DNA of 64,000 nucleotides from Cruorifilaria tuberocauda. Its lineage: Eukaryota > Nematoda > Chromadorea > Rhabditida > Onchocercidae. Below the pieces are notes generated by a model, which saw only the letters and a program-made list of their open reading frames with translations, was not told where the DNA came from and did no database searches. The position numbers were made by a program, and so were the translations under genes. The stretch lies in assembly GCA_013365365.1 (NCBI GenBank), contig JABVXU010000020.1, forward strand, positions 1 through 64,000. The letters are read 5' to 3'. Of the stretch, positions 1 through 64,000 are shown piece after piece (the first letter of the stretch is position 1; each line of letters opens with the position of its first letter).

Positions 1-3000
1 TGATGATATGATATGATATATATTATTATAATATAATATGTAACACAATATAATAAAACGAAGCGTTTTAATTTAATATTATTTATAGCACTTTTTTTTC
101 AACGGCAAATAGTTAAATTAATGATGGTATCACCTATGGTATGATAACAGAAAAAATAAAAGGAATCATTCTTAACAAAAATTGAATCACTTTAACCTAT
201 AACATTTCAGATATGGACATTTAAAAATTTGCTGCTTTAAATCTTATACTACATCAAATTTCTTGTATTTTCCATTTTCTATTAGATTTAGAATTTTAAA
301 AATGATAACATTTGCTTGAAAAAATAATTTCAAATTGAAAACATAAAAGAAAAGAAAGCAATGGTTTGATACAAGCTTCATCTTATTCTTAGCTCTATGA
401 ATACATTTTTTATCGTCAGCTAATTCTAATTGTTATCATAATAAATGACGTTGTATCGATACAATAACAAGTCTTTCATATACTATGTTATTCATTCTCC
501 TACTTATTCATTAAAGTACTCTATAATTTCACTAAAAATGATCTTTGCATACATTGACAAACCAGAACAATTTCTTCGTCTTAGTAATATTCCATATCCA
601 GCATTCCATATCATTCCATCTTTTTTGTTGCAATGATAATGAAAAAAGAATTCAACTTTTACTTATTATGCTCTGACTCTTTTTTAATAACTTCTAAAGG
701 TTAATTCAGATAATTATATTCTTTGTCTCAAAAATCTATTCATGACAGCCATTTCAAGAACTGCTCCATCAAGATTTTACTTTTTTTCGCATCACTGGTC
801 AAAATAAAAGAAAATGATTTGTTGGAATAGTTGAAAGCAGGATTTCCTCAATTTCTCTTCAATTGAACGGAAAATAAAAAACTAATGAAAGATAACAAGA
901 AAGATATGATATCTATTTAGGATAATGGAAATAGTCAGTAATTTCCTGTTTTTTAAGATAAAAAAATATCGGTCTAATGGTCCCGAAGTAATTCAATTCA
1001 ACCAAATCTATGATCATAATTAATCTGAAATTCTGTTTTTGCTTGCTCACGATAAATCATCATTGATTGGTGAACATAACGATTCCCGCGCCATTAATAA
1101 AAGTATTCTTGAACTTTTCTTCTCTTTTCTTTTTCTATCAGTGATTTTTGTTCTTACAACAAAAACATACAGTTTCAAAGCAATGAATTTTTGATAATTT
1201 ATTGAATTTAAACACGATGGTATAAAGAATGAATGGATTGGCAACTTCTTTTTCTTCACTTTTTTTTTTCTTTTTGCAGTTAGAAAGCAGAAAAGACAGG
1301 AAGATGATATGATAATACAATGAGCGCAAAGTGTCACATAGAATAAGTCGAGCAAATTAACATCATGGAAAACGAGGAGAAATTAATGGAAAAAGGTGAA
1401 TCAACAAAAAAAGGCATTGCGCGAGATACCAAACCTTATTACACAAAGGTTGGTTGGCAACCCAATCAAGCAAATGAATATAAATCTAAAAAAATCCTCT
1501 CTTCAAGAAAATTTGCTTTTTCTCTATTAAATTACTACCAACAATATATTTTCATCAATACATTTCTTCAAAAATTTTCAAAGAAAAGCTAGATTTCGGA
1601 TAAATACGGCGAGTATTGACGTACAATGATTATTAATTGTACTTCTTCCTTTCAGAAGAAAAAAAACTAATTTTTTTGCAATATTAAAGTTAAAAAATAA
1701 TCCTTTAGAAAAGTCAACTTCCAAGAGAATTCATAAAACGATTTGACGAAAACTACAAATTTTCGAACAAAAAAAAAAGATTCTAACCGTAGCTGGCCTT
1801 GACAATGGATGTGACTTTGCAGTGGTGGCCAGAAAGAGTAAAAATACAAGAATATATCGCTGCAGATAATTGCAATAACGTTGATAGTAATAAAAGAAGC
1901 AGTAATATTGGCTAAATGTCTTGAGATTACTTGGCCATAGTCCGTTTTTTGGCCAGTAAAATTTGGGGCGTATTATATATGATACAGTAAAAATCCAATG
2001 ATAGTACAGTGAGGTGCACAGGGTGGTTTGATTACCAATAGAAGACCGACAAATGATATGATCCATTTCTATCAGCAGTTGAAGCATTAGTGCCAGAGAG
2101 ATAGAAAGATGGTCGATCAATCTATGAATTTTCCCCTCTTCTCTTTTTCTACCTGCTTTGTTTCAGAACTTCCGAGAGTTGCAGGTGGAGTAAGAAATTT
2201 TCAGTTTTATCTGACTCTTCAATTGTTCTTTTTTATTTCCTGATTACCTGAATAGTTTTTCTTTTTTCATCCGCTGTTTCCTCTTACCGGTAGCAAGGGC
2301 TGGAGATGAAAATGAGGGCAGTGTATGCTACTGCCTTCGAGATGCTTTCGGGATTAAAGTGACCGTGGCGCTGTTGGTACTGGCGGTAGTATTAGGAAAG
2401 GTACCCCGCATTTTCTGTGCAGGGAGCTCTCCGGTTTCCAGCACTCTGTACGACAACTTGACAGAATTTATCTCACACCCTTCTCCTTCCTCTCCTTCCC
2501 CCCGGCCCCACCCTAAGTAAAACGTCTCGTTGAACCCTTCCCTTCTCCCTTACCTTTTCACGTCTCCCCTCGGTACCCGAGAAGGACGATCATTGCAAAC
2601 ACTGACCACGCCTTCATTTAAAAAATTTTCCAACCAGGAAAAAGACTCATTCTTCCATTTTTCGTCGGCAGCATTTTAACATTAACCGTAACCGAAGTAT
2701 TCTTCCTACTCAACCAATCGGCTAATTTATAGGTATATTAACGGTCGCTCATTAGTGATAACAATGACAAATGCTTTCTACAAATGGTCAACTTATTTCA
2801 CAACCATTTCCATATGTTTCATAATATTCTTCATACAACAGGTTTTAACGAATAACGACGAAATATTAAATAATCAGTCAGCTAATCAGTTATCAAAATG
2901 CCTACACAATTTGAAAGTAATAACGGCTATCTCGAAATGGAACTCTTTGAATATGATACTGTGTGAACGTAATACTTATTGAAAATGACAATATCTGTCT

Positions 3001-6000
3001 GCAAAACTGAAAAAATTTATTTCACATACAATCAAATCATAAATTTTAAAAGACTTTTCGATATTAAGAATTATTAGTAATTATGCCCATATCATCATTA
3101 AGATTATCATTGTATATCACCGTGGCACTAGCGCAGAAGCTAAGCGAAATAAATCTAAACTATAGATGAAAATAGAGATGAATAGCGAAACACGCAAACA
3201 GATAATTATTTTGCAAAATTCATAAATGACGCATAAAACTGTGACATTAATTTCGATAATAATGGTGCAAAGTTCATTATAAAAACATAGTTTAAATAGT
3301 GAAAACTTTCAATGAAAATGCATTTATGACAATAAAAAGGAAGAAGAGGAGTGCGAGGGTTTAGAGGCGAATGAATTTATAAGTTATTTCTTTCCGGTCA
3401 GGAATTTTATGAAAGAGAAGTAGGAAAATAAGAGAATGAATGGACTAGGAGGAACGAGGAAAATATGCATTTTGCCAATTTTTTAATATTATTGTTTTTG
3501 GTTTTGAATCACAAAATTGAATTAAACATTAAGTATACACAGGAAAGGCTTAGATATGACGTAGAAAGCCTTGAATTTAATTTCAAGTTGTGAATTAACA
3601 TTCTTTCTATAGAACGTACAATACGGTGAAATCAATACTTCCATTAAATTTTGTTTATAACCAATACTATCTAGAGATTTAATGCTGTCATTTCTTAAGA
3701 AATCGCGAAAATATTTTCTAGGATTCTGATTTTCGATTTCATTTTAATTGAATATGGAATCGTATAAAGAAAAAAAATCATATTTAGTACTCCGAACAGC
3801 TGTCAATTGATTCCTCTAAAAACTCCTCTATCCAATAAAAATCTACATTTACAACAATCATAAACAATTTTAGAGCAATTGAATATTTTGAAAGAAAGAG
3901 AGAAAAAAATTAGAAAGAAGACAGCTTAAAACATTTCATTCTCTACTTCGTCATTCTAATCCAATTGATAGATTGATATTATTATTTTTATTTTATGAAG
4001 TTATGGTTAAGTGTAATAAATGCTTAATGCATGAAATTTATCATTTTTATCATTCCATAATTACGAAAAAATGAAGAAGAAAATCTCGGAATTAAGCATC
4101 ATTTTAAATTGCAGAGAAGCAGAAGGAAAGGTTCTACTGAAAAATGCTTCTCATTAGAAGCTTGCATACATTTGTGACAGTTAAAGCATTCAAGCCTGAT
4201 TAACTCTTTAATTTAATTACTTCGCATCAGTATTTGGATAAAAAATAAAATTCAAAAATTCTATTAATAGCAATAGCCGCAGAATGGCATGGCGCAGGGG
4301 TTGCGTTCTAGTTTCATAAATAAACGATCGGTGGATCGAGGCCTATTTGTTGCTACGAATTGAATTTCTGCTTGACATGAATGAATGAAGGGACAGGACT
4401 CTTCACATTTCGGCATTCATTATTGCAATAATTTAGTCAATCTTTAGAAGTGAGGGAAGTTACTTTTAAAGACAAAAACTTTGAATACAACTAAAATTAA
4501 AATCAGTAAAGTAAGAAGCCGTTTTTATATCATTATAGATTTTCCGCGCTTTGCAATTTAGTAATTTTTATGTAACAAATATCCGGAGATTGGGTGAGAA
4601 CAAAAAAACTTGGCATTAGCTCTCCAATATTTATTGCTTTTTTTCAGATGGAAAAATAGGATTTTACTATTTGATGTGTACCATATTGGATCGAATTTCA
4701 ATAGCATTTCGAATTCTTTCATTGATCATTTTCTATTTATTGAGAACTGAAAGATTGTAGGAAAGATGTTTCTAATAGGCAAAAGAATTTTAAAATTACG
4801 ACGTGTTTTTTCGTACAGTGTTGATAAAAATTCAATTCAATTTGCCATTTAAATTTAAATCGTTCATTTCTTTCTTAATGTTCTGTTCAAGAAAGTGTTT
4901 TCGCAAATTTTACGTGTTTCGACGGACGACATAAACGAATAAGAACGAGTGTGTAACTTGTTATTAATCATTTTGTGTAACATTTTCGATGCAGACAGCT
5001 CGCTTACGATATCATCATTTCATAAATTGTGCAATTAAAACCACGAGGTTTTAATTAAAATTCATGGGTCAAATTCTTGCGAAAGCTTTAATATGTGCTA
5101 ACGCTCGTATGGTTTGTTAAAATTTGCGATCTTTCATGTCTAACTCAAATTTCATAAGTAATAAAACAGTTAACTTTTGGAATATGTGTAAATATATTTT
5201 GCATAAATTTTAAGGAAACAGCATGGTGCACGAAAAGATAATATGTCCATTATTAGAAATAAGAACAATAAAGTGATAAGAAGAAACTGATAACATGGAA
5301 AACGTGAGCTGAACAAATATTCACGAACGATGAGCGCATGAATAGATAATACGCGCGTCATTAATTTTTTTACAATAATTTTGGAATATAGCGAGCCTTT
5401 GAGTTCAAGCTTTTTTTCTTTTGGACCAATAAATTAGTATGAAACAAAGAAATTTCAGACCACACTCAATCTGCGTTCTAAGCTCATCAAAGTTGTCAAT
5501 CTGAGCCTTCCTAATAAATAATTTTCTTATGAAGAGCTAATAGAGGGATGATGAGGAAGGAACATTTTTTAGATGGACAATATTATGATACTCGTTGCAA
5601 TCACACAAATTTGCCTAACTAATTTTTGGCTTGCTATTCCTTAATGATACATAAACACAACTGATTATGAGCAAAATTAGTGCTTATCAAATAGTTTATA
5701 TGTTTTGAATTCAATCAAATCACCCAAAAGATTAGCTTATTTATTCGTATGAAAATGAGAATAATTCCTTTCCAATTTTCTATTCTTTACATTATTATTT
5801 AGTAAATTTTAACTTTTAGAATTACATGTCTTTTATTTGCAATTTAGTCGGCAGAACTATTTTTGAACACAACTAACACTGTGCTGAAATATATTCAGAA
5901 TCGCTGACAAATGCTATTCATTTTCTGAAAAATAAAAAACTGAACAAAAAACATCTGGAAAAGAAGAATGAGAAGCTTTAAGTTAAGAAAAAGAAATTAA

Positions 6001-7615
6001 TTCACTAAAAAATTGATACATATGGAGGATAGAATGAAACTGGATTGAATGGCTCGATTTAATCTATGATGACATTTTCATTAGCATCAACAGTACTCTA
6101 CAACAGTACACTCTACAAAACTCTACAAAAGCCATATCAGAAAATCTTCAGAGGTCAATCGAATTCAGATTGGAAGCAAAAATAGTATGGATGGTGTAAA
6201 ATTTTAGATAAATCGCAAAATAAAAGAAAATCCAAAAAGCAAGCATTCAGAGGAAATATTATTATGAATTATTGAAGAACAATTAGAATTATAAAAAATC
6301 CAATAAAAAAAAAAGAATATGGGACAAAAAATAAAGGTGACATAATGGAAGGATAGAAGAAGAGCCAAAAGTGGGAAAAATAAGGATGAAAAGAAAAAAA
6401 GAAAGATCAATTCCTCATTTCCAATTCATTATAGCAAAACATATACTATGCTTATTGTATAAATGTGTAAAGTTTGGTACAGCATATTGATCGAAATCTT
6501 AGAGGTATCCAAACTTGCTATTAACTCAATTATCTGCAAATAACAGTTGACAGCATACGATCAATCTCATAGATCAGAGCAGCTTGTTGGTAGCTATTTC
6601 AGCCGTCATTTTAATACCAGAAACTTTTATTTAACGAACAAATAATTCCAAGCATTATCGAACGGACGCAAATTTCGATATAGCATATATGACCCTCAAT
6701 ATATCATCCACATATGAACACATGTGAAGAAAGCATTGATGCTGAAAAATTATAGCATTAGCTGAAAGTCTATATGCCTCTATCTCTAATCCATCAATGA
6801 AACTGAACCGGAAATAGGAACGACTTTCTGATCAACTATGAAAACTTCACATCCTGAAGTTATTTGCTAAACATAATTTGAATTATCGATATTAAATTGC
6901 TTGTAACTATAATACATGGTATCTTCTTTCAATCATTTGATATCATATCTATATTTTTTAGTGGTTTTGCCATTTTCGTATAACAAATCAATTTAAATCG
7001 TTTATTTTTTTTCTTTCTGTATTCAATGATATTAAACAAGCCAAGATACTAGGTAAATTTACAAAAAATTACTGAACTGTTTCTCTACAAACTTTGATAA
7101 CTGACGAAGCTAGTGATCTTGTAAAGCGGGATATTTTATATATATAATAAGAAAAAATAAAGAACAAGGAAATTATGAAACTAATTGCCTGCAAAACACA
7201 GTGTTAATGTTAGAGATATAGAGTCACAAACAGGAGCTAATAACAGTCTAAAAAAATTTAACGCAATCTTTCAAACAAAATTTGAAATCCACAAGTCAAA
7301 TTAATATACACTATATAGAGTAAAGTTCAAACGACTTTGAATAGAAAAAATAGTTATGCCAAAAAACCTTCCGTGGGTCAACAGCTAATCCAGCTCATTT
7401 TTTTATCATGAAGTGCATTCATTCTTATAACATCAACTGAACGTCAATATACAATCTATAAGAAATTCATTTCTATGAATGAAAGACGTAAGATTTCGAT
7501 ACTCAAAATCAGAATCCGAAATGCTGAATAACGATCACTCTCTATTTTATTCACCGATAGTAAAAGCTTTGTAATGATAAAAAATCCACACAAACACTTT
7601 TTAAAACAAAGCCTT
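1..7615. other. Long AT-rich intergenic region without a supported gene
   Basis: No reading frame here shows a recognisable domain, a convincing exon series or balanced codon use. Candidate frames are short and made of low-complexity F/Y/K/I/N residues, as expected from AT-rich noise. The first 60 bases are a degenerate ATATG/TATAA microsatellite. The only compositional outlier is a GC-rich island near 2280-2600, listed separately. A smaller, slightly GC-richer patch lies at about 4270-4350. The 3' end of the dynamitin gene borders the region on the right. It may hold regulatory DNA or untranslated exons of a gene further left. Confidence 0.6.
2280..2600. other. GC-rich, pyrimidine-rich island
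   Basis: About 320 bases are visibly GC-richer than the surrounding DNA. The second half (about 2480-2575) is a polypyrimidine tract made of repeated CTTCTCC/CCTTCC units. The plus strand is stop-free from 2215 to 2520 (about 102 codons) but has no ATG in that frame. The frame encodes a hydrophobic run, VTVALLVLAVVLG. A possible acceptor (CCGGTAG at about 2287-2293) and donor (AAAG/GTACC at about 2400) would bracket an exon of about 108 bases. It could be a promoter or an isolated exon. I recognise no protein family. Confidence 0.35.
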
Positions 7616-10231
7616 CTAGGAATTTAATTTAGTGATTCGTTCTTCCAGCCTAATGATATCACCACCAAGTTTCTCTAAAGCTGCGTGCGTTTGTTGACGG
7701 AAATCAAACAACATCATTTCTTCTCTTTCCATCGTTTTGGCTAACTGTGAACGGATACCCGTCAACTGACTTAATTTTTTACTGAACTGCTCCGCTAAAA
7801 ATTTACTAAGCCTTAATAAAAAAAATTCATATTTTTAGCATAATAATTATTTCAATATTTCTTGTCCATCTAACTTCATTACTGAAAATTTGGATTCTAT
7901 AAGTTATTTTCTCTTTTATCTATCACAACTAAAACAGTTCTCATATAATTCATCGATCGTGGAAAAGCTTACTCCAAAACTTTAACGAAATTATTACCTT
8001 GTTCATGAAGTTTTCTTAAATCATACATTCTTTTAACTGCGGAAGATAAGCCAGTGCAAGCTACATCCCATCGACTCATCATCTCATATAGCTTATCAAC
8101 TTTTTCCTCGAACTCCGAATTACCTTTTTCCTTCTTTTTTTCTTCCACCTGCAAACTTGCAGCAGGTCCCGTGAAAATAAAAGTTCAACAAAAGAGATAG
8201 AGTTTCGATACGATCAATTGCTAATTTCTACTCGATTATGGAGAATGCAGCTTAAGCTGTCAAAGTCCATTTTACCTTAATTACATTTTTGCAACATGTT
8301 CTGAAAATTTTTTAGTGCACGTGAAGAATATTTCATGAAAATGAAATATTCTGCACGTGCACTAAAAAAATATTATAGTAGGAAAGCAACATCAAAAAAT
8401 TGTCTTAGAAATAATACACCTACAACAGTATGAAATAAAAGAATACTTGCTGTAGTTTAGAAAGAAGCTGTGTGATACGTGAATGAAGACCATCAACATG
8501 AGCAGGATGCAACAACTGTACGCGCATACGTAAGTCTTCAACTGCTTCGGCAATTGGAATTTTGCAGATTTTCATGTATTCATCACAGCCAGCACCAACA
8601 CCATCAATCATCTGCTCCAGACGGTTGATTCGATTCTCCAAAACTGCGAGACGCACGTTCACAACGTTACTTTCGTTGAAAAGGGTTGCATCTTTTGTTT
8701 TGTTATCTCTGCAAATTTTCCGCGATAAAATCAATTAAGTCGAAGATTTTTACTTCCATTCTCCAGCTCTCTAATTGAGGCTTCGTTTATATATTTACAC
8801 AAACATTAGACTGCAAATTCTATAAAAGGATGACATTTAAATTACCTAACTTATTTAGAGATCTAATTTGTTCGCTGTCTCCACCAAGTATAACTAATAT
8901 AACGTGGAAAAGATCTGAACTTTCAAGTAATAATAATTAAAACTGTTAACAGTAAAAGATAAGAGTTTTTAGAACTTCGAGTTTTTCAATTTGCGTTAAA
9001 TGACTTACTTCTTTTCACTTTGAATGCAAGTCGTAATGCTATCTTTATTGATTTGCAAAGCTTTCAGCGTCTCCAACATAGCAATCAAATCTTCTTCATT
9101 AACAACACATGCGTCTGGTTTTTCGGATATTTTCTAAAAAGGAAAAAACAAAATATCCTTAAATTTAATTATATCGTACAGAACTGTAGTCTGGAAAAAC
9201 AGAGGTTATTATTGTTTCATTATAAAATTGATACTTTTGGTTAATATCGCTATTAAAACAGCTGAAGAACAACATAAGAAAGGTTTCAAATGTTCGATAT
9301 TATTCAAGACGCTGCCATACTTAATGTTAAAAACAAAAACCAGTGATCATACCAAACCTGCGCTTGTACTGCTTCTGCCAGATCATTTAGTTCACAGTTT
9401 AAGCGAGTAAACTTCTGCTCCAGCGTTTCTATTTCATCTGCGTAAGGTCCAACGACTTCAAGTACATACGAACCACTACCATACCCACAGCGCCTTCTGC
9501 GCGCAATAGAATCCGAAAAATCTATATAGATATACTAGGCTAGAGAATATCAATTTTCGCAGCCCAAGAAGATACTTGTATATTGAGAAATCCGAGCAAG
9601 TATTTGCTGTTAGTGAATTCTACGGATGAACTAATAAGAAACGAGCACAGCAATAATTCGCTTCGTGCAATTAAAAAATGGTTAAATTTAATACCGAGAG
9701 TTAAATAAATGATAGGTAGATGAAGTGAGAATCAAAAAAGTACTCACCGACATTTTCTGTGCTCAATAATCGACCTTTAAAACGTTTCAGAGCGCTATCA
9801 ACGTCGATGTGTATACGCTCTACTTCTGAAACATAATAAATTGAGAAAATTTTAGTTCAGAAACACATTACTCATTTCAATAAGTGGATGAAATGCGAAT
9901 GTGTTTGCGTTGTAAAAGCGCTTTATATGTCAAAGAGAAGTTTTACATACGCTATATCAAGCCGTTAAAAAAGATTTTGGTTGCAAAATCTCAATCATAA
10001 GCTATTGTTCTTTCACAAAAGTAAATTTCGTTCGCAGGCTATCCTCGACAACGAATTAATAGTCTGTGTAATTTATTACAAACAGCAGTAAAAATTCGGG
10101 ATTATGAAAATTTAGCTCTAATGGAAAAAAATGAAATGACCTTCCGATTCAGTGATCTCATCTTCAATCATTTGTTGATCATCCTCCGGTAAATCTTCTG
10201 TCTCATAAACATCTTCTTTTCGCAATGACAT
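7616..10231 (-). CDS. dnc-2: Dynactin subunit 2 (dynamitin, p50)
   Basis: Dynamitin is the shoulder subunit of dynactin, linking the p150 arm to the Arp1 filament. The complex activates cytoplasmic dynein for vesicle transport and spindle work. Seven exons can be read: about 10231-10139, 9826-9748, 9522-9358, 9135-9012, 8711-8450, 8150-7971 and 7800-7616. The protein opens with MSLRKEDVYETEDLPEDDQQ, the conserved acidic N-terminus of the family. The middle and C-terminal exons are rich in E, K and L heptads (for example the stretch around ENRINRLEQMIDGV), which fits the coiled-coil body. The last exon ends EERITKLNS and a TAG stop. The start codon was chosen because the conserved family N-terminus begins there. 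The gene is divergent from the GalNAc-transferase. The fifth intron contains a strong hairpin. Confidence 0.9.
8309..8370. repeat. Near-perfect 29-bp inverted repeat inside a dnc-2 intron
   Basis: The left arm 8309-8337 and right arm 8342-8370 are reverse complements with a single mismatch and a 4-base loop (GAAA). The arms contain AGTGCACGTG and AATATTTCAT. The hairpin lies in the intron between dynamitin exons five and six. It could be a miniature foldback element or a structured RNA. The very small loop argues against a canonical microRNA precursor. Confidence 0.75.
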
Positions 10232-12094
10232 TTTTTCCAATATTATCTGAATATATTACCCTGAAAGAGAAGCTATGTAAGCATCCATTAAGGAATCACA
10301 CATCTTATGCAGAAATTACAGGTCAATAAGCGAATAGAGCAGGTCTGCATGAGTCATACACGCACTTAGAAGAATAAATAGGCAGATATATCTACGAAAG
10401 TAGTAATCCTAGCAATATAACCCGCTATATCTTCCCAGGAAATCGCATCTTCCGATGAAATTCCTCACACCACTTTGCAAACCATAACAATTGTCCGGCT
10501 AGAAAGCAGAAACAACAAGCGCTTGGAACAAACATAACGTCTACATGGCCCTTGCTAGTGAGACGAACAGTTTGCATGAGATGGACTGACTCTCAGACCG
10601 GTCAAGGGGACGCGTTCCACACGTTGATGGTAGCTGTCCACCCATTTTGCAAACTAATCTGAAATGGGTGTTAAGTTAGAAGATTGAAGAAGTATCAGTA
10701 CTTTCTTCCTCCTCTCGTTTGAAGGTAACGTTTGATGAGAGTTTTGAAGAGCAAATAAGGGGAAAAAAATAACATCAGAGCGCTAGGGAATCTCCTTTCT
10801 TTGACGATCACAAATCTCGTTCATTTTAACATTGATTTACAATGCTTTCTGAAATTTTTATTTTCTGTCAAGAATCAGTCATGTTTCACTCACTATTATT
10901 ATAAATTCTATTAACTTCACTGTAATCATTGGCACTAAACAAGTCTGCTCAGTTTATAGATAACAGATTTCATAATTAAATCATTCAAATGCTCAACGGT
11001 AATTTACTTCCTGCTGTATACATATCTTTTCATTTTGTATGCAGTCCACTTCGAATGGATTTTATCTAAGATTTTATTCATCTGTTTTATCCAATATCGT
11101 CTTATCCAATACTTCTTGTATTTCTATCTGCAATAATATAAACGAGTTATAATAAAGTTCTGGGGAGGAAAAATGAAATGTAGAAAGTGCTGTGTTTAAT
11201 TTCAGATTTGAATACATTTTGATACATATTGAAATTTGTCTTTTAATTAGCTAGTACAAATCAAAGAGCATTGCAGATTCAATGAGCTAAAATATTTTAA
11301 TTTTCAGATGATTAGAAACTACTGCTTTTTTTAGTATACAAAGCGTGAATACGTAAATACTGAGGATTAAAAGAAAGTGCTTAAAATTTTATACAAAGTA
11401 ATACAAGGAAGTTCATTAACTAGTGGCTATTCGTTTGATCAGTCTAGCGAATAGAATTTCATATTTTTTTTCATCTGAAAAATGAAAGGACCATTCTTGT
11501 ACAGCCTTCTCATTACACATCATCTTTCTTCTACCAAAAGAGCATTATGGAGTTTATTCCCTCTTCTTCTTTTAATTAACGATTCTAACTCTATTCCATC
11601 CTCGAATCTAGCACTGCCTCACTTTGATTGCAGTACTATCTTTCATATACTTTAATTGTTTAATTATCTCCTTTTCTCTCCTAATCTTTTGAATACGATG
11701 AGTAAAATGATTGACTTGAAATAAAAAGTGATAAAGATAGCAAGAACAGGGCCATTTCGTCTCTTTCTTTAATGATTAATTAATTTTTTGATAACACAAA
11801 ACTTATTACGAAAATGATAATTTAATTTTATATTTTACTGTTATTCTAAACTTTTGATTTCAATATGCAATCTAGTTTTCTAAAGTGTTTCGTGTTTCCT
11901 TATCGTCAACTTTGTTAATAAGACATCTAATTTTGTTGCTGCCTAAATATAGCATTTGCTACCTTTTTAACGGCAGAATTCATTTCAGGTAAAAAACGGC
12001 GGTTATTGGCATTTCAGTAAGTAAAGAACGGCTGTTGTATCTTTGGGGATTGCAGCTTATCCATCGATTGATTGGTGTAATATTCAATAGTGAC
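10232..12094. promoter_or_regulatory. Divergent intergenic region between dnc-2 and gly-5
   Basis: The 1.86 kb between two divergently transcribed start codons must hold both promoters. A patch at about 10540-10640 is GC-richer than the flanks. It is followed by a short inverted repeat with arms CCCATTT and AAATGGG at about 10641-10670. The sequence just before the gly-5 start contains TTTCAG at about 11984-11989 and again near 12012-12017, either of which could be a spliced-leader acceptor. No coding exon was recognised. Confidence 0.45.
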
Positions 12095-15000
12095 ATGGGC
12101 GCTCTGGTGTTCCCACGAAGACGCTCGCACGTATTTAAATTATTACTTATGATACCAGCAGTTTGGTTATGTGTTATACTATATTTTTCCACTTCTACGA
12201 AAACATCGGACAAGGTAAAATAATTTGTGTGATTAGTAGATTTATAGATAGATAGTGGTAGATATGCTGATATACCTTTATTGCTATGATCGATTGAGAA
12301 TAATGTACTGGGATAAGTAGAGTGAAAATTTTCAGGTCTTTTCTGTAAGGCATCCAAAAATTGATTTACCGAAACTGCATAAATTAGAAGGCTTTGGTCC
12401 TCCTATATCAATCAAACCTGCCGTTGAAGTCGAGGAGAAGTTTCCTGCTCGAGGTATCGATGTTAGGATTGAAAGGGTATATTTCTTAATTCGCTATCAG
12501 GCGATTTTACAAGAGTGAGAAATTTTCTGTAATATTTCTAGTCGATAGATGTAAAAATAATTTTTGTACTTCCAAATAGTTATAGTACATTAGACTACTA
12601 TGGTGTGGATCGAGCGAAGAGAAAGTCTAGCTCATGAGGCAGAAATTCTGTAGTCACAAATTATCGTAAATTGCAGGGGAAAATTCCTAGGCCAAACAAG
12701 GTACTGTTCAATCGGGATTCTCCTATCTATAAACGAGGTGATGAACATCAGCCAGGTGAAGGTGGGAAAGCAGTGATAGTCGATAGAAATGTTAGTATTT
12801 TCAGTTTCTTTTTGTTTAATTTTATTGCAAATTTAAACAAAGTAACCTTGCACTCTATAAGTGCATCATTTTCCAGAAACTAAATCTTAGTGAAAAAAGA
12901 ATTTACGATGATGGATTTAGCAAGAATGCTTTTAACCAATACGTCTCAGATATCATTTCGATACACAGGAGTTTGCCTAGTTATATCGACGAAGAGTGGG
13001 TTATCTTCAAAACCTTTTTTTTAATGAAAATTGAGCTGCAGTCCCTCTCCTTATTCATTTATTACTTTTCTTATAAGTGAAAAGATTTATTGGAGTTTAT
13101 TTTCGCAATACAGATAATATAATGAAGAATATTAGAAAATCGTGCCTTCTGTACGATTATTATCCTATTATGTATTTAACAGAACATTGAATTTTTATTA
13201 TTTATTATTTTTATTAGACCGCTCGAAAATGAAAAAAGAGCCAAGAATGAACTTAATTTAAAGCATTCATTCTCTTATTGGGCTAATTCTCTATTGGTTT
13301 CCTTCAGATGGCGTTATCATGATCAACTTCATTTATTTGCTTAAACTGAAAAATTTTTCATGCATTTTTTCATGCATTATTCTAGATGTAAAACCGAAAA
13401 ATATGCTAGCGATCTTCCAAACACATCAGTTATCATATGTTTTCATAATGAAGCTTGGTCAGTTTTACTCCGCACGGTACATAGTGTACTTGAAAGGACA
13501 CCGGAAAATTTACTTACTGAAATTATCTTGGTTGATGATTTCTCAGACATGGCACATCTCAAGGTTTTTTTTCTCCAAAATTCGCAAAATTACATTGATA
13601 AATAGTCTTTCACTCAAGTTTTCTGGGAAGCACATCCTGATCTTTTGAATAAAAAGCATATTTCGATTTCTTTCTACATCAAAACATGGAGATATTGTCG
13701 GAAATTTTAGCTAAGCTAAAGTAACACTACTGCAAGTTCTTTCTTATGAGAGCTTGCTCAGTAGCGTTTGCCAAATGCTATCTAGACGAATTGATGTGAT
13801 GATTTGGAATTACCGAAAATAATTTAAGACTTCTTACTTTCGCTGCTTTGCCTAGAAGTTAGATTTTATATAGGCTGATTTGGAAACTTATATGCGGCAG
13901 TATCCGAAAGTTCGTATTTTGCGATTGGAAAAACGTGAGGGTCTAATAAGAGCTCGTATAAGAGGAGCTGCCATTTCAAAAAGCCCTGTGATCACATATC
14001 TCGACTCTCATTGTGAATGTGTAGAAGGTAATTTGTCCTCGCATTTAATTTCTTCTCTTATTTTCTGTGAAGCATAATTTTTAATTTTATTTTTATTTTT
14101 TGTATGCGTCGGTTTATAAGCCAAGATTACCGTTAATTGCTTTTTGTCAGATAATAATTTAGCGTTAGGACTTTTGAAAGATTTTCAATGAAAAATCGAT
14201 TTTTATAATCTTTCAAAGTTCTGTTCCGTTTCAGGTTGGATGGAACCTCTTTTGGATCGAATCAAAAAGAATCCGAAGACAGTAGTATGTCCCGTCATTG
14301 ACGTAATTGATGATAACACCTTTGAGTATCACTATTCAAAGGCTTACTTCACGAATGTTGGTGGTTTCGATTGGTCTTTACAGTTTAATTGGCATGCCAT
14401 TCCTGAGAGGGATCGTAAAGGTAGAAGGAACATTGATCCCGTCAAGTACGAATTTTGACATTAAAAATTTCGTATGTAATATCAGGACGTTATGTGTGAC
14501 TGAAGATGTGAGGTTATAAATACAAAAATCGGACACTAGGAATTTTTCTTCACTGCTGTGAAAAAAAAAAAAGAAGAACGAATAATTCTTTATCTTTACA
14601 TTTGATTATCCGGTGTTGCAGACGTCGAAATTTTTCATCTCTTTTCAGGTCTCCAACTATGGCTGGTGGTCTTTTTTCCATTCATCGTTCTTTCTTTGGA
14701 GAATTAGGATCTTACGACCCTGGTCTCGATATCTGGGGTGGAGAAAACTTGGAACTTTCATTCAAAGTTAGTTAATTATATTGCGGAAAATATTTGCGGT
14801 ATTAATGAACTGCTGTGATAAATCGTAAACTAAAAAGTTTCCCTATTTCTAGGTAGTAAAATATAAATGAAGTCAATGTCATTTTGTGAAACAATATTGT
14901 TGATGATGTGATCGTTACTTTAATTTTTTAATTTTTTTCATTTTTCACTTTTATCTGATAAAACAAATATTTGCTCTAGATATGGATGTGTGGCGGAAGA

Positions 15001-18000
15001 CTGGAAATTGTTCCCTGCAGTCATGTTGGTCATATATTTCGCAAACGTTCACCTTATAAATGGCGTTCTGGTGTGAATGTTTTGAAGAGAAATTCTGTTC
15101 GATTAGCTGAAGTGAGTTGACGAATCCTGGAAATTGTTTTCCGTATATTCTTGAGTTTGATTAATGATAATGATACAGCATCCATTTTTTATTTTTGAAA
15201 AATTTCAAGTAGCTTTTGAAGATTACATAAACCTACTGAAAAGACGAAGAAATATATTGTAGGTATGGATGGATGAATACAAGAAGTATTACTACGAGAG
15301 AATTAACAATGACTTGGTAAAGTTTTCTTTTTTCATAATATGCGCAAGAAAAGTAAGAAAGCAAATGTTTGTTCTCTAATACTTACCCTTTAAAATATTG
15401 AAACATTCGTTCATGTTAATTATAAAAAAATTATAATTATTAATAACTAGGGTGATTTTGGTGATGTAAGTGGCAGAAAAGCATTGCGTGAGAAACTACG
15501 GTGTAAATCTTTTAAGTGGTATCTGGATAATGTATATCCGGAATTGTTTGTTCCAGGAGATGCTGTTGGAAAAGGAGAGGTATTTTTTTCAGCATAAAGT
15601 TGTTAATTACTAAACTATTTATGAACTTTTAAGATTTTCATTGCATTTAGGATTTAGGATTTTCGTTTTTTTTTTTGTATATTCTTTCCCATCCTGTTTT
15701 CGAATGCTGCAATTTGCTGGTCTTCGTTTTTCGTTCTTGTGCTAATGCTGCTCTTGTTTTCGGCGTTATCCATCAGATTCGTAATAACATGTGGATGTAA
15801 GAACAGTTTGAGTACTAATCTATTAATCTTATAACGATAAAAGAGCATATGCAAACACTTCATTTTATATGCACTTTTTATTTTGTAGTTCTTAAATCCT
15901 TTGCTGTATATTATATTAATATCTTACATTTTGTTATCAGATATTTTGAATTAGTCCAAATCAATTCACATTCTTGATAACTGGGCACCAAATGTGTTTG
16001 TTGATGAAATAGTACAAGATTTTCCTGGTTATACTAGCCTAGCTTGTAAGATTTTTTATTACGTGGAATTTTTAACTTAGAAGGGAGTACTTTGAGAAGG
16101 CTGAAGTTCATATGTTTCTTTTCATCTTTATATTAATTAAAGTATGGAATCTAATAGACTTTCTCAAAAAAGCAGGAGTTACGGTACTTGATGATTTAAA
16201 TATTTGTATAGCAGATAATTTTTATATGTTTTTATATTTCCAATATTTGTTCGTAGATTATTGACTCATTAACAAATATTTCATAGAATGGTAAAGAAAC
16301 AGTAGTAGTAATTGGGAGGATCACTTTCAGATTCGTAATAAAGGCGAAGTGGCGGGGGATATTGTCCAACACTGCTTGGATAGTGAGGTGGGCGATGAGA
16401 TTCAAAAAGTCGTTATTGCGTTTCCATGTCACAAGAATGGTGGTAACCAGGTTCCTTAATTCAAGCACTGAATAATTTTTTTATCATCAAAACTGTTTGG
16501 TTAACCTGTATATCTCTTCTTATGTCGTAGCGCTGTTGAGTATTTGAAAGAGGCTCACGATAGTAGATTATTAAATTTAATTCACTTATTGATTGACAAG
16601 CTTCCTGTGCAGCAGTCCTTTTGATCTTTAACGACCAGTTTGTTACATGTTTGTTCTCATGTATCTTGTTTGAGCATTACGGCTACAAACTGATCGTTAA
16701 GATGTTTCAAAAAACTATATTAAGGTGGCACCTGCTTATTGGAATCTGCGCATGATCCCTTTTGCATAGGAAAAATGGTGTTGATTGCAGTTTTTCAGTG
16801 CAGTTGTTGTTGCTCGCAGCTTCTGTCAATATTTCATGTTTCACTTTCGTCCATGTTTGTCTTTCTTTTATGTCAAGCAGTACTGCAGCACTGTCTTCGG
16901 AAAATTATCTTTTTCGTAGTTTCTTGAATAGGAATGGTCATGCGGAAAATTCATGAGGGAATAACATGCATCTCTATAGATTCGCAACAGAGGAGGCGGA
17001 TCGAAGAATTGTTTAGATTGGGCGTCGCGAGGAAACCAAAGATCAGCAAATGCAGGTCTGTACTGGTGTCATAAGAAGGGCGGTAATCAGGTATACTTCG
17101 TAACTTTAGTGTGGCTGTAATATATTTGTGCTATTCTCTTCAAAAGTCTGATAAGCTTCTGTTCTCGAAATATTTCTTATTAACATAGGATTTTGAAAAG
17201 TAGTAATACCTGTCTTGTAAGATAATAACATCAGATATCGCCAAAAGTAAGAGGAACCTATGGCCATTTCTATTGTTTGAATTTTTTAGAATCTATGACA
17301 CAGAACAAAGGAACATGTGTCTAGTTATTATAATTAGAACCGTTAAATACAAGACACGTTTACGTATCTGCTGATATCATTAAAAGCCAATTCATTATGA
17401 ATTGGAAATTTTTCATAAAAAACTTTTTCTACTATCACTTCTTTTAGCTTTTTTCGAAAACCAGATACAGTTTGACCCACGTCCCGCTCATTTCTCACTT
17501 TTTTTCCACGTATACAATAACTCTCAGTTTGCTGATTAACTTTCCATGACTAAGAATGCTGCAAGCAAAATCAATTTTATGGTTCTCGAAAATCGAGAAA
17601 AAATTTTAAATCTAAACATTTTGGTTTTATAAATCTAATATTTAAATGGCTCTCATTTGCGCAGATTCCGAGGAAAACGTTCTACAGTTGTAAAATACAC
17701 TTATTCGAAATTTTTTTTATAAAATCATTTGTCAGTACTGGATGATAACGAAAGATGGCGAAATACGGAGAGATGATTCGTGTATTGATTATGCCGGTAT
17801 CGATGTTATGGTTTATCCGTGTCATGGAATGAAGGGTAATCAAGAATGGAAATATCTTCCTTATGTAAGTTCAGCTTTTTGTGTACAAAATTTTTGATTA
17901 AATACTTATTATTACAATTAACAGAAGGATTCAGTTACCGGATCATCCGATTTTTCTTTAATATCCTATGCAATTTTTTTCTTCGGTGAAGAATCGAAGC

Positions 18001-18191
18001 TCTCTAAATTCAAAATTCTATAGAAAAGTCAAATTCTCCAAATTCTTCACGTCACAACGAACGAATGTTTGGAAATGTCGAGGGATGGTGCTAAATTGTT
18101 GATGAATGTTTGTGATCAAGCAAATCCATATCAGCATTGGTTGGTTCAGGAATTCAATCGAACGCTAGCTAAACAATATAGATTACTATGA
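12095..18191 (+). CDS. gly-5: Polypeptide N-acetylgalactosaminyltransferase (GLY-5-like)
   Basis: This Golgi enzyme moves GalNAc from UDP-GalNAc to Ser/Thr, the first step of mucin-type O-glycosylation (GT27 family). The start at 12095 gives a type II membrane protein: [10 protein letters not shown], then a hydrophobic anchor [16 protein letters not shown]. Later exons show PGEGGKAV and [16 protein letters not shown]. The catalytic GT-A fold follows, with [25 protein letters not shown], the metal site DSH in [25 protein letters not shown] and CSHVGH. The C-terminus is a ricin-type lectin domain of three repeats, carrying CLD/QYW, CID/QEW and CLE/QHW. Exons run through 12095-12214, 12336-12477, 12677-12790, about 12878, 13385, 13875, 14235, 14650, 14980, 15263 and 15452, then an alternative lectin exon, about 17735 and 18023. 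The TGA stop ends at 18191. All catalytic motifs are intact. The choice of gly-5 over other gly paralogues rests on the alternative exons and remembered synteny. Confidence 0.88.
14163..14216. repeat. Imperfect inverted repeat in a gly-5 intron
   Basis: Arms of about 15 bases (ACTTTTGAAAGATT near 14169 and AATCTTTCAAAGTTC near 14207) pair with one bulge around an AT-rich loop. The repeat lies just upstream of the acceptor of the exon starting near 14235. It may fold in the pre-mRNA, but the short arms in AT-rich sequence could be chance. Confidence 0.4.
16331..16450 (+). CDS. gly-5: gly-5 alternative lectin exon A (acidic version)
   Basis: This 120-base exon, in phase 0 at both ends, is flanked by TTTCAG and a GT donor. 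It begins [10 protein letters not shown], contains CLDSE and ends CHKNGGNQ, so it supplies the alpha repeat of the ricin-type lectin domain. By my count it has six acidic and four basic residues apart from histidine (net about -2). It joins the previous exon (ending VGKGE) and the following one (starting YWM) without shifting frame, and the QxW motif is completed across the junction. Exon B at 16980 encodes the same structural unit, so including both would duplicate the repeat. Confidence 0.82.
16623..16703. repeat. Long imperfect hairpin between the two alternative gly-5 exons
   Basis: The segments 16623-16643 (GATCTTTAACGACCAGTTTGT) and 16685-16703 (ACAAACTGATCGTTAAGAT) are reverse complements apart from one bulged T and one mismatch that is a tolerated wobble in RNA. 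The loop is about 41 bases. Outside the main stem TTTTGA and TCAAAA can also pair. The hairpin sits in the middle of the intron separating exons A and B. Confidence 0.6.
16980..17090 (+). CDS. gly-5: gly-5 alternative lectin exon B (basic version)
   Basis: This 111-base, phase-0 exon lies between TCTATAG and a GTATAC donor. It begins [10 protein letters not shown], contains CLDWAS and ends CHKKGGNQ, matching exon A at both ends and at the CLD and CH..GGNQ motifs. The middle differs. Its charge is strongly basic, with seven Arg/Lys against one Asp (net about +6). Splicing it in place of exon A keeps the reading frame into the exon near 17735. It looks like an old exon duplication that has diverged in function. 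Confidence 0.8.
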
Positions 18192-20252
18192 CTGTAGCAA
18201 TTCTTTTTTATGGATTATTGTACGAAAAAATCGAAGTAGCGATAAGTCAAGTAGAGAAAGAGAACAAGCGAAAAAGACAAACAAAAGAATTTCAGTTCCC
18301 ATCTAATCAACTTATATATTATATATAAATGGTATTCCACTGCCATTTGAAAAATCTGTTTTCATTATCCTACCACTTACCATTGCTGTACTCTTTAGAT
18401 ATTCAATGAAATGCTTTTTTCCCTACCTATTGGCAGCAGCAGGTGAGCGCATAATTTTAATTTTGTAGAATTCACTTTTTAATTAACACGAAGTCGTATC
18501 TTGCTTGTAAAAAATAGATTGGTGAATTCTGTTTAACTTTAGTGGAAATTTCTCAAATTACTCCACCGTTGAATTAAAATTATTTCCTCTGTGAAGATAA
18601 TAATATTATTTGTGTGTTTATATTTTTTTTCGGAGAGAAGTATTCTTCTATGCTTGTTTCGTATTTTTCAATAATTTGATGTTATTTTTCTTATTTGTGT
18701 TATGCATTTAAACATTAAGCAATGCTTTCTCACTTCGTTTTATTTGCTCTTATTTATTTATGCATTTTTTGTAATCTAAGCGTGCTAAGTTAATTGATTT
18801 GTTTGTCCATTTTTCTCTCACATACTGCACTGGGGAATGAGGATTACACATTACTAATGTTAAGTCAGTAATGAGATTCCTATAAAAGGTCTATCAAGCA
18901 TATTGAATTTTTGAAAACTTTGGAGATAGAATTACTTCGTCGACAGAACTTTCCTAGTAAGATGTGAAGTCATGACAGATTCATCACAGAAAAGAGCATA
19001 ATGCTCCTCCCAATCTATCATAATTGTACAAACAAACTATTATGTATCCTACTATTTGCTGTGTCTACCTTTGATAACTGTGATATGGTATTTATATCAT
19101 CCCTTTTATCACTTATTCCTTTTTCCCGTTTTCACTTCCTTTTAGCCAAGCTTTATCCATTCATTTCTTGATTTTACTCATTCCAAATATTCTTTTCTAT
19201 TTTTTCTCTCCAAAAAATGCTTACATTGGAAATTTTATAATATAGAGTGAAGAAAAGGTAGGAAACCTTCTTGCACATTCCAAGCAGACGCACAGGTCAC
19301 TATTGGCGGGTAATATTTGCGGGTCGGTCCTGTTCTTCTTTCCAATAACGAGCTCGAAGAATTCTTTAGTCTATAAGTAAAAATAATGCAGTTGTTCTTA
19401 TCATTTTTCACTTTTTGCAGTATTTTTTATTTCGATATTGAAGCCTTTCATGTGCGTGCAGTAGGTTCATGTGAATGCTGCACAATGATATATTGATATT
19501 GCTCTGGTGCATCACGTTAGTAATTCATTATCTGGTGATATTTTAAATTCTTTATTTATAAGCATCGTGTGAATCGGTCTCTGAAGTAATCCAATGATTT
19601 TAAACTTCTCGATTATAAGAAAAAAGTATTCAGATTCAACTCTTAAATCTTTGGTTAGCGAAAAAAAAGTTGCAACTCCAATTCTTGCTAAAATATGGCA
19701 AAATTATTCAGTGTTTTATTCCCAAATCTTCTTAAGATTGTTTTTTGTCTCAAACACTTTTTGCAAGATTAAGGAAGTTATTTTTGAGGAACTTTCCGTT
19801 ATTTATTAACTGGTTTTTTATGTATTTATTTTAAATCTATTTAAATTAAGTTGGTTTCTATTTGGTGCGTATAATTAATTTATTGCCTTTATTTTGATAT
19901 TCCATTGCTTATTTCTGTTTCTGTTCCCATATTATATATGTGCCTTTTCACCCGTTTTTTCTATTTTTATTTGTAATAGAAAGGAACTTTAAAATAAATC
20001 TCTGGAAAATATTTCATTTTTTTTTTTTTTTTTTTTTTTTTTGGAAAGGCAATTTACCGAGGTGATTGTTTCGGTTCTCACTTTTATAGAAGGACATATA
20101 ACAGTTTGTATTAAATACACACAATAGTTTCAGTAATATGTCGAGAACAATGCATTTTGGTGGGATTAAATAATTATCACATATTTTTTCGCATTTAATT
20201 GAACCATTTTATGAAAATGAGGTCATAATTTGCCACTAATATCAGAGTTGTC
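18192..20252. other. Intergenic region between gly-5 and the SAM carrier
   Basis: The first part is probably the gly-5 3' untranslated region. The rest is AT-rich, with no exon supported. A run of 26 T lies at 20017-20042. An open frame at 19594-19809 encodes a low-complexity peptide with no family resemblance. The carrier promoter should lie near the right end. Confidence 0.5.
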
Positions 20253-23200
20253 ATGGACTTGTTTGGTCGATCACTGCTTTGTGGTGCTGCTGCTGGATTG
20301 GTTGTAGACTTAACACTGTATCCATTGGATACTATTAAGACTAGACTACAGAGTTCTGAGGTAATTATGTTATGTTTATTTACTATTCCATATATATATA
20401 TATATATATATATGCATATATATCTTTGTTCCTTTGTAAACCATTGTATATCTTCGATTTGATTTTCAGTGTACTAAAATTGAAAGACAATGACAACTTT
20501 TTCCCACTTTGTCTATCGTATCCTGAAAAATTTAGAATCTTATTCACTTGTTATACTTATTTCAGGGTTTTGCTGCTGCAGGCGGACTACGAAATATCTA
20601 TCGTGGTATAGGATCGGTGATTATTGGTTCTGCGCCGGGTTCTGCATTGTTCTTCGCTACGTATAATACGCTCAAGCAAATAGCTGATAGAGAATGCAAG
20701 TAAATAACTGTCATTGAAATGTCGTTTTCTGGAGCTACTGTTAGTGTGTTGCATGCAGAATTGTAATAAGCTGGTGATGTATAATAACTCTGCAGAGACT
20801 TACTTTTTTCAATCGTAAATGTTAAAAATATAAATCGATTTTATTCTTTCACCAACTAGACGTATTGTTTGTCATTTCCTTCAACTACAAGGGAATTACT
20901 GACAAGTTAATAAGACTTCAGTTAATACTTCCGATCGATTTTTTTCCCACTGTACATTTTTTGTTCATAAATTTAAGTTTATTAATTACTTTCGGTATAG
21001 CGAGAAACTTTTCAGCGGTGGCTGTAAATGCAGGTGCAGCTAGTTTTTCAGAAATTGTTGCTTGCATTACAAGGGTGCCTACCGATTTGGTGAAACAACG
21101 TGCACAAACAAAGAATGTCCATGACTTGGGCATGATTTGTCGAATGATTTATAATCGAAATGGTATTTTTTCATTCATATTACAGTAGTTAGTTCGAAAT
21201 GGTATATTTTTCATTTATACGATAGTTAATTCGAAATTTATAATCTGAATGGTTTTTTATAGGATGATCAAAAAATATATAATTCTTAATTTGGCAGAAT
21301 CAGTTACATAACGTCAAATCCTTAAAATCATGAAAGTTTTGAAACGGATTAATGGTCATTTCTTCGAAGTTTCTCTTGATTTATTGGCTTTCATAGCGCT
21401 TTCTTTATTTAGGAGCCATTTCAATTTCTAAATCTTTCACTCATTATTCAGTAAATAAGTGCTGAATTTCTTTTGTATCGGTGAAAGTCTAAAAGATATT
21501 ATTTTAGCTAAAAGATTGACTTCCTGTAGTGATTTTTTTTTATCAAATGCATTCAAAATTTATTTGTCACTAACTGTATTTTATCGTTGCACAGTTTCGC
21601 AGTTCAGAGTTTTCATCAAGAATATGGGTTTGTAGAATTTAATCCTCTAGATACAGTTCTGTTATGTTTGAGTAATTCGTTTCCAGTTTTCAGGAATTAC
21701 TGGATTTTATCAGGGTTTCTGCAGTACTGTATTCCGGGAAATCCCATTTTCGCTCATCGAATTCCCTCTTTGGGAAATTTTAAAGCAAACGGTGGCAGGG
21801 TTTGTTTATATACTTGTGTAATGTATTTCTTAAATCTTGGAAGCATTTAATACTCTTTGCAAGATCATAAAACTGTTGCACGTTAAATGTTGATTTCGAT
21901 TGATAACAAACTAAATTTATGCATGAACATTTTATCAAGCAGGATTACTTTGACGCGGAATAAACTTAAAAGATACAGCTGAGTTTGATACACAAGAATA
22001 GTTTGATACACAACTCAAATAGACCGGATTGAATTTTATTTGTTAGTATTTATCATATATCGGGGAACTATATATTTATATACTTTCCTCCTAGAAGTAA
22101 TCTATTAATCACAATAGCTCTCTGATTAAATTATTTTACTTGTGTGCATAGCTAGGATCGATTATACTGATCCTTGATTCTAGCTAATTTATCTGTCTAT
22201 CTTATCAGAAAGTTTTAAGAGGGACTTACAACTAGGAAAGTTATTTACAACTTTTTTTCCTCCACATAAACACAGTTGTCTCACAATGTGACCTTATCAT
22301 TGACTGATCTGTGATCCGCAATTATTATTCCATCTTTTTCGTTATTACCAGACGAACATTAATTCTTTAAAAAATGTTAAATAACAATATCATCAATTCC
22401 ATTAGCATTTGGTGTAAAAATCTTTCGAACTTGATACTATGATTACATTTGCTTTTCATTATTTTTCTGCCGTGGTAGAAGTTTAGCTGAATTATCCCAC
22501 TAACAAATAACTTTGACTTCATGCGAAACATCTTGTAAACGAAAAATGAAGCTTCATGACAATCTAAATGACAAGTTGAACTATTTGATCCATCCAAATT
22601 CATCCCAGTTAGTAAAGAAACATCACATAGTACGAAAGAGACTATTCAATTGGTTTTTGAAGTTTTTGTCATTAAAAGTTATTGTAAAAGATACGCATAG
22701 CATGCTATGGGTTTTAAATCATTTCATTATTTGTAACATCTTTTTTTTACTATTGCCATCTTTAATCATAGTGTGAAACACTCTGTGAAGAACTTGTGTT
22801 AAAATTATATGTCCATCATATAACTAAAACTCAGATTATTAGTACTAATTTTAAGAGTTCGTACCTCGATATCCGATCAATTTATGCTTGTGATATAATA
22901 TGCTTAAAAAGACAGACCTTGCATTAGTCCTTATCTATAAAATACTCAATCTGAACGTTTGCACTCTTAATGTTCTACAATTGCGAGCCTGAGCTTACTT
23001 TATCTCAATTTGTTAGCTATATTTCTGCTCTGATTTCTGACCATACTTAATTGTTTTAGGGTCCGCAGAAGGCAATGTACGCCGCTAGAATCAGCATCAT
23101 GTGGCAGTGTGTCGGGAAGTTTTGCTGCAGCCATGACGACACCTTTTGATGTGGTAAAAACGCGTATAATGCTGAGCGACAGCAGTCCACGTCCAGGAAT

Positions 23201-23354
23201 AACGGCAACGTTGGCAAAAATATGGACAACTTCTGGATACCGAGGACTCTATGCTGGCGTACTAGTTCGTTCCGTTTGGACGGGTATCGGCGGCTTTATT
23301 TTTTTTGGTGCCTACGAGGTGGCTATGCTGCTTACCGAAAACTTATTTTCCTAA
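20253..23354 (+). CDS. Mitochondrial S-adenosylmethionine carrier (SLC25A26 type)
   Basis: Carriers of this group import SAM into the mitochondrial matrix in exchange for S-adenosylhomocysteine, supporting methylation of RNA, proteins and lipids there. Five exons join in frame: 20253-20360, 20566-20699, 21005-21162, 21694-21799 and 23060-23354, giving 266 residues, close to the roughly 274 of the human protein. All three mitochondrial carrier signatures are present: PLDTIKTR (repeat 1), PTDLVKQR (repeat 2) and PFDVVKTR (repeat 3). Matches to the SAM-carrier group include [52 protein letters not shown] and [10 protein letters not shown]. The first intron holds an (AT)n microsatellite and the fourth is about 1.26 kb. 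The gene is tandem to gly-5 and convergent with the PLC-like gene 272 bases downstream. Confidence 0.92.
20390..20425. repeat. (AT)n microsatellite
   Basis: About 34 bases of alternating A and T, followed by GCATATATAT, in the first intron of the SAM carrier gene. Confidence 0.9.
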
Positions 23355-23626
23355 CATAGTTTGGAATTCTTCTTGCTGTCCAAATCATACGCAAAATCCC
23401 TAGCAAAATAATTCAGAAATCTGAATTGAAAAATTGACTAATTCTTCCGGATTTTGAAGAAATAAGGCGGGAAAGGAAGGTAAAGGTTTGGAGGTTAGTT
23501 CCAAAAATTTTAATAATATTTAATTTAAACAAGTTTATAAACAATTCTGCAACAACTGTTGTACAAAATACACTATATTACACGTGGATACATTATATGT
23601 TTGACCGTGACATCACTTGATCTCCT

Positions 23627-26089
23627 TCATTGCTTGTTGAGATCAATCATAGTGTTGCAAAAATCGTCTTCATCAACGAAATCTGCCAGAATCACATTAA
23701 TATTAGATCGATAGCTATACCCATTCTAAAAAAGCTTTTCAAGTGATTTAAAGAAATCTTACTTTCAAAAATAAAACAATTGAAATTAATCAACTGCGAA
23801 AAATTGTCCATTGTTATTCTTTTTGTGCGTTTTTGCCTTTGAATATATCATCTATCTAGAAAAGAATTCAAGAAAAGAATCACTTGATTTAGAAGAAGAC
23901 TAATGGCTCCACCTGTAGAAATAACCGTAATAAATCTTTTTGCTGTTGCAGAACTGTCACTTAAATATTTTTCCAACAAAAGTTTTTTTTTCTCTTTTTG
24001 ACGAAAAGGTAGAATATGAAACAATGAATATGAAATAAAACTATCAATCTTAAAATGATCTTCTGTAAGAATATTCCTGAATTGGACCCAATTTAAACTG
24101 GAAAATTGAGGATACCTGTCTCAACCAATCGACCAGCGCTCTAGTTGCACGTCGTCCGAACCGCGCCTCAAATGTTCCAGTTGGTTGGCGAATAATTGAA
24201 TTTACAGTTAACGTTACTATTGCCTTGCATACCTTAAAATGTAAAAAATTCAATTTCTAGAAACTTGAAAAATTAAAGACCTTAAAATTAGAGCAATGTT
24301 TTTTGGCAACGCATGAAATACCAGTCGTAGTGATGGAAGTGACGGATGATAGATTTTCATCCAGTTGAAGTGAAACTACACATACAACAATAATCCTTTA
24401 AAATAAAATCTACCTGAAAACCGTCCTCAAGCGTCCGGGTCTGTATAATATTTCTCACATCATCGACCATGCGTTTAGCATCATCAGTTTTCGGCCATGG
24501 ACTTTTAATGAACTGCCGACTCCACACATAGTTAGGTAACTTGATGATATCTGATGGTCCGGCATGTCCATTGATATCACTTGCTTTAAGTGAGGGTAAC
24601 GGTGGCTGGTAGAAGATTATCACCTGTATTGAAGGGAGCAAAATTAGAAAAATTCAGCACTTGTCTTTCTTCCGACATTTGTAAGTGTTAAACCTTCAGA
24701 ATGTGAAGTTAGGCTTTTAATTTTAGGTTGCCTTAGGCAGCAAAAAATTTTACAGATTAAGTCGGTTATTCCAGAATCATCTTACTAAATTTTAAGGCAT
24801 CATCCTTTTTTTAAAAAAAAGCATTTGGAAAATCTTAAGTAATACGAAATAAAACAATAAAAAAAATGGTTTTGTTAATTTATGTATGTAATGCTCCTTA
24901 CACATAAAATATATGAAACAAACTCTTCCAGTGCTGCTCCAAATTTTATTTAATGTATAGCTCATTGCTGTTCGTATCGTTGCTGGCCGATTAATCAATC
25001 GATCATTGAACAAATTATTAATCATATCGAGGAGCTTATCATGGTGTTGCTCACGAAATTCATAGAAATGATTAATATCAATTAGTACAACTTCTTTCGG
25101 ATGTAGGGATAAGAAGTCGTCCACTCTTTTGAATAAATCTAAAATTAAATAAAAATATTATCAAATTAATAAAATCACCGAAGAAATTTTGTCAAGAGAA
25201 CCACGGTTAGGGAAATTCCGGTAATTGACGGACTTGTCTCGTACTATTGACATTGACATTAATTGATAAAAACTGAATTCGTGCAATTATGAAACGAAAC
25301 AGACTTCATACGATTTAACTGATCATTAGGATGGGGCTATAAATAGCGATCAAACAAAGTGAACAAAACTGTTGGCACCAATCTGATAGATGACAGATTC
25401 TATCGGTGAACTATTTGAACAGAAGAGTTTGAGACATACCTCTAATTTCCATCGATCGAAGTCCATGTACTACATAAATGCCTTCATTAAGATAGGCCAC
25501 TTGTAGATCCAGAAATCGAATACCTGCTTCTAACTGGAATAATTTTCAAATTTAAAGATTGTTAAAGTATTAAATTACTTATTAAAAGGGTTGTTAAATG
25601 TGTATGTTTGTAGTGTTAATATCAGTTAATTATATTTGTTAATACCTGTTGTTTAATGGACATCGTTTGTACCTTGGACCAATTGTAGACTGCTTTCCGG
25701 ATCATATCATTAGAATCAAGAACCCGAACACACCATGTCTGATCCGGTGTTATTTCGCTATCTTCCTTCAAACTACAAGTACCACTCAAATGGGAACCTG
25801 AAGAAATTACGGAAACAAATACTATAAATTTTAGGGATTTTTTCAATACCTTTCCTGCTTTTTCTTCGAATAACAATTTCAAATGCTCTCCTTAACAGCT
25901 AACCAGTAGTTCATCTTAATACAAAGTTTGGTCCTGTGACTATCATATCACTTTACAGGTTTAGCAAAACATTATTATATGAGATGATTAAATTGTGATT
26001 ACAAAAACAGTTTGAAGACCTGGGATAGCAAGCGTCATGATTGGTTTATCCCGGGCAACAACTGGTAATTCAGACATCCAATCGGCCAT
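23627..26089 (-). CDS. PI-PLC X domain-containing protein (PLCXD-like)
   Basis: The family has a single phosphatidylinositol-specific phospholipase C X domain and no PH, EF-hand or C2 parts. Exons read in order on the minus strand: MADWMSELPVVARDKPIM then LAIPG (ends about 26009), SHLSGTCSL to SIKQQ (25802-25648), LEAGIRFLDLQVAYLNEG and VVHGL (about 25534-25442), DDFLSLHPKEVVLIDINHFY (25139-24907), VIIFYQPPLP (24627-24420), VCKAIVTLTVNSII (24233-24115) and NGYSYRSNINVILADF (23728-23627). Both expected catalytic histidines appear, in GSH and VVHG. The residue after the first His is Leu, where vertebrate PLCXD proteins have SHDS. The start at 26089 fits the family N-terminus. An upstream exon from 26532 (starting MRRSLHFIGEH) could extend it, but I cannot find a good donor. 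Confidence 0.82.
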
Positions 26090-26757
26090 CGCTTCAGATT
26101 TTTCACCTTCAAGTGAAAAAAAGATTTCGTGAATTTTCAATTTTTGTATACAACTATGTAGGACGGAAATTGGTAAATTTGCAACAAATAAAAACTTCAC
26201 AGAATATCAGAAATCAAAAGACATGAAGATCCAGGCTTGCTTCTTTTCCCGATCATTGAGGATCAAATGATAGATCAATAAATGATATTTTGTAAAAGTG
26301 ATAGAAATGAATGAGAGAAAGAGAAGAAATTTAGCAGTAAAATCAATCTTGCTAAGGATAAAATGTGCACATTCAATAACAAATCAATATTGGGTAGTGA
26401 ATCATCTGGCGATAGCAATTTCCATTTCTTGTTTTTCGATTTTGCAAGATAGCTGCTGCCTTCTATGAACTCATATTTAACTAATCGATAGAGATCAACA
26501 TGCTCTCCAATGAAATGTAAACTACGCCTCATTTAATATTATTTCCTAACTTATTCCTGACAGGTAGTACCGTTTAATGACGGTAAGGTCATTACAGAAA
26601 AATTTGGACAAGTGCGCCAAAGCCAAGTCTATCCATTTCTCATACTATTTCCCACCTAATAGTCTCGTAATACTCGTTGTTGAAATCCAATCGACAAATT
26701 GATCGTTCTAATAAGCCGAGCCTTAAAAATGGCACAGCACGCCGAGCACTTCTCAAC

Positions 26758-26815
26758 TATGTATGTGTGTGTCTGTGTGTGTATGTGTGTGTATGGCTAT
26801 GTGTGTATGGTTAAG
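26758..26815. repeat. (GT)n-rich microsatellite
   Basis: Interrupted TGTGTG and TATGTG repeats span about 58 bases upstream of both the possible small gene at 27072 and the PLC-like gene. Confidence 0.8.
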
Positions 26816-27071
26816 TGAACGTGGAAATAGCATAGGAGAGTTTATCCTATGCTTTAAACGTTTCAGATTAAGGAAATAGAGAGAAGGAAGGAAAAGAAGA
26901 AATCGGAACTTGTTGTTGTCATCACGTGTCGCTCTCTCTTTGATCTTTCCTTACTTCAATTGCAGTACTTTAAACCGATGGGATATTTGAGCGATTAACC
27001 GATGATCGAGAAGGAGAACGATCATATGAGAATGGAAAAGAGATGAAAAGGAATTCATCAAGTTACCTTCC

Positions 27072-27269
27072 ATGACATTGAAATTTGGAAATGGAAATGG
27101 GACGTTATTTCTGGATGGGATCGAATTCGAACATCCCAATGAAATGCAGTCACTATCACAGAGAAGGTCACGATCGATAGGATCTTTTGGAATAAATGAG
27201 TTGCATATGATAGCTGATTTGCAAAAATTAGCGCCACCTCCCCATGCGCAAATTGATCTTAGCTTCTAA
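27072..27269 (+). CDS. Possible small gene of unknown function (65 residues)
   Basis: The frame encodes MTLKFGNGNGTLFLDGIEFE followed by a basic-serine patch QRRSRSIGSFG and ends PPPHAQIDLSF with a TAA stop. Its amino-acid mix is balanced, unlike the F/Y/K/N noise of most short frames here. A good acceptor (TTCAATTGCAG) ends at 26965. A short upstream ATG frame at about 26979 would have to be bypassed. A frame on the opposite strand (start near 27139, MGCSNSIPSR) overlaps it and is considered less likely. No known family is recognised and no signal peptide is seen. It may be a terminal exon of a longer gene. Confidence 0.35.
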   Translation: MTLKFGNGNGTLFLDGIEFEHPNEMQSLSQRRSRSIGSFGINELHMIADLQKLAPPPHAQIDLSF

Positions 27270-27634
27270 GAATGCTTATTCGAACGAGTTTTAATATTGA
27301 ACATACTCTTTTTTTTCTTAAAGAATTCTGTACTGATATCACTTATGATTTTGAGATATTTTGTATTTTTTTCTTCATTTCTAATGAAATCTTTGATAGA
27401 ATGATTATTCAAAGAATGAAATTGAATTGTTTATAAGATAACATTTGGAACGAAATAAGAATTTCACTGCAATGCCTTGCTTGCTTTTTTATTCATTTTT
27501 TTTTGCTAAACTGATAAAAAAGGTTAAAGATTCATTAAAGTAAAAGTAAAAATTAACTAAAGATAAATAAAAAATGATAATAATCAAACAGATTAATTCA
27601 TTTCTTGTAACAATCAATTCTCCTTCATTTTAGT

Positions 27635-29147
27635 TTATGAAATCCGTAAACGTGGACATACATCTCTCAGATCTCTGAAAGCAAAATCACGCATTAGCAA
27701 CACACTATAATATATTTTATTTTTGTCAAAATTATTGATTGAAATTAAATTGCTGCAAAAAAAGGTAAAATATACCGAATGCCAGCAGATACAGCACAAG
27801 AACATATTTGTTGTATGGTTTCATTATTAAAACCACTAGTGATAGCACAATCTTTAGTCTTTTGTATTATTATCGAATTAAGTGGTAGGTCGAGACCACA
27901 TCTTAAATTTAAATTTGATATAAGTGAATAAAAATCATTCTGAAAGTTTTCCTCTTAAAAAACAATAGATTAAGTTATGTATTCCAGTTGAAATTTATCG
28001 CTATAATTAATTGATTAAAATTCATCTATGAGTTAAAGTATTTATGAATAATACGAACCCAAGACGATCGTAGCAATATCTGCTAGACCGATCAATGCAA
28101 TCTCTTGTACATCTCAAGAAACGCCGTCCAACTGCCACCAACAGTTTTAGTGGTCGAGCGAAATCTGAAACCATTCGTAGAATTAGTCTTTTGGCATATT
28201 TGAACAAATTAGATGAGTGAAATAGGCTTAAAATAACTACTCCAATATCCTCTGGGCACATTTAGCTGGGCATATCCAAAGCAAACAGGGAGCATGAGAA
28301 ATTTTGTAGGACTTTTGTGAAAAAGAATTTAATATTTGAAAAAAATTTTCAAATTAAATTTTGAGAACATACTGCCAAGCAACCGATTGATTTCAGTAAG
28401 TCCCGCGATTTCCAATGATTCGAGATATGTCTTTTGAACATAATTTCCTGATTTTGCCGCACATCTACAAACTATTTTGCATGAATTGTTACATATTTAC
28501 TTTTCTTGTCAATCATCTATTTTCACGTGCATATGTTACGAAACTTTGAACAATTTTCTGCTCATCAATTATAAATCATCAATTATAGCAAAATTTCAAA
28601 GAAATTTAAAATGTTACGCATTGTAGAAAATATTCTGTGTGCAATTGATTGTTTGTAAAATTTTTCCTTCATTTTGCAAAACACAATTTTTCAGCATCTC
28701 GTAGTTTGCTTTTACCTTATGTGTATATCGCTATAAAATGAAGTAAATTCATATTCAATTTATTTGATAGATAATTAATGTAAAGAGACAAAGTGCATAG
28801 ATTTGTCATGCAACACGCATACTACAATGAAGCATACTTCATTGATCTGCTAATAAGAACGAAATCAAATATGTAATGCTATTAACATTCCTTTTGTATC
28901 TTATTTCTGCTCCATGGATAGATTACTCTCATGATCATAAATTTTCAGCATTAGATTACTTCTGTCTACAATATCCTTCATTTTCAGAATTGCTAATTTG
29001 TACCTGACATCTATCAGCGCATGGTTTGACGAAGCTCAGTAGCTGTTCACGGCAGTTTTGTATTTCGTCGCACGTGCATTGACGTATGAGTTCACTTTGA
29101 ACATGACAACCAAGGAATATCAATAGAAATAGGGAAAAAGTAGTCAT
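27635..29147 (-). CDS. Secreted cysteine-rich nematode protein
   Basis: The start at 29147 gives a clear signal peptide, MTTFSLFLLIFLGCHVQS. Exons then join in frame. Exon 1 is 29147-28960 (with CTCDEIQNC, CADRCQ and GYC). The next begins near 28467 (CAAKSGNYVQKTYLESLEIA). The third begins near 28167 (FARPLKLLVAVGRRFLRC, DCIDRSSRYCYDRLG). The fourth begins near 27906 (CGLDLPL, KTKDCAIT, ICSCAVSAGIR). The last ends with CPRLRIS and TAA at 27635. The product is roughly 190 residues with many cysteines and no membrane segment after the signal. Cysteine spacing resembles small secreted nematode families such as the CPG4 (chondroitin proteoglycan 4) domain, but I cannot confirm that. An in-frame upstream ATG at 29237 would bury the signal peptide. 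Confidence 0.7.
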
Positions 29148-32100
29148 TATGAATTTTGTATTTTCTACACTCTTTAAAAGATAAAACTGCAAAAATATTC
29201 TCAAAGCTAATTGATAAATAGCAAATATTGACGACAATCTTGAATCACTATTAGTGAAGCATGTTTATCACTGGCTGCATCAATCTACTCTATTCTCACG
29301 TCAATTGCTGGAAAGGAATGCACCGGATTGAATCACAATAAATATCTCACTATAGATTGATGCTTACATTCATCATTACCATAAGAAGCGAGATATGATC
29401 AACTGGATTGGCGATACGAGTCAAGGAATTCCCCAGTTGTTTGTAATTTTTTTGTTATAGACGTGGAACGGGCATTATAATCACAGATGGATAAAACAAT
29501 AAAAAATAAAAAAAAAGCCCCCTGGAGGGGACTTTGATTTCCTTTACAGTATCTCCTTAAACACTAATGTAATATTATATTTCATACAATTATTCCAAGA
29601 TTTCTAGCTGAATTTTTTTGAATATTTTTGATTATATTAGACAAATGGAAGATAAAACAAAGATATTGGGCAAAAAGCAGTGGAATTGTTTTAGAGCAAA
29701 TTCAAAGCAAGATTTTCAGATAGCCAATCATTAACAAAGTTCTTCTTTCCATCTCACAATTATAACCATAAAAATTAAAAATGGTTACAATAATTATTTA
29801 CAATGATATTTAGATACTTTACATGTTATTGATAAATTTATAAAACGAATTAGCATGATCAATGTATAGATCTAATCAGTTGTTAACCAAAACAAATAAC
29901 TTATCATACAATTTGAAAATATTTCATTTTCATTCCACGTAAGGAATAACATATGCTGCTGGGAATAATTAATTTCAAATTAAAACGCGATTTCTTTTAC
30001 TTCAAATCAGACTTCTGATTTCAATTAGACAAAAGAAAAAATAACAAAAATTGACAAGTTTTTGTGATTCGAAAATTTCAGCATTAAGATAAATTTTATT
30101 CAAAAGTCATTTGATAAATCCGATCACTTCTTAGAGAAATATTGACAAAATCCGTTTACAATTCTTTTCAAAGATTAACTCTCTGATACTTCTATTTTCA
30201 ACCGAAAGATATTCATTTTTAGACATTATTTACCGATTTTTCAAAAATGCAAAGCCAAGAATGATATTCAAGTTCAGCTTTAAACAAGTTAATGAACGCT
30301 ACAGTTAATGAACTAGATGAGCTGATTGAAATGGAAGTAATCATTTGACAATTCCAAACAAAAAAAATGACCGGTTAGTTAATGTTATATAATGACCAAC
30401 AGGTAAGCGAATGTAACAAGTTTGAAAAAATTTCAAGTTTGACCACTTTCAACTCTCAGACTGCAATGACAATCTTATTGTCTACGATGGTTGAATGTAA
30501 TGCAGAAGTTTATTGGTGTTAATTCATTTGAATTCATTAATTCAAATTTAAAAGAGAACCATTTTACGATAATCCTGCATCACAGAAACCGAAGTAATCT
30601 TGTACTGAACAATAGCATGAAATAATTAAATTTTAACTTCAGGAAAATAAAATCCATTAGAAAACACTCAAAATCATAACTTCCTTCTCTTTATCGAAGT
30701 TTCTTGAAATTAAGATCTGTTTCGGTTATTTCTGAAGTTAGAATTAAGAAAACTTGTGATGAGACCCACTGAGACATTTTGTAGGAATATTATCGTAAAT
30801 TTTGCGGAAAACTAAATTTCTTCATACCATTATTGCTTCAAATGAAACTGTATTATCTATCGCACTATTTTCTGTCACTTCTTGCTTTAATCAGTGATAG
30901 CTGATAACAAAATTTGTATTATCGAAGTGAGGAGGGACGTTTTCAAAAACTGAGATAATTTTTTAACTTTTAATTTTTATTAATTTTTTAAATAATATTA
31001 GAATGAACCAGAATTAGAAAATTGATTTTCAATATCAGTTTGATAGAAATATTTTTTTAATTACACTCTCTGATTATAGGCAGTTATACTTGAGCTGAAC
31101 GAGCCTGAATGATACATATGTATTAGTTGAAAGTAAATAACTCAAAACTCGAAAAAACTTTTTTTATTGTCATGAGAAAGTATGGTTGCAATAATGAAAA
31201 CAGTACACGTAGACAATACATTTCAAAGATTTCAGCATCAATGGATTCATTTGACTGGGAAGCAGTGGTAGACGCAAAACCATTTCATCCGACAAGATCA
31301 CTTATCAATTCATTTAACGAGACAGTTTATATTGTTCAGAATAGCAACAAAATTCACCAAATTTGATGATATTCACCGAGCATTTCGAATACGTTTTTAA
31401 CAATGTGTCAAGCTAACTTGTCTAAAAGTCAGGAATTTGATAACTTGATTTGAAAATTTAATTTTCTCAGCATTCTGTGTCACATCTCTAAAGAATTAAG
31501 CGCTTTCTTTCAGGTTAGATGATCTGTAAATGGTTTAGCTAAATTATTCATCTATCTGAATTGCCAACATATCATTAAATTACTTCAGGAAATATTGCTT
31601 AGGGCAAACACCATAAATGAAGAAGCAGGTAACACATGAAAGTAAGAGTATCTTTAACCATTAACTCTTCATAACTTGCTAGATAATACTTGCAATCTGT
31701 AGACTGTCAAACTACAGTTATATCATTTAATAAGTTCAGAGGTTAAGATATGCCGCCTTGAATCACTTCGGCATCACCGGCCCTTCCGGAACTAACCAAA
31801 CCCGCCTGACCACAAAACTTCCCCCCACACCGGTCACAAACTAATTTAGACCAATTTCTGCTAATCTCCTTGTGAACTTTTGAGCGTTATAAAGTGAGTG
31901 GTTTTGAGTCCGAGTGGTAAAAAGTATTGAGCACACAATTTTCATGCTGATATGACTCATTTTATTGTTCATTAACTGAATATGATATAAGATAGATACA
32001 TGTCTTCACTCTTCTGACAGTGAATTTCACTAGCTAGCGGCTCATTTTGCAATTAGATCTTAGTGAAGGGGAAGTAGTTCAAATTCTCTGCGTAAAATCG

Positions 32101-32591
32101 AAAGGTTCGATCTAAAAGAAATCAGAATCAAGAACTCATAATTATTTAGTAATAAAACAAGTAGATGGCCAATCTTACCAGTTTCCAATAAATCTCAATA
32201 GACAATCCATCCTTGACGAGGGACAGCTAGATCCAGATAACATCATTCCAACACTTATGGTACAATAATTCCAGTAGCTCACTAAGTTAAAAGTCTCTTT
32301 TTAATTAATAAAACGCAAAAGGACGAAGTTAGCTGGGCTTACTGTGTAGCGACAGTAAAACTTGATATTGCTATATGGAGTATTTCAGGAACATGAAAAT
32401 CATTGTTTATCCTCGACTGTAGAAATACTTTTTTTCTTTTCACTTTCACGTCAACATGTATAATATGTTTATTAATCTATATGATATAGTTAGACATGCG
32501 TTGATATGCATAAAATGATGATTGTTCTATGTGTTAAAGTAGGTAATAAAGTTTCAGTCAAGGAGTCGTGTATCAAAAGATAAAATATTGG
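29148..32591. other. Intergenic region upstream of thoc-2
   Basis: Mostly AT-rich DNA with no confirmed gene. A small GC-rich patch lies at about 31750-31835. A copy of part of thoc-2 exon 1 lies at about 32200-32272, listed separately. A frame at about 31171-31366 contains MDSFDWEAVVDAKPFHPTRS and looks slightly more protein-like than noise, but no exon partner or family is recognised. A GCCCCCTGGAGGGGAC palindrome lies near 29517-29532. Confidence 0.5.
32198..32275 (+). pseudogene. Partial duplicate of thoc-2 exon 1
   Basis: This segment matches exon 1 of thoc-2 and the start of its intron (about 32645-32722). Both carry GAGGGACAGCTAG, then CCAGAT, then ACACT.ATGGTAC.A and AATTCCAGTA. The copy has a 6-base deletion and several changes. 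Its frame stays open (ILDEGQLDPDN then IIPTLM) and it keeps a GT after the ATG codon. It is either a decayed tandem duplication or an alternative first exon that lacks an obvious start codon. Confidence 0.6.
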
Positions 32592-35500
32592 ATGAGTTCT
32601 ACATCAGAAGTACTCACTCCGCAGACGGAACTACTCCAAATATGTCGGCGAATTACCGAGGGACAGCTAGCTCCAGATGCTGCCTATAATAGTATTCGAA
32701 CACTCATGGTACGACAATTCCAGTACTTTTAAATATTATGGCTTCACTTTTCTCTTTGGTTACTTAAATGTCATTATTGTTCACTTTTTTAAATTATAAT
32801 CGTGTTAGATTGTAGCAGAGAATGTCACATGGCTTTATTTATGTGAAAATTGGCGGTCTTTGTCATTTAAAGCTAGTTTGTAATACCACAAGCTCTTAGC
32901 TTGATTACCGCTAATTTAATGGCCTACAATGGATTTAAATAAAATTAATATCCATTTAATCATAGCATTTGCAGAAAACGACTCATAATATTCCTAGTTT
33001 GCTAGTAGATGTTTTGGCAGTTGTGGATGTGGAATTAAGCACCGAGAAGAAGAGTGAAGAATGTCGGAAATATTTCTTGGAATTCATATCGCATCTATCT
33101 GACCGGGTAAGTAGAAATATTGAATTAATGCATCATTGCACAATAGCACTTAATTCTACACTAGCTTGCATAGCTTAGAAGGTTGTAATATTGGAATTTT
33201 ATCAAATAACATACCTAATTTTATTTGAGTGAGTGAAATATGTTGCTTTAAATTTGCAGATTGTTGCTGACGACGTGCTGAAATGCGAGTTAGATATACT
33301 GGGTGCCAACGAGCAGACGACACGATCACGCATTGTAAAAACAAAAACTAGACTGTTGTTAGTTTTAAAACTATGTTATGAGAAGTACTAGATTTTGTTG
33401 CATTTGATCAAGAATGATCTCATATCGCTGTTTTATGCGATTCAATTTTCATCAAGGACTGTGGTGGAGCCCAAAAAAAGCTTATGTATATGCTTATTTT
33501 TTTTCAGTTTCAAGCAAGTGAAATTCAATTTATTACGTGAGGAGAGCGAAGGTTATGCGAAGCTGATAACGGAACTTCTTGATAATCCTTCTCTCACTGT
33601 GTCGAAGGCCTTAAGTCGACTTTATCACTTAATTGGTAATAGTTTCATTTTTTTATTTAATATAAAAACAAAGATCAGATTATCGATTGTGAGAAATTGG
33701 GATTTCAATTTGGTTTTCTCTTATTCTAGGACAGTTTAATTTGGATCCGAACCGGGTAATTGACATCATTCTTGAGTGTTTTGAATCGGCGCTGGAAAGA
33801 CGCAAGTTCTTTGTTGATTTGCTAACCGAATTCAAAGCTAGTAGTGATGATATATGCAGCATTCTAGGGTTCAAATTTACTTTTTACCAGGTTCTATTTT
33901 TCCCTCTATATTATTTTCGTATGTTTCATTTTACTTCTTGAATCTAAAAGATTTAAGAATTAAATCAGATGATTGGATAAATTTATTAAATTTACATCTT
34001 TATGTATTTGAAGTTTCAGCGTTCCGGTAGTACTCCTGCATCGCTTTACAGAGTAGCAGCTGCTCTATGTGATGAAAGAGTTATCGATTTGTTGTCTCTG
34101 TGCACATTTGTAGGTATTTTATCATAGAGATTAAGATTTATTTCAATCATATAGATAGATGTTTTCGAAAGGAATCCTAAGTGTATTTGTTTATTAAAAT
34201 ATCGTTCTTAATTTTGTTACAATATAATTTTTACTGCATTATTTAACATGGGCACTTTATACCAAAACATTATTTAGTTGTCTCCGAAATTGGAAGATCT
34301 GATGAATGATCACAAAAGTCGCGTCGAGCGAGACGGGAACCGAGCTAAAAAAAGTGAAATTATTTCCACTGGTATGGTATCGACAGAACCACGGGTTTCT
34401 TCTGCAACGGCGGCTGGATATGTGGACGATACTGCTACCATTGCGGGCGTGTCGTTTGCTTCCGTATTGGCTATGCAAAATGCAGACGATGTAAAACTAA
34501 TTGATGAAAAAGACAGCGATGTTTGTGTTATTTTTTTAACTTTATGTATAATTTTCTATCTCTTAAAAAGGATTTCGAATACTTGGAAGTACGATGCTGC
34601 TCACCTACTGCATAAGTTTTTTAAAAAAAGAAAGGAAAAGAAAGTTGTGATAATTATAATTTATCTACAAAAATTGCTATACAGTTCCGTTACTTTCCTA
34701 CGATATTGAAATTTAGGATACTGTACTTGCAAAAAATCAAAAACTTGGTTTGACGTTTGCTTTGTTAGAAGGAGGTGCTTGGCAGTTTGCAAAACAAATG
34801 CTCGATAGATTTCCCGAATTCTACGCTGTCAATGCCTCGTATTTTTTTGTCAATCGTTTGATCTTTGTTTTGCTTATACGTGCATATATTTCGTGCACGT
34901 TGTCACATGAAACAGTTATTTATTCTTCTCTGTTTTCTTAATTCTTTTTAATATTTATCACAAATCGGAGTGTCTTCTTTCTGTTAGTTTTTGGGAGCAT
35001 ATCATTACAGTTTGATTTCAACTCATAATGAGCTCCTGTTTCAGGCGTTCTATAGCTCTCTCCATCGCGGATCTACTGGAACGATCTACTGATGACTTTT
35101 ATCAAGAGTTCGTTATCCTTAATTCTTTTCAGAACAGAAGGGAAATGTGTTGAAATAGATGCATTAATTAGAAATTGATAATAATATCACAAGACACACG
35201 GTATTAGTGCTAAAGGCATTACTTTAAGGAAATAGTTTGAAGTGATTATTTTGCTCAGTTTTAATGAATATATTCATTTGCAGAAAATCCAGATTTGCTT
35301 TGGGTGACACCGGTACATTCAACTTAAGTTCATCATTGGCCCAAACTCACTCTCTTGAGATCGTACGTTTTCCTAAAAATTTTCAATTTTTCAATATGGT
35401 TATTAAGCAATGCTGTTGAGATTCCGCTTTTAATTATTAGGGAAAAAAATTAATATTTTCAATATTTTCATCGTCTAATTTAGGTTGGTAGCTGGTCAGA

Positions 35501-38500
35501 ATTGGTCTCTGTTGTTCTTCCAGTTTTGGCATATCTTGGCCCACACATTGCTTATCGGCCCAAAGCAGCTGTAAAACTGGTGCGATTGATGGCATTGTTT
35601 TTTGAAGAAAGAGAAAAAGATCCTACTTGGGCGCAAACTGCCCATACTGATAGTGGTTTGTGAAATTTTCTCATTTTTTTTCACTGTTTTTGAATCATTT
35701 ATTCAAAGAAAAAAGAAACAAAGAAGCAGACAAAGAGCATAGCTGGGTCAGTTTATTTTATTGCTATTTCTTGTACGCATTTTTCGACGACTCCCTAATT
35801 AATTGTTTTTTTACTGTCACATAAGGTTGCAGTATGCAATGCACTGATCGATGCAATCGATGAAACCTTAGTACCAGCACTATCCTTGGCAAATGGCAAT
35901 TTTGCTTATTCACAGGAATTATGGAAGTTACTCAGCCATTTGTCATATACTGTACGGTATCGGACATACGCACGATGGAAAACAGTGCATACCATGCGTC
36001 ATCCTCAAATTAACATATGTCGTGGAAGCACTTTTGGTATGACGAGATACGTGTTGAAGTTTGTTTTTTACGATAATATGATTTAATTTTTAAATCATTT
36101 CATATTCGTTTATGAGTAGCTTCCATTTATTTTTTAAATTTATTTCGATTATTTTTTGCAGTTTGTTTAATTAGGAATATCTATAGGCGCTTGTCGAAGG
36201 AAACGGTACGTATGATGGGACGTCAGCTAGGAAAGTTGTGCCACGCACATCCTGCAATTGTTTTCGATTATATTTTGGATCAGGTAACAGTTTGTGTTTT
36301 TCTGCAAAGCCGTCGAATTAAGATGATTCCAGCTGATTGTACTGAGTATTGCCTTTTATAAATGTAATGTTAAGTGATTTTGTTTTATTTTTCGCAAACT
36401 CTGTGTCGTAGAGATTCTTTATGGTATTTTTTCTTTGAAATTGAGAAAAAAACTGGTAGTTTTGGAGGATTTATTCTTTCTTAATGAATCAAGCAGCAAA
36501 ATTTTATATAAATTTTTGCTATATTACAGATTCAAACATTCGAAAATCTTATCGAGCCGGTGGTTGAATCGATACGTTTTCTGAGCGATCTGGAATTTGA
36601 CGTACTCTCATTTTGTATTATTGAACACTTAGCAGCTCCGGATAAGCAGCAACTTAAGGTCAACTTTATTTGGTTAATATTTTATAAATCTCATAAATTA
36701 TTTGAAGAAATATCGCCAAGCTTAATTGGTCATAATTGTCGATATTAATAAATGCACATCAAATTGAATTCGATTTACACATCCTTGTATAATCCTCTTC
36801 CGAATCTCTTTTCCATTGTCTTTCTGCTTCATCTGTAGAATTGTAATAATATAATATAATGCATGTACTTCTTCACATTTATTCAGGCATCAGATGGTTC
36901 TCTTTCTCCGTGGTTGCAATCACTTGCCACTTTTGTTGGAAATGTTTTTTTGAAATATAACATTGAATTAACAGGAGTTTTACAGTACGTCGCGAATCAG
37001 TTAAAAAATAATAAAAGGTATGATATTTTTAAATTTTAACTTTAGCATATTATTGCTGATTCTGATTTTGATTGTGAAATGAATCTGAGATCCTGTCTTT
37101 TTCAAGCTTTGATTTATTGGTCCTACGAGAAATTATACAGAACATGTCTGGCATTGAATCTACAACAGGATTAACAGCAGATCAATTGGAAGCACTTGCT
37201 GGAGGTGATACTCTGAGGCAGGAGGTAAATTACTATTCTTTGTTTGTAGGTTTTCGATTAAAAAAGTTGATTTAACATCATTGAATATACTACTCGTTGT
37301 GTGAATTTATTAATTCTGCAAGTTTGTAATGTAAGCTGAATTTGAAAATTTTTTCTATTTCAGGCAGGCTCCTTCGCAGCGGTTCGCACAAACAGACGTG
37401 CTGTTTTACGCCTTCGTGATGCATTGTTCAAAGAACATCTCATCGTAGGTCTATCCATACTGACTGCTCAGCAGCGTCAATGTATAGTATATTCCGAATC
37501 ACCAGACATACCCCTGAAGCTTGCTGGTCAAATGCTTGACCAGGTATTATTAGATTCCTTTTGATCATTTTGAATTGCGTTTATCTTGTTCGTCTTTCAG
37601 ATTAACTTAGAATTTTTAGTGCCAAGAGACTTTGATTCAATTTGGCTCCTTCCTACGTACAAATGTGCGGCAAGAAGAATATTGCAATCGGATGCCGTCT
37701 GTTTGGGAACTCATTGGTCGCTTTCATCTTCCCGTGGATGCAGCTTTTTTTATCTCGAGATCTACATTCATGCATCGTGTCTATGTTTGTTTTATTTTAA
37801 GTTTTCGTGAAAAACAGGTAGATGTTATAATCCCAGAAATTATATAATTTGCAGAGTAGATTAAAATTTTTTTGTAACAATCTTTTTAAAAAACTCCTGT
37901 CAATTATTTAATGAATTAATGTTGTAGTAAATTTTTTATAGTCTGAAACCAACTGCCGAGTCTTCCTTGATGTTTCCTTTCTTCATATTTAAATTTATGC
38001 ACAGTAGAAGTTACAGAGTAATTTTGATAAAAACCGAAAATCACTCCGTGAGTCAGATGGAAGCAAAATGAAGTTGGATTCGAGTCGCAAGTCAGCTTTG
38101 TTTCGGAATGCTTTCGATGAAATGGTTGCAGAGTTAGAATCAAATCTTCGACCTCTTCTGCCTGATTTTATTTGGATAGACATTTCACCCAAGTTAGTAA
38201 AACTTCATTTTTTCTTCACTTCATTTTCTAGTTCTGTTTTTATAAAACTGTTTTTAGAATAGCAAATTATTAGACCGAAACTAAGAATGATAACAAAATG
38301 TAAATGAAAGTGTCAATTGTACGTGAATTTTAAGATTCAATACCATGGACTTCATTTCACATTCATCCTTATATATTACAATTTCAGGTTTCTTCATATT
38401 TTTTTCTCTGTCGAGCTATGAGTAAAACACAAAAGCATTAATAAAAGAAATGAATTTCTGAAGCTGTTTGTTGATTTTTCTTACAGATGAAAAGGTTTTG

Positions 38501-41500
38501 TTTTTAGGATATTTACAATTTTCTGGGTTCTATCCATGTACGATATATCTGTTCCGAAAACAACTTATGAACGAGAATTGCAACGTGTTCGCAGATCTTT
38601 GGCTCTTGTTGCTGAAAATGCTGAAATTGTAAAAAATTAAAATTTGAAATAGTAAACTTACTTCATATAACTGCGAGCAGTCAGTACAATACATTGGTGA
38701 TGGAAAAGTTTACCATTAAGATAAGGCTCAATTATTTAAGTTTATTAAAACGAATTGTATAAAATGAGCTCAATCGATTCTTTTCTGTAATTCTGTGTAT
38801 GTTCAGAATGTGTTCCTTCATTAACTTATAATTTCAGTTTCATGAATGAGTTCTAATCAATGTTTTCATATTTAGAGTAAAACAAAAAGAGCAAAAGAAG
38901 AAGAGCAGTTACGTAACGTGGAAAAAAAATTAACAGACGAATTGAAGAAGCAGAGTGAACATGTGGAACGCATCTTAAATATTTTAAAGCACGACAAGGA
39001 GTTATTGTTTGCTGATTGTAGCCCGAGTAAGTCGAGCAATTTTCTTTTCCATTAAATTTCTTTTTTACTTTACTCTCGTGTGAAATCTGAACTGATTATC
39101 TCAGAATTGATAATGTTATTTTGAGAAATAACTGGGAGTATTTCTTCTCCTTATCCACCCATCATTTTTATTGGGCGTTGACCAATAAGAATGATGGGAG
39201 TAACAAGTACGTCATCTTTTATCACGGGACTTTTTAAAAGAAAAATTGATTCGCTGTAGTCGATTTGAGATATGACAGACCGATGAAACAAACAATACTT
39301 GTTAATTGAAACTGAAACTTAGAAATTTCTAGTAAAATTCAGAGCTCCGCGGTACACAGATGGCGCGCTTCCTTCAGCATTGTATTTTGCCGCGTGCGGT
39401 TTTTACTGATATGGATGCTGCATTCTGCGCCCACTTCATCCTTTTACTTCACCAGCAGCGAACTGGCTTCTTCCAAACTGTCTTTTTCTTCGATAAGGTT
39501 ACAAATTCATCTTTACACTACATTTTATTATTTGAGATTTCTTGCTGCTTATTTTTATGTCTTTTCTAGCTGTTTAACGATATTGGTGCTATACTGGCTG
39601 CGTTAACTGAGAATGAAGCGAATTGCTTGGGACGATTTCTAGCACTTGTACTTGAGACCGTACAACACTGGCATGGCGACAAAGCAGTTTTCGATAAGGT
39701 ATTTTTATTGAATCAGAAGTAAAAGATAAAGGAAACCACTGAAAGTGTGCGCAGCATTCTCTGAAATAAGGAACTGGATGGGAATTTTAAAAAAAATAAA
39801 ATCTTAGGAATGTTATCGCTTCCCTGGATTCATGACTAAATTGCATATGAGAAATCCTGAAGCAACAAATACCGAGAGTATTAGTGATGGGATGAACTAC
39901 GAATCATACAGGTACCATGCATCGATTTCAGCAAGCTCATACTCATACTATTTCTTACACATAAATTGAATAAAAATCGTATTTTGTTGCAGTTACTGAT
40001 AATTTTTAGAGTTCTTAAAATTAAATTGAATTTCTAGAACTCTTTGTCACAAATGGCAGTACAGAATGACTCGATCATGTCTCGGGATTTTGGATGGTTC
40101 AAATTATGTAATGATGAGGAACTGTTTAATTGTTATGATTAAGGTGAAAAGACTCTCTTTGTTTGTCAAGTTTTCGAAAAAGATTCAGCATATGCAGACA
40201 TGGGAGATAGTAATTTTTATGTCTGCTTTGTAGTTCATAACAACTGAGAATTTTTGTGTTTTCATACTTAATATAAGGCTATCAATGTTAGCATATTTTA
40301 GATGTTAGCATATTTTCCGCTAATTGAAAATCACATCGCAAATATTGAAAAGACCGTGAACAAAGTACATGATATGGAGAAAGGTCGCAGAGACGATCTT
40401 TCTTTGATGGCTGCTTCCTATGCAGGTCATTTACGAATGCGCAAAACACATACATACACCGAATCACAATTCCATAATGTAATCATTTTTTGTTGTTTTC
40501 GTCAGCCTTAGAAAATTATTGGATTAATATGAGATGGTAATGAAATGGCAAGTTTAGAAAGCCGTAAATTGTAATGTTCTAGCTACATAGTACGTTAAAA
40601 TTGTATCCGAAATTTTACTTGCAAAAACCCACCCTCACTTAATTGTTCACCATGCGAAACAGTAAAATCTGGAGTCATTTAATAAGTTCACTTTAAGATT
40701 AATGTTTTTTCGAATAAGGATATCGTTATCCATATTATCATCTTTATGAACCTTTCAAGTTTGCAGCGACTAACCGACGTGACAAAGAAGACACGCGCAG
40801 GCACAACAAGAAGTGCGAATGGAACTACAAATGTGAAAGCTGTAACAAAAAGTTCAGCTATAGAAATCAGTGAATTAAGTAAGCAGAAAAATTCAACGGA
40901 AGGAAATGCTGTTGAGCCTCGAAAGCCGACCAACGGAGTAGCGGAGCTGCGTAAAGTTCCAATTACAGGCGATGAAAAACGGAAACTCTCTGAGCCACCT
41001 GCTGTTGAACTTATAGCAAAGAAAAAACTAAGTAATTACTGTGTAATTTTTTTACCGTTCATTTATTCTTAGTCGTATTATCCATAGAAACTTTAAACTG
41101 TTCCAGAAATCGCCGATGGAGAGGACCGACTACAGCTTCAAGTTCAGAAAAGTAATGAAGAGTCGCAAGTGCGTCGTGGTGAAATTAAAAAGGAAGGCCA
41201 TCGAGAAAAAGAAGAGTTGAAAATGGAGGAGGGTGAAGTAGGTTCACCATCTCCAAATTCACATTCTGAAATTCTTCCATCTCACAGAAAAGTGAGTACC
41301 ATCATAATTTTTTCAAAAGAATTCATTTATTGTGATTCAGTTAGTATTTCGATTTTTTTCTGCTTAAAGTGCACAGATGACGTTTACAGTTAATGATTTT
41401 CATAATTTTGTTTGTCAAGATAAATATATGCTGATTGTTATCAATTCTTTCTTTTTATTTCTTCTGTACAATCTTTATAACCTTCATAACCGATATTTTG

Positions 41501-42352
41501 CTTGGTTGAAAGTATTGCTTATTTTCGGTTGTCTTCTATGCTTTTATTCGCAGTTATTACTTGAAATCTTCAATTTTTTCACAGACCCGAAGTAGTAAAG
41601 GAGTGGAAGACGAAACGCCGAGAAGAGAGAAAGAGAGAACGAGAGCAGAAGAAAAAAGGGAACGTAAGCGGGAATCTGTTGCATCGGTTTTGGTAATTCC
41701 GCCTATCTCATACATTTATTAGCTATAAATATCTATCGCTTACTAATTTTCATGCTTTACAGACTCGTGGGAAGGTTAAGACTCCGGAAGATCATATAAA
41801 AACACGGGAGAGAGCGTGGAAACGACCTTCGGAACCGACAGATAGGTAAAAAATTCATTAATGCTTTAAAATTTGAAATAAATTATCTTATAGTCTAAAA
41901 AAATTATTTTTAGTGAGGGAAATGCAAAGATAATGCGGAGTGAAGGTAGCAGTGGCTCAGACAGGAGTGCGGAATCGAAAGGTAAGAAATTGACTTTTCT
42001 ATGCAGTTTCATTACATATATACAATGTACTTCTTTTTCAGCTAGTAATAGATTGGAAATATCCCTCGAAAACAGCTACGGAAGATTTTTCATGTTAAAA
42101 ACATCAAGCTAGCAATTTGAAGCCCTTTTTCACCTTTGTTAAATTTTAGGCACGAAATCTTCCGAAATGTCGCCATCCACTCGTACAACTCGACACAGAC
42201 GTGATCCACATCGGACGTAGGTCGTTTAAATGTAGCTCAATTAATTTTATTTTTATTTCATAGCAAGAACATAATGTTTTTGCACAACCTTATTTTATAG
42301 TGGTTCATCTTATTCTTTTAGAACAGCAGTAAGCCACGATCGTTCGAGATAG
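32592..42352 (+). CDS. thoc-2: THO complex subunit 2 (THOC2)
   Basis: THOC2 is the large scaffold of the THO part of TREX, which couples transcription and splicing to mRNA export and limits R-loops. Over 20 exons span almost 10 kb. Exon 1 is 32592-32708 (MSSTSEVLTPQTELLQICRR). Exon 2 is 32975-33106, exon 3 33260-33357, exon 4 33508-33635 (KFNLLREESEGYAKLI) and exon 5 33730-33890 (GQFNLDPNRVIDIILE, ILGFKFTFYQ). Further family blocks include QKLGLTFALLEGG, MMGRQLGKLCHAHPAIVFDY, PWLQSLATFVGNVF, FLQHCILPRAVFTDMDAAFC and DMEKGRRDDLSLMAASYAGH. The last exons (from about 40767) encode a charged, low-complexity tail rich in E, K, R and S that ends AVSHDRSR with TAG. The start follows a TTTCAG at about 32554-32559, a plausible trans-splice site. 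It is convergent with the PAN-like gene. Some middle exon borders are uncertain. Confidence 0.9.
39158..39198. repeat. 17-bp inverted repeat with 7-base loop in a thoc-2 intron
   Basis: The left arm CCCATCATTTTTATTGG (39158-39174) and right arm CCAATAAGAATGATGGG (39182-39198) pair with one mismatch around GCGTTGA. Read as RNA the mismatch is a wobble pair. The hairpin lies between the exon ending near 39029 and the next one near 39360. Confidence 0.75.
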
Positions 42353-42727
42353 TGCAGTAAAGTGGTTCTAATAATTATTTTTGCATCGATTCAAATTTAT
42401 TGTTTAACGCTAACTATGGAGTGTGAGATATTGGCTGAAAAGGATACTTTTATTGAGGAACGTTACAATTTATCCGCTACGGATATACAAAACTTTGACG
42501 ATAAGGGCTTACACTGACATAAAACTTGATTGTTGTTCATCGTGTATAGCAAGCAAAATGACTATATATTAAGGCTTAGTTTAGATTCCTGCCAGTTTCA
42601 GAGCATCCTATGCGCCCATAACTCTTCAGCAATGGTACGGATGATTTTTTTGCTGTGGTGTTATTGTTTGCAATTACTATATGATTAATCAAACTCCAAA
42701 TCTCTGTATAAAACTTTATGTACAATT

Positions 42728-44760
42728 TTAAATTGGAACTAAATCATGAATTTGTTTGAAAATACTCATCATAATACAAATTATGGCAATTAGACAAAAT
42801 TTACGGAGCCTTTCTGTACTATTCTTGGCCCTTTCCCATTCTTCTTTGCTTCCTTTCACCTTTAATTTTCCACAAAGAATCACTTCACCGGTGCTTGCTT
42901 CCGCAACAGTAATCGTCTTATTGAGAACTGAATCGTTGAATATGTCAAATTCTATTTCCATCCATGGCTTCAATTTAAATTTTTTAAGAATATTTTAAGG
43001 AAATTTTGGAAAAAAATAGGAAAGATTGAATCTACAGCTGAATTTATAAAGCTCAAAATTTTTGTTCCATGATGCTAAACCTTATCTATCAGATATGTCC
43101 TCCAGTTCATCAGTTCAGATCTTTTCAAAATCATAAGTTTAATTACCTGAACAGCCATTCCCGCACCATCGGAATCAAGTGTTATCAGCTTCTTCCCACT
43201 ATGTTTCTCATCTGCAGTCATTTTGAAACAGTCTTTGATTTCATCCTTATGGTAAATGATTTCAAAATCCTGAAGAAAAATATAACATATTCCTAAAAAT
43301 GTAATAGCGAGAAGTGTTCTAGATCTTATAAATTTCTATTATCTTGCACAACAAGGATATTGTCAGAAACTCAATGCAAAATCAGAAGTCGGACCTTTTT
43401 TTCATAAACTCCATCCAGAATTATGAGCGCCGACGGTTTAGATCCTCGAATTTGCGTCAACTTAATCATACCATCACCACCACGGAAACCTCTCAACAGT
43501 CCTTCAACAACGCCACCTGCAGTTCATTTATTTTCTTAAATTATTGATATTCTGCAAGTCATGTGCACCATACAAAATAGGATGCGAATTAAAAACGCTG
43601 TAAGTAAAATTGACCTTGTACTGGAAGTTTAGCACATAAATTTTCATAGAAATTCACAGGTATTTGAGCTGGTTTCTGTTCTGTGCGGATAGCTTTTTGT
43701 CCGTCAAGTGCAGTAAGTACACAGTCCTGGAAAATTCTCAATTTACTCTTCACAAATTCATTTTTGGTTCTCAAATCTTTTGAAAATTAGATTTAAATCT
43801 AAATTTGTGAGTCATTTTTAAAATTTAAAAACTTAGAATACTAATCGTTTGCTTGGGTCATGAAGCATTATCGAAACATTATTTAATGTTTCTAATGCGA
43901 GACCGAGTTATTAACAAAGTAATTAACTCATCTATTTCATCTAAATAATTCCATTTAAGTTTAATTCGATTATCATAAGTAATGCATAAGTAATACAAAT
44001 TGAACTAAAATCATTTTTCTCACTTCATCTTCGTTTTCCTTTTCAATTAAATTAATGTAATCAAAACGGACTTCATCTTTCGGCATATGCATCAGTGAGC
44101 GACATATGAATCCACCGGAAAGTAATGATCGAAGACAAGATCTAAGGCAATCATCTTTAAATTCTACACTTTCTGTACTTTCGATATCGTTTGCACTCAA
44201 TTCCAGTCGATAGCCTTTCTTGTAAACAAAGCATGAGTTTAAATCTGTGTAGTCTCCGATAACACTGTTCACTAAAAGTATTAATGATAAATTAGACATG
44301 ACTGAATTACTAGATTTCTTAAAAATCTCAGTTTGGAGCAAGCTTTAATATTTATATATGATCTAATATCTATTATTTCAAATCCAATGCATCGTTGAAG
44401 AAGTGCAGTAATCACCAAAAATTCGTTTTTGAAAATATTTTTAATCTATATCTACAGAGTTATTTAAGCATATGACGCCATTACTAGATGAATTGATTAT
44501 AGTTTGTTTCATCAAGTGATAAAAATTTTTATACAACATTATCATATAAACTAATTATTGTAGCAATTTTTCAATTAACCATCTTTTCGAGTACTTGAAA
44601 ACAAAACTAAAGATGGAGAAAAATGATCAAATGAAGATTTTTTAAATAGATCAACTATATATAGTAAATAAATAAAATAATTCTAATGGATTAGAGAATG
44701 ATAGTGCTTACACTGCAATACCGCTGCAAATATGGTGATAAACAAAATGTCCGCTATCAT
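42728..44760 (-). CDS. Secreted or membrane-anchored PAN/apple-like protein
   Basis: Exon 1 (44760 to about 44717) encodes a signal peptide, MIADILFITIFAAVLQ. It joins in frame to the exon at about 44272, which carries DLNSCFVYKKGYRLEL, CLRSCLRSLLSGGFICRSLM and a run of E/D/K. This spacing of cysteines with F.CRS resembles a PAN/apple module. Later exons read DCVLTALDGQKA and FYENLCAKLPVQ (about 43730-43610), VVEGLLRGFRGGDGMIKLTQ (about 43515-43395), DFEIIYHKDEIKDCFKMTAD (43270-43148) and PWMEIEFDIFNDSVLNKTIT (from about 42968). The C-terminus has a short hydrophobic stretch, FCLIAIICIMMSIF, which could anchor the protein. Five or so exons are inferred, and the exact borders near 43970 and 43610 are not certain. 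I recognise no named orthologue. The gene runs towards thoc-2, with 375 bases between stops. Confidence 0.65.
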
Positions 44761-46496
44761 TTGACGAACTGGCGTCGTCGTAGTCTTTTCTGGCTGCCGT
44801 TGTTCTCTTCGATTTTACATTCACAGTTTTAATTCTCTTCTAATCTATACGTCTATAAACGTTCCCGATAGAAATTAGAGGAGAACGAAACGCAGCAATC
44901 AACAAGGCGATGATCGGTGTGTTATGCTGTGCTCCCGTCACTAATGCCTTTTAACAATTATTAGACTGATTGTTCGATCATGCTCCGTTCCTTCTTCGAT
45001 TATTTCGAAATTACGTTACGAATAGTCATTACAATGGGATGACAATAGTGCTGTTCTGATAATGATTGTATCGACATTTAATACCAGTCCTCGCATTTCG
45101 AAGGCGAATATTTTACAGAATCAAAATTCAGTTTCATGTCATTTCATCAAAATTATTCGAAATAAATCAGAAAGGTTGAATGATTTAAAAATTAATGAGG
45201 CTTCTTTTTTTGTTTCAACTACCATTCATTTTAAAATTCAGTAAAATTAAGATTAAATCTTATGGTGTTGAGTTTTTTTACGAATCGCAAAAAAGACAAG
45301 AGGAATCTTGCATTCTTCAAGTTGAAACAGAAAACCAACACGGGTACCACTTTTATTAACAATTATCAAGTTCTTTGGTACCGTCCCCAAAGATTATTAC
45401 TATGGTACCGGGAATAATGAGAATGCGAAGCTTCGATGTTGACAGACAAGAACATAAATCAAATTTATTAAAATGTCAAACAGAAAAAGAGTAAATTTAT
45501 AAAAATAAATAAGAATTGCAAACAGATTTATACAAACGTGAATAATACTGTATTGTACAGAACTAAAAAATATGGGGACGCTCTTAATTCATTGCATCAG
45601 AAAATCACTGAATAAGAGCAATTCAACAAGTGAACCGAGGGCTTGATAACATAAACCAAAATCTAAAAAAAAGAGTAATGGTGATTTCAAATGAGCAAAA
45701 CGTGCTTATTCAGCTAAAATAATTTTCTAGGAGGAGACTTTTTACAAACCAGTTGAGACATTTTACTGAGAATATCTCGCATCATAAAATGTGAGCAGAT
45801 ATGAAAAAAGGAAAATTTCAGAAACAACTACTGGCAATAATATTGGATATAACTATGTCAAGTAGTAAGATGGAAAATTTAGAAATCCAAGGAAAAAAGA
45901 TCACCGCACAACTATCCCAAAAAACTGAGGAAAAAATGGATAATCCAGACCAAAAATCACTGTCCTGAAATTAAAAAAAACTTACTGGAAATCATATGAC
46001 TCGAAAATTAATATTCGTAAGCAAAATAGAAAATTTTTATTTAAAAATAAAATTTCTTGAAGAAATTTTATTTTTAAGAAATTTTAACGAAGAACGGACA
46101 CAGATGGAATAGACAAAAAATGACAAGAAAAATGATCAAATCAAGAAATTTGCGCTTTTGAAATCGATTCCCAATCGACTCCTTAAATTGGCCACAAATG
46201 TTCAATAAAACCTTCATAAAAAAGTGAATTACAGACAAGAGAACTGATTTCAAACACACCAATCAAAGTCAAATTGAACTTTGCATTCTAGCAATATTCA
46301 TTAAATGGATGAAATAGTAAACAAACTACGATACTACTTCCACATTCGAAGAACACAGTAACATTATAGAAAAACACAACATATGAACGACTAGAGGAGA
46401 TGTATCACATTTTGATTTGTAACTTTTTCCTTGGCAGTTAAAAACATCCCTAGAGAAAAGCTTTATCAGATGAATGATTGGAAATCTTCTCTCACT
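44761..46496. other. Intergenic region between dbn-1 and the PAN-like gene
   Basis: AT-rich DNA containing a perfect 17-base inverted repeat at 46041-46077 and three GGTACC sites clustered within about 80 bases (45340-45425). The left part should include the promoter of the PAN-like gene and the right part the dbn-1 3' untranslated region. No gene was recognised. Confidence 0.5.
46041..46077. repeat. Perfect 17-bp inverted repeat with 3-base loop
   Basis: Arms 46041-46057 (TTAAAAATAAAATTTCT) and 46061-46077 are exact reverse complements separated by TGA. The arms are almost entirely A and T. The repeat lies about 420 bases beyond the dbn-1 stop. Confidence 0.75.
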
Positions 46497-49400
46497 TCAT
46501 AACAAACTGACATAATTAGCTGGAAAGAGTCCATAACGACCATCTGGAGCTCGACCCCGCCACCAACCTTCATCAATTTGATCCACTTCCGTAATGATAT
46601 CGTCGGGGTTGAATGAAATCTCAGTTTCGTCAGCTGAAAACCAAGAATTTGTATGTAATTTTTTCTCTTTTAATTTTCAGCTTCATAAGTTTACAGTTTA
46701 TGAAACTTAGTTATTAAATAATAATGTTTTCCGAACTAAGAAAAGAACGCTTGGGGGATGTTTTCTTCAGTAAATAAAAAAATTGAACTTCAGTGAATCA
46801 GAGTTTTTTTATTTATATTATCTATCATTAATATTAAGCAAGCCTTGTATGTCCAGTCTTGTCAAAAACTTTAAAATAACGCCAACTTACCAGCCTGATA
46901 GTCCCACAGAGCTATAACACGCACTCCATATGATGATAGCTTTGCATCTTCCACTTTTGGGGTCATTTCGCTTCCATCTTTCATCGTAGTATCATTCTTA
47001 GTGACAGTTCTGTTGATCTGATAAAAAACAGAACTGTTTACTTCTTTTTCCTGCTGGTTTTTCTTTTCCCTCAATCTGTCCGTCACAGTAGTCTCTTGAA
47101 TGATATCAACATCGCCTTCATTAGTTGAAATACAGCCTAAAGCTTTTTCTACTGTCCGTTCAGTAGTTACGGGTACTGCTTCATGGTGTTCTGTGATAGA
47201 TTGCTTTGATTTATCAGATTTTTTCTCGAAAAAATCTTCCTTAATTCGTATTAAATCATTTCCTCGAATTATGCTTTTTTCATCTGAAATTCAAATTTCA
47301 ATTAAATCATAAATTTCTAAACAATCTTACTTTTTTAATGCATGGATGCAAAATTAAACACAATCGAAAATTTCTTGACATACTCTAATGCACTGAAATG
47401 AGAAATGAACCATTTTAAATTCATAACGGCGACTTATAAATTTTGAATAGTTCATCAAAAATTCTTCAGACAATTTTTATATTTTTTTCTCACCTAAAAA
47501 AAGTTTGTTAACTAAATTATTTGAAATTTTGCTAAACTGAACTAACACATTACTGTACTTGAAGATTCACTGGTGTTTTTAGTTTCTTCTTCCGAACACA
47601 GCTGGGCATGTATCCTTTCACTTAGTTCATTTCTTTCACGAAGAGCTGTTTCATTCTTTTCCTTTTGTCGCCTTCTTTCTTCAGCAATTCGATCAATCTC
47701 CTGCGCCCTTATTTCTTTCCAAAAATTTTCTCGACTGTTAATATCAATTTCACTGCAAGAGTAAAAATGTCGCGAATCTCCTATGTACACATAAAACTTG
47801 ATTTGTGCCAAGATATTAAGACGATGTCAAGACTGCAGACAGGCTTAGAAAATGTCGTAACAAGTTAACCGATGTAATAGACGGAATGATTGCTCATGAT
47901 TAAAATTGTAAATTGTAGGCAATATTATAAATCTCTTTTGAGCAACGGTGATCAAAGTAGTTAACTTCTTTAGCTATCGTTACCATACAATACTATTAAG
48001 CTAAAGAGAAATGGGAATTCTGCGCGATCACTAAAAATTGAACCATAAATAGATTTTCTTGCAGGAAACCTTCATGTAAAAACGTTGTATAGATTTTTTT
48101 TAAAAAATAATATAGTGAAGAAATTTGGGCACACTTTTTTGGTTTCACCGGATGATAGGTAGTGCCAACTGCCTCTGGATGTGTAAATTCTGAAACTTTA
48201 GCCGAAGTTGGTGCAGCTTCCCTCACTCCTGGCAATCTGCTAACTACACGCAATATACTGTCCATGTCGACATCTTCTTCACTTCGAGCAATTAAAACCT
48301 AAAGCTCTTTCAAACAAAGTAACTTATAATAAATAGAATGCTAGTATAAACAATCTAAATAGCTGTTTTGCATGTTGTTATTTCCAAATATCACTTAAAA
48401 CTGCGACAAGACATAGAAGTAGTCAATGAGTTCTTTACAGGTTTATTTATAAAAATCATAATAGAACCATGAGAAAACAACTTTATATAATTTTTGTCCT
48501 ACACTCTTTTTCTTCAATTTCTTTTTTAAAACATACCACATGTACGCCGCGTAAGAAACGTTTCAATTCAGTGCCATGATTGGCTGTTATAACCAAACGC
48601 GATGATGGGACACCTTCACCCTGCTGAAACATACCTTTATTTTTTTAAAAAGCATAAAGTTTAAATGACGAAAGTTGCTGAAAAATCAGAAATGCTAAAG
48701 GTTGCTGAAAAATATGGAATTTAATGCAAAAGTTGAGAATTTATCTCAAATTCGCCAACATATGACACAGTCTAGATACTAAGTTGCACATTAAGTAAGT
48801 TGGAAAGTTTTTTTCTTAAAGCACAAAAAATTACAGATACAGGACGCTAGGTCAAGTAACATAAATAAAAAAATCTTACCCACTGAATAAGGACAATTTT
48901 CGCACTCGCTGAAGCACCGCATTTGACTGCTCCAATACCGTACTGCAACTTTCCAGCTGCAAAGTTTCTCGACAATTCTTCCATACCGCCATCTGTCCAA
49001 AGCATCACTTCCAGAAAAGGATATTAAGTTTTCTTCTTACTTTAATACCATAGCATATATTTCCATACAGTTACGTACAACTGGCTTACTCAGTCATATC
49101 AAGAGCATCACTACATCAATTGGTCAAAGAATTATCATTAACTGTTGCTTAAAGCTTATCGTAGTAAACAATACCTCCACTATCTGCCACCTTAATAATA
49201 TTCGAATTGCTTTCATATTCTAGAATTATCCTGAAAAGTGATTTTAAAGTGTCACTAAAACAAAAAAATCTCTTCAAAAATCTTCTCCATAAATTTCATG
49301 TATTTTCAATGGTCATTAAACAATTCGTCGCCTCTCAAGCGAAGTCGACAACATCGACCTATAAAATTTATGCTAAAATCATGTATTAATGACCAGAAAA

Positions 49401-49673
49401 ATTAAAAAGATATAACATATGATATATTATGTTACTTATTCATAAAAATTACAAATCTTCACATGAACTCCAAATCCAAACTTGATTTTTAGGTTTTTAT
49501 TTACAATCATTTGCAATTAACATTTGTAGAACAAAATATTCATTGAAGTTGAATGCATATAAGTACGCGAACGAAATGAATTATACAGACCAATGGTCAC
49601 AGCCTGGTGATTTGAGTACAACATCGTATGCAGAGAGAATATCCTTTTGATGTGTTAACACATTTAGCGTCAT
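46497..49673 (-). CDS. dbn-1: Drebrin-like actin-binding protein (ADF-H plus SH3; mAbp1/DBNL type)
   Basis: The family links actin filaments to endocytosis and membrane trafficking. The first exon (49673-49587) starts [20 protein letters not shown]. The next (about 49232-49169) reads [18 protein letters not shown]. The following one (about 48995-48885) reads [20 protein letters not shown] and [10 protein letters not shown]. Together with [20 protein letters not shown] and the exon from 48304 ([18 protein letters not shown]) they form an ADF-homology domain. A basic-acidic coiled-coil region follows ([20 protein letters not shown], about 47730-47560), then a low-complexity linker. The C-terminal SH3 domain is split over two exons, with [27 protein letters not shown] and [13 protein letters not shown] before a TGA stop. 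Order and motifs match vertebrate DBNL, in which DDIITxIDxIDEGWW is typical. Confidence 0.9.
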
Positions 49674-51169
49674 AACTTTGGAAACGGATGCTTAAGTCAC
49701 AACATTTATTACTTTATTACCTGAAATGCATATCTTACCGAACTACAGAGTAAAACCGTTACTTCCTCAGCAAAACTAAACCCTATTCCCAAGAGCTGGA
49801 AAAGTGACCACTACTTTATCCTAGAACTGAGAGGATTACTACAAAACATCAAAGTAATGCATGAGAATGCTACTTCAAATTTACTCTTAACTATGGCGTC
49901 AATGTTGCAGTGTAATAAACAATTTGGAGCGTCGCACCATTCGTGATAATACTAAACCGGTCCGTGAAAATAAGAATGTTATGCGATACTTCGTTAAATC
50001 CTAGCTAAAGCTGGATCTGGATAAAAGAAGACTTTAGCTCTGGTCTCGATGAACTTGGAAAGTGAGTGAAGTCACCATGGGTCAATGGGACTCATCATGA
50101 AAGAACTAACTACTCTGTCATTTCATCGGTGTCATTTGAACAGAGTGTAATTAGTAACAACAATGGTTGACTGAATATGCACAAAACAGAGGTGATTGAT
50201 TGGCGGTTGCAAATAGATGGAAGTGTATAAATTGGAACGGCAGTATGGAGTGGTAACTGTGCATTTAAATAATAGGAGATATTTGATGAAATCAGAGATG
50301 CATTTCTTCCAAATGCGTGAGAATTAGCTTTTGTGTAATTCACTGTATTCTTCCAACAAACCTGTTATACTTCCTACTTTTCAGTACTATCACCTGCAAT
50401 GTTCTTTCATGAAGGTATTTATTCTTTTCATCAGATTTCCCATTCCGAAATTTGAATTAAATACCACTTGTTTTAATTACTACTGTAAACTTGAATTACG
50501 TTTCATATTATGTATTAAATCCATTGACTTCAACTATAATATGACAGCGAAAAAGACAGTAGTTACCTGTGTGGTATTTCATCCACTATATGATGCAATG
50601 AAGGATTTTAATCGGAATCATCAATTTATAACCAAAATAAGAAAAATGTATCGTACAGGATGTTCACCATATATAGAATGCAGCCATCTAAAAGCTATGT
50701 CACATCACTGTGCAACTGTGTTCCGAATGGAAAATGTTTAGTAAAGAAATATATGTTTAAATTTCAAGCCGTACCACAATACAGAGAAAAAGCGATAGGG
50801 AAAGTAAAAGAAAACAGCTGTATGTATTCGGTCCCGACAATTTCAAAAAATGTGTCATAGTAAGTAGGCTAATAATAACCTTCGCCTGCACTGATTAAAT
50901 AATATTCCATGTTTGCGTTTCACTTTGTCTTCTTTTTTGAAAGATAATAGCAATTAAAAATACATATTCAATTGACATATCCAATTAGAGAGCCACAAGA
51001 GTCGAGGCTGGATAATACCAATGACCTTTTAACAGACATGAGAGATGCGAACAAGGGAAACCGCTAAACTAAACATCTCAGATATATTCGCAGGGACCTT
51101 CAAAATCTAGGAATTGCCTCAGGAGAAGTGCAATAAATATAGAATAATAATAAGAGAACAGATGTGAGC
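49674..51169. other. Intergenic region between Derlin and dbn-1
   Basis: The promoter of dbn-1 and the 3' end of the Derlin gene must lie here. The longest open frame is on the plus strand (50331-50741) and is described separately. No other exon is supported. Confidence 0.45.
50409..50741 (+). CDS. Orphan open frame, 110 residues, possibly secreted
   Basis: From the ATG at 50409 the peptide begins MKVFILFIRFPIPKFE, a weak signal-like N-terminus. It then contains several cysteines (TTCFNYYCK, LCIKS, VTCVVF, TGCSPYIEC, HHCATVF). It lies alone between two conserved genes on the other strand. There is no recognisable family and the codon mix is AT-biased, so it may be chance. The frame opens at 50331 with another ATG. 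The overlapping plus-strand frame 50660-50860 is equally unsupported. Confidence 0.22.
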   Translation: MKVFILFIRFPIPKFELNTTCFNYYCKLELRFILCIKSIDFNYNMTAKKTVVTCVVFHPLYDAMKDFNRNHQFITKIRKMYRTGCSPYIECSHLKAMSHHCATVFRMENV

Positions 51170-53447
51170 TTATTCAGGTCTGGGCGGTTGTTCACCCCAG
51201 TTGAAACCACCCGGTCGTTCATCTACATCAACGGGTTCAACAGGAACTGGATCTAATAGCCACTTCAATAGGTGAGGTGTTTGTAAAACACGAAAACCGT
51301 TCTGTTGCAACGGAAATACATCTTCCAAGAAGAAATAAAAATGACCACATGCTATTCCTGAAAGCATTACTTTAAAGTGAAATGTCAAATCAGCATAGAT
51401 AATTTTAAATTTCACTATACAAGTAATTTAACCGAATATCTGAAAGGAAATAGGATTGAAACCCCGATGATCTGCTTCAAAAACAACTGGGAGGATATTA
51501 ACTCCTCTTATCTTAAAGATGCTGATATGAACTGTTCGTGGTGAACAATTCATTTTTCGAATTGGCGCTACCGCCAATAATGGAAAAATGAGTAAATAGT
51601 TAGTATTCCAAACTGGTCATAAAAATATCGAGGTCAGATTCACGCACTGTTAAGAATTTAAAAAAAAATTGGAGTTAAAAAATATTTCCAAAAGAATTTT
51701 TTAAGTTAAAAGAAAATATATTAAATTACTTGAATTTTAACTCACCCATGAAATCAACGATAGCATTGTTACCGAGAAGCAGCGAGAATAAAAGAAGCAC
51801 CCATGGTAAGTAAGGGGCATTAAAACTGAGAACACCAAAAAAATTCATGCGTACATATGGATTCCGTCTGCTCCAGACATAAACAAGCATTATAGTGAAA
51901 GCCTGACCAAGAAATACCATATGCACAAAAGTGCCACAAATGATCTAGAACATTAATAAACTGAAGGAAACAAATTAGAATCTATCGTTAATATCGTTAA
52001 TAATTAAGACTGCGAAACCTGGGAATAGAAAATCCGAGATTTCCTTCGCTCTCATAATACAAATTCACTTAAAATTTCATTCAATTAATAATATAATGAT
52101 CTTCAGAAATGAATTTGGGAATGTAAAAAAAAAGCAAATCAAATGTTGCTTTGCACGAAAAAATTTGAAAAAACGAAAGTTCTTAAATCTATTAAATGAA
52201 AAAAGATTATGTTTACTTATGATAAATAATTCCGAAAAAGTGTTATAACACTTAGTGATTACCAAATAACATCTTAAAGCATCCATATCAATAATACATC
52301 CTAAACCTCATTTAACAATTCAAATTTTTACAGCTACGAAAATTCTTTTAAAAGATGTAGTGTGAAGCTCGGAAATCATACGACATCTAGTCGAAAGAAT
52401 ATCATTGTTTCGTCACCAAATTCAAACATGAATAAATATTTAAAAACGGAAGATTTCGGACGATGAACAACAGCAAAAACATGAAATAATGATATTCGAA
52501 AAAGAGACTAGGTACAAAATATATTACCATAAAAACTGCTCCAAAAATGAACATAAAAGCGAAGTCAGCACGTCGTCCACGAAACGAGCCTTCTTCGAGC
52601 ATCATGCAATATCGATATGTAAAAATCATATTGAACAAGAAACTGAATCCAAATGAACCAAAGAAACAAAACGATGTTAATAGCCGCCAAAACTAGAAAT
52701 AAATTCATTTAAAGTTATAACTAACAAAAATCGAAAATATAGCCATATATTGCATTAATTAAGTTAGTGCTAGGTACAACAGCAAATAATAATCTGCCAG
52801 CGAATCCATATATCATTCCTCAATGATATTAAATTTGAATCAAAAAACATGTTTATCTGTTTTAAATTTCAGCATTTCACAGCGTTAATTTCAGTGCAGC
52901 CGAAAATGACTTTTTTAATCATTCACTTACTAAGTTCTTCATTAAAAAAAACCCCTGAAATCATATTTTGTTGCTGAAAAGAAATCGACTACCTGATAAT
53001 CATAAATAATTAAATTCCAGTTAAAATATAAATGAAATGGCGTAACAAAATCCAATTGCTGAAAAAAGAAATTATAAATCATTACAGTTTGGATTTATTT
53101 AATAAACCATTTATGATTTTGGAATCAAATTATAATGAATGTGTGTTGTTTAAAAGTAAATGTCTTTTACGTAGTCGGAACCAAATATGAGGTGCACAGT
53201 GCAATATTAACAAATTGGAAAAAGCCATAAAAAGAAAAACAGAAATATAAAAAACATTGCAGCGAATGAAGGAACAATAACAGGAAATAATATATTAAGC
53301 TTAGACGAGTCAAAAAATGTTATGTTATAGTTAAATACAATCAATAATTTATATACTTACCACCGCAAGTGTAGTTAAGACACATGCCGTCGTATAAATC
53401 CTTGTTACAGGAGGCATGTCTTCGTATGCTTGCAGTAGAGCCTGCAT
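51170..53447 (-). CDS. der-2: Derlin-2 (ER-associated degradation)
   Basis: Derlins are rhomboid-like ER membrane proteins without protease activity that help move misfolded proteins to the cytosol for degradation. The start at 53447 gives [20 protein letters not shown] and follows a GGCAG acceptor 13 bases upstream, suitable for trans-splicing. Exons continue with [58 protein letters not shown] (52638-52530), [20 protein letters not shown] (51926-51745) and [20 protein letters not shown] (from about 51360). The C-terminus ends [16 protein letters not shown] with TAA. The [20 protein letters not shown] and [12 protein letters not shown] blocks match vertebrate DERL2 more closely than DERL1, and no catalytic serine motif is expected. 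It lies 468 bases downstream of TRAP1 on the same strand. Confidence 0.93.
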
Positions 53448-53915
53448 CTTCCAGAAGTTTCTGCCGGTAATGTTGATTAGAAATAGATGATGGCATTAAA
53501 GAGATTAAAAATAACTAATGTTTCAGGCAGAATAAGCAGAAGAAACCATCTGGACTTTACAATCCTCTATACATCTTCAAACTTTTTTCTACTTTCGACA
53601 ATTTTTATTCAGTTCATACGTGAAACACGAAATGAACAATATGAATAAGACACGAAAAACATATTGGACTGATTTAATAACTTCAACAAATTTCATTATG
53701 TATTTTAGTAAATATTCTATTTAGCTAAAATTTGATGTATCGTGAAGACCAATTTGTCATCCATACTTCCATTTTGCTTATCCAAATTTGCAAAAAAAAC
53801 AAAATTAGAAGTATTTATCTCATGTTAAGAGACTGTAAAATCGTCCATTCATTTAATGCGATGTATCGTTAGATGATTCAAATAAACTAAAATAACAATA
53901 ATAACAGTAAAAAAT
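53448..53915 (-). promoter_or_regulatory. Intercistronic spacer of a possible TRAP1-Derlin operon
   Basis: The 468 bases between the TRAP1 stop and the Derlin start contain no exon. A pyrimidine-poor but plausible acceptor (ACCGGCAG) lies 13 bases before the Derlin ATG. The spacing is longer than the typical 100 bases or so of C. elegans operons but within what is seen in filarial worms. Confidence 0.4.
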
Positions 53916-56900
53916 CATGGTGTAAGTATTGATGACTTCGGTTTCAGAAGTTCACTTAATAATCGATTAACTCGGTCAACAATTTTCGATGAGTCTTTCA
54001 TCAGTCCGCAAGTTATTAGGGCATTATCATAGATCTGAAAATCGTAGTTCTGTTTACTTCTTTCAGGTTTTGAATTTCGAAATTCTAAAGTTCATATTCA
54101 ACATTTCCACATTATGAACCTTTTGAAACATGAACGTGAGTTACCAAATACCTAATGCAAGATATCTTTGCATTTTGTTCAGTGGAAGAGTACACAATAC
54201 ACAATGCACAGGATCAAACATATAATTCCAACCAGAGACATTTTCTAAAGAATTTTTTTCCGAAGGGATTGTAGATAACTTTACTAATAATTTAGCGTTA
54301 ATCGGACATTGTATAGCCCAATAAAATTTTCTCACCCGCAGCTATGGGCAACATATAATAGAAACAAGTTAAAAACAAAATTCAAAACCAGATTACTACC
54401 AACTGAATCCATGCTTGCGTCTTTACAATATCTCAGTTTCAGAATTGCAACGCCCATTTCCTACTGAAATACAATAAAAATGAAAAACTCATTGGTACCT
54501 GTTCAGCAACTAGACTAGCTACTGTTGGTTCTGATTTGTGCAACTTGATCAATGCATTGATGATCGGATGGTTTAAGTTAATATGAAGAGTTGGCTTCAA
54601 AAAGGCCAAATGCTCCGTATCCCTGACCTGTCCAACACGAAGAAAATGACGAGCAGCGCCCATTTCTGCACCAATTGTGATCATACATGGATGTCCGCTA
54701 GTGGTACCTGAACTCTGCAATATTGGATCTTCTTTGAAGTTTCGTTTTTGGTCTTTGGATTTAATTATCATTATTCATCATAAACATAATAATAATCAAC
54801 TCTGTTCTCAATTTCATGCTCCAAACCACAAAAAGATGCTTATTACATCGATAAATATGATATCTCACGCACATCGAGATTGACTACTACGTCTAACATT
54901 TATTTTGATAGAGAAATGATATGAGCAATAGCAACATATCAGTTACCAAAAATGACTTATAGCAGAAAAACTATTCAATCTACGTAGTATTAATCTTATT
55001 AGCAAAATTATCAGATGATCTCTTTCATAATACCTTTATATCATTTACTTTCACGCTTCCTAGTGTAGTTTTTAACCAGTCGAGCAGCTCTTTCTTGTCA
55101 GCATCGCGTATTGTTATTGCTGGAATAAAATTTATATGATTTTAAAACAAAAATCCCACTACATCCCACTACGTTAAGGAAAGTAACTTGTATTAGTGGC
55201 AGATTGCAGTTTCATTACAAACTTAAAATTTATGAAGAAAATTTTGGAGCAAGTTCGGCGTTTCGTATTAAAAAAATACATTGCTATGGGAAAATGAGGA
55301 AAGATCTCATTCTGTAAATTCTCCTTCATATAACATGAAATTACACTACTTACTTGCACTCTGAGAGTCATCACCTGCTTCAACACGAGTCCAATTTTCA
55401 GCTGACTTGATTGACTTCATTCGAAATTGCTGCAGAGCTAGTAAGCAAACTTCATCGGCAGCATCATACGCAAAAAGAACTTCCTTGTTTTCTGATTTAA
55501 ACATTTCATAATATGGGGAATGTTCCGCAAGCTGACGGCTGAAAAAAAGATGATCCCAATCACTCACTCTCTACTGTCTTGAATATTTCAAAGCGATGAG
55601 TCGGTTTGAATGAAGAACATCATTTCACTAGCATAGAAATATTTTTGTACAATCACGTCTTCGAATTTTCTTGTGTTCCAGATAATGCAGAAAATGACGC
55701 AACCGAATAAAGAGTTAACCTTGGAGCAAATAAATAATAAATTTCATTCTGATCCTTATGCATCCGCCCCACATATTCATCCAAACTAGTCAAAGTTTCT
55801 GCTTTGAGATTTGATGATTCAAATAACAAAAGCGAACCAATTTGCTCCTGAAATTCTACTTTTAGCTAACTCAATGACTTCGAAAAACAGGAAATGAATC
55901 CTGATGGGAATCGATACAATTTCATCCATTTTTCATTCTTCTGCAATAACTTTTTGAAAACTCTTTTCCTCCTTTGAACAAAAACTTAAACTTTTTTAGA
56001 AATTAAAATATGCAACATAAAGTACTTTAATTTTAAATGTTTCAGTCCAGAATGAGTAATATTGTGCAGGAAAGAAGCACAAAATTAAAATCTAGACTTT
56101 TAACCTAAATAAAAAATTAACGTGTCTTTTTCGAAACGCGATATCCAAATAACTTTCAAATAAGAATAAATAGAAAATAAATGCCCAATAAAAAAATAAA
56201 TTTCGTACTTTAACTAAATTAAAATGCATCCTAATTCGAACGAATCTAAACTAACCTTAATGTTTTGGTCATTTTCAGTACAAACACCTTCCTTAAAATA
56301 TAAAGAATAACCATTGTAGAATTCTTTATATTTTATTCGATCTTTTTTCATTTCATTTACAAAATACGAAACTACTTTGTCGGTTAAAATTTGACGCAGC
56401 TTCCTGAATAATTATAATCAAAACGCAATATTTATTTCAAGAGCTTTTTCAAGTGTTCTCTAAGAACACAACTCGAATTATTTCACATTCGTTTAATTAT
56501 ATCACCAGCTCAATAATTATCCAAAAAGGTGTCACAGAATTCTTGACAAGATCATCTACAGATGCTTTTTTGATTTTATGCATTAAGATATGTAGACATA
56601 TTACTAGGAAAATCAAAAGCAGAGGATAGAAATTTCGATGAATGAAAAAAGAGTTTTACACAAGAACAGCATCCATTTGCAGCATTTCGCGACTCAAGTT
56701 CAATGGAACATCTTCCGAGTCGACCACGCCAACTAGAAAACGCAAGTATCGCGGCAAAAGATCTTTGGCATTCGACTGAAATAACGAACATACGCGATAT
56801 ATGAATTAAAAGTTTAATTAGTAAATTTCTCATCACTTTTTCCTAACATAGAATAATTCGGCCATTTACATTTTAAGATGCTGGCATTTTTAAAGTCATA

Positions 56901-59049
56901 CTGACTTGTTTGATATATGTATAAATAGCACAACAGCAGGGCACTGGACCTGTTACATGCAATTGTTGGGATTAAATTAACTGTCAAAAATAAACCTTTA
57001 TAAGAACCCTTCGTGTATACAGAGATAATCCTGACTGCTCGGCCGAACTGGCAAACTCAAGTTGCGATACATTGCGAGATGGAACATACATCAAAGACCT
57101 GACATTTATCGGGGCATCCGCCTATATATATATATATGTATTGATTTCAAAATTTATAATGCAACAGTTTTAATCCGCAATTTAATTTAATACTCTATGT
57201 ACGCACGTACCCAATTAACTAATATAATTTTTATATGGTCGCAGTGATACATGAGCAACATTCGCATGTAGTACCATTACAAAAGTCTGCGAATCAGATA
57301 AATTTGAAATTAAATAAAATCGAGCGACCTTATAATGGATAGTATATTGTGGCCGATCACTTGCAAGATGAGGCGAATGCGTCTTGGCGAGCTGTCGGAA
57401 GAAAGTGTCATGCATTTCGGAAGTCACTTCTTTTGGATTCATTGTCCAAATAGCGTCCACCGTATTTACCCGTTCTCCATTCACCGTGATAGGTAAAGTA
57501 ATAAAGTAGGAATACTTGTTAATCACCTCCACAACTTTATCTTTTTTTGCAAATTCCGCAGCACTATCCGGACGAAGTGTCACTTCAATGCGTGAACCTA
57601 CAGGTAACGAATCGGTTTCTTCCACTGAATATGTATCTCCTCTAGAAAATTTACTTTTATCTATTTCTGAAGCATACGAATTAAATAATCACACATGTTA
57701 AATAGTTCATATTACTAGGATTAACAACATAACTAGATAATTTTAGCTGAGAAGTTACTTTGAGCTTTTAAATCATGACATAGCATTGAAGAAAAAATTC
57801 AAAACGTTACTCAAACGCACCCATTCCACTTCCACATATAACCTTTATCGCAACCTTCTTTTCGCGTTTTCACTACTACATTATTTGCGACCATGAAAGC
57901 CGAATAAAAACCTACGCCGAATTGCCCAATGATACTTCCTGTGGATGTATGGCTTTGCGAAGACTGTTCTTCCATGAATTTTTTTGAACCTGACAGATAA
58001 AAATGACATAAAAAGAAACAGCAAAATTTGGAAAATAATGCTAGTGAGCAAGATAGCAAAGTTGAACTTATTATCAATTAATGTCAATTAAAAAATAATT
58101 CTATTAATGGCAAAAATTGAGACTATTCTATCTGATATAATTAAGCTTCAACACGATATCATTGAGATTTCATTAAGCAAAATATGGCTTAGAAAATTTT
58201 AATTATATGAATATTATGCCATAATATCTCATCGCTTTCTCTTCACTCATATCCAGTGAGTACAAAGAAACATTTCTTGGCAGTATTTAAATTGTAACAT
58301 TCGTACCAACTACAGAAGATTTGTAATTTGCTAGTAGAATTTAAATTTATAGTCAAGCGTCTACGCCTCGATAAGCAAGATCATTAACACATTTTTAGGG
58401 TACTGAAAACTTTCTGCTTTTCTAGTAACTTTAGAAATAAATAGGTTACAGCAGTTCAAAAGAAAAAAAAGTCCTATATATATAATATATAATCCACCTG
58501 ATTTAGCTATAGTGCCCAAACAGTTCACCAAATCTTCCTTATCCATTCCTATTCCATTATCTTCAAAAATAATCAACCGTGCATCTTCATCTGTGGTTAT
58601 TTTGATTTCGTAAGCAATATTTGCATCTTTACTACTTTCCAGATGTTTACATCGTCTCTTCTCCAGAGCATCACTTGCATTGGATATCAATTCCCGAATG
58701 AAAACCTTGAAAATCAGCTATAGCATATGATGGAATTAGTCACTTGTATCAGAAAAGAGAAGGGGTTCAAGCTGAAATATAGAAAAAGGCTAAATTGTTT
58801 ACAAATATAAGGATTACTTAATAGCAGAAAATTAACCTCCTGATCGGAATAAAGTGATTTTGCAACAATGTCCAGCAAATTTTTTGTTTCTGACTGAAAT
58901 TCAAAACTTTTAGCCATTGTCGGTTTGTTGGCTAATCGAGTTGAATGAAAAAGATGAGCAGTGGATGCAACACTGTATGCTGACGGCATAAGATACGGAC
59001 GACCACGCAAAGAACGCAGTAACACTGTTATGCCCTTCCGAGATGCCAT
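53916..59049 (-). CDS. hsp-75: Mitochondrial HSP90 chaperone TRAP1 (HSP-75)
   Basis: TRAP1 is the matrix HSP90, using ATP to fold and regulate respiratory-chain proteins. The start at 59049 follows TTTTCAGGT directly. Residues 1 to about 45 are rich in R, S and hydrophobics ([20 protein letters not shown] then [10 protein letters not shown]), as in a mitochondrial targeting sequence. The GHKL ATPase domain shows [21 protein letters not shown] and [14 protein letters not shown]. The middle domain shows [20 protein letters not shown] with the conserved catalytic Arg, and [20 protein letters not shown]. The C-terminal domain has [20 protein letters not shown] and [20 protein letters not shown]. 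About 12 exons are seen, at approximately 59049, 58707, 57990, 57643, 57119, 56776, 56403, 55848, 55543, 55130, 54720 and 54033-53916. No catalytic residue appears lost. Confidence 0.93.
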
Positions 59050-60422
59050 ACCTGAAAATCACTTCAAATCTATATTTGCTTCAAGTTTTTAGTAATATCT
59101 TAACAATTCATAAAATGAAGTATAATCATTTTTCACACTGGAAAAAAGCCCTTGGTGCTGAAGAACAAGGCGTTGAGTAATTTAGAACACTGAAGTTATG
59201 ATGAAATAACGCGCAGATATTCTGATGCACTAATCATCTCAACATGGCTGTTAAAACCTCTCATTTCACTTACCCATCTGTTGAGCTTATAAAATCCTAT
59301 GCGTGATCCCAGAAATTAAATATGAGATAATGTCCAATCACTCTGAGTAACTTTTTGAATAACATTCAACAACTTTTTTGAAATGTTTCGTTGGTAGCTT
59401 ATTTTTCAAATAAATTTGATGGATTTTATTCATCCGATATAGTGCAATTACTAAGATCTTTTTAATTTATTTTACTGGTATAGCACGACGTACAGCGAAA
59501 TACAAAAAAACAGATATGCAAATAAAAATTTATAAACACGAACATATGACACCGTTTTCTTTCTTTTCTCGACCTTGGATCCAAACGTTAACGCAATACA
59601 CAAAGGAAGTACTAAACGCAAAATGTCGTGTCTGCATAATAAACCAAATGTCGAAATTCTTCATTACTGGATAGAAACAAAATATAAGCGCAAGCAAGAA
59701 GTAAACGAATCCAGATTTCCAAATCACGCTGAACGATTTTATCAATCTTATCTCCTATACGTCAGTGCGAAACACGTGAATTCTTTTTTTTACCATTATT
59801 GAACAATACTACGATACGAATATGCGAATACGCAAGAAATAAAAACCTGGCAGTTCATCGAAAACTTAGAAGGAAAATCTCATCAAAATTGCAGAAAAAA
59901 ACCACAAAAAACAAAAAGACTATATTTAAGGAATGTTCTGTGAAAGAATTTTAATCTGAAATTGAGTTTCTCTTATTTTAGTGCAAAAGACTTATACGGG
60001 AAGCACATATTTTCCATAGAAACCATTTAATATTTCTAAAATCAATAAAGCAACTGCAGATTTTTCACCGAATGACTAAAACCACCATTCTGAAGCTCTC
60101 AAAATTCCCCGGATCCTATTAAAATCCCCTATATTTTACAATTTTCCAGGATCCAAATTCCCAGGTTAAAATCCATTTGGTACGTTTACTTTTCTAAACT
60201 AAAAATAAAATAAAGGAAAAAAAAGCAAAAATGTAAGTAGAAAATGAGACAGAATGCGCAGAAACTTCTGAGCATCTAAGCCTTTTCGAAAATAATAAAA
60301 TAGTAAAAAGTCGGGAATAGTCATTTATTGTATCTTCACAATATTTGCTATTTAACCCAAAGGAATATTTTAAACCTATCCTAAGACATTCGAAATCAAA
60401 GCATATACGGAAAGCATTAAAG
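59050..60422. other. Intergenic region between TRAP1 and the unknown gene
   Basis: AT-rich with no supported exon. Short frames on both strands (for example 59575-59802 plus and 60194-60445 minus) carry noise-like sequence. The TRAP1 promoter and the 3' untranslated region of the next gene should lie here. Confidence 0.5.
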
Positions 60423-63400
60423 TCATTGCATTTCTTTGTTATCACTGGACCTAATTTCGACAGACCTACTGTCAGCGGATTTAGTTACAATCGTATCACC
60501 AACAGAGATTACTGAATCATCACTATTACCAGACCTCATTCTACCACTTCTACCGTCAACAGATCTGAGTGCATCACCCGCAGATTGGGCAAGCTGTTGT
60601 GCGATACGGGTTATTTCATTTTCCGCGTTAACTGCATTGCTGACATTCGATCGAGAATTCATGGTTGAAGCAAACTGCTCAACAAAACGATAACATTCAG
60701 TGCTGTTTTCTTGTAACATCACCTCTATTGACTTATCCATTGACGGTGCACTATGCAATTCTCTCAGAAGACTGCTCTCCTTAACTGGTGACGAAGGCAT
60801 GCTGCTACGATCACTTACACCACAGTCTCTACTTGATTCCACAGTACCTGTTGTTGGTGTTAGAATCTTCTGAACTAAGTTGTCTCCGTGGATGAAGTGC
60901 TGCTCATTATCAGAACTAACTGCATTAGAAACAGGAAGTGCAAATTGCCTTGATGTCGACTGAGAGTTTTCAGATATGAATGCAGATCCATCAATTTGAT
61001 ATCGTACTGCTGTCATTTCTTGCGTAGGACATATTGGAGCACTGGTATCTTGTACGAAATTACTAACATTTTGTCCAATTTCAGCATCACTGCTGGATGA
61101 AGGAATAAACTGCACTGATGATGTTGATGTTGCTACTTTGTGAGCCACAAACACAGGATTAACCAACTGATATCTTTTCTCTGCCACATGATGAACTTGC
61201 GTTGGATGTGATGAAACATTTGTTTCCTGTAGAAAGTAACCATTTCTTGACCTGACTCCATCAGAATTATCATCTGACTTAAATCCACTAGAAATTCCCG
61301 TATCAGACCACATTTTAACCGTACTATCACGAGATCTTATTTTACTATCAACAGCGCTGGATCCTGCTACATCACTACCAGAAAAAGCAAACTGATCAGA
61401 TTGGGTTGCTCCTGATCTTTCGTTCTGAGATCCAAGAACAGGATCAGCCAATTGATAACCTGTCATTGTTATAGGTTGATGAACTGATGGAGGATTCAAT
61501 GCAACTGCTTGTATGATCCCGTTGTTCTGCAAAACATTATTCTGCAAAGTATGATAAAAAATAAAATATTTAAACGGACCATTGAAAGCCATTTCACTAA
61601 GAGTAAATGAATTGTTTTTTTAGCTATATACAACTTGTCATGCATCTTTTTTTACAATTCAATGATCTGTGCAAAACCCTATCCTGGGAGAGCAATTAAT
61701 TTAATAATGAGTATTCTAAACAAAGATATTGACAAAATCGAAACTCTTAAATTCACAAATTCCTAGTATTTTAAATAATCATCCAAATGGAATGGAATAC
61801 AGAAAATTCACCTTGCCAGGGAAACGTTGATGAAAAGGACGAGCACGTTTTTTCACTCGCAAACTTTCAAGCTGCTGCATAAAAGCACTATTCTCTGCTT
61901 CGACCATTTCATGTGCAGCTGCTTCAGTCGTTTCCATCACCTCAGTAGGTGTAGTCAGACACCCAGAAGATTGTTCCGTAAAGTTATTTGCTGACTTACA
62001 TCTTTTTCTGATCCTTTCTTGCCATTTTTGTTCTATAAATTCATCCGATTCTGCTATCCTTTGTGGGTCAGCAAGAGACTGCAAAAATATTAGCACAATA
62101 ATGTGATATTTGAAAAAAAGAAATTAAAAAGATGAAACATTCTTTACACTTGTGACACTTTCAAACTTCAAAAAATTATGGAAAATATCATGCTTCAAGA
62201 AATTCAACTAAAAATCAAAACTTTTATTTGAAATGTAAAAGAATAGATGAAAAAAGAATAGAAAGTTCCTTAAAAAGAAGTATATCTGCATTCATTAAAC
62301 AAAAAAAAGATACAAAAATCACCAAAAAAATATGTCAAGTTGATGGCCTAGAAGTAAATACTAAATGAACTAGAGTTTCACAGTATTAGATGCTAAAAAC
62401 ACAAAATCGATAGGTAATTCAAAGCGATAGACCTACCTTACAAAGACTATCACCGTAACCACGATCCAATAGATGAAGAAAAATACGCCATGGTTCGGGA
62501 TCGCCCATTCGTTTCATTCCCGTTGAATAAACAAGTTTGATTTCAGACTCTTTGCCACACTTAAATTGCAGCTTTAATAATTAAACCACAAAGTTTTCCA
62601 AATTAATAATTATAAAATTTTTAGTAAAAATATCAAGAAACGATAATAAATTGAGCAAACAGTTTATCATTTCTTTATAATGCAATATAATCAAGTAATC
62701 TAATTTTTCTCAAAATGACAAGAATTAGTAACTACATACCAAATAATATAGTTCAGTTACAGTAGCTTTGAGAACGTTTTTTTCAGTAAGTCCGTTTCGC
62801 AACTTATTTCCATTGATTGTAAATGGCCCATCATCATCATCTTCTGTAGCACTGGACATCTCTGCGTCTTCGGATGTTTCTTCGCCAGCATTTACACTTT
62901 TGCGTTTAGAGGACTCACTGCTTTGTTCAATGGTTCCTGTTCGTTGAAGTTCTCTTATCAATCTAAAGTTTTACCTATTCTGGTATGAAAAATATTAGCA
63001 ATAGATACATAAACAGCAAAAATTGTCTAGGAATACAAAACTTATAAACCTAAAATCGGCACTTCATTCAAATCTTACAACCAACTAAGCTTATTTCTCG
63101 TTGAAAAATTTGGACTTCCACATCATTCAACATACAACTCAAAGAAGACAGAACTTGCAAAGCATCGTAAAGTAGCAAACGAAACTAAAAGCAGCATTTT
63201 TTTTCAAACGAGTAATCTAGTCTGGATTCAATTTCAATACATTTTCGTTTTTTTTTAATGTTATAACCTAATATAATATCATATAATCATATAATACGAA
63301 TTTATAAGAACTTACCTGTTTATTGAAAATACCGTCGGTGTAGCTTCATACAAATTTACAATTATCTTGCCCACGCGGGTGGTCTTGTCTGGGTACAATA

Positions 63401-64000
63401 CTAGCCTTATTTGCTCTTCCTCTTTCGATATTGTTCCAAGCTAAATAATTTTCATCATGATGCATTCGATGAAAACACAAACTTCAAAAAAAGTTTCATA
63501 AATTTCATATGAAACAATTGTAAATTGAACAGAACAATTCAACGACATCAGCTACGAGCTTTTTTCCGGACACACATCTACGCTCACGCGCAATCAGATT
63601 ACCATTGACTACATGGAAAACTGATATATTTAATAACACCTTCAGCAATACTTGAATTGTACATCAAACAATTTTGAATAATACCAATTTCTGCATCCGT
63701 AAATTCCATTTTATTTTGAGAAACGAGAAAATCCGACTAAGCTGATCGCCAATAGCTACTCTGATCCTAATCAAAGGGTTTTGTCCACGTTGCTCCACAA
63801 AATAACGATCAGCTTCGGTTTTCGGCATAAGACATATGAAAATATGTGATGGTAATGGTGAAGAGCTGCAGCCTGGAAAACACGATATAAAACAATAAAA
63901 TGAAATTCAGTTGGAAAATTGGAACTTAATTTTAATTCAATGACATCAGTGATTATGAATAAACTTCAACATACTTGGAAAAAATTTCTGCAGAGAAGGA
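60423..64000 (-). CDS. Unrecognised acidic, serine-rich protein (5' end beyond the window)
   Basis: Exons can be read on the minus strand: about 63870-63690 (MPKTEADRYFVEQRGQNPLI, IRVAIGDQLSR), about 63626-63540 (VVNGNLIARERRCVSGKK), 63436-63315 (ISKEEEQIRLVLYPDKTTRV, ATPTVFSINR), 62960-62742 (acidic, SSATEDDDDGPF, then VLKATVTELYYL), 62574-62440 (LQFKCGKESEIKLVYSTGMK, WRIFLHLLDRGYGD), 62080-61812 (FIEQKWQERIRKRCKSANNF) and a long last exon from 61592 to 60423. The last exon is disordered, with S, T, Q and N runs, and ends SVEIRSSDNKEMQ with a stop. The domain-like part is in the first half and the tail is low complexity, a pattern common for nuclear regulators. I cannot assign a family. The product is not complete here. 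Confidence 0.6.

Follow-up and report, generated by a model that had tools for sequence, protein, structure and literature searches.

Isoforms of gly-5 are made by splicing in Caenorhabditis elegans, so the splicing of this gene in a nematode is probably not new in itself. The closest described system is Drosophila PGANT9, in which exons 8A and 8B are alternatives for the same alpha-repeat slot, one basic and one acidic. According to the accessible part of PMC6115407, the PGANT9 charge switch is made by tissue-specific splicing. The alpha loop lies close to the active site and its charge sets peptide preference, the tip being Lys542/543 in PGANT9A and Glu541-543 in PGANT9B; the acidic form takes the basic peptide PTTTK, and the basic form takes the acidic peptide PTTTE. 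Splicing of Drosophila pgant5 into 5A and 5B also shifts GalNAc-transferase preference to charged mucin peptides (PMC12776162, accessible part), but there splicing swaps part of the catalytic domain, whereas at the locus described here the alternative exons encode part of the lectin domain.

The window (the whole stretch analysed, 64,000 nucleotides of Cruorifilaria tuberocauda DNA) contains a complete GalNAc-transferase gene on the + strand (12095-18191, start codon picked by inspection). The gene is composed of 13 constitutive and 2 alternative exons with GT/AG borders and consistent phases. Constitutive exons 1-3 (12095-12214, 12336-12476, and 12677-12790) are followed by exons 4-6 (12877-12995, 13386-13563, and 13874-14027), 7-9 (14235-14445, 14649-14766, and 14980-15111), and 10-11 (15263-15316 and 15451-15579); the assignment of exons 1-11 is also backed by PDB matches to 6e4q/6e4r. 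Constitutive exon 12 (e12; 17736-17864) encodes the beta repeat and begins with YWM, and exon 13 (18024-18191) encodes the gamma repeat and ends with the stop codon. On the - strand, at about 9000-10230 of the window, is a reading frame starting MSLRKEDVYETEDLPEDDQQ, which by its motif may be dynactin subunit 2 (dynamitin)-like.

In a PDB sequence search with the spliced A form as the query, the top matches are PGANT9A (6e4q, 754.1 bits) and PGANT9B (6e4r, 738.5 bits), far above the next, the best GalNAc-T1 (524.6 bits). The gene had been assigned to the gly-5 type in the first-pass annotation, and this search agrees; by best match, it is the orthologue of Drosophila PGANT9, GLY-5 in worm naming. 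The closest named proteins among the matches listed come from filariae, with Acanthocheilonema viteae P0001 at 97.0% identity over 367 residues of the catalytic part; C. elegans P0059, named GalNAc-transferase 5, is 78.1% identical to the window product over 366 such residues. P0001 and P0023, both close relatives, exceed the cut-off for Pfam families PF00535, PF02709, and PF00652; searched singly, e11, A, and B give no Pfam match, A and B being too short alone. Judged by homology, the product is a GalNAc-transferase with a catalytic domain followed by a ricin-type lectin domain.

The two alternative exons lie within the 2.1 kb that separate e11, ending in GKGE, from e12. Exon A (16331-16450, + strand) encodes an acidic alpha repeat of 40 residues (net charge -2, pI 5.4), and exon B (16980-17090, + strand) encodes a basic alpha repeat of 37 residues (net charge +6, pI 10.5). 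Both are in phase 0/0. Exon A starts with ATTCGT after the acceptor tcactttcag and ends with ACCAG before the donor gttcct; exon B starts with ATTCGC after atctctatag and ends with ATCAG before gtatac. The gene, its exons, and the charges of the pair are thus directly apparent, and the earlier proposal of two phase-0 alpha repeats of opposite charge is borne out by splice borders and translations alike. As in pgant9, the aligned variable stretch starts after GE and ends with GGNQ before YWM.

Alpha-unit profiles built from relatives alone, excluding the window units, match exon A to nematode type 2 (71.6 bits) and exon B to nematode type 3 (83.0 bits) in a search of the window. The related beta repeat comes next, and the remaining matches have E of at least 0.2; the alpha-repeat signal of A and B is beyond chance. 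Both exons keep the conserved frame CxD...CH..GGNQ, whose C, D, C, H, G, N, and Q are invariant in 50 of 50 aligned sequences of both kinds, suggesting that sugar binding is probably retained in both forms. All four splice combinations (A only, B only, both, and neither) keep the frame. The frame therefore does not enforce exclusivity, and any exclusive use has to be imposed at the level of splicing. A and B are separated by an intron of 529 nt, enough to splice, which argues that steric exclusion is not the reason.

We consider it likely that A and B are mutually exclusive alpha-repeat alternatives of the PGANT9/GLY-5 orthologue, charge-matched to acceptors. Splicing would put either A or B into the alpha slot of the ricin-type lectin domain. 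The loop that faces the active site in PGANT9 would then be acidic in the A form (GDEI) and not acidic in the B form (RGNQ, in a strongly basic repeat). The A form would favour positively charged acceptor regions, as PGANT9B, and the B form negatively charged ones, as PGANT9A; by homology, the choice between A and B may thus switch substrates. When the tip is mapped by the residue numbers given in PMC6115407 (accessible part), Asp-Glu of exon A is positioned where PGANT9A has Lys542/543, and exon B has Gly-Asn there, with Arg before. Against a charge switch, the tip of the B form is just +1, and arthropod type 2 units are often neutral (8 of 23 are zero, among the matches listed). In addition, PGANT9A has a patch at Lys542/543, whereas the basic residues of exon B are scattered through its repeat.

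AlphaFold2 models of two filarial relatives represent the A form (P0023, mean pLDDT 79.6) and the B form (P0001, mean pLDDT 80.8). Foldseek ranks the PGANT9 chains 6e4q/6e4r first by E-value for both. For PGANT9, the A form has TM-scores on target of 0.89-0.94 and the B form of 0.85-0.89; for GalNAc-T1, the values are 0.89-0.92 and 0.89-0.90, respectively. The GalNAc-T1 scores are equally high, so PGANT9 is not distinguished by its fold alone. In the A-form model, pLDDT falls below 50 at loop-tip residues 510-512; as modelled, the tip is a flexible loop.

Three protein searches (best 120 of 142, 408, and 485 matches) gave 249 proteins in total, and their alpha units were cut out from between GE and YWM. 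Among the matches listed, nematode units are of three kinds, with up to three alpha exons per model: type 1, basic (e.g., CLDCAVGRREKNKPV); type 2, acidic (e.g., CVDSAVGDEHHNKPV); and type 3, basic (e.g., GGGSKQCLDWAS). The models of Necator (P0018) and Syphacia (P0014) hold all three, in the order 1, 2, 3. Arthropods with such pairs include insects and crustaceans; all 13 of the listed arthropod models with two units open with a positive one (+2 to +5), and the second is neutral in 7 and negative in 6. The one tardigrade model listed, of Paramacrobiotus, has units of +3 and then -2. The listed mollusc and annelid entries have a single unit kind. The Danaus chrysippus model P0215 has three alpha units (+3, -2, and -3), the middle one lacking the usual CxD, and butterflies may have added a third alpha exon of their own.

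Unit classes were set by the nearest labelled unit and are thus not blind to charge; with this reading, and counting unique units among the matches listed, nematode type 1 is positive in 23 of 24, type 2 negative in 33 of 38 and zero in 5, and type 3 positive in 20 of 20. Counted in the same way, arthropod basic units are positive in 48 of 48 (mean +3.6), arthropod acidic units have a mean of -0.6 (9 negative, 8 zero, and 6 positive of 23), and mollusc and annelid units are positive in 19 of 20. The sole negative type 1 unit, that of P0036, was probably misfiled by its nearest neighbour. Within multi-unit models, the type 2 unit has a net charge below that of its type 1 or type 3 neighbours in 31 of 31, among the matches listed. 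Summed over the four loop-tip residues, also among the matches listed, the charge is at most -2 in each of the 38 type 2 units; it is positive in 19 of the 20 units of type 3 and zero or positive in 23 of the 24 of type 1. The sum is negative in 19 and positive in 0 of 23 arthropod acidic units, positive in 43 of 48 arthropod basic units, and negative in 15 of 20 mollusc and annelid units despite the positive net charge of the latter. For these counts, the second unit of P0006 (mis-modelled) and that of P0068 (long insert) were dropped, and units longer than 46 residues were trimmed.

The charges could be a by-product, with A and B as true alternatives that serve regulation or the tuning of GalNAc-glycopeptide binding. 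The alpha lobe may also bind GalNAc (PMC12776162, accessible part), its frame residues are invariant in both kinds, and the weakly basic tip of exon B and the many neutral second units of arthropods fit as well. However, the charge difference has the same direction from phylum to phylum, and loop charge sets specificity in PGANT9 according to the accessible part of PMC6115407. We regard a by-product as unlikely and retain charge matching as the preferred reading.

To see how many alpha units a spliced message carries, we used transcript-like entries, defined as those with sources only jgi, lgn, or ena and a longest contig below 6 kb (n = 72). A frame of several hundred residues in a contig of less than 6 kb, where the gene with introns needs 6.1 kb, points to spliced RNA. 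Among the matches listed, molluscs and annelids included, a single alpha unit is found in 72 of 72 transcript-like entries and in 134 of 172 other entries. The 72 include 22 mollusc or annelid entries, where no second exon is known, and the ecdysozoan count is fairer: 50 of 50 transcript-like entries against 98 of 136 others (Fisher p 2e-6, among the matches listed). For nematodes alone, the listed matches give 13 of 13 against 34 of 57 (p 0.003). These unit counts cover 244 of the 249 proteins (P0010, P0026, P0066, P0134, and P0186 were left out), with the units of P0140, P0211, P0215, P0221, P0224, P0239, and P0247 set by hand and the fused chimeric models P0011, P0020, P0058, and P0067 counted as one unit each. 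They contain 0 transcript-like entries labelled filarial and include near copies from one source that are not independent (P0031, P0033, and P0034; P0051 and P0054); the database is clustered at 90%, so isoforms within one cluster are hidden.

Two pairs of entries show different units in the same surroundings. The clearest example within one gene is that of the transcript-like entries P0034 (type 1) and P0051 (type 2), from a jgi nematode close to Panagrolaimus (P0067), which have 503 identical N-terminal residues; Steinernema P0015 (type 3) and P0035 (type 1) share a locus name and identical flanks. The mutually exclusive use proposed earlier is thus supported in relatives by the single unit of all transcript-like ecdysozoan entries listed, and by extension it is the expected behaviour in C. 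tuberocauda.

Filarial gene models give a mixed picture. Exons A and B are joined, in frame, in P0002, P0003, P0005, P0008, P0009, and P0010, as expected if both exons were constitutive and the lectin domain had an extra alpha repeat. This is highly improbable: a beta-trefoil has three lobes, two units occur in 0 of the 72 transcript-like entries listed, and the 38 multi-unit entries listed all have annotated records as their source (ncbi, uniref, or nr). Other models hold A only (P0021, P0022, and P0023) or B only (P0001, P0004, and P0007), as might be seen if one exon were decaying and the other alone used. The B-only model of A. viteae (P0001) has flanks identical to those of P0006, which holds A and a mis-modelled piece of B. 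Decay is still less probable, since both exons are open, with splice sites kept, and both recur in other Onchocercidae models with 78-98% identity. In the comparison of filarial orthologues suggested in the first-pass annotation, both exons are thus conserved; alternative use of A and B remains the preferred reading.

The exon set of this group differs from that of other nematodes. Type 1 is found in 0 of 18 listed filarial or spirurid models (P0001-P0012, P0016, P0017, P0021-P0023, and P0026). A search of the window for a third alpha exon, using profiles of the three nematode types and the two arthropod kinds, yielded nothing beyond A, B, and the beta repeat. A type 1 query against the 71.7-Mb genome of C. 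tuberocauda, with the 6 best candidates scored, gave no type 1, although a very decayed copy could escape; these candidates are an alpha exon of a paralogue, A, B, two beta-repeat exons, and a weak match with stops (E 1.5). Syphacia, which we take to be an outgroup to the filarial and spirurid group, keeps all three types, so the distribution reads as loss of an old basic exon. On the evidence of gene models, the filarial and spirurid group appears to have lost type 1, leaving type 3 to serve as the basic partner.

Alignment with PGANT9A and PGANT9B, which had been proposed as a check, places A and B in the same slot; exon B is not a direct counterpart of the PGANT9A exon and belongs to nematode type 3 rather than to the PGANT9A-like type 1. 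The window also differs from pgant9 in having the acidic exon first and the basic exon second, in the weaker loop charge of B, and in being known from sequence alone. Caenorhabditis gly-5 is an orthologous gene as well, and all three types are represented among its models P0030, P0053, and P0059. Of these, the C. elegans cluster P0059 has type 1, which is absent from the listed filarial models.

The first-pass annotation had left it between an independent and an ancient origin. The evidence leans towards ancient, given the same enzyme, the same slot, and the same order of basic before less basic in nematodes, arthropods, and a tardigrade, and we think a single origin of the nematode and arthropod pairs somewhat probable; alpha-unit trees rest on 37 columns, too few to decide between one origin and several. 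In the first tree (110 rows), two long branches joined. In the second (103 rows, after removal of seven long or odd ones from the 110), three constraint tests gave p 0.73-0.89, one constraint was already a group, and the two arthropod kinds grouped together with a support of 67. Constrained trees scored above the free tree, indicating that the search was shallow, and the tree with one basic clade scored above that with a nematode-only clade, the test rejecting neither. In the third (61 rows), p-AU is 0.42 for one basic clade, 0.51 for a nematode-only clade, 0.37 for separate nematode and arthropod clades, and 0.58 for an arthropod clade, which has the best likelihood; no arrangement was rejected.

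Alternatively, an exon already flanked by phase-0 introns may have been duplicated in tandem twice, giving the insect pair and the nematode pair separately. The equal standing of the constrained trees, the best likelihood of the arthropod clade, and the grouping of the two arthropod kinds are in line with this. So is exon A, which matches the arthropod basic and acidic profiles alike (32.0 and 29.4 bits), as are the exact zero of 7 of 13 second units in the listed two-unit arthropod models and the single unit kind of the listed mollusc and annelid entries. In addition, a GalNAc-transferase paralogue on the same contig (- strand, C222:189.9-194 kb, within 186500-194500) has, by translation only, a single alpha exon in a similar position, suggesting an old slot open to repeated duplication. 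In contrast, a basic unit leads in nematodes that have both type 1 and type 2, as it does in the two-unit arthropod models and the single tardigrade model; exon B is nearer to the arthropod basic than to the acidic profile (42.5 versus 27.6 bits); and the one-basic-clade tree scored above the nematode-only one. Independent duplication is a real but lesser possibility, and one ancient origin remains the reading we favour.

Two elements in the introns may bear on the history or the control of the pair. At 15773-15796 (+ strand), ATTCGTAATAACATGTGGAT stands between TCAG and gtaaga. The first 15 nt of this stretch (TCAGATTCGTAATAA) are an exact copy of the acceptor and start of exon A, and a consensus-like donor, gtaaga, follows after 20 exonic nt; use of the 20 nt would shift the frame. 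In 5000 intron shuffles, AG followed by IRN codons occurred in 40 and the exact 15-mer in 0. The element may be an exon relic near the expected site of the lost type 1 exon, or a decoy acceptor. The A-B intron contains an inverted repeat (16628-16700, + strand) with arms of 16 nt (16628-16643 and 16685-16700), 41 nt apart and 94% complementary. Folding of 16618-16710, a stretch picked after the repeat was noticed, has a z of -3.3 relative to shuffles; the entire A-B intron shows no folding advantage over shuffles (z 0.02), and an Rfam search of 12000-18300 gave no match. A regulatory hairpin at 16628-16700 is possible. The mis-modelled A. viteae P0006 seems to translate through the A-B intron and could encode the 5' arm of the inverted repeat.

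The kind of switch is already known from pgant9. The link to nematodes, the breadth across ecdysozoans, and the replacement of the filarial exon were not found in the open literature, which leaves most subscription journals outside its reach; there, no connection of gly-5 with the PGANT9 switch was recognised, and the accessible parts of PMC7614267, PMC10570059, and PMC4122909 hold nothing on one. The window pair is a real relative of the known switch at the level of orthologues, with exon turnover. A wider reading, which we put forward tentatively and hold to be slightly less than an even chance, is that the ecdysozoan ancestor had a charge-switch cassette in this enzyme whose polarity has survived changes in its exons: a third was gained in nematodes, and spirurids and filariae lost the original basic exon and pair the third with the old acidic one.

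The PGANT9 switch was described in one fly. If the cassette spans nematodes, arthropods, and tardigrades with its polarity kept through exon replacement, charge matching between enzyme and cargo would be general and selected, not an oddity of the salivary gland. If this is true, filariae are predicted to have two forms of the enzyme, one for acidic and one for basic secreted or surface proteins.
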